Under the pieces are notes generated by a model. That model did no database searches, was not told the origin of the DNA, and saw only the letters and a program-made list of their open reading frames with translations. Positions 1-26,287 of a stretch of 26,287 nucleotides of DNA are shown here, piece by piece (position 1 is the first letter of the stretch; the number at the start of each line of letters is the position of its first letter). The stretch is from a virus. A program made the position numbers and the translations under genes. Location of the stretch: positions 1-26,287 of the IMG/VR virus record IMGVR_UViG_3300003322_001570; one strand, 5' to 3'.

Positions 1-192
1 GTGATCGAGATCCGGCGGGAGCCGCCGGTGCTCCAGGACGCCGAGATCCACGAGGACGGCACCATGGAATCGCTCACGACCGAACGCATCCGGGTGTACG
101 ACCGGCTCCCGGACGGCACCCTGAAGGAGCTGCACGGCCAGGAGGCCCTGAGGGCCATCGCCGACTGGGTGGACTCCCTGACCAGCTACTGA
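1..192 (+). CDS. Hypothetical 63-aa protein, possibly truncated at its 5' end
   Basis: The frame is open from the first base (GTG) to a TGA at 190-192, so the real start may lie outside the window and no ribosome binding site can be judged. The product is small and acidic, with no membrane segment, cysteine pair or motif I recognise. Its C-terminal half (ELHGQEALRAIADWVDSL) looks like an amphipathic helix. It is followed at once by a strong hairpin terminator, so it is the last gene of an upstream unit and is transcribed separately from the terminase operon. Function unknown. Confidence 0.6.
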   Translation: MIEIRREPPVLQDAEIHEDGTMESLTTERIRVYDRLPDGTLKELHGQEALRAIADWVDSLTSY

Positions 193-208
193 ATACCGAG
201 AAGAAGCA

Positions 209-239
209 GCACCCCCGGATGATCGCCGTCCGGGGGTGC
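209..239 (+). terminator. Hairpin terminator upstream of the late operon
   Basis: A perfect 11-bp stem (GCACCCCCGGA at 209-219, TCCGGGGGTGC at 229-239) encloses a 9-nt loop and is followed by a T-richer stretch (GTTCTATCCTGTTT). It lies 17 bases after the stop of the first gene and should insulate the terminase genes from upstream transcription. Its GCACCCCCG/CGGGGGTGC core recurs in the terminator at 20886-20924. Confidence 0.8.
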
Positions 240-262
240 CGTGTTCTATCCTGTTTGCTATT

Positions 263-274
263 GAGTCCTAATGG
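263..274 (+). promoter_or_regulatory. GAGTCCTAATGG element before the small terminase
   Basis: This 12-mer lies in a relatively AT-rich stretch between the terminator and the first late gene. A copy with one mismatch (GAGTCCTAATAG) occurs in opposite orientation at 4619-4630, ahead of the capsid leader. Both sites are intergenic and flank late genes, so a promoter or regulator-binding role is plausible. No convincing -35/-10 pair with standard spacing could be assigned. Confidence 0.35.
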
Positions 275-301
275 TTGCCCTATGAACACAAGGCGGTGAA
301 C

Positions 302-724
302 GTGACGGACTGGAACCGCGCAGAGGTCGCCGAGCAGAAGGCCGAGGTCTACCGGCTGACCCTGAAGGGCTGGACCCGCCGGAAGATCGCCGAGGAGCTG
401 GGCATCTCCCTGGGCACCGTCCAGAACCGCCTGGACGAGGCGATCAAGGAGACGGTGCTCCCCCTGGCCGAGGATGTGCGCAAGCAGCAGCTCGACCGCC
501 TGGACACCTATCTGGTCTCCCTGGACGCGAAGATCGAGAAGGGCGACGACAAGGCCATCAACACCGCCCTGAGGATCGAGGAGCGACGAGCCCGCCTGCT
601 GGGCCTGGACGCCCCTCAGCAGCTCTCCCAGACCATCACGGCAGCCCCGGAGGTCCTGACCCTCATCGAAGCCGCCAGAGCCCGCCAGGAGGCCGAGGAG
701 GCCGTGCTGAGGAACGAGCTGTGA
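302..724 (+). CDS. terS: Small terminase subunit (helix-turn-helix DNA-recognition protein)
   Basis: The small subunit recognises the packaging site on phage DNA and hands it to the large terminase. About 140 aa. Residues 8-45 form a helix-turn-helix (YRLTLKGWTRRKIAEELGIS, then LGTVQNRLDEAI), followed by a charged helical region (RKQQLDRLDTYLVSLDAKIEKGDDKAINTALRIEERRARLLGLD) typical of the oligomerisation part of phage small terminases. I chose the GTG at 302 because AAGG at 290-293 sits 8 bases upstream; the longer TTG start at 275 has no such site. It is the first gene of the late operon, one gene before the large terminase, and overlaps the next start by GTGA. The assignment rests on the HTH, the size and the position. 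Confidence 0.8.
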   Translation: MTDWNRAEVAEQKAEVYRLTLKGWTRRKIAEELGISLGTVQNRLDEAIKETVLPLAEDVRKQQLDRLDTYLVSLDAKIEKGDDKAINTALRIEERRARLLGLDAPQQLSQTITAAPEVLTLIEAARARQEAEEAVLRNEL

Positions 725-978
725 GCGTTCCGGAGCACGTCACGTACTTCACCGACTCCCTGGTCCCCTCGTGGCTCACCGAGGACCAGGGGTACCGCAA
801 GGCGATCGAGACCTACCTGCTGGACCTGATGGCGATGCGCGACTACACGGTGATCACCCCAGTGGTCATCGGAGTGGCCGACGGACCGGTGACGCCCCCG
901 GTGGGAATGAGCGTCGTGCGGGCCACTGTGATCGTCCAGGAGTTCGACATCGAGGTGCCCATGGACACGGAGGAGTAG
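721..978 (+). CDS. Hypothetical 85-aa protein between the terminase genes
   Basis: The GTG start overlaps the small-terminase stop (GTGA) and GAGGAA lies just upstream, so the two are translationally coupled. The product is acidic, with a mostly beta-looking second half (DYTVITPVVIGVADGPVTPP, then VVRATVIVQEFDIEVP) and no recognisable motif. Its place between the terminase subunits suggests a packaging accessory or a small structural role, but this is positional inference only. The stop TAG is followed directly by the large-terminase ATG. Confidence 0.75.
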   Translation: MSVPEHVTYFTDSLVPSWLTEDQGYRKAIETYLLDLMAMRDYTVITPVVIGVADGPVTPPVGMSVVRATVIVQEFDIEVPMDTEE

Positions 979-2487
979 ATGTACCTCTCGGGTGAGAACG
1001 CGGAGACCTTCAGCCTGGACGCATACCTGTCCCGGCTGGACCCCGCGCTGCTCGCCCACCCCGAGGGACGCCGGATCCTGACCCGCCTCGATCCCCTGCT
1101 GTTCGCCCTGGTGTACTTCCCGCACCACCTCAAGGACCAAAGCGGCCGGATCACCTTCGGGGACCCCCACCTGGACTGGTGCGCCAAGGGCCGCACGTGG
1201 GTCAGGAAGCCCGTGGAGCCCGCCGAGGACCGGGACGCCTATGTGGCCCCGCGAGGGTGTGGGAAGAGCACCTGGTGGTACCTGATCATGCCGCTGTGGG
1301 CAGCCGCCCATGGCCACACCCGCTTCACCGCAGCGTTCGCCGACTCCTCCAACCAGGCGGAGATGCACCTCCAGACCGTCAAGCACGAGCTGGAGACGAA
1401 CGAGCTGCTCCGTACGGACTTCCCCCTGCTGTGTTCTCCGGCCCTGCGCAGCAGGGGGAGCACGATGTCCGACCACAAGGGGATGCTGATCACCAAGGCC
1501 GGGTTCGTCTTCGCGGCCAAGGGCATCGACTCGGCAGCCCTCGGCATGAAGGTCGGAGAGGTCCGGCCCGACCTGATCCTCCTGGACGACATCGAGCCCG
1601 ACGAGTCCAGCTACTCCGCGTACCAGCGCGAGAAGCGCCTGACCACGCTCAGGGACGCGATCCTCCCGCTGAACATCTACGCCCGGGTGGTCCTGGTCGG
1701 CACCGTCACCATGCCGGGCTCCATCGTCCACGCCCTGGTGAACTCCGCCATGAGCGACCCGGAACCGTGGATCGCCGAGGAGCGGTTCCGGGTCCACCAC
1801 TACCGTCCGATCGTCGCCCGGCAGGACGGGACCCAGCGGAGCATCTGGCCGGGCAAGTGGTCCCTGGAGTACCTGCTGGGCATCCGGCACACCCGGTCGT
1901 TCGCCAAGAACTTCGAGAACGACCCCAGGGGCTATCAGGGCGACTACTGGAGCCAGGAGGACTTCCGGTACGGGGATCTGCCCACGAGCCGCACAGGGCT
2001 CTTCGTGGACCCCGCCGTGACCACGTCCAGCTCCTCGGACTTCACCGGCTACTCGGTGACCGGCTACTCCCCGGTGGAGCGCAAGTGCGTGGTGCGCTAC
2101 GCCCAGTCCCTGCGGCACACCCCGAAGCAGATGGCCGAGCACGTGCTGCGGCTGCTCCAGCGCTTCCCCGAGATCAAGGTCCTGTACGTCGAGTCCAACC
2201 AGGGCGGCGACACCTGGAAGAGCGTCTTCGAGAACCTGCCGATCCAGCTCCTGCTCAAGCCGCACAGCGAGAAGAAGGAGATCCGGGCCCTGGACGCCCT
2301 GCACCACTATCAAACCGGCCGGGTCCTGCACGCCGAGCCCTTCACGGACGCTGAGCAGGAGATGATCACCTTCCCGAAGGCTCCTCACGACGACCTCGTG
2401 GACAGCGTTGGATCAGGTGTCCGATTCTTTCTCGGTAAGAGCGAGCCGCCCAAGAAGTTCGGCGTCACCACGACGAGCTACGTGTGA
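979..2487 (+). CDS. terL: Large terminase subunit (packaging ATPase and nuclease)
   Basis: This is the DNA-packaging motor, which threads DNA into the procapsid using ATP and cuts concatemers. 502 aa, a normal length. The N-terminal ATPase carries a Walker A-type loop at about residues 90-98 (APRGCGKST) and a Walker B-type strand at about 199-206 (LILLDDIE, with the acidic residues expected for catalysis). The C-terminal RNase H-like nuclease shows its acidic residues in FVDPAVTTSSSSD (Asp344), YVES (Glu405) and HDDLVDS (Asp471/Asp472). ATG follows GGAGG by 6 bases. It stands immediately before the portal gene, the usual order. I see no frameshift or missing motif. Confidence 0.97.
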   Translation: MYLSGENAETFSLDAYLSRLDPALLAHPEGRRILTRLDPLLFALVYFPHHLKDQSGRITFGDPHLDWCAKGRTWVRKPVEPAEDRDAYVAPRGCGKSTWWYLIMPLWAAAHGHTRFTAAFADSSNQAEMHLQTVKHELETNELLRTDFPLLCSPALRSRGSTMSDHKGMLITKAGFVFAAKGIDSAALGMKVGEVRPDLILLDDIEPDESSYSAYQREKRLTTLRDAILPLNIYARVVLVGTVTMPGSIVHALVNSAMSDPEPWIAEERFRVHHYRPIVARQDGTQRSIWPGKWSLEYLLGIRHTRSFAKNFENDPRGYQGDYWSQEDFRYGDLPTSRTGLFVDPAVTTSSSSDFTGYSVTGYSPVERKCVVRYAQSLRHTPKQMAEHVLRLLQRFPEIKVLYVESNQGGDTWKSVFENLPIQLLLKPHSEKKEIRALDALHHYQTGRVLHAEPFTDAEQEMITFPKAPHDDLVDSVGSGVRFFLGKSEPPKKFGVTTTSYV

Positions 2488-2495
2488 GGAGCAAC

Positions 2496-3923
2496 ATGTC
2501 CGACCTGATGCGGGCCGTCACGGAGATCCGGGACGCCCACGAGGACTACGAGATCGCCGAGGCGTACTACGAGGGCGAGATCCCCGAGGTCTTCTGCAAC
2601 CCCAAGATCAAGCGCCTGATCCAGAAGACCGGCGAGGAGTACAGCTTCAACCTGGCGAAGATCCCGGTGAAGACGGTCGCCAACCGGCTCAGCATCTCCT
2701 CGGTCTCCGTCCAGGGCTCGTCCGAGGCCACCCGGATCCTCCAGGACCGTGTGTGGGACGCCAACAAGCTCCAGCGCGGCATGAGCAAGTACATGCTGCG
2801 GGCCTGCGAGTACGGGGACGCGTACGTGTTCGTCTGGGACGGGGCCGAACCCGGGACCGTCCAGGTGATCTACAACTCGCCGAAGAGCACGCGGATCTTC
2901 TACGACGCCGAGACTGAGACGGTGCCCCTGTTCGCCGCCAAGCTGTGGCGGGAGCGGATGGGCGATGCGGCGTACTGGCGGTGCACGCTCTTCTACCCGG
3001 ACCGGATCGAGCGGTACGTCACCAAGGACGGCGCCGCCCCGGAGGTCGAGGAGAGCTGGAGCCCGTACATCGACTCCGAGGACCTGGTCTGGCCCGAGAA
3101 GAACCCCTACGGCCGTCTCCCGGTCTTCCACCTGCGCACCGACGACCCGTACGGCCGCCCGGTCCACAAGGACGCCTACGGCCCGCAGAACGCCGTGACC
3201 AAGGAGCTGGCCACCCAGCTCGCCACGACGGACTACCAGGGCTTCCCGCAGCGCTACGCCCTGATGAACCCGACGGTGGGCAGCGAGACCGACGGCAGCG
3301 GGGTGGACTGGGGCGACGACGACTCCGAGTCCAGCGACACCAAGGGCCAGCAGTCCAAGCTCGTGGCGGGCCCGGGGCAGATGTGGGAGCTGACCGGGGC
3401 CACCGGAGTCGGCGAGTTCAGTGCGGCCGACCCGAAGAACTTCATCGACCCCGCGCAGTTCTACATGCGGATGATGGCCCAGCTCACGGACACGCCGCTG
3501 CATTACTTCGACCCGATGGGCGACGCCCCGTCCGGCGAGTCCCTGCGGGTGGCCGAGGCGCCGCTGGACAAGAACGTCGCCGACCTCCAGGAGTCATTCG
3601 GCGAGACGATCGAGGACATCAGCGAGTTCGCCCTCATGGTCCTCGGGATCCCCAGCGCCACGGTGGAGGTCACCTGGGCCCCGCGCGGTGCGGTGAGCGA
3701 CAAGGAGAGCTGGGAGGTCGTCGGCCTCAAGGTCCAGAACGGCGTGCCCCTGTGGCAGGCCCTGATCGAGGCGGGATACACCGCCGAGCAGCTCACGGCC
3801 TGGGGAGTGCCTCCGGCCGTGCAGAACCCCCAGCAGGGGACCAACACGGCGGTCCAGCCCCAGCAGGCCCCCGCCGACAACGCACCGGTGCCCGCGCCCG
3901 TGGACCCGGCTGTAGCGAACTGA
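2496..3923 (+). CDS. Portal protein (SPP1 gp6-like family)
   Basis: It forms the dodecameric ring at one capsid vertex through which DNA enters and leaves and to which terminase and tail attach. About 475 aa. N-terminal features are EAYYEGEIPEVF and NLAKIPVKTVANRL. The central part holds DAYVFVWDG and NPYGRLPVFHLRT. The stem/clip region (MAQLTDTPLHYFDPMGDAPSGESLRVAEAPL) is typical of gp6-type portals. The last 45 residues are a Pro/Gln/Ala-rich tail. The ATG at 2496 is preferred because GAGGAG lies 4 bases upstream; an in-frame GTG at 2484 overlaps the terminase stop but has no site of its own. It lies between large terminase and scaffold, as expected. Confidence 0.95.
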   Translation: MSDLMRAVTEIRDAHEDYEIAEAYYEGEIPEVFCNPKIKRLIQKTGEEYSFNLAKIPVKTVANRLSISSVSVQGSSEATRILQDRVWDANKLQRGMSKYMLRACEYGDAYVFVWDGAEPGTVQVIYNSPKSTRIFYDAETETVPLFAAKLWRERMGDAAYWRCTLFYPDRIERYVTKDGAAPEVEESWSPYIDSEDLVWPEKNPYGRLPVFHLRTDDPYGRPVHKDAYGPQNAVTKELATQLATTDYQGFPQRYALMNPTVGSETDGSGVDWGDDDSESSDTKGQQSKLVAGPGQMWELTGATGVGEFSAADPKNFIDPAQFYMRMMAQLTDTPLHYFDPMGDAPSGESLRVAEAPLDKNVADLQESFGETIEDISEFALMVLGIPSATVEVTWAPRGAVSDKESWEVVGLKVQNGVPLWQALIEAGYTAEQLTAWGVPPAVQNPQQGTNTAVQPQQAPADNAPVPAPVDPAVAN

Positions 3924-3933
3924 GGAGAGCGCC

Positions 3934-4617
3934 ATGGAGAAGAACCTCACCGAGGAGCTGGAAGAGCGTCACACGCCCGGCTGGGCCCGTCCGTACGGAA
4001 CGGGGCCGATGGCTCCGTTCTACGCCTCCGGCGACGAGGACGACGAAGAGGACGAGGGCACCGAGAACGAGGGCGAGGACGAGCAGGACGAGGAGGACGG
4101 CGACGAGGGCGAAGGCGAGGGCCAGGACGACTGGAAGCCCCCGACGCGTCAGGAGTGGCGCAAGACCCAGCGCCTGCTGAAGAAGGCCAATCGCCAGGCG
4201 GCCAACCTGCGCACCCAGCAGAAGAGCGGCCAGGGCACCCAGCAGGAGTCCGGCGAGGACACCGAGGCGAAGATCACCGCCGCCAAGGAGGAGGGCAAGA
4301 CCGAGGCCGAGGGCCGCTGGAAGCCCATCGTGGTCCGTCAGGCGGCCAAGGCGGCCTTCGCGGAGGCCGGGGTGTCCACCAGCGCCATGAAGCGCGTCCT
4401 GAAGATGCTCGACCTCGACGAGATCGAGATCGACGACGACGGCGAGGTGGACGGCCTGGACGAGCAGATCGCCGACATCAAGGACGAGCTGCCGGAGCTG
4501 TTCAGCGGTGCCCGTCGTCCGGCCAAGTCGGTGGACGGCGGCAACAAGGGCTCGGGAGGCGGCAAGCCGAAGTCCTCCGCGTCCGTCCTGGCCGCGCGTC
4601 TGACCGGAGCGCGCTGA
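3934..4617 (+). CDS. Capsid scaffolding protein
   Basis: The predicted role is transient internal scaffolding during procapsid assembly. 227 aa, highly charged: residues about 33-66 are almost all Asp/Glu/Gly, followed by a basic helical stretch (RQEWRKTQRLLKKANRQAANL), then Gln/Lys/Glu-rich helix, and a Lys/Gly/Ser-rich C-terminus ending VLAARLTGAR. That composition and the place between portal and major capsid are typical of actinophage scaffolds. GAGGAG precedes the ATG by 6 bases. No protease motif was seen in it or nearby, so scaffold removal by cleavage is not evident. Confidence 0.85.
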   Translation: MEKNLTEELEERHTPGWARPYGTGPMAPFYASGDEDDEEDEGTENEGEDEQDEEDGDEGEGEGQDDWKPPTRQEWRKTQRLLKKANRQAANLRTQQKSGQGTQQESGEDTEAKITAAKEEGKTEAEGRWKPIVVRQAAKAAFAEAGVSTSAMKRVLKMLDLDEIEIDDDGEVDGLDEQIADIKDELPELFSGARRPAKSVDGGNKGSGGGKPKSSASVLAARLTGAR

Positions 4618-4618
4618 C

Positions 4619-4630
4619 CTATTAGGACTC
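4619..4630 (-). promoter_or_regulatory. Inverted copy of the GAGTCCTAAT element before the capsid leader
   Basis: Reading the minus strand gives GAGTCCTAATAG, differing at one base from the element at 263-274. It begins two bases after the scaffold stop. The rest of the 190-nt gap up to 4807 holds a TATGCT box at 4655-4660, the AT-rich motif at 4698-4713 and a long hairpin at 4719-4762; no gene is supported there. Confidence 0.35.
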
Positions 4631-4697
4631 TTCCCCTGGCGGTGATCTACGCCGTATGCTATGCGGGACGGAAGAGGCCGCGATGGCCGTCCGGACA

Positions 4698-4713
4698 GAT
4701 TTTAAAAACCGGG
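4698..4713 (+). promoter_or_regulatory. TTTTAAA promoter-like motif upstream of the major capsid gene
   Basis: GATTTTAAAAACCGGG stands out sharply from its GC-rich surroundings. Two other intergenic copies share TTTTAAAWWCCG and the same orientation towards the downstream gene: minus strand 22791-22804 and plus strand 23659-23674. Placed about 100 bases before the capsid start, it could be the core of a phage promoter giving extra capsid transcription. Whether it is a -10 element or an activator site cannot be told. Confidence 0.5.
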
Positions 4714-4718
4714 AGTGC

Positions 4719-4762
4719 CGGGAGGCCCCGGGGAGACACAGGTTTCCCTGGAGGGCCTCCCG
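4719..4762 (+). repeat. Long hairpin in the major capsid mRNA leader
   Basis: CGGGAGGCCC (4719-4728) and GGGCCTCCCG (4753-4762) form a perfect 10-bp stem around a 24-nt loop that itself has partial GGGGA/TCCCT pairing. It lies between the AT-rich motif and the capsid ribosome binding site (GGAGGAGGGA at 4791-4800). An mRNA stabilising or translational control role is plausible; there is no T-tract, so it is not a clear terminator. Confidence 0.5.
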
Positions 4763-4807
4763 TCCTCGTTCAGGGAGTCATCCGATCCCTGGAGGAGGGA
4801 CGCCACC

Positions 4808-5734
4808 GTGGCACGTAACACGTACGAGAACTGGATTCCCGAGGAGTGGGGCGGCGCGGTCATCACCCGCGTCAACCAGACCTCGGCGGTGGAGAAGCTG
4901 GCTCGCCGTGAGCCGATGGGCTCCGACACCAAGCACGTCCCCCGTTCGGCCGGTGTGGACTCCGAGGTCATCGCCAAGGGCGGTACCTACGGCGAGGACA
5001 CCTCGGTCAACGACGAGGTCCTGCTCACCACGTACAAGTTCGGCAAGGCCATCCGCATCGCGGAAGAGGACCTGCTCGACACCGCCCGAGTCGCCGACAT
5101 CATCGCGACCAAGCAGGACGACTGGGCCCGCTCGTACGCCAAGCACATCGACAACGCCAGCCTGGGCGTCTCGGCGGCCTCGAACGGCACCACGCGCCCG
5201 TTCAACTCGGTGTACTACGCGCTGACCCAGAACAACTCCAGCACCGGGTACACCGCGAACGCCAACCTGACCCAGACGGGCTCCGGCGGCACCACGTACT
5301 CCCTCCTGTCGAGCAGCGCCCGCAAGGTCGAGCAGGGCGACTACTTCGACGAGGCCGACATGGTGGTCATCGCCCACCCGGCCTTCAAGGACAAGATCCG
5401 CAACATCAAGGACTCGCAGCTCCGCCCGATCTTCATCCAGGGCACCGCTGGCACCCCGGACACCGTGTTCGGCTACCCGATCACCTGGTCCCTCGGCGCG
5501 AAGACCTCCGCGACCGCCACCCCGACCCCGGGCGGCAACCCGCTGATGGTCTTCTGCAACCGCCGGTACCTGGTGCTGGGCGTCCGCTCCGGCCCGGAGT
5601 CCTTCACCGCCGGTGCGAACAGCGGCGTCGGCTTCCTCTCGGACGAGGCCATCCTCAAGATGCGTGCCCGCCGCGCCTTCGCAGTCGGCCACGAGGCCGC
5701 CTTCGCGGTCCTGGAGGACAACTCGGGTAGCTGA
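4808..5734 (+). CDS. Major capsid protein (HK97-fold)
   Basis: It forms the icosahedral shell. About 308 aa from the GTG at 4808, which follows the strong site GGAGGAGGGA (4791-4800). The in-frame open region reaches back to 4715 but would translate the leader hairpin, so the longer start is rejected. The N-terminus reads MARNTYENWIPEEWGGAVITRVNQTSAVEKLARREPMGS. Later segments such as FGKAIRIAEEDLLDT, DMVVIAHPAFKDKIRNIKDS and the C-terminal ILKMRARRAFAVGHEAAFAVLED resemble HK97-type capsid proteins of actinophages. No N-terminal delta domain is fused; the separate scaffold gene fits that. It has its own leader and a downstream hairpin, consistent with high expression. Confidence 0.93.
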   Translation: MARNTYENWIPEEWGGAVITRVNQTSAVEKLARREPMGSDTKHVPRSAGVDSEVIAKGGTYGEDTSVNDEVLLTTYKFGKAIRIAEEDLLDTARVADIIATKQDDWARSYAKHIDNASLGVSAASNGTTRPFNSVYYALTQNNSSTGYTANANLTQTGSGGTTYSLLSSSARKVEQGDYFDEADMVVIAHPAFKDKIRNIKDSQLRPIFIQGTAGTPDTVFGYPITWSLGAKTSATATPTPGGNPLMVFCNRRYLVLGVRSGPESFTAGANSGVGFLSDEAILKMRARRAFAVGHEAAFAVLEDNSGS

Positions 5735-5755
5735 GGCTGACCCGACGTAGAACGG

Positions 5756-5794
5756 GGAGGGACGGGTTCTCAGGCGCTCTGGGCCCGTCCCTCC
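5756..5794 (+). terminator. Hairpin after the major capsid gene
   Basis: GGAGGGACGGG (5756-5766) pairs perfectly with CCCGTCCCTCC (5784-5794) across a 17-nt loop, 21 bases after the capsid stop. There is no T-tract, so it may be a partial terminator or a 3' stabiliser that raises capsid output relative to downstream genes. Confidence 0.5.
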
Positions 5795-5821
5795 TCCCCT
5801 GTAGAGCCAGAAGGAGGAGCG

Positions 5822-7366
5822 GTGACGGCTGTCGGATACACCAGCGGCGACCCGAACAAGGTCGACGTCGCTGGGGACACCATGACCGGCGATCTCGTCC
5901 TCAACGACGGGACGCCGGACACGTCGCGGTCCGCTGCTCCGAAGTCGTACGTCGACAACCTGGTGGGGGCCGCCAGCGGCGTGTACCTGCCCCAGGCCGG
6001 TGGGACCATCACCGGAAGCCTGACCGTCAACACGAACCTGTCCGTGCTCGGGCGGGCCACTGATGCCCTCGGCTACCCCCTGGATACCATCGCTCCCTTC
6101 ACCAGGCGCCCGGCGTACCTGGACGGGACGATCGTCACGGCCTTCCAGGCGGGTCACGGCTGGACCGTGGGCTCCGGATCTGGATCGGGCAGCAGCAACG
6201 CCAACGACACGTCCGTGTTCGCCAAGGGGACCCAGTCCGCCACCGTGACCACGGCGGGCAACGGTGCCCAGTCGCAGATCCGGCGCACGGGCATGTCGGC
6301 CGTCGACCTCACGAACAAGACGATTCGCCTGGTCCTCAAGGTCGACACCACGGCGAACCTGGACCACATCAGCTTCTACGTGGGCACGTCCGGCTTCGCG
6401 AACTTCTTCCAGTGGAACGTGCACACCCACTCGACCACCACGACCCAGAACTGGGTGCAGGACGGTGAGTGGGTGACGATCACCTTCGGCTGGCCCTCGG
6501 TCACATCGGCGTCCGGCTCGTACACGCTGTCGAGCACGAAGGTCCCGTCGGTCACCTCAGGCTTCACCGACATGCAGTTCGCCGTGTACGACACCGGCGC
6601 CGGGACGGTGACGTACCACCTCCAGTCCATCGAGATCATCGACGGGACCAGCGCGACGTTCCCCAATGGCGTCTGCTCGATCACCTTCGACGACTCCTGG
6701 CAGAGCGTCTTCGATTACGGCAAGCCGAAGATGGACGCGCTGGGCTATCGGGGGACGAACTACACGATCGCGGGCTCCATCGGGACCTCGAACCACCTGA
6801 CCCTGGCGGAGCTTCAGCAGCTCCAGGATGTGAACGGCTGGGAGATCGGCGGTCACTCGTACGACCCGGCCGTGCACACCAACCGGCTGACCTCGTACAC
6901 CGCCGCCCAGGTGGACGACGACCTGCGCAAGATGCGGTCCTGGCTGGTCCGCAACGGCCTGAACGGAGACGGCTTTGCCTACCCGGGCGGGAACTTCTCC
7001 AAGACCACGGACAACGTCCCCATCGAGTCCATCGTGGCCCGGTACTTCGGTCACGCCCGGAGCATCACCCAGCAGCCCGAACACTCCAGTCCGCCCATGC
7101 CGTACCGCCTGCGGGCCCAGACCGGCATCAACGACGGAACGGGCCTGGGCGGCATCACGGTGGCCTCTATGACGTCCACAGGTGGCCTGCTCGACCAGTG
7201 CGCCAATGGTGGCTGGCTGATCCTGTGCCTCCACGTGATCACCACGACCACGCCCACCGATTCCACCCAGATCTCGCAGACGGGCTTCAACACCCTGATG
7301 GATGCCATCGCCTCGCGCGGTATCCAGGTGCTGCCCGTGGGTGACGTCCTGCGGTACTACTCGTAA
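5822..7366 (+). CDS. Fibre-like surface protein with C-terminal polysaccharide deacetylase domain
   Basis: 514 aa with three parts. Residues 1-80 carry two fibre-type repeats (AGDTMTGDLVLN and AGGTITGSLTVN). Residues about 100-280 look like a Ser/Thr-rich beta-sandwich, possibly carbohydrate-binding. Residues about 283-514 resemble a CE4/NodB polysaccharide deacetylase, a family that removes N- or O-acetyl groups from cell-wall or surface polysaccharides: TFDDS (288-292), FAYPGG (385-390) and LCLH (468-471). The second metal motif is unusual: EIGGHSYDPAVH (341-352) has its second His displaced from H-S/T-x-x-H, so activity is uncertain. GTG start after AAGGAGGAG. Position between capsid and adaptor suggests a head-surface fibre rather than a tail protein, although tail location is possible. 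Confidence 0.8.
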   Translation: MTAVGYTSGDPNKVDVAGDTMTGDLVLNDGTPDTSRSAAPKSYVDNLVGAASGVYLPQAGGTITGSLTVNTNLSVLGRATDALGYPLDTIAPFTRRPAYLDGTIVTAFQAGHGWTVGSGSGSGSSNANDTSVFAKGTQSATVTTAGNGAQSQIRRTGMSAVDLTNKTIRLVLKVDTTANLDHISFYVGTSGFANFFQWNVHTHSTTTTQNWVQDGEWVTITFGWPSVTSASGSYTLSSTKVPSVTSGFTDMQFAVYDTGAGTVTYHLQSIEIIDGTSATFPNGVCSITFDDSWQSVFDYGKPKMDALGYRGTNYTIAGSIGTSNHLTLAELQQLQDVNGWEIGGHSYDPAVHTNRLTSYTAAQVDDDLRKMRSWLVRNGLNGDGFAYPGGNFSKTTDNVPIESIVARYFGHARSITQQPEHSSPPMPYRLRAQTGINDGTGLGGITVASMTSTGGLLDQCANGGWLILCLHVITTTTPTDSTQISQTGFNTLMDAIASRGIQVLPVGDVLRYYS

Positions 7367-7375
7367 GGGGGCGGC

Positions 7376-8305
7376 ATGTCGCTCAAGGACATCGATCTGA
7401 AGTACCGGGGCGGAGCCCTCTACACCGCGAAGAACGTCACCATCGACGGCACCCTCTCCGTGGCCACGGGCGCTCTGCTGGGCGGCCAGCTCATCTCCCG
7501 GACTCCGGACATCCAGGTCTTCACCTCCAACGGCACCTGGACCATGCCGACGGGCGCCAAAGCTGTAGCCATCCTGCTCGTGGGCGGAGGCGGTGGCGGT
7601 GGCTCGGGCCGCCGTGGTGCTGCCGGTACGGTCCGCTGCGGCGGCGGTGGTGGAGCGGGAGGAAGCGGCTACTTCGCCGTACGTCCGGCCTCCATCCTGA
7701 CGAGCACCGTTGCGGTCACCGTGGGGACGGGTGGTGCTGGCGGTGCTGCTCAGACCACGAACGACAGCAACGGCAACGTGGGCACGGCCGGAGGAGCGAC
7801 TTCATTCGGATCTTTCGCCCGGGTCGGTACCGCTGGAGGAGGCGGTGCCGGTACCGGATCCTCAGGTACCGCCGGAGCGGGCGGTGTCGGAACCTCTGCT
7901 GCGGGCGCAGGTGGCGCTGCGAGTACTACCGGTGGCGCCGGAGGTACGGGTAACCCCGGGGTCCTCCCTGGTGCCGGGGGAGGTTCCGGAGGCGGCATCA
8001 CGTCGGCCGATGTCGCAGGCAATGGCGGCACTGGTGGCGGCAACGCGGGCAACGTCGCGGGTACCGCTGGCACGGTCGACACCACGTCTCCCACTGCGGC
8101 TACCGACTCTGCTGCGAACTCCGGTCTCTCCGGAGGCGGAGGAGGCGGTGGTGCGGCCTCGATCACCACGGCGGCCCAGGCGGGTGCCAACGGCGGCCTG
8201 TACGGAGGCGGAGGAGGCGGTGGTGGTGCTTCGCTGAACGGCAACAGCAGCGGAGCGGGCGGTACCGGCGGTAACGGAATCGCGATCATCATCACGTACT
8301 TCTGA
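7376..8305 (+). CDS. Glycine-rich fibre/decoration protein
   Basis: 309 aa. Residues 1-45 form a short N-terminal module (DIDLKYRGGALYTAKNVTIDG, then TLSVATGALLGGQ). Residues about 47-70 match the motif that opens many phage glycine-rich fibre domains (QVFTSNGTWTMPTGAKAVAI). The remaining 240 residues are extremely rich in Gly, Ala, Thr and Ser with runs such as VGGGGGGGSG and LSGGGGGGGAA, probably a polyglycine-helix bundle used for receptor or surface contact. The chain ends in a hydrophobic strand (GIAIIITYF). It starts 10 bases after the deacetylase-fibre gene, so the two are probably partners on one appendage. The underlying GGAGGCGG DNA repeats reflect the glycine codons. Confidence 0.8.
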   Translation: MSLKDIDLKYRGGALYTAKNVTIDGTLSVATGALLGGQLISRTPDIQVFTSNGTWTMPTGAKAVAILLVGGGGGGGSGRRGAAGTVRCGGGGGAGGSGYFAVRPASILTSTVAVTVGTGGAGGAAQTTNDSNGNVGTAGGATSFGSFARVGTAGGGGAGTGSSGTAGAGGVGTSAAGAGGAASTTGGAGGTGNPGVLPGAGGGSGGGITSADVAGNGGTGGGNAGNVAGTAGTVDTTSPTAATDSAANSGLSGGGGGGGAASITTAAQAGANGGLYGGGGGGGGASLNGNSSGAGGTGGNGIAIIITYF

Positions 8306-8318
8306 AGGAGGAGCGCCG

Positions 8319-9059
8319 ATGACCAGCGTTGTGCAGGGCGACAGCACCACCCTGACGGCCCAGTTCTACGAGTACGCGGGAGGCCCGGCTACGGACCTCT
8401 CCAGCGTCGTGCTGCGCATCTATGCCCCGGACGCCACCCTGTCCGTCACGGCGACCCCTACGCACGTCTCTACGGGCCTGTACAGCTACGCCTGGACCCC
8501 GAGCCTGTCCGGCTCCACGGGGGATTTTCAGGCGGTCTGGAGCGGCCTGGACGCCCAGAGCGAGACCGTGCAGGCGTCCGAGGTCGTCACGGTGCTGGCG
8601 GCTGCTTCGGGGACCTGGGCGTCGATCTCGGATGTCGCGGAGATCACCGGTGCCACGGTGACTCAGGCCCAGCTCGTCCAGGCCCAGCACATCATCGACA
8701 TGGTCTCCGGCCGCTCCTACGAGGTGCACCAGCTCCTGGTGGACAACAACCGCACCAGAGACCTGCGCTATCTCAAGCAGGCCGTGGCCTACCAGGCGAC
8801 CTGGATGCTGGAGCAGCCCGACCTCTTCAGCCGCATGAACGTGCTGATGGTCAACCAGGACACCTCGCAGGCCAACTTCGGTGCGTACGCCATGCTCCTG
8901 GGACCGCTGGCTCGGATGGCCCTGACCCGGGTCTCCTGGCACGGCACGAAGTCGACGAAGGTCCAGCGGGAGAAGACGGCGATCCTCACGGGGATGGGCG
9001 TGCAGCCCGCCGGTACGCCGGTGCGGGACTACGGCTGGGAAGACTGGAGGCCGATGTGA
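8319..9059 (+). CDS. Head-tail adaptor with an N-terminal Ig-like domain
   Basis: 246 aa in two parts. Residues 1-93 are a beta-sandwich-like domain (VQGDSTTLTAQFYEYAG, GLYSYAWTPSLSGSTGDFQAVW) of the kind found as surface add-ons. Residues about 96-246 are mostly helical (ASISDVAEITGATVTQAQLVQAQHIID, then LKQAVAYQATWMLEQPDLFSRM) like the gp6/gp15-type adaptor that docks below the portal ring. ATG follows AAGGAGGAG. It overlaps the next gene by GTGA. The fusion of an Ig-like module to the adaptor is uncommon but has precedents; function is inferred from helical pattern and gene order. Confidence 0.75.
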   Translation: MTSVVQGDSTTLTAQFYEYAGGPATDLSSVVLRIYAPDATLSVTATPTHVSTGLYSYAWTPSLSGSTGDFQAVWSGLDAQSETVQASEVVTVLAAASGTWASISDVAEITGATVTQAQLVQAQHIIDMVSGRSYEVHQLLVDNNRTRDLRYLKQAVAYQATWMLEQPDLFSRMNVLMVNQDTSQANFGAYAMLLGPLARMALTRVSWHGTKSTKVQREKTAILTGMGVQPAGTPVRDYGWEDWRPM

Positions 9060-9385
9060 GGGCTCTCGCGAACACCACGATCAGCGTCCTGCGGGGCACC
9101 ACCACGGACGAGTTCGGGGACGTCAAGGACGGGAGCACTGCGGTGCACACGGGGATCCCGGCCTCCCTGATCGAGCAGTCCCGCCAGGCGTACACGCCGG
9201 ACTCCACGACCCCCAGGGTGGTGCGCACCTCGGTGTGCCGGGTGGGACCGGACAAGGACGTGCTGGAGGACGACCGGATCAAGGACGAGAAGACCGGTGC
9301 CATCTACATCGTTCTGTCCGTGTCCCAGCCCGGCGGCCACGGCATGAAGAACGACCTCAGGATCGATCTGAAGCGAACGACCTGA
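9056..9385 (+). CDS. Head-tail stopper (head closure protein)
   Basis: 109 aa, mostly beta: NTTISVLRGTTTDEFGDVKDG, then a central part with YTPDSTTPRVVRTSVCRV, then DVLEDDRIKDEKTGAIYIVLSV. The pattern of short strands with a DRIKDEKTGAIYIV segment is typical of head-closure proteins that plug the connector. The GTG start overlaps the adaptor stop and follows CTGGAGG. After its stop comes a 100-base gap (9386-9485) that holds no convincing gene, only a weak GAGGAC/GTCCTC hairpin at about 9420-9454 ahead of the next strong ribosome binding site. Confidence 0.75.
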   Translation: MRALANTTISVLRGTTTDEFGDVKDGSTAVHTGIPASLIEQSRQAYTPDSTTPRVVRTSVCRVGPDKDVLEDDRIKDEKTGAIYIVLSVSQPGGHGMKNDLRIDLKRTT

Positions 9386-9485
9386 TAGCGCAGAACCCAA
9401 CAAAACCGCATACTGATCACGAGGACGCATACCTGGGGAGACCGGGTGTCCTCACCGAGACCCCCATCCGGAGAGGAGGGCGGCC

Positions 9486-9776
9486 ATGGCTGACGAGTTC
9501 AAGATCAAGATGGACTCCGACTGGAAGCAGAAGCTCCAGCCGGATGTTGACGACGCACTGAAGCGTCTGGCACAGGCAGTCCTCAGCGACGCCAAGCAGC
9601 TCGTCCCCGTACGCACCGGCCGCCTCCGTGACTCCCTGGACGCCGAAGTCTCCGACGGTGAGGCCCGCGTGGGCTCCCGTGACGTGGAGTACGCCCCGAT
9701 GGTCGAAGAGGGCACCCGGCACATGGCCGCGCAGCCCTACCTCCGCCCCGCCCTCTTCAAGAAGCGGGAGCTGTGA
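9486..9776 (+). CDS. HK97 gp10-like neck / tail-completion protein
   Basis: 96 aa. The signature is an N-terminal amphipathic helix (WKQKLQPDVDDALKRLAQAVLSDAKQLVPVRTGRLRDSL) followed by VEYAPMVEEGTRHMAAQPYLRPAL. The P-V-R-T-G-R-L-R-D-S and EEGTRHM.AQPYLRPA motifs are hallmarks of the HK97 gp10 family, which acts at the head-tail joint. The ATG follows GAGAGGAGGGCGGCC. It lies between stopper and tail terminator, the standard place for this family, and is separated from the next ATG by one base. Confidence 0.9.
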   Translation: MADEFKIKMDSDWKQKLQPDVDDALKRLAQAVLSDAKQLVPVRTGRLRDSLDAEVSDGEARVGSRDVEYAPMVEEGTRHMAAQPYLRPALFKKREL

Positions 9777-9777
9777 C

Positions 9778-10218
9778 ATGCCCGTGATCCTGCGCGCCAC
9801 CTCCGAGCTGGTCGCCGTCGCCTGGCTGAAGGGCATCGTCGGCGACATCGTGGCCACCGACCTGCCCAAGGACGACGCCTCCTGGGCCGAGACCGGCTTC
9901 GTCCAGGCAGGTGTGGTCGGCGGAAGCGCCAGCATGTACGTCCCTCGCAGGGACCCCGTGATCTCCGTGGACTGCTGGGCGGTCAACACGGACTCGGCCA
10001 AGCCCCCGTGGGGCAAGGCCAACAACCTGGCGGAGACGGTCCAGGCGGGCTGCTACGCCTCCGACATCCAGCGGGACCTGGTCCTGCCCGGGAGCTTCCC
10101 GGGAGCCCGTGTACTGAGCGCCTACACGGTCTCGGAGCCGCGCCGGATCCTCTCGGACCCGGCCTCCTACGCCCGGTACAACCTCTCCCTGGCGCTGCAC
10201 TGGGTGGAGCTGCCATGA
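9778..10218 (+). CDS. Tail terminator protein
   Basis: 146 aa. It probably caps the tail tube once it reaches the tape-measure length and joins it to the head. The sequence begins with ATSELVAVAWLKGIVGDIVAT, has a central strand region (ASMYVPRRDPVISVDCWAVNTDSAKPPWGKANNLAETVQ) and ends YARYNLSLALHWVELP. The pattern of an N-terminal helix, a V-x-V-D-C-W-A strand and a helix before the last strands fits tail-terminator proteins of actinophages. It overlaps the next gene by ATGA. Assignment rests on pattern plus order between gp10-like and major tail genes. Confidence 0.75.
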   Translation: MPVILRATSELVAVAWLKGIVGDIVATDLPKDDASWAETGFVQAGVVGGSASMYVPRRDPVISVDCWAVNTDSAKPPWGKANNLAETVQAGCYASDIQRDLVLPGSFPGARVLSAYTVSEPRRILSDPASYARYNLSLALHWVELP

Positions 10219-10436
10219 AGCGGTACGGGCTCTACGGCGAGAACAGCCGCTCCCTGCTCACCCTGGGCGGGCGCGTGCTGTTCCACACCGACAAGGGGGA
10301 GTTGGAGTTCCTCTTCCCCGCCACCAAGGTGATCGAGGTCCCCGCCTCCATCCCGGAGGAGGAGACCCTTCCGATCGCCAATCACCCGGGGATGGCCGCA
10401 GTGTCGTTCCCACTCGACCGGAGGGACTTCGCATGA
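10215..10436 (+). CDS. Hypothetical 73-aa protein
   Basis: The start overlaps the tail-terminator stop (ATGA) and its own stop overlaps the next start in the same way, so the three are translationally coupled. The product has a basic N-terminus (MKRYGLYGENSRSLLTLGG) and predicted strands (GRVLFHTDKGELEFLFPATKVIEVP). No motif or membrane segment is visible. Small genes at this place between tail terminator and tail tube are common in Streptomyces phages; a structural or chaperone role is possible but unproved. Confidence 0.75.
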   Translation: MKRYGLYGENSRSLLTLGGRVLFHTDKGELEFLFPATKVIEVPASIPEEETLPIANHPGMAAVSFPLDRRDFA

Positions 10437-10576
10437 AGGTCCGCACCACCATGCAGCCTGACGTGGAGGTCGAGGTGAACGAGGCCGAGCTGCTCGACCT
10501 CCGTCGCCAGGGCCTGCTCGTCGAGGACCCCCAGACGCCGGATCGCAAGGTCCCGGCCAAGACCAAGGAGGGCTGA
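10433..10576 (+). CDS. Hypothetical 47-aa protein
   Basis: A very short gene tied to the previous one by an ATGA overlap and ending 3 bases before the major tail gene. The product (47 aa) begins MKVRTTMQPDVEVEVNEAELLDLRRQGLLVED and ends with a charged Lys-rich tail. The V-E-V-N-E-A-E-L-L-D-L-R-R-Q-G-L segment resembles small phage proteins with a single strand-helix unit. Codon use matches its neighbours and the coupling is tight, so I believe it is real. Function unknown. Confidence 0.7.
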   Translation: MKVRTTMQPDVEVEVNEAELLDLRRQGLLVEDPQTPDRKVPAKTKEG

Positions 10577-10579
10577 CCG

Positions 10580-11137
10580 ATGGCGGTCACCGTCACCAAC
10601 CTGACCATGGGGCCGGGCACGATCTACACCGGCACGTTCGGCGCCACCGAGCCCGCCGACACGGCGGTCAACACCACGCCGCCCTCTTCGGCCTGGACCG
10701 ACGTCGGCGGCACCCTGGACGGCGTCAAGACCACCGTCGACCAGAAGTACACGATGCTGGAGTGCGACCAGATCGTGGACGCGGCCGGTCGCCGTCTGAC
10801 CTCGCGCGAGATCACGGTCGAGACGAACATGGCCGAGCTGACGATCGACAACATGGCCCTGACCCTGAACGACTCCACCGTGGCCTCGGGGTCTGGCTTC
10901 CGCTCCCTGGAGCCCGCGTACGCCACGTCGGCCACCCAGCCGACCTACCGGGCGCTGCTGCTGGACGGCTACGCGCCGAACTCCAAGCGCCGCCGGATCA
11001 TCGTCCGCAAGTCGATGAGCACGGACAAGGTCGAGTTCGCGTACATGAAGGACAAGCAGGCCGTGTACACCGTGCAGTGGTCGGCGCACTTCGTGACCAC
11101 CTCGATCGCCCCCTTCAAGGTCGTAGACGAGCAGTAG
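10580..11137 (+). CDS. Major tail protein (tail tube)
   Basis: 185 aa. It builds the flexible tail tube. Recognisable stretches are MGPGTIYTGTFGATEPAD at the N-terminus, SSAWTDVGGTLDGVKTTVDQKYTMLECDQIVDAAGRRLTSREITVETNMAELTIDNM in the middle and KRRRIIVRKSMSTDKVEFAYMKDKQAVYTVQWSAHFV near the end, typical of actinophage tube proteins. GGAGGG lies about 8 bases before the ATG. The two tail-assembly chaperones and the tape measure follow in the expected order. No C-terminal Ig-like decoration domain is fused. Confidence 0.9.
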   Translation: MAVTVTNLTMGPGTIYTGTFGATEPADTAVNTTPPSSAWTDVGGTLDGVKTTVDQKYTMLECDQIVDAAGRRLTSREITVETNMAELTIDNMALTLNDSTVASGSGFRSLEPAYATSATQPTYRALLLDGYAPNSKRRRIIVRKSMSTDKVEFAYMKDKQAVYTVQWSAHFVTTSIAPFKVVDEQ

Positions 11138-11150
11138 GGACTGAGCTGAC

Positions 11151-11546
11151 ATGACCACCAAGAGCGCCACCAGGAAGACCACGAAGCGGCCTCCGGCCAA
11201 GCGGGCCCAGCGTCCGCCGGAGCTGGAGGCCGACTCGGGGGCCGTCGAGTTGCAGCGTCCCGACCCGGACGCGAAGTTCGAAGAGGTCCCGGTCTTCACC
11301 ATCGACGGCGTCACCTACTCGATCTCCAACAAGCCCCGGGCGAACGTGGCCCTGAAGATGCTCTGGCTGATGAAGACGGTCGGGGAGGAGAAGGCTGCTG
11401 CCGAGATCGTCCCCGAGGTCCTGGGCGAGGAGCTGATGCTCGTGCTCATGGACTATGAGGACCTCACCAACGAGGACCTCCAGGGCGTCTTCGCCCGCGT
11501 GCAGTCGATCATCTTCAACCAGGCGGAGGACGAGGAGGGAAACTGA
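11151..11546 (+). CDS. Tail assembly chaperone, upstream (G-like) product
   Basis: 131 aa in the zero frame. The N-terminus is very basic (KSATRKTTKRPPAKRAQRPP), followed by strands (VFTIDGVTYSISNKP) and helices (VALKMLWLMKTVGEEKAAAEIV, then EELMLVLMDYEDLTNEDLQGVFARVQSIIFNQ), like other lambda G-type chaperones that coat the tape measure during tail assembly. It ends in GGA AAC TGA, which forms the slippery site G GGA AAC at 11537-11543. Most ribosomes should stop here; a fraction shift back one base and continue into the downstream frame. Confidence 0.88.
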   Translation: MTTKSATRKTTKRPPAKRAQRPPELEADSGAVELQRPDPDAKFEEVPVFTIDGVTYSISNKPRANVALKMLWLMKTVGEEKAAAEIVPEVLGEELMLVLMDYEDLTNEDLQGVFARVQSIIFNQAEDEEGN

Positions 11547-11890
11547 CCGGGCAGGTCATGATCCCGATGTGGGTCCTGGATCACCTGGACGATCTGGAGA
11601 GCGACTTCAGCGCGATCCACGGCATCGAGAACATGTACGACCTGCCCTCCCGGAAGTTCCTGGCCATGGCCGAACGCCTCGCGGCGTACGACGGAGTCAT
11701 GGCCGCCCGCCTGGCCAAGCACCACACGGCCGGGCAGCAGGGGCACTCACAGCCCCAGCAGACGCCCCAGACGGCCCCACAGCGGCCTGAAGAGGTGAAG
11801 GAGCTGCCCAGCAGCCTCGGAGTGCTGAGCGCCGCGCTACCGGCTGAGGACGGCTTCCCCGCAGTGTTCGAGGTCGCGAAGGGAGGTTGA
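11151..11890 (+). CDS. Tail assembly chaperone, frameshifted (GT-like) fusion
   Basis: Slippage of -1 at 11537-11543 lets translation continue from CTG at 11543 in the other frame to TGA at 11888-11890. This adds about 115 residues (LTGQVMIPMWVLDHLDDLESD, then FSAIHGIENMYDLPSRKFLAMAERLAAYDGVMAARLA, then a Gln/Pro-rich linker) for a product of about 246 aa. The downstream frame has only a weak ribosome binding site for its first ATG (11558), which favours the fusion. The lambda G/GT model and the conserved position just before the tape measure support this. A 5-bp hairpin (TGACC/GGTCA, 11544-11558) follows the slip site. Confidence 0.85.
11537..11543 (+). other. Programmed -1 ribosomal slippery heptamer GGGAAAC
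   Basis: The seven bases are read G GGA AAC in the zero frame and GGG AAA after a one-base backward slip, the canonical X-XXY-YYZ form. The zero-frame stop TGA comes immediately after it. The downstream open frame is exactly in the -1 phase. Confidence 0.88.
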
Positions 11891-11895
11891 CGACG

Positions 11896-14190
11896 ATGGC
11901 GTTCCAGATCGCCAGTGGCTTCATCACCATCGGCGCTCAGGTCAACGACGGCGAGGTCAACTCGGCCGCCGAGGGAATGGGCAGCCGCCTGACGAAGTGG
12001 GCGGCAGGACTGGGGCTCGGTGCGCTCATCTCCAAGGGCATCGCCGACTCCCTGAACATCTCGGAGGCCAACACCAAGCTGAAGGCCCAGATGGGCCTGA
12101 CCTCCGGCGAGGCTAAGAAGGCCGGTGACGTCGCGGGCAAGGTCTACCGGGACGGCTTCGGCACCTCCATCGAGGACGTCAACGAGGCCATCAAGGGCGT
12201 CGGCCAGAACATGGTCGACCTCGGGACCATCTCCAAGCCCCAGCTCCAGGCCCTGGCCGAGGGCGCCTCGGGCATCGCCTCCACCTTCAACGTGGACGTC
12301 AACGACGCCACCCGGGCCGCTGGTGCCCTGATGAAGAACGGCCTGGCCAAGGACGGCCAGCAGGCGCTCGACATCATCACGGCGGGCTTCCAGAACGGCA
12401 TGGACGTCTCCGGCGACTGGCTGGACACGCTGAACGAGTACAGCCCCCAGTTCGCCAAGATCGGCATCGACGGGCCGGGAGCCCTGAACCTGATCAACTC
12501 CTTCATGAAGGCGGGCGTCCGGGACACCGACGCAGCCGCCGACGCCATCAAGGAGTTCGGCCTGCGGGCCATCGACACCGGCAACACCACCACCCAGGCG
12601 TACAAGGACCTGGGCCTGAACGCCGACGACATGCGCAAGAAGATCGCGGCCGGTGGCCCTGCCGGTGCCAAGGCCATGCAGCAGGTCTTCGACGCCCTCC
12701 AGAGCGTGAAGGACCCGGTCAAGCAGAACCAGCTCGGCACGGCCCTGATGGGCACGCAGTGGGAGGACACGGTCCGCTCGATCCTGCCGAAGCTGGACCT
12801 GACCAAGGACTCGATCGGTGACGTCGGTGGCGCCACCAAGAAGATGAACGACGAGATCGGGTCCACGCCTCAGGCCAAGATCGAGCAGCTCAAGCGGCAG
12901 GCCGAGGGACTGCTGACGAAGGTCGTGCAGCTCCCCGGACCCTTCGGTGAGCTGGGTGCCGCCGTGGTGGGCTTCGGTCCGTCTCTGCTCTCCATGGGCG
13001 GCTCGCTGGCCCTGATCGGTCCCGCCCTGGCCCCGGCCATCGCGGCCACGTGGGCCTGGACCACTGCCCTGCTGGCCAACCCGGTGACCTGGATCGTGAT
13101 CGGCATCATCGCCCTGGTCGCGGCCATCGTCCTGATCGCCACCAAGACCACCTGGTTCCAGCAGCTCTGGGACACGGTCTGGGGCGCGATCAAGACGGCT
13201 ACGAAGGCCACCTGGGACTGGATCAAGGGCGCGATCTCCACCGCGATCGACTTCCTGAAGAACCTCTTCTTGAACTTCACGGGCCCCGGGCTGATCATCA
13301 AGCACTGGGATTCGATCAAGAACGCGACGAAGGCGGCGTGGGACTGGATCAAGCAGAAGGTCGGACAGGCGTTCGACTTCCTCAAGAACCTGTTCCTGAA
13401 CTTCACCGGTCCTGGCTTGATCATCAAGCACTGGGACACAATCAAGAACGCCACGAAGGCCGCCTGGGACTGGGTGAAGACCAAGATCAGCGATGCCTTC
13501 AACGCGGTGAAGAACACGGTCTCCAACGTGGCCTCGGCGATCTCTTCGAAGATCAGCGGGGTCTGGTCGTCGATCAAGAACGCCACGTCCAACACCTGGA
13601 ACTGGATCAAGTCGACGATCACGAACGGGATCAACAACGCCAAGAACGCCGTGGTCAACGCGGTCGGGCGGATCTCGTCAACGGTCTCCGGGATCAAGGG
13701 CAAGGTCATGGGCGCCCTCTCCGGAGCGGCCTCGTGGCTGTACAACTCCGGCAAGGCGATCATCCAGGGCCTGATCAACGGCATCAAGAACATGGCCGGG
13801 TCCGTGAAGAACGCCGTGTCCAGCGTGCTCTCCGGCGCCCGGAACCTGCTGCCGTTCTCCCCGGCCAAGGAGGGACCGTTCTCCGGCAAGGGCTGGACGC
13901 TCTACTCGGGCCAGTCGATCATGACCGGCCTGGCGGACGGCATCAAGCAGAAGCAGGGCACCGTCAAGAGCAGCCTGGAGGGCGCCCTGGTGCCCGCTCA
14001 CGGGGCTATCGCGGCCTCGGTGGGCTCCGGGACCGGCGGTGGCTCCGGAGGGCTTCACATCGAGAACCTGACCGTCAGCATCAAGGGCTCGCTCGACATG
14101 GCCAGTGCGGCTGACCGCAGGCGGTACGCGGACCTCATGGTCAAGGAGATCAACGAGAGCCTGCGCCGATACAACAAGGAGCGTGCCTGA
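11896..14190 (+). CDS. Tape measure protein
   Basis: About 764 aa. It sets tail length and is threaded through the tail lumen. GGGAGG ends 9 bases before the ATG at 11896, so this start is preferred to the TTG at 11887. The N-terminal third is helical with FITIGAQVNDGEVNSAAEGMGSRL. Residues about 360-420 hold hydrophobic, membrane-type segments (LLSMGGSLALIGPALAPAIAATWAW and VTWIVIGIIALVAAIVLIAT). Then come tandem 42-residue Trp-rich repeats and a Gly/Ser-rich region with LLPFSPAKEGPFSGKGWTLYSGQSIM, a segment common near the C-terminus of phage tape measures. By the usual rule of thumb this length predicts a tail of roughly 115 nm. No lytic transglycosylase or peptidase domain was recognised. 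Confidence 0.93.
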   Translation: MAFQIASGFITIGAQVNDGEVNSAAEGMGSRLTKWAAGLGLGALISKGIADSLNISEANTKLKAQMGLTSGEAKKAGDVAGKVYRDGFGTSIEDVNEAIKGVGQNMVDLGTISKPQLQALAEGASGIASTFNVDVNDATRAAGALMKNGLAKDGQQALDIITAGFQNGMDVSGDWLDTLNEYSPQFAKIGIDGPGALNLINSFMKAGVRDTDAAADAIKEFGLRAIDTGNTTTQAYKDLGLNADDMRKKIAAGGPAGAKAMQQVFDALQSVKDPVKQNQLGTALMGTQWEDTVRSILPKLDLTKDSIGDVGGATKKMNDEIGSTPQAKIEQLKRQAEGLLTKVVQLPGPFGELGAAVVGFGPSLLSMGGSLALIGPALAPAIAATWAWTTALLANPVTWIVIGIIALVAAIVLIATKTTWFQQLWDTVWGAIKTATKATWDWIKGAISTAIDFLKNLFLNFTGPGLIIKHWDSIKNATKAAWDWIKQKVGQAFDFLKNLFLNFTGPGLIIKHWDTIKNATKAAWDWVKTKISDAFNAVKNTVSNVASAISSKISGVWSSIKNATSNTWNWIKSTITNGINNAKNAVVNAVGRISSTVSGIKGKVMGALSGAASWLYNSGKAIIQGLINGIKNMAGSVKNAVSSVLSGARNLLPFSPAKEGPFSGKGWTLYSGQSIMTGLADGIKQKQGTVKSSLEGALVPAHGAIAASVGSGTGGGSGGLHIENLTVSIKGSLDMASAADRRRYADLMVKEINESLRRYNKERA
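13213..13464 (+). repeat. Tandem 126-bp repeat inside the tape measure gene
   Basis: Two adjacent units (13213-13338 and 13339-13464) encode 42-residue repeats starting WDWIK and containing FLKNLFLNFTGPGLIIKHWD and IKNATKAAWDW; a degenerate third copy starts at 13465 (WDWVK). The FLKNLFLNFTGPG block is identical in both, while synonymous bases differ, suggesting an older duplication under protein-level selection. Confidence 0.85.
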
Positions 14191-15839
14191 TGGTGGACGC
14201 AGGAGGCTGGGGCACGGTCACCGTGGGGCGTATCGCCCTGCGGGAGACCTTCAAGGTCTCGGAGACCGGAGGGGACGGCCGCAAGGTCTCCCTGTCCGGT
14301 CAGGAGTCCATGCCCCCGCTGACCCGCCAGCAGCTCGTCGACCGTCATGACGACCTGCTGGCCCTGGAGGGCTGTGTCATCCCCGTGACCTTCGAGGACA
14401 AGCCCGAGCGCAACGGCTTCTACCTGGTGACCGGGGTCTCGGCGGACCTGTCCGAGTACCGGTCCGAGATGCTCCTGTGCGACTGGAAGCTGGACCTCCA
14501 GAAGGCCGGGTCCGGCAACGAGACGGACCTCCAGTCCCGCCTGACCGGAGCGGTGCGGGTCAACGACTTCTCCCTGACCGGAGAGCGCTGGCACGCGCCC
14601 TCGATCGGCCACTACGGGTACTACACGGGATCGTCAAGCCCCACGTCGATGACCCGTACGGGCGAAGATGGCACAATCACTGTGTATCGATCTGTGCCAT
14701 CTGGTGTGTCCCCGCGCTGGGGGTGCGACCCGACGGCCTACATGCAGGGCCGGGTCCGGATGATCTCTTCGAACTCCCGTGAGGTGACCGGGACCGACCG
14801 GCTCCTGTCCCCCACCGGCTGGACCCTGAGCAACGGCCTGGTGAGCGTCCAGCCCGGCACCGGAGCGGCCCTCAACATCCGGGCGTACACCGCAGGCTCC
14901 TGGCGCTCGAAGCAGTGGGCCATCAGCGCGGGCACGACCATCACGAGCTGGGACAGCGTCTCGCTGCTCCACAACGAGCCCGAGCACGTCCTGATCCGCC
15001 TCGTGAAGTCCACCGCTCCCGGCCGCGTCACCCTGGACCTCGGCATCCGCCGGGGATCGCGGATCGTCGAGGGCTACCTGAAGACCGGCTCCTCCGTGAC
15101 CGCCTCGGTCTTCCTGCTGACCCCGGAGAACTACACGGCCCCCGCCTCCGCCGGGTACGTCACGGCCTCCGGAGACGACGCCGACGGCAACCAGTTCGTG
15201 ATCGGGTCCGCGAGGAACTTCACCGCCCACGCCTCGGGCGGCATCACCAAGACGGCCACCACCACGCTGGACTTCTTCGCCGGAGTGGTCAACGGCGGCA
15301 CCAACGGCAACGTGGTGGACGGGACCTTCGAGACCGGGGTGACCGGCTGGACGGCCACCAACGCCACCTTCGTGCAGTCCAACGAGCAGGCCCACCGGGG
15401 CACCTACTCGGGCAAGCTCACGGTGACCGGCTCCCCGTCCCAGGCGTACGTGCGGCCGACGTCCTCCAACCACGTCCCGGTGATCGGCGGCCAGCAGTAC
15501 CGGCTGACCTTCTGGACCTACCTGCCGGTCGCCTACTCCTCGGTGAGCACGGGCATCGACTGGCAGGACTCCTCCAGCGTCTACATCTCGACCAGCTCGA
15601 ACGCGACCGCTGCGGCCTCCGGTCAGTGGATCTTCCGGGACTACACGGCCACGGCCCCCGCCAACGCGGCATACGCCGTGTACGGACCGACGCTGGGGGC
15701 CAGCCCGCCCACCAGCACCGTGCTGTACGTGGACGACGTGATGTTTCGTCCTGCCCTGGCCTCCGGAGACGCCGCGACCGACCTGCGCAACCAGTACATC
15801 GCCTCGCTCCCCGAGGCCGTCTATCCGGTCCGGAGGTAG
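14190..15839 (+). CDS. Minor tail protein with carbohydrate-binding-like domain (distal-tail type)
   Basis: 549 aa, starting by TGATG overlap with the tape measure stop. Residues 1-110 (WGTVTVGRIALRETFKVSETG, then PLTRQQLVDRHDDLLALEG) resemble the N-terminal part of distal tail proteins that follow tape measures. A middle beta-rich region (120-350) is likely lectin-like. Residues about 372-530 read VVDGTFETGVTGWTATNATF, then HRGTYSGKLTV and later VLYVDDVMFRPA, the typical start and end of a CBM4/9-like carbohydrate-binding jelly roll. It probably sits at the tail tip and binds cell-wall glycans. The exact homologue was not identified. Confidence 0.82.
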   Translation: MVDAGGWGTVTVGRIALRETFKVSETGGDGRKVSLSGQESMPPLTRQQLVDRHDDLLALEGCVIPVTFEDKPERNGFYLVTGVSADLSEYRSEMLLCDWKLDLQKAGSGNETDLQSRLTGAVRVNDFSLTGERWHAPSIGHYGYYTGSSSPTSMTRTGEDGTITVYRSVPSGVSPRWGCDPTAYMQGRVRMISSNSREVTGTDRLLSPTGWTLSNGLVSVQPGTGAALNIRAYTAGSWRSKQWAISAGTTITSWDSVSLLHNEPEHVLIRLVKSTAPGRVTLDLGIRRGSRIVEGYLKTGSSVTASVFLLTPENYTAPASAGYVTASGDDADGNQFVIGSARNFTAHASGGITKTATTTLDFFAGVVNGGTNGNVVDGTFETGVTGWTATNATFVQSNEQAHRGTYSGKLTVTGSPSQAYVRPTSSNHVPVIGGQQYRLTFWTYLPVAYSSVSTGIDWQDSSSVYISTSSNATAAASGQWIFRDYTATAPANAAYAVYGPTLGASPPTSTVLYVDDVMFRPALASGDAATDLRNQYIASLPEAVYPVRR

Positions 15840-15843
15840 CCCC

Positions 15844-18684
15844 ATGGCTGTGAAGGAAGTGCTCCAGGCCCTCGGCTCGTGGGATCTGAACCTGACCGAG
15901 GACATCCCGCGCGACCTGCTGGACGTGCTGGACTTCTTCGGGCACATCGCGATCGTCCCGGGCCGCCTGGACCCCGTGCAGTACGGGGACAACCTGCTCA
16001 CCTCGGCCCGGTACGTCGGTGTGCTGCGGGAGAGGGACCTCGGGGACCAGTACAAGCTCTCCGGTGTCTCCATGGCCCTGTGGCTCGGCGACGAGGACGG
16101 CAAGGGGGCCGTTTACGAGGCTCCCGTGGAGCTGACGGCCCAGACCTTCGCCAACTCCGTCCGAGCGCTCCTGCCGTCCTCTGGGGCCGTTACGGAGGGC
16201 ACTCTGTCCTCGGTGCCCGGCACGTACACGGGTCGACACCAGTTCCAGGACCCCCGGACGGCCATCACGTACGTCTGCGGGGTCTTCACCACCGACGAGA
16301 CCAACCCGGTCGAGTGGAAGGTCAACGGGAACGGCACTCTGGACGCCGGGCCCATCTCGTCCCTGTACGTCACCAGCCCGCAGTGCGTGATCTCCTCCGT
16401 GGCCGCCGGGTACGACATGGACCTCACGGCCATGGGCGGCTCCTTCGGGTACCAGAAGGACACCGAGGACTTCACCACCCGCGTGGTCCTGCTGGCCGAA
16501 GGAGAGGGCGACCAGATCGCCACGGGCTCGGCGGACATCAGCGGCGGCCTGAACCCGTACAAGGACATCCACGGCAACGCGGTGAAGCTGACCCGGCTGG
16601 TCTCCGAGTCGGACACCTCCACGGGCAACGCGGACACCAGGGCCCAGCTCCAGCTCAACCGCTTCACGAGCCCACGCGACGCCCTGACGCTGGCCGCCTC
16701 GGATTACGACATCAAGGGCTCGTTCCAGGTCGGTGACTACGTGTGGGTCTACGACCCGGACTCCGGCCTGTACGACACCTCGCAGGAGATCACCTTCCGG
16801 GGCCAGCGGATCAACCCGATCAAGATCCGGGTCTCCGAGACCCAGTGGCCGATCACCGACGGGCACACGGTGGCGTATCGGGACCGCACTGGCACCTGGT
16901 ACGACCTCACGGACTACGTCCAGTTCGAGGCCGATGGCAACACCTCGATCACTGTGGGAGGCATCTCCCGGACCCTGACGTCCTCCGGCACCGAGCCGGT
17001 GGGCTCCCGGCCCAACGCCGACTCCACGGTCCCGGGCGTCCCGACCCTGATCGAGCCCTTCCTGGGCACCGCGTACCTGGACGGCCGGGGCTTCACCCGG
17101 GCACGGGTCATCCTGAGCTGGAGCGCTCCGCTCAACACGGACGGCTCCACGATCATCGACGGTGATCACTACGAGATCCGGTACGCCGTCGACACCGACA
17201 TGGTCTACCCGGCGACCTGGGCCGCCGTGTCCCAGGTGCGCTGGACCGACCTCCAGATCTGGGCCCAGCCCTTCGCGGCTCCGACCAGCCAGTGGCAGAC
17301 GATGGTGGTGGCCTGGGACCAGACCTCGGCCCAGCTCCAGGACCTGTCCCCGGGCATCGGGTACGACGTCCAGATCCGCGCAGTGGACTCGACGGGCAAC
17401 AAGGGCGCCTGGAGCGGCACCACGACCTTCGTGGCCACCGAGGACAACATCGCCCCGTCCGTGCCCGCAGCGCCCACCGTGGCGGCCTCCAGGATCGCCC
17501 TCCAGGTCACCCACACCCTGGGCAAGGCGTCCGGCGGCACCTTCAACCTGGAGAGCGACCTACACCATCTGGAGATCCACGCTGCTCCGTCTTCGGACTT
17601 CACCCCGAACGCGGACACCCTGCTGGGCAAGCTGAACGCCTCGGCGGGCATGATCCAGGCCCAGATCCCTGCTGTGGGCACCTACCCGACCGACCAGACC
17701 GTGGCGATGTACGTCCGGGTCATCGCGGTGGACATCGCGGGCAACCGGTCGGGCCCGTCCCCGGCCGCCAGTGCCACGGCCCAGCTCATCGACAACGCCC
17801 ACATCTCGGACCTGACGGTGTCCAAGGTCACGGCGGGCTCGATCCTCTCGGACTGGATCGTGGCGGCCCGGATCAAGACCTCGGACACCGGGGCCAGGAC
17901 GGAGATGTCCTCCTCCGGATTCGAGGCGTACAACACCGCCGGGACCCGGACCTTCTTCGCCGACGCCTCCTCGGGCGACGTGACGATCATCGGTCAGCTC
18001 AAGTCCGGCACCAGCGGCCGTCGCCTGGAGATCAACCCGACCGCCACGTTCCTGCCGGAGCTGAGGTTCTTCGCGAACAACGGCACGGACTACGGATACA
18101 TCAACGGTGTGTCCTCGGGCTCCGATGTGAACCTGGGCCTGAACTCCAGCGAGTACGACCCCGGTACCGGTGTCCTGTCCATCTCGCGTACGTACCTGAC
18201 GTCGGCCGGAGGATCGCTGGCCGTCATCCGGTCCGACACCCAGGCCAATTACGGCGGATACGTCACCACCGCCCACGGAGGCTTTTACGCCGGGTACAAC
18301 ACGGCGAGCACCGACGGCGGGCAGATCTACGCCGACTTCAATTACGGGAAGTTCGGCTGGAAGTTCTCCGACTCCAATGAGCAGTACATGCAGTTCGAGA
18401 GCGGCCGTACCCGTCACGTCGGCAAGTGGGCGAACTACGTGTCGGTCGCATCCAACGAGGGTCTGTTCACCGGCAGCGTCAACATGGCCTCCGCAGTGAG
18501 CGGCCTGACCATCTCCTGGGGGCCCACCACCGACAGCCCGCTGTACCCGGTGGCCATGCTCCGGGACAGCCCGGCGAACTACGTGTACATGAGCAGCACG
18601 CCGTCCACCACGAGTGCCGCTCTGGTCTTCGCCACAGCGACCTCTGGGGCTTCCGCCGTCCAATTCTGGTGCTGGAGGATGTGA
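15844..18684 (+). CDS. Large minor tail protein with fibronectin type III domains (tail tip hub/fibre)
   Basis: 946 aa. Residues 1-380 form a baseplate-like part (LNLTEDIPRDLLDVLDFFGH and DYDIKGSFQVGDYVWVYDPDSGLYD). Residues about 396-540 look like a fibronectin type III domain (PGVPTLIEPFLG, LSWSAPLNTDGSTI, LSPGIGYDVQIRAVDSTGNKGAWS); a second related domain covers about 541-645. Then comes a fibre stalk (ISDLTVSKVTAGSI, IKTSDTGARTEMSSSGFEAYN) found in many actinophage tail tips. The C-terminal 250 residues are Gly/Ser/Tyr-rich beta and probably contact the host receptor. It ends four bases before the next gene's ATG region. Probably the main host-range determinant together with the fibre at 19250. 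Confidence 0.85.
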   Translation: MAVKEVLQALGSWDLNLTEDIPRDLLDVLDFFGHIAIVPGRLDPVQYGDNLLTSARYVGVLRERDLGDQYKLSGVSMALWLGDEDGKGAVYEAPVELTAQTFANSVRALLPSSGAVTEGTLSSVPGTYTGRHQFQDPRTAITYVCGVFTTDETNPVEWKVNGNGTLDAGPISSLYVTSPQCVISSVAAGYDMDLTAMGGSFGYQKDTEDFTTRVVLLAEGEGDQIATGSADISGGLNPYKDIHGNAVKLTRLVSESDTSTGNADTRAQLQLNRFTSPRDALTLAASDYDIKGSFQVGDYVWVYDPDSGLYDTSQEITFRGQRINPIKIRVSETQWPITDGHTVAYRDRTGTWYDLTDYVQFEADGNTSITVGGISRTLTSSGTEPVGSRPNADSTVPGVPTLIEPFLGTAYLDGRGFTRARVILSWSAPLNTDGSTIIDGDHYEIRYAVDTDMVYPATWAAVSQVRWTDLQIWAQPFAAPTSQWQTMVVAWDQTSAQLQDLSPGIGYDVQIRAVDSTGNKGAWSGTTTFVATEDNIAPSVPAAPTVAASRIALQVTHTLGKASGGTFNLESDLHHLEIHAAPSSDFTPNADTLLGKLNASAGMIQAQIPAVGTYPTDQTVAMYVRVIAVDIAGNRSGPSPAASATAQLIDNAHISDLTVSKVTAGSILSDWIVAARIKTSDTGARTEMSSSGFEAYNTAGTRTFFADASSGDVTIIGQLKSGTSGRRLEINPTATFLPELRFFANNGTDYGYINGVSSGSDVNLGLNSSEYDPGTGVLSISRTYLTSAGGSLAVIRSDTQANYGGYVTTAHGGFYAGYNTASTDGGQIYADFNYGKFGWKFSDSNEQYMQFESGRTRHVGKWANYVSVASNEGLFTGSVNMASAVSGLTISWGPTTDSPLYPVAMLRDSPANYVYMSSTPSTTSAALVFATATSGASAVQFWCWRM

Positions 18685-18686
18685 TC

Positions 18687-19253
18687 ATGCCGGAAGAGCA
18701 CACGATTCTCGATGTGATGGCCGGGGAGATCAGCCCCGGAGTTCAGGGATTCCTCTTCATCACGCAGCTTCCTGACGGCCGGAAATGGCAGCACGCGGTG
18801 GCAGCGGAATGCCTGGAATGGCGGGCGGCCGAATACGGGCTGACCGACCCCGAGGAGATTCTGGACGTCGTCCTACACGAGCCGTTCCAGGAGCCCGACC
18901 CCTCGGTGGTCTCCGTGCTGCCCCCGTCCGTCAGGGACCCCTCCAGGACGGCCGTGAAGGCGGTCAGGACGACCTCGGACCGGCACGGACCGAAGATGCG
19001 GTACGCCGAGTCCACCAAGGCCGCCAGAGACGCTCACAGGGCCCGCATCAAGGCCGTGAAGAAGGAGCGCACGCGCCTGGTGGACCCGGACGGTCTCCTG
19101 GCGCACGTGCACCGCGATCACGGCATGGACCCCGAGCGCATCCGGGCGAAGGCCCGGGAGGTCGACGTGGCCCGCTGGACGAACCTCTACGGGGGGCTTC
19201 CGGTCTCCTCGAACCCCCTGCTGGACGAGATCCAGAAGAAGGAGCAGCGATGA
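18687..19253 (+). CDS. Hypothetical 188-aa protein of the tail region
   Basis: The ATG at 18687 follows GGAGG by 8 bases. Residues 1-60 (EEHTILDVMAGEISPGVQGF, then LFITQLPDGRKWQHAVAAECLEWRAAEYGL) look globular. The rest is basic and helical, with KAARDAHRARIKAVKKERTRLVDPDGLLAHVHRDHGMDPERI and a C-terminal DVARWTNLYGGLPVSSNPLLDEI. No known domain was recognised. It lies between the large tail protein and the tail fibre and overlaps the latter by four bases (ATGA), so a tail assembly or fibre-chaperone role is possible. Confidence 0.8.
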   Translation: MPEEHTILDVMAGEISPGVQGFLFITQLPDGRKWQHAVAAECLEWRAAEYGLTDPEEILDVVLHEPFQEPDPSVVSVLPPSVRDPSRTAVKAVRTTSDRHGPKMRYAESTKAARDAHRARIKAVKKERTRLVDPDGLLAHVHRDHGMDPERIRAKAREVDVARWTNLYGGLPVSSNPLLDEIQKKEQR

Positions 19254-20041
19254 GCACCACCACGACCCGGCTGGGCCTGTACAAGACGGCCTCGGACGGC
19301 AGCGAGAACGTCAACGTCGTCACCGACCTGCTCAACAACTGGGACTCGATCGACCTGAACTTCGGGTTCCGCAGCGTCACGTCCTCCACCCGGCCGTCGA
19401 GCCCCTTCACGGGCCAGATCATCCGGGAGTCGGACACCAGCCGGACGCTGCTGTGGAACGGCTCGTCCTGGATCGACATCGTCAACACCCAGGGGGCGTC
19501 TACCTCCACGGTCACGGTCACCACCAGCGGTGCCACGGCCGGAGCGTTCTCGGTCACGGCGGACGGCACGGCCTCGGCCGGTGTGGTCACGATCGTCACC
19601 AGCTCCACGGCCAAGCGGGCCTTCGACTACCGGGTGACCGGTGATGCGGTCAGCCGGGTACGCCTGGACGCCTCTTCGACCTCCGGCACCATCACCCTCG
19701 GCGACGGCACCACGGCGGACGTCAACCTCTACCGCTCGGCCGCGAACACCCTCGCCACAGACGATGACCTGGCCATCAACGCGGCGGGCAAGGGCCTGAA
19801 GGTCAAGGAGGGCTCCAACGCCAAGATGGGCGTCACCTCGGCCATGACGGCGGGCTCCATCACGGTGTCCACGACCGCTGTGACGGCCAGCTCCAGGATC
19901 TTCCTGACCGCCCAGACCACCGGTGGCACCCCGGGAGCGCTCCGGGTCAGCGCCCGTACGGCCGGTACCAGCTTCACGATCACGTCCACCAGCGGCACCG
20001 ACACGTCCACGGTCGCCTGGATGATCGTCGAGCCTGCATAG
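19250..20041 (+). CDS. Tail fibre protein
   Basis: 263 aa, start overlapping the previous stop (ATGA) behind AAGGAG. The N-terminal 70 residues (TRLGLYKTASDGSENVNVVTDLLNNWDSIDLNFGFR, then FTGQIIRESDTSRTLLWNGSSWIDI) are of the type that opens many Streptomyces phage fibres. The rest is Thr/Ser/Ala-rich and beta (VTVTTSGATAGAFSVTADG, and ISTTAVTASSRIFLTAQTTGGTPGALRVSARTAGTSFTI), ending VAWMIVEPA. The last 70 residues resemble a fibre-tip beta-sandwich. It is the last obvious structural gene before the small membrane and coiled-coil genes. Confidence 0.82.
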   Translation: MSTTTTRLGLYKTASDGSENVNVVTDLLNNWDSIDLNFGFRSVTSSTRPSSPFTGQIIRESDTSRTLLWNGSSWIDIVNTQGASTSTVTVTTSGATAGAFSVTADGTASAGVVTIVTSSTAKRAFDYRVTGDAVSRVRLDASSTSGTITLGDGTTADVNLYRSAANTLATDDDLAINAAGKGLKVKEGSNAKMGVTSAMTAGSITVSTTAVTASSRIFLTAQTTGGTPGALRVSARTAGTSFTITSTSGTDTSTVAWMIVEPA

Positions 20042-20069
20042 CGCCGGGGACGAAGCCCTGAGATCATCC

Positions 20070-20085
20070 AATGAGAGTCATCAGA
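20070..20085 (+). promoter_or_regulatory. Operator-like AATGAGAGTCATCAGA before the small gene at 20100
   Basis: The core ATGA-GAG-TCAT is an inverted repeat. It matches 15 of 16 bases of the site at 24342-24357, which lies beside a ribbon-helix-helix gene. Here it lies immediately upstream of AAGGAG (20088-20093) in the only real gap of the late operon's distal end (20042-20099), so it could control the next three genes. Confidence 0.5.
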
Positions 20086-20099
20086 CCAAGGAGAGCGCC

Positions 20100-20327
20100 G
20101 TGAACATGGACGCCGAGACCGTCATCAACTCGCTCCAGGCCCGTGTGGCCAAGCAGGCCGTCGAGATCACGATGCTCGACATCGCCGTGGAGCACCTGGA
20201 GAAGCAGGTCGAGGAGCTGCGGGCCGAGAAGCAGAAGCTCCTGGGCGAGCTGGAGCGGGCCCTGAACCTCCCGGCCGTCTCCGAACCCCTCTCCGACGGC
20301 GAGTCCTCGACCGCCGACATCGGCTGA
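20100..20327 (+). CDS. Small coiled-coil protein
   Basis: 75 aa. The GTG at 20100 stands 6 bases after AAGGAG; the ATG two codons later has poorer spacing. Residues about 10-60 form a strongly charged helix with heptad character (INSLQARVAKQAVEITMLDIAVEHLEKQVEELRAEKQKLLGELERAL), followed by a short disordered acidic tail. No membrane segment. It precedes the single-pass membrane protein at 20357 and may associate with it. Function unknown; a lysis accessory or structural coiled coil are both possible. Confidence 0.75.
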   Translation: MNMDAETVINSLQARVAKQAVEITMLDIAVEHLEKQVEELRAEKQKLLGELERALNLPAVSEPLSDGESSTADIG

Positions 20328-20356
20328 CCACCCGACATTCCTGGAAGGGGGCCACG

Positions 20357-20677
20357 GTGCCCGAGGAGCTGGTGAAGCAGATCATGACCTGGGGTCCACC
20401 CGGGGTCTTCCTGCTGCTGATCCTGCTCGGCGTCCTGGTCCCCCGGAGGGAGCTGACCAAGACCGAGCAGGAGGCCGAGAGATGGCGTTCGATGTACGAG
20501 CAGGAGTCCCAGGCGCATGGCCTGACTCAACAGGCGCTGTCGCGGGAACGCGAACGTATGGACGCCGCCTTGGAGTCGTCCAGGACCACGGCCATGATGC
20601 TTCAGTACCTCGGGCACCAGCCGATGATCCTTCCGAACTCGGTGGCGCCATCACCGAGCGGAGGCGGGTCTCCCTGA
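20357..20677 (+). CDS. Single-pass membrane protein, candidate holin or lysis accessory
   Basis: 106 aa with GTG start after GGAAGGGGG. Residues about 13-29 (GPPGVFLLLILLGVLVP) are one clear membrane segment, followed by RRELTKTEQEAERWRSMYEQESQAHGLTQQALSRERERM, a long charged helix that should lie in the cytoplasm, then a Ser/Pro/Gly-rich end. Small one-segment proteins after the tail genes often act as holins in actinophages. A charged coiled-coil extension would also suit an inner-membrane spanin-like or scaffolding role. No endolysin is adjacent, so the lysis assignment is tentative. Confidence 0.7.
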   Translation: MPEELVKQIMTWGPPGVFLLLILLGVLVPRRELTKTEQEAERWRSMYEQESQAHGLTQQALSRERERMDAALESSRTTAMMLQYLGHQPMILPNSVAPSPSGGGSP

Positions 20678-20883
20678 TGTGGCTGAAGCGGCAGCGGACG
20701 ACGGAGAAGGAACTGTCGGCAGCGGAGCGCAGTGTGGTCGCCTCCCTGGCCAGAGCCCAGGCCGAGCTGACCATCTCCACCCAGCGCCTGAAGGAGTCCG
20801 AGAGGGTCGCCCAGACCCTCAGGGCCCACAACGAGGCGAACCACTACGGAGACCTCCTGGACGGCATATCGCCGCAGGAATGA
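20677..20883 (+). CDS. Small helical protein (possibly of the DUF7620 type)
   Basis: 68 aa, starting by TGATG overlap with the membrane gene. The product starts MWLKRQRTTEKELSAAERSVVASLARAQ and contains a long helix ending RVAQTLRAHNEANHYGDLLDGI. The pattern of a basic Trp-containing start, a helix and an R-x-x-N-H-(Y/F) segment before a short C-terminus recalls small proteins (remembered as DUF7620) found after holins in actinophages; this was not checked. It is the last gene of the late operon and is followed 3 bases later by a strong terminator. Confidence 0.75.
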   Translation: MWLKRQRTTEKELSAAERSVVASLARAQAELTISTQRLKESERVAQTLRAHNEANHYGDLLDGISPQE

Positions 20884-20885
20884 GC

Positions 20886-20924
20886 CGAGGGCACCCCCGC
20901 TTCCGACCTGCGGGGGTGCCCTCG
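20886..20924. terminator. Strong terminator at the end of the late operon, probably bidirectional
   Basis: A perfect 15-bp stem (CGAGGGCACCCCCGC at 20886-20900, GCGGGGGTGCCCTCG at 20910-20924) with a 9-nt loop is followed by TCCTTTC. It separates the rightward late operon from the leftward genes ending at 20970. The GCACCCCCG core matches the hairpin at 209-239. Confidence 0.88.
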
Positions 20925-20944
20925 TCCTTTCAGGCGCTCCGGGT

Positions 20945-20967
20945 ACTGCCGGAACAGGACCGGCAGT
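20945..20967 (-). terminator. Secondary hairpin behind the leftward operon
   Basis: ACTGCCGG (20945-20952) and CCGGCAGT (20960-20967) form a perfect 8-bp stem with a 7-nt loop, beginning 2 bases beyond the stop of the leftward 162-aa gene. There is no clear T-tract in leftward reading, so it may stabilise the mRNA end or work together with the adjacent large hairpin. Confidence 0.45.
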
Positions 20968-20969
20968 GA

Positions 20970-21458
20970 TCAGTCCCGTCCCGGCAGCAGGGTACGGACA
21001 GCGTCCGCCACCGCCCGTACGTCTACCGCCTTCGAGACGGGTGAATCCTGCCGGGACTCGATGTGGTGCAGGGTCTGGGCGTCGATGTCCCAGACGAAGA
21101 CCAGGCGCTCCTCGTGGGGCAGCAGGATCTCCAGGTAGTACCCGTCGTGGATCTCGTGGCCCTCGGGCTCGATCCGGATGCGGGTCATCATGTCGAGCTG
21201 GAACAGGTCCCGTCCCGTGGCCTGGGAGACCTCCAGGAGCGCCTTGGAGAGGCTGTGGGCCTCCTCCGGTCCCCGAGGTGCCTCGTCGTCCTGGAAGGCG
21301 CTCACAGAGCCGCTGGCGGGCTTGGGCAGCGTGCTCAGGGTCTGGGACAGGTTGTCCGCCAGGTCGATGAAGGGCCGCACCAGGATCTCCATGTGCTCGG
21401 CCATCAGACGGGCCTGCTCGTACGCGTGCTCCAGGGTGGGGTCGGCGCTCTGGCTCAT
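20970..21458 (-). CDS. Hypothetical 162-aa protein coupled to the 424-aa winged-helix protein
   Basis: ATG at 21458 overlaps the upstream gene's stop (ATGA) and has AAGGAG 5 bases upstream, so the two are co-translated. Residues 1-45 are helical (TLEHAYEQARLMAEHMEILVRPFIDLADNLSQTL). A low-complexity linker (PKPASGSVSAFQDDEAPRGP) follows, then a mixed alpha/beta domain (EGHEIHDGYYLEILLPHEERLVFVWDIDAQTLHHIES) and a final helix (DVRAVADAVRTLLPG). No known family recognised. As the partner of a candidate initiator or regulator it might be a loader-like, partner or control protein; this is positional inference only. Confidence 0.75.
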   Translation of the reverse strand: MSQSADPTLEHAYEQARLMAEHMEILVRPFIDLADNLSQTLSTLPKPASGSVSAFQDDEAPRGPEEAHSLSKALLEVSQATGRDLFQLDMMTRIRIEPEGHEIHDGYYLEILLPHEERLVFVWDIDAQTLHHIESRQDSPVSKAVDVRAVADAVRTLLPGRD

Positions 21459-22729
21459 CGGATCTCCTTGATCTCTCCGGTCGTCAGGTCGACGACGATA
21501 CGGGCCTTCTGGAAGGCGATGGCCCTCTTGGCGGCGTCACGGGCTCCGTAACGGGCCCTGTCGGCCTTGTACTGGGCCTTGTCGGCGATCTGGTCCCATC
21601 CGGCCCGGTCCTGCTCCACACGCTCCTGACGGGCCTCCTGGGCCCCCTGGACGCCCATCTCCACGGCCAGCTCGTCCAGGGTCTTGGAGGTCCGGTCCCA
21701 CAGGCCCTTGTCGGAGGACAGCAGTCCGGAGTCCGCCAGGTGCTTCAGGTGCCGGTGCACGGTGGCCTTGCTCATCCCCGTGGCCTCGATGACCTGCCGG
21801 GCCGTACGGGGCCCGTCCAGGAACACGGAGTACACCGTGGCCCGGTGCCGTCCCAGGACCAGGAGGGCGTCCGAGGTCGCCTCCTCCAGTGAGACCGGGG
21901 AGAGTCTCACTTTGGCACCACAGTTCGCACGCCCGGTGGACCTCCCCGTACTGCGTACGGGGACCGTGGTGCCATTCTGAGACTCCCCCTGAGACCGGGT
22001 GGCACCGCAGGAGTGGCACTGCTGAGACCCCGGGGAGAGCAGCCGGTAGGTCTGGGCGTCACGGACGTGGTTCCGGGAGGAGTGCCGGGAGATCCAGCCG
22101 GTCTCCACCAGACGCTTCAGGGACCTCAGGACCGTGCGGACGGGGACTCCGGAGCCCAGGGAGATGGACCGGACCGAGACCGAGAGCACGATCCGCCCCC
22201 TGCGCTGTGCCTCCTTGTGCACGAAGGTGAGCACATACCGGTCCGACTGGAGCATCTTCACGTGACCGAAGTGCTCGACGATCAGGGCCAGCTCCTGACG
22301 GGCTCCGGCCTTGTCCGAGATCGCGGGGGACTTGGCGACCTTGGCGACCGCACGGTCCCAGTCGGCCTGAGCGGCCTTGACGGGGTTCGTACGGGACCGG
22401 TGACCGGACCTGGCACCACGGCGGTGGTAGACCTCGGCGAGCCGGTACTGGTCCGGCTGGGACATGTGGTGCCAGAACTCCGACCAGTCCCAGCCCCGGT
22501 TGACCGCGTGGAGTGTGAAGGACCGGACCGCCTCCGAGCGGGAGGTGTGCCAGGACGAGCCCATGCCGTCCACCAGCAGGTCCCAGTACCGGGAGTCCAG
22601 GGGCCGCCTGATCGACTTGACATCGTCAACCCCATGGGGGACGGTAGAGACGTCTACCAACGATTCCTGGGGAGACCCGACCGGGTTGCTACCCGATCGC
22701 TTCAGGGTAGAGTTGGAGGACAACTTCAT
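21455..22729 (-). CDS. Double winged-helix DNA-binding protein, candidate replication initiator or regulator
   Basis: 424 aa. Residues about 40-105 (RYWDLLVDGMGSSWHTSRSEAVRSFTLHAV, then WSEFWHHMSQPDQYRLAEVYHRRGAR) form an N-terminal domain of unknown type. Residues about 180-217 form a first winged helix (VRSISLGSGVPVRTVLRSLKRLVETGWISR). A linker at about 231-290 has Cys238, Cys241 and Cys270. Residues about 297-340 form a second winged helix (ARQVIEATGMSKATVHRHLKHLADSGLLSS). The C-terminus is a charged helix. ATG follows AGGAG by 6 bases. DNA coding the linker carries a repeat cluster (21889-22029), and a related inverted repeat lies in the promoter region. That fits a self-regulating replication initiator like lambda O in layout; a transcriptional regulator is the alternative. 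Confidence 0.8.
   Translation of the reverse strand: MKLSSNSTLKRSGSNPVGSPQESLVDVSTVPHGVDDVKSIRRPLDSRYWDLLVDGMGSSWHTSRSEAVRSFTLHAVNRGWDWSEFWHHMSQPDQYRLAEVYHRRGARSGHRSRTNPVKAAQADWDRAVAKVAKSPAISDKAGARQELALIVEHFGHVKMLQSDRYVLTFVHKEAQRRGRIVLSVSVRSISLGSGVPVRTVLRSLKRLVETGWISRHSSRNHVRDAQTYRLLSPGSQQCHSCGATRSQGESQNGTTVPVRSTGRSTGRANCGAKVRLSPVSLEEATSDALLVLGRHRATVYSVFLDGPRTARQVIEATGMSKATVHRHLKHLADSGLLSSDKGLWDRTSKTLDELAVEMGVQGAQEARQERVEQDRAGWDQIADKAQYKADRARYGARDAAKRAIAFQKARIVVDLTTGEIKEIR
21889..22029. repeat. Iteron-like repeat cluster inside the winged-helix gene, candidate origin
   Basis: Within 141 bases lie five TGAGACC/T words (21890-21896, 21903-21909 inverted, 21978-21984, 21990-21996, 22023-22029) and four TGGCAC words (21913, 21964-21974 inverted, 22000, 22014). 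Two are organised as the same composite AGTCTCA-N3-TGGCACCACRG in opposite orientation (21903-21923 plus, 21964-21984 minus). Between them is a perfect hairpin with 9-bp arms TCCCCGTAC/GTACGGGGA (21943-21951, 21955-21963). A third composite at 21990-22010 keeps the 3-base spacing. The region encodes only the linker between winged helices, leaving freedom for DNA sites. Confidence 0.7.
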
Positions 22730-22756
22730 GTGGTGCTCCTATGCGTCAGGAGTGCC

Positions 22757-22787
22757 GGTCTCACAGGTTCTGGCGGACCTTGAGACC
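22757..22787 (-). promoter_or_regulatory. Inverted GGTCTCA repeat upstream of the winged-helix gene
   Basis: GGTCTCA (22757-22763) and TGAGACC (22781-22787) form an inverted repeat with a 17-base spacer, 28-58 bases upstream of the ATG at 22729. The same 7-mer is repeated in the cluster at 21889-22029. It lies just downstream of the AT-rich promoter-like motif, where binding would block transcription, so it is a good autoregulatory operator candidate. Confidence 0.6.
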
Positions 22788-22790
22788 AGC

Positions 22791-22804
22791 GGATTTTAAA
22801 ATCC
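22791..22804 (-). promoter_or_regulatory. AT-rich palindrome GGATTTTAAAATCC upstream of the winged-helix gene
   Basis: A perfect 14-bp palindrome in a GC-rich setting. Read towards the gene on the minus strand it continues CGCTGG, giving TTTTAAAATCCG, the same form as the motifs at 4698 and 23659. The start codon is 62 bases downstream. It may be a -10 region or an activator site for the two leftward genes. Confidence 0.5.
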
Positions 22805-22809
22805 GAACC

Positions 22810-22840
22810 GAGCCCCCGGTGCTGAGATCACCGGGGGTTC
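22810..22840 (-). terminator. Terminator behind the 53-aa ribbon-helix-helix gene
   Basis: GAGCCCCCGGTG (22810-22821) pairs with CACCGGGGGTTC (22829-22840), 12 bp with one G-T pair and a 7-nt loop. In leftward reading it follows the 53-aa gene's stop by 23 bases and is followed by CGGTTCGGATTTT, giving a T-containing end. It separates this gene from the winged-helix operon. Confidence 0.7.
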
Positions 22841-22863
22841 CGTGCGTTCAGGGTACGACGCGA

Positions 22864-23025
22864 TCAGGCCGAGCCGCTCTGGCGGGACAGACCCAGGCTG
22901 ATCATCCGACGGGCCGCCTCGGCCACCGAGATGCCCTGCCGGTCCGCCAGCTTCACGAGCCGCTCCTTCATCGCGGACTCCATCGGCACGGTGAGCTGAG
23001 AGTCGATCTTCTTCTGGATGGCCAT
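22864..23025 (-). CDS. 53-aa ribbon-helix-helix DNA-binding protein
   Basis: A gene too short for usual ORF cut-offs. The product begins MAIQKKIDSQLTVPMESAMK and continues ERLVKLADRQGISVAEAARRMISLGLS, the typical ribbon-helix-helix (Arc/CopG-type) plan: a short strand (IDSQLTVP), helix 1 (ESAMKERLVKLADRQG), the S-V-A-E-A-A-R-R turn and helix 2. Such dimers bind operators through the strand pair. GGGAG lies 5 bases before the ATG. It is divergent from the membrane gene at 23102 across a perfect 9-bp inverted repeat, so it probably represses its own promoter and the rightward one. Confidence 0.85.
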   Translation of the reverse strand: MAIQKKIDSQLTVPMESAMKERLVKLADRQGISVAEAARRMISLGLSRQSGSA

Positions 23026-23038
23026 CTGGTCTCCCTGG

Positions 23039-23079
23039 TTGCGGACGAGTTGGTGACGACATAGTATCTAGTCACCAAC
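23039..23079. promoter_or_regulatory. Divergent promoter and operator with GTTGGTGAC inverted repeat
   Basis: GTTGGTGAC (23049-23057) and GTCACCAAC (23071-23079) are perfect 9-bp arms around a 13-base AT-rich spacer. A rightward promoter candidate is TTGCGG (23039-23044), 18 bases, TAGTAT (23063-23068). The leftward -10 could be TACTAT on the other strand of the same spacer. The arms bracket both -10 regions, as expected for a repressor site. Confidence 0.65.
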
Positions 23080-23101
23080 CAATGATCCAGAGGGGGCAGC
23101 G

Positions 23102-23308
23102 ATGTTCCGCAAGAGCGCCAACCACCCCGTCGTCAGGGCGAGTGCCCAGTACGTCTTCCACCTGAGCTGGCTCACGGTGCTGCTGTGGGCCTTCGGGCAG
23201 CCGTTCCCGCAGTGCGCCCTGGAGGCCGCGAGCATCCTGGTGGTCGTGACGGCCTGGAGGATCCTGGCCATCGAGCTGCCCCGCACCCGGCACACCCGGA
23301 AGGTCTGA
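23102..23308 (+). CDS. Small membrane protein, two predicted segments
   Basis: 68 aa, ATG after AGAGGGGG. Predicted membrane segments are residues about 16-33 (YVFHLSWLTVLLWAFGQ) and about 40-58 (EAASILVVVTAWRILAIEL). The N-terminus (FRKSANHPVVRAS) and C-terminus (PRTRHTRKV) are both basic, so both ends should face the cytoplasm. Family not recognised. Placed under a ribbon-helix-helix-type operator and next to a cysteine-containing and an exported protein, it could take part in altering the host envelope or excluding other phages, but no motif proves this. Confidence 0.75.
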   Translation: MFRKSANHPVVRASAQYVFHLSWLTVLLWAFGQPFPQCALEAASILVVVTAWRILAIELPRTRHTRKV

Positions 23309-23310
23309 AC

Positions 23311-23655
23311 ATGATCAACACGCAGTACATGTGCAACGTCTGCACGGCCCACATCCCCCGGACCGAGGACTTCAATGTCCTGGTCGCCTTCCAGGGGTTG
23401 ATGCACGCTGAGCTGTGTGACAACGGCGAGCACCCGGAGGACAACGACCGCTTCCTGCTGCGGATCGTCCACGAGACGGCCGACAACCGGCACGGGAACG
23501 TCTCGATGGCCAAGGTGACCGCCAACAAGCTGTACGCGGACACCCGTGAGTTCGACCCGCAGAGGGTGCTGGGGAGCACGCTGAAGGACCTGGATCAGCA
23601 GGTCCGTGACCGCGAGGCGGTCGTGGAGCGAGCGAAGACCCAGTTGCAGGGCTGA
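23311..23655 (+). CDS. Hypothetical 114-aa protein with a C-x-x-C motif
   Basis: ATG at 23311 follows GGAAGG by 7 bases; the open frame reaches back to 23185 but overlaps the membrane gene and lacks a site. Near the N-terminus is YMCNVCTAHI, a C-x-x-C knuckle that with His32, Cys36 and other histidines (LMHAELCDNGEHPEDN) could hold zinc. The rest is helical, ending in a charged helix (GSTLKDLDQQVRDREAVVERAKTQLQ). No family recognised. It starts 2 bases after the membrane gene's stop and is probably co-transcribed with it. Confidence 0.75.
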   Translation: MINTQYMCNVCTAHIPRTEDFNVLVAFQGLMHAELCDNGEHPEDNDRFLLRIVHETADNRHGNVSMAKVTANKLYADTREFDPQRVLGSTLKDLDQQVRDREAVVERAKTQLQG

Positions 23656-23658
23656 CCG

Positions 23659-23674
23659 TTTTTAAATTCCGCCA
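23659..23674 (+). promoter_or_regulatory. TTTTTAAATTCCGCCA motif upstream of the exported protein gene
   Basis: Third copy of the AT-rich TTTTAAAWWCCG motif, starting 3 bases after the previous stop and 36 bases before the next ATG. A -10 at this place would give a short leader that contains AAGGAG, so this copy fits best with a core promoter role. Confidence 0.5.
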
Positions 23675-23695
23675 GAGATCCACAAGGAGCACACG

Positions 23696-24100
23696 ATGAA
23701 GAAGCAGCACAGCAAGCTCGCCACCCGCAGAGCCATGGCGATCGGCGGAGGTCTCGGCCTCCTGCTGGTCCTCGGAGTGGCCGTGAGCGGGGTGACCCTG
23801 GGAGGCGACGACACCTCGGCCCAGCCGGTGGCCACCCCCTCGGAGAGCCTGTCCCCGTCGGCCGTGCAGACCTGGGCCTGCGCGTACTACCGCAAGAACC
23901 ACCGGGACATCGCGCACGTCCAGGAGGCCACCACGCTGTACTCCGGGACCGCCGGGCACCCGGGGGCCATGTTCGGCTCCAAGGCCCTGCACGACGCCGC
24001 CCACGACCTCCTGGAGGGCGCCGAGGCCCACCGGGACGGACAGCGGTACGACCTGACCTCGGTCCTGGGCAAGCTGGACCGGATCTGCTCGATCGCCTGA
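23696..24100 (+). CDS. Small exported or membrane-anchored protein
   Basis: 134 aa, ATG 6 bases after AAGGAG. A basic N-terminus (KKQHSKLATRRAM) leads into a hydrophobic segment (residues about 14-34, AIGGGLGLLLVLGVAVSGVTL), then a Ser/Thr/Pro-rich linker (DDTSAQPVATPSESLSPSA) and a helical domain (VQTWACAYYRKNHRDIAHVQEATTLYS, LHDAAHDLLEGAEAHRDG) with Cys62 and Cys131 that could form a disulphide outside the cell. No lipobox was seen. It is probably uncleaved or cleaved by signal peptidase I. Exported small proteins in phage accessory regions are sometimes superinfection-exclusion factors; here this is only a hypothesis. Confidence 0.75.
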   Translation: MKKQHSKLATRRAMAIGGGLGLLLVLGVAVSGVTLGGDDTSAQPVATPSESLSPSAVQTWACAYYRKNHRDIAHVQEATTLYSGTAGHPGAMFGSKALHDAAHDLLEGAEAHRDGQRYDLTSVLGKLDRICSIA

Positions 24101-24113
24101 CCCGCAGACCGCC

Positions 24114-24138
24114 GAGCCCCCTCAGTCCGAGGGGGCTT
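24114..24138. terminator. Bidirectional terminator between convergent genes
   Basis: GCCCCCTC (24116-24123) pairs with GAGGGGGC (24129-24136), extended by A-T and G-T pairs, with a 5-nt loop, followed by TTCGTCGT. It lies 14 bases after the rightward stop and overlaps the end of the leftward ribbon-helix-helix gene (stop at 24122-24124), so one hairpin serves both directions. Confidence 0.8.
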
Positions 24139-24313
24139 CGTCGTGTCCCCAGTACGGGCAGCGCGGTCCCGATGACAGAGCGTCGTCCAGCAGCACCCGG
24201 ACCACCTGGGCCTGGGAGACGCCCTGGTCCTCGGCACGCTGGACGATCTTCTGCTTGGCCTCCGGGGTCACGTTCGCGATGACGGTCTCGGTGTACCGGG
24301 CCTGGTGCGCCAT
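24122..24313 (-). CDS. 63-aa ribbon-helix-helix DNA-binding protein
   Basis: The product reads MAHQARYTETVIANVTPEAK, then QKIVQRAEDQGVSQAQVVRVLLDDAL, then a short Cys/Trp-containing tail. A strand (TETVIANVT), helix 1 (PEAKQKIVQRAEDQG), the V-S-Q-A-Q-V-V-R turn and helix 2 match the ribbon-helix-helix plan used by small phage and plasmid regulators. AAGGAG lies 6 bases before the ATG. It is divergent from the sugar epimerase gene; the palindrome CTAATGA-GAG-TCATTAG lies between them, and a near copy lies at 20070. It is therefore a candidate repressor of both the glycosylation genes and the small genes at 20100. Confidence 0.85.
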   Translation of the reverse strand: MAHQARYTETVIANVTPEAKQKIVQRAEDQGVSQAQVVRVLLDDALSSGPRCPYWGHDEAPSD

Positions 24314-24340
24314 GCGGATCTCCTTCCTGGTTCCACAATC

Positions 24341-24357
24341 CTAATGAGAGTCATTAG
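24341..24357. promoter_or_regulatory. Palindromic operator CTAATGA-GAG-TCATTAG
   Basis: A perfect 7-bp inverted repeat with a 3-base centre between divergent ribbon-helix-helix and epimerase genes, inside the only AT-rich stretch of the gap (24314-24389). The core is shared with 20070-20085. It superficially resembles Fur/Zur-type boxes, but the adjacent phage regulator is the simpler partner. Confidence 0.7.
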
Positions 24358-24389
24358 AATCATCCCAGGACAAGCCACAGGAGGACCGC

Positions 24390-25379
24390 GTGAAGGTCGG
24401 CATCACCGGAGGGGCGGGCTTCATCGCCTCCCACATCATCGAAGAGCTGGTGGCCCGGGGCCACAGCGTGATCGTCTTCGACCATCTCGGCCGTGTGGAC
24501 CGCGAGGTGCTCGCCAAGGCGGACCCCGAGGGCCGGGATTACATCACCCGGATGATGGGCTCCGTCACGGACGAGCGGGCCGTGTACGAGCTGGCCGCCC
24601 ACGTCGAGGGAATCATCCACCTCGCGGCCGTCCTGGGCACGCAGGAGACCATCAAGGCCCCCAAGCCCTCGGCCGAGACCAACATCCTCGGCTCCCTGAA
24701 CGTCTTCGAGGCCGCCAACCGGTACGACCTCCCCGTGGTCTACGCGGGCGTGGGCAACCACTGGATGCGCAACGAGGGCACCGGCAGCTACACGATCTCC
24801 AAGACGGCCGCCGAGGACTTCGCGCGGATGTTCAACGCCTACCGCGAGGGCCGCATCTCGATCGTGCGCCCGGTCAACGCCTACGGTCCCCGCCAGTCCG
24901 TCGCCGCCCCGTACGGCACCAGCAAGGTCCGCAAGATCCTCCCGGCCTTCACCTGCCGGGCCCTGACCGGAACCGACATCGAGGTGTACGGAGACGGCAC
25001 CCAGATCTCGGACTGCGTGTACGTCACCGACGTCGCCAAGACCTTCGTCACCGCGCTGGAGCACACGAGCGCCCACGGGCCCGTCTCCCGCCCCGTGGAG
25101 GTCGGCCCGGTCTCTTCCCTCACCGTCAACGAGATCGCCCGCCTGGTGGCCATCTACGCCGCCAGTGAGACCGGTCAGCCCCAGGTGCACCTCAAGCACC
25201 TGCCCATGCGGCCCGGGGAGGTCCCGAACGCGGTGGTCTCGGCGGACACCGACACCCTCAAGCAGCTCGGCATGGACGCCAGGGACTTCGTGCCCCTGGA
25301 GGACGGCATCGCCCGGACCGTCGGCTGGTACGCCGAGAACTGGCTGCCGAACTACCGCCCGACGGAGGGCAAGGTCTGA
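24390..25379 (+). CDS. NAD(P)-dependent sugar epimerase/dehydratase (extended SDR family)
   Basis: 329 aa, GTG start 5 bases after AGGAGG. The N-terminal Rossmann fold shows TGGAGFIAS (6-14) and HLAA (77-80). The catalytic Y-x-x-x-K is YTISK (134-138), and RPVNAYGPRQ (160-169) and DCVYVTDVAK (208-217) are typical of nucleotide-sugar epimerases and dehydratases. The usual Ser/Thr before the catalytic Tyr (SSxxxYG) is replaced by YAGVGNHW (118-125), so mechanism or substrate may differ. It acts on an NDP-sugar, probably supplying the adjacent glycosyltransferase, whose ATG overlaps its stop by one base. Exact sugar cannot be inferred. It is divergent from a ribbon-helix-helix gene and likely controlled through 24341-24357. 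Confidence 0.9.
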   Translation: MKVGITGGAGFIASHIIEELVARGHSVIVFDHLGRVDREVLAKADPEGRDYITRMMGSVTDERAVYELAAHVEGIIHLAAVLGTQETIKAPKPSAETNILGSLNVFEAANRYDLPVVYAGVGNHWMRNEGTGSYTISKTAAEDFARMFNAYREGRISIVRPVNAYGPRQSVAAPYGTSKVRKILPAFTCRALTGTDIEVYGDGTQISDCVYVTDVAKTFVTALEHTSAHGPVSRPVEVGPVSSLTVNEIARLVAIYAASETGQPQVHLKHLPMRPGEVPNAVVSADTDTLKQLGMDARDFVPLEDGIARTVGWYAENWLPNYRPTEGKV

Positions 25380-26287
25380 TGCGCATCCACATGTGGGCGG
25401 CCGACACCGGCGGCAGCGCCCTGTACCGCATGGACCTGGTGGCCACCGGCCTGACGTGGCAGGGCCACCAGGTCTCGGTGAACAACCAGCTCCCGCCGGA
25501 CTGGGAGGAGTGCGACGTCGTGGTGGGAGCCCGTGTCTCCAACCCGGACGCCGCCCGCATGTGGAAGGTCATGGCCGACAAGGGCATCCGGCTCGTGCTG
25601 GACATGGACGACGACTACTTCCATGTGGACCCGACCAACGCCAAGGCGTACGAGCTGTGGACCCGGCCCGACCACCAGAGGCGCCTGATCGAGTCCATGG
25701 AGGTCTCCAGCGCGGTCACCGTGTGCTCGCAGGCCCTGGCCGAGGTGATGGCCGAGTACCGCGACGACGTCCAGGTGGTCGAGAACGCCCTGCCCGCCCA
25801 GTTCCTGGGGATGGCCCGGGACTACTCGCCCGAGCAGCTCATCGTGGGCTGGGCCGGGTCGGAGTCGACGATCCACGAGCTGCCCCTGGCGATCCGGCAC
25901 CTGAACCGGATCGCCCAGAAGGACGGGGTGCGCACGGTGCTGGTCGGCATCCATGCCCGTGACGCCGTCAGGACCGGGGCGAGGGGCAAGTCCGTCCTGG
26001 CCACCGGCTGGATCGACGGGCACAAGGAGTACATGGACCAGGCGTGGTCCTTCGACCTCCAGGCGGCCCCGTACCGGGACACCCCGTTCAACCGGGCGAA
26101 GTTCCCCACCAAGGCGCTGGAGGCCGGGTTCTTCGGCGTCCCCCTGGTGGCCTCGAAGATCCGCCCGTACGCCGAGTGGATCGAGCACGGCGTCAACGGC
26201 TTCCTGGTGCCCACCGGCCAGGAGCACCTCTTCGGCCGGTACCTCCAGCAGCTTGTCAACGACCCGCAGATGCGCCAGGAGATGGGC
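25379..26287 (+). CDS. GT4-like glycosyltransferase, 3' end cut by the window
   Basis: 303 codons are present without a stop, so the gene continues outside the window. The N-terminal half has MRIHMWAADTGGSALYRMDLVATGL, then CDVVVGARV and LVLDMDDDYFHVDP. The C-terminal half has LIVGWAGSESTIHELP, VLATGWIDG and FPTKALEAGFFGVPLVASKIRPYAEWIEHGVNGFLVP (242-277), the donor-sugar-binding pattern of GT-B family 4 enzymes with conserved acidic residues. It begins one base inside the epimerase stop (TGATG), so the two should act in one pathway, transferring an activated sugar to a phage structural protein, DNA or host surface. Target unknown; phage head or tail glycosylation is the leading guess. Confidence 0.88.
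   Translation, partial: MRIHMWAADTGGSALYRMDLVATGLTWQGHQVSVNNQLPPDWEECDVVVGARVSNPDAARMWKVMADKGIRLVLDMDDDYFHVDPTNAKAYELWTRPDHQRRLIESMEVSSAVTVCSQALAEVMAEYRDDVQVVENALPAQFLGMARDYSPEQLIVGWAGSESTIHELPLAIRHLNRIAQKDGVRTVLVGIHARDAVRTGARGKSVLATGWIDGHKEYMDQAWSFDLQAAPYRDTPFNRAKFPTKALEAGFFGVPLVASKIRPYAEWIEHGVNGFLVPTGQEHLFGRYLQQLVNDPQMRQEMG

Follow-up and report, generated by a model that had tools for sequence, protein, structure and literature searches.

A hairpin-centered repeat array inside a putative replication initiator gene of a virus contig as a candidate replication origin

The window analyzed here is the whole stretch of 26,287 nucleotides that makes up positions 1 to 26,287 of the IMG/VR record IMGVR_UViG_3300003322_001570. 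It is a virus contig in which portal and capsid genes were recognized by Pfam, and its terminase is related to terminases from phages of Streptomyces and Microbacterium; the host group of the phage appears to be actinobacterial. The structural region includes, at 5822–7366, a gene whose product shows a Pfam match to the polysaccharide deacetylase domain (E 1.8e-8) and may be a virion enzyme that acts on the host surface. Positions 24390–26287 hold an NAD-dependent epimerase/dehydratase gene, with approximately 75% DNA identity to "UDP-glucose dehydrogenase" genes of large Streptomyces phages, followed by an ORF that by its look resembles a glycosyltransferase, together a possible sugar-modification module. 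No helicase or primase gene that would anchor a replication module was recognized in the window.

The gene considered here (Table 1) encodes a protein composed of an N-terminal helical domain, winged helix 1, a linker, winged helix 2, and a C-terminal helical tail, with Pfam and PHROG winged-helix matches at residues about 160–250 and 290–345. Its best PHROG matches are the replication initiation families 8102, 270, 391 (O-like), 1032, and 678. The Pfam models RP-C and RepL exceed their own cut-offs over winged helix 2, which is also similar to MarR/IclR regulators in Pfam. The best NCBIfam match is RepABC RepC (NF040974) with 27.7 bits, far under the cut-off of 150, so the whole protein does not belong to the RepC model. 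Nor is the gene preceded by repA and repB in a shared operon, the upstream gene (22796–23062) having no par-like match in Pfam or PHROG. The protein does not qualify as an HUH rolling-circle initiator either, as no rolling-circle Rep family is among its best Pfam matches and its sequence contains only an H-x-x-H. A single-sequence AlphaFold model is poor (mean pLDDT 46) and low over residues 149–293, including winged helix 1 and the linker.

Within this gene, a stretch of 141 bases (21889–22029) contains five copies of TGAGACY and four of TGGCAC. Two composite units sharing the form AGTCTCA-N3-TGGCACCACRG, 21 bp each, face each other around a perfect hairpin. The original prediction had described these copy numbers and the two facing units around a hairpin with 9-bp arms, and both were confirmed by the count. 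It had also placed the repeats in the DNA coding for the linker between two winged helices, which holds, as they code for residues 234–281, and its term "initiator-like" for the gene agrees with the PHROG, Pfam, and distant-homolog evidence. Its estimate of about three occurrences of a given 7-mer per window proved loose: shuffles give approximately 9.8 TGAGACY against eight observed, nearer five per 7-mer, while the clustering itself stood, with seven of the eight copies lying within 21890–22787. The sequence TGGCACCAC has four copies in the window, all within the initiator gene. Those at 22411–22419 and 22466–22474 form a facing pair farther upstream in the gene and are the only other copies in the window.

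Table 1. Positions of the initiator gene and of the features inside and upstream of it, with offsets from the hairpin center in the window and in the near relative
Feature	Positions	Strand	Offset (window/relative)	Sequence or remark
Putative replication initiator gene, 424 aa	22729–21455	−		ORF; Pfam and PHROG matches; relative with 43% identity; distant family
TGAGACY copies in element	21890, 21903, 21978, 21990, 22023	+, −, +, +, +		
TGGCAC copies in element	21913, 21969, 22000, 22014	+, −, +, +		
A1 box	21890–21896	+	−60/−59	TGAGACC
Left composite unit A2-N3-B1, 21 bp	21903–21923	+	A2 −47/−47; B1 −36/−35.5	AGTCTCA-CTT-TGGCACCACAG
Left unit of relative			equal to A2-N3-B1 of window	TGTGCAC-GAGA-GTCGACAC-TG
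Spacer	21924–21942	+		part CACGCCCGGTGGACC; same letters in relative
Perfect hairpin, 9-bp arms, 3-nt loop	21943–21963			TCCCCGTAC-TGC-GTACGGGGA
Right composite unit B2-N3-A3	21964–21984	−	B2 +17/+16.5; A3 +28/+27	faces left unit; reverse complement AGTCTCA-GAA-TGGCACCACGG
A4 box, then B-like sequence	21990–22010	+	A4 +40/+42	TGAGACC, then TGGCACCGCAG
Outlying TGGCAC and A5 box	22014–22029	+	+73/+51 (outermost copy)	A5 TGAGACC; position not conserved
Inverted pair	22757–22787			GGTCTCA-N17-TGAGACC; approximately 30–60 bases upstream of start codon

The inverted pair of A boxes that precedes the gene, overlooked in the original prediction, is likely an operator for autoregulation. Upstream of the initiator promoter, an A+T-rich sequence at 22793–22808, CGGATTTTAAAATCCG, is a perfect palindrome of 16 bp, and a G+C-rich stem, CCCCCGGTG...CACCGGGGG, comes after it; this site is a possible unwinding element, promoter, or terminator. 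No A+T-rich unwinding element is found in or adjoining the repeats, the GC content being 62%–75% across the element, and the lowest value near the initiator gene is 55%, in the promoter region (22710–22799). The GC skew has no inflection and is uninformative in a contig that is a 26-kb genome fragment.

A six-frame search of 395 genomes from the family of Streptomyces prunicolor (Streptomycetaceae) identified one near relative of the protein, with 42%–43% identity over residues 41–422 (E 6.8e-84), on a contig of 3,578 bases. The genome of this relative has no match to the terminase of the window. Further Streptomycetales genomes gave no second near relative, tblastn of the protein against phages and plasmids gave no full-length homolog, and pattern-based searches that started from the protein, from the relative, and from an alignment of the two gave none in viral and bacterial contigs. 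The initiator was found in none of 50 terminase-related viral records. At the DNA level, the composite-site pattern matched 65 stretches of viral contigs, all but one with a single match, and these were taken as chance; the conserved 17-mer spacer had seven matches in viral contigs, none with a hairpin adjoining. On the contig of the relative, several GGTGAGCAC-type repeats were noticed by eye at 600–1500 around an antitoxin-like gene and a metalloprotease-like gene with a HEAAH motif; a different regulator probably uses these repeats as operators.

In the corresponding part of its linker, the relative carries different words, namely four copies of GTGCAC and one of GTCGACAC per orientation. 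All four GTGCAC copies of its contig lie in the linker, some beyond the conserved stem, as would be the case were all of them sites of a single protein. The equivalent of A4 is a degenerate copy, GGTGCAT. Every repeat word is altered in this one near relative, yet the spacing is kept within 0–2 nt (Table 1; B centers were measured from B words of nine bases in the window and eight in the relative). The loss of repeat spacing in relatives that keep the protein, which the original prediction had named as evidence against it, was thus not seen in the one near relative examined. The hairpin has the same size in both sequences, with four of nine pairs changed on both sides, and is kept though the coded peptide differs (VPVRST in the window, VPSLRD in the relative). 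The outer stem keeps its register (the offsets add up to −19 in either sequence); 17 of its 24 positions pair in both sequences and nine are changed on both sides, so that over the total stem 26 of 33 positions pair in both and 13 are compensatory. This geometry and the 13 compensatory pairs, at 43% protein identity, indicate selection at the DNA level on the repeated sites and the dyad within the gene. The spacer part CACGCCCGGTGGACC is identical and, with the next bases, codes for GRSTGR with six of six codons identical (chance approximately 1e-3); this run alone stands out, modestly, in codon conservation that is otherwise near background (56% identical codons at identical residues vs. 49% expected from codon usage). 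Judged from the two sequences, the linker arrangement is real, since a distant relative has different letters and the same layout within one or two bases. Because the words changed jointly inside and outside the stems around a fixed geometry, the pattern is best explained by a sequence-specific DNA-binding protein that coevolves with its sites, a conservation that rests on this single comparison.

The clustering of words is by itself only moderately significant, ranking fourth among the 6-mer clusters of the window with a score of 5.41, against Markov-simulated maxima with a mean of 4.06 and a highest value of 5.47. The strong feature is the inverted repeat that flanks the hairpin, the single one of its class (24-nt arms, 19 or more complementary bases, gap no longer than 60) in the 26,287 bases, and an inverted repeat of that class is also unique in the contig of the relative. 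The joint pairing of outer stem and hairpin was reached by none of 20,000 codon-preserving shuffles of either gene. Folding with DNA parameters gave the same extended stem-loop for both strands of both elements (z −3.6 to −4.4), and the hairpin may accordingly act as a structure, whether in DNA or in RNA.

A class-level profile search with both proteins recovered distant members of 397–453 amino acids together with others of about 710 amino acids that have an N-terminal primase-like domain, which Pfam matches weakly to primases (E 0.0017). Some plasmid proteins, initially weak matches, are related through winged helix 2 and the C-terminal tail (E approximately 1e-9 in pairwise comparison). The family gene of Nocardia pIFM12275 adjoins genes annotated as partitioning proteins (parAB), and that of Mycolicibacterium farcinogenes unnamed2 lies near a ParA gene. 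No comparable element was found in the linker of the distant members. The fusion of a primase-like domain to the double-winged-helix architecture occurs in actinobacterial plasmids and genomes, and this family seems to be poorly covered by Pfam and NCBIfam. The PHROG matches and the primase-fused and par-linked homologs are indirect evidence that the protein belongs to a replication-initiator family. Given these fusions and parAB neighbors, the protein most probably initiates replication, with the element as its probable origin. The boxes, their geometry, their covariation, and the family relationship are what the sequences show.

Taken together, the element is probably the replication origin of the phage, with the protein of the same gene as its predicted initiator. 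Because the sites lie inside a gene of an initiator family, that protein is the prime suspect for reading them. The double-winged-helix protein would bind the A and B boxes as iteron-like sites in its own gene. The distance from A to B is approximately one helical turn, and the unit is as long as the classical iterons that double-winged-helix initiators have, which suggests that one protomer grips each unit of approximately 21 bp, with one winged helix per box. The two units facing around the hairpin and the outer A boxes would build a symmetric assembly that bends or opens the DNA, possibly extruding the hairpin, and that loads the helicase and primase of the phage, for which no genes were recognized on the contig. 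The A copies at the promoter would let the initiator regulate its own synthesis. Binding by the initiator protein, strand opening, and initiation at the element are inferred. A more speculative proposal, which we consider doubtful, is a phage/plasmid initiator family in which the embedded origin is the main determinant of the inter-domain linker. Iteron words would then change wholesale with the DNA-binding specificity of the initiator within a fixed hairpin-centered geometry, and in high-GC hosts the extruded hairpin, not an A+T-rich tract, would be where strands open or where primase recognizes the DNA.

Several other functions could produce such an array. The boxes may be operators of a winged-helix regulator, either the initiator or a prophage repressor, with the promoter copies blocking transcription initiation and the internal ones acting as a roadblock or silencer, so that the element would control transcription and not be an origin. 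The inverted pair of A boxes upstream of the gene and the likeness of winged helix 2 to MarR/IclR regulators are in line with this; however, the relative has no GTGCAC upstream of its gene and still keeps the internal layout and the hairpin, and the family is tied to primase-like domains and plasmid par loci, which makes operators alone an unlikely reading. What is conserved could also be structured RNA: the initiator mRNA would form a long stem that contains an inner hairpin, and this fold would govern translation or the stability of the transcript. Compensatory changes are a prediction of RNA structure, and the same extended stem-loop is found in both sequences on both strands, but the repeats beyond the stem changed word too, pairing does not explain A1 and A4 of the window, and the element has no Rfam match and no terminator-like site, so we regard an RNA element as decidedly improbable.

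That the array is a partition, incompatibility, transfer, or recombination site placed by coincidence in the initiator gene is still less probable, indeed very unlikely. Such sites can be inverted-repeat arrays, and the Streptomyces clt locus of pWTY27 extends into traA (PMC3583192); against this, no par, transfer, or integrase gene was recognized beside the initiator gene among the ORFs examined, and the location inside an initiator gene, in a phage and likewise in a second element, fits initiator binding better. That the repeats arose by chance or were forced by the repetitive peptide STGRSTGR is hardly credible. The peptide does lift the background pairing, codon shuffles forming a mean of 12 of the 24 outer pairs, and the word clustering is by itself of moderate significance, but the joint pairing never appeared in those shuffles and the geometry recurs in the relative with other letters, which refutes this reading at the level of the two-sequence comparison.

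To our knowledge, origins are unmapped in most actinobacterial phages and many actinobacterial plasmids. The element interpreted here as an origin offers a compact and testable candidate contained in a single gene, without an A+T-rich tract and centered on a hairpin in a high-GC replicon. The window and its relative constitute a two-member natural experiment in initiator–origin coevolution, with the same geometry and different words at approximately 43% protein identity. A self-contained gene of initiator plus origin would serve as a vector module.

The original prediction considered an origin in a winged-helix initiator gene to be new, which is wrong: origins inside initiator genes as such are already known from the classic lambda O and from repC of repABC plasmids, which encodes a MarR-like initiator. 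In the Streptomyces linear plasmid pSLA2 (rep1/rep2), the iterons within rep1 are the Rep1 binding site, in a phage-like organization. RepC carries a MarR-like DNA-binding domain, and the purified protein binds 150 nt of mid-repC sequence that contains an imperfect dyad; the window shares with this system a putative MarR-like initiator of two domains and a linker, a probable origin in the gene, and a dyad within approximately 150 nt at mid-gene (PMC3155836, PMC6090056). RepC origins differ in having a large A+T-rich region and no iterons, whereas the window element has distinct repeated boxes and a perfect hairpin but lacks an A+T-rich tract, and the two proteins have no near sequence relationship (27.7 bits vs. 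the cut-off of 150). In lambda, the iterons lie in the middle of the O gene, where they code for the inter-domain stretch as in the window, and their number can vary among relatives (PMC7466680). They adjoin an A+T-rich tract, however, the architecture of O differs, and the descriptions of ori-lambda consulted include no central perfect hairpin.

Among actinobacterial replicons, the Streptomyces theta plasmid pWTY27 also has an initiator acting on an inverted repeat with direct repeats: its RepA binds the inverted repeat IR2, which overlaps short direct repeats and whose loop is less protected, and its RepB is a primase/polymerase (PMC3583192). Its array differs from that of the window in lying in non-coding sequence and not within rep. 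The plasmid Rep-like proteins of Nocardia pIFM12275, M. farcinogenes unnamed2, and Arthrobacter p2MP share winged helix 2 and the C-terminal tail, and two of the three adjoin or lie near par genes; they differ in that two are longer, with an N-terminus that is primase-like by eye, and in having no comparable inverted repeat in the gene. In mycobacteriophages, a RepA gene has been proposed to include its origin or to lie next to it (PMC7157519). Set beside these systems, what is new, as far as could be tested, is this protein family, the hairpin-centered arrangement, and the change of words while the geometry stays.
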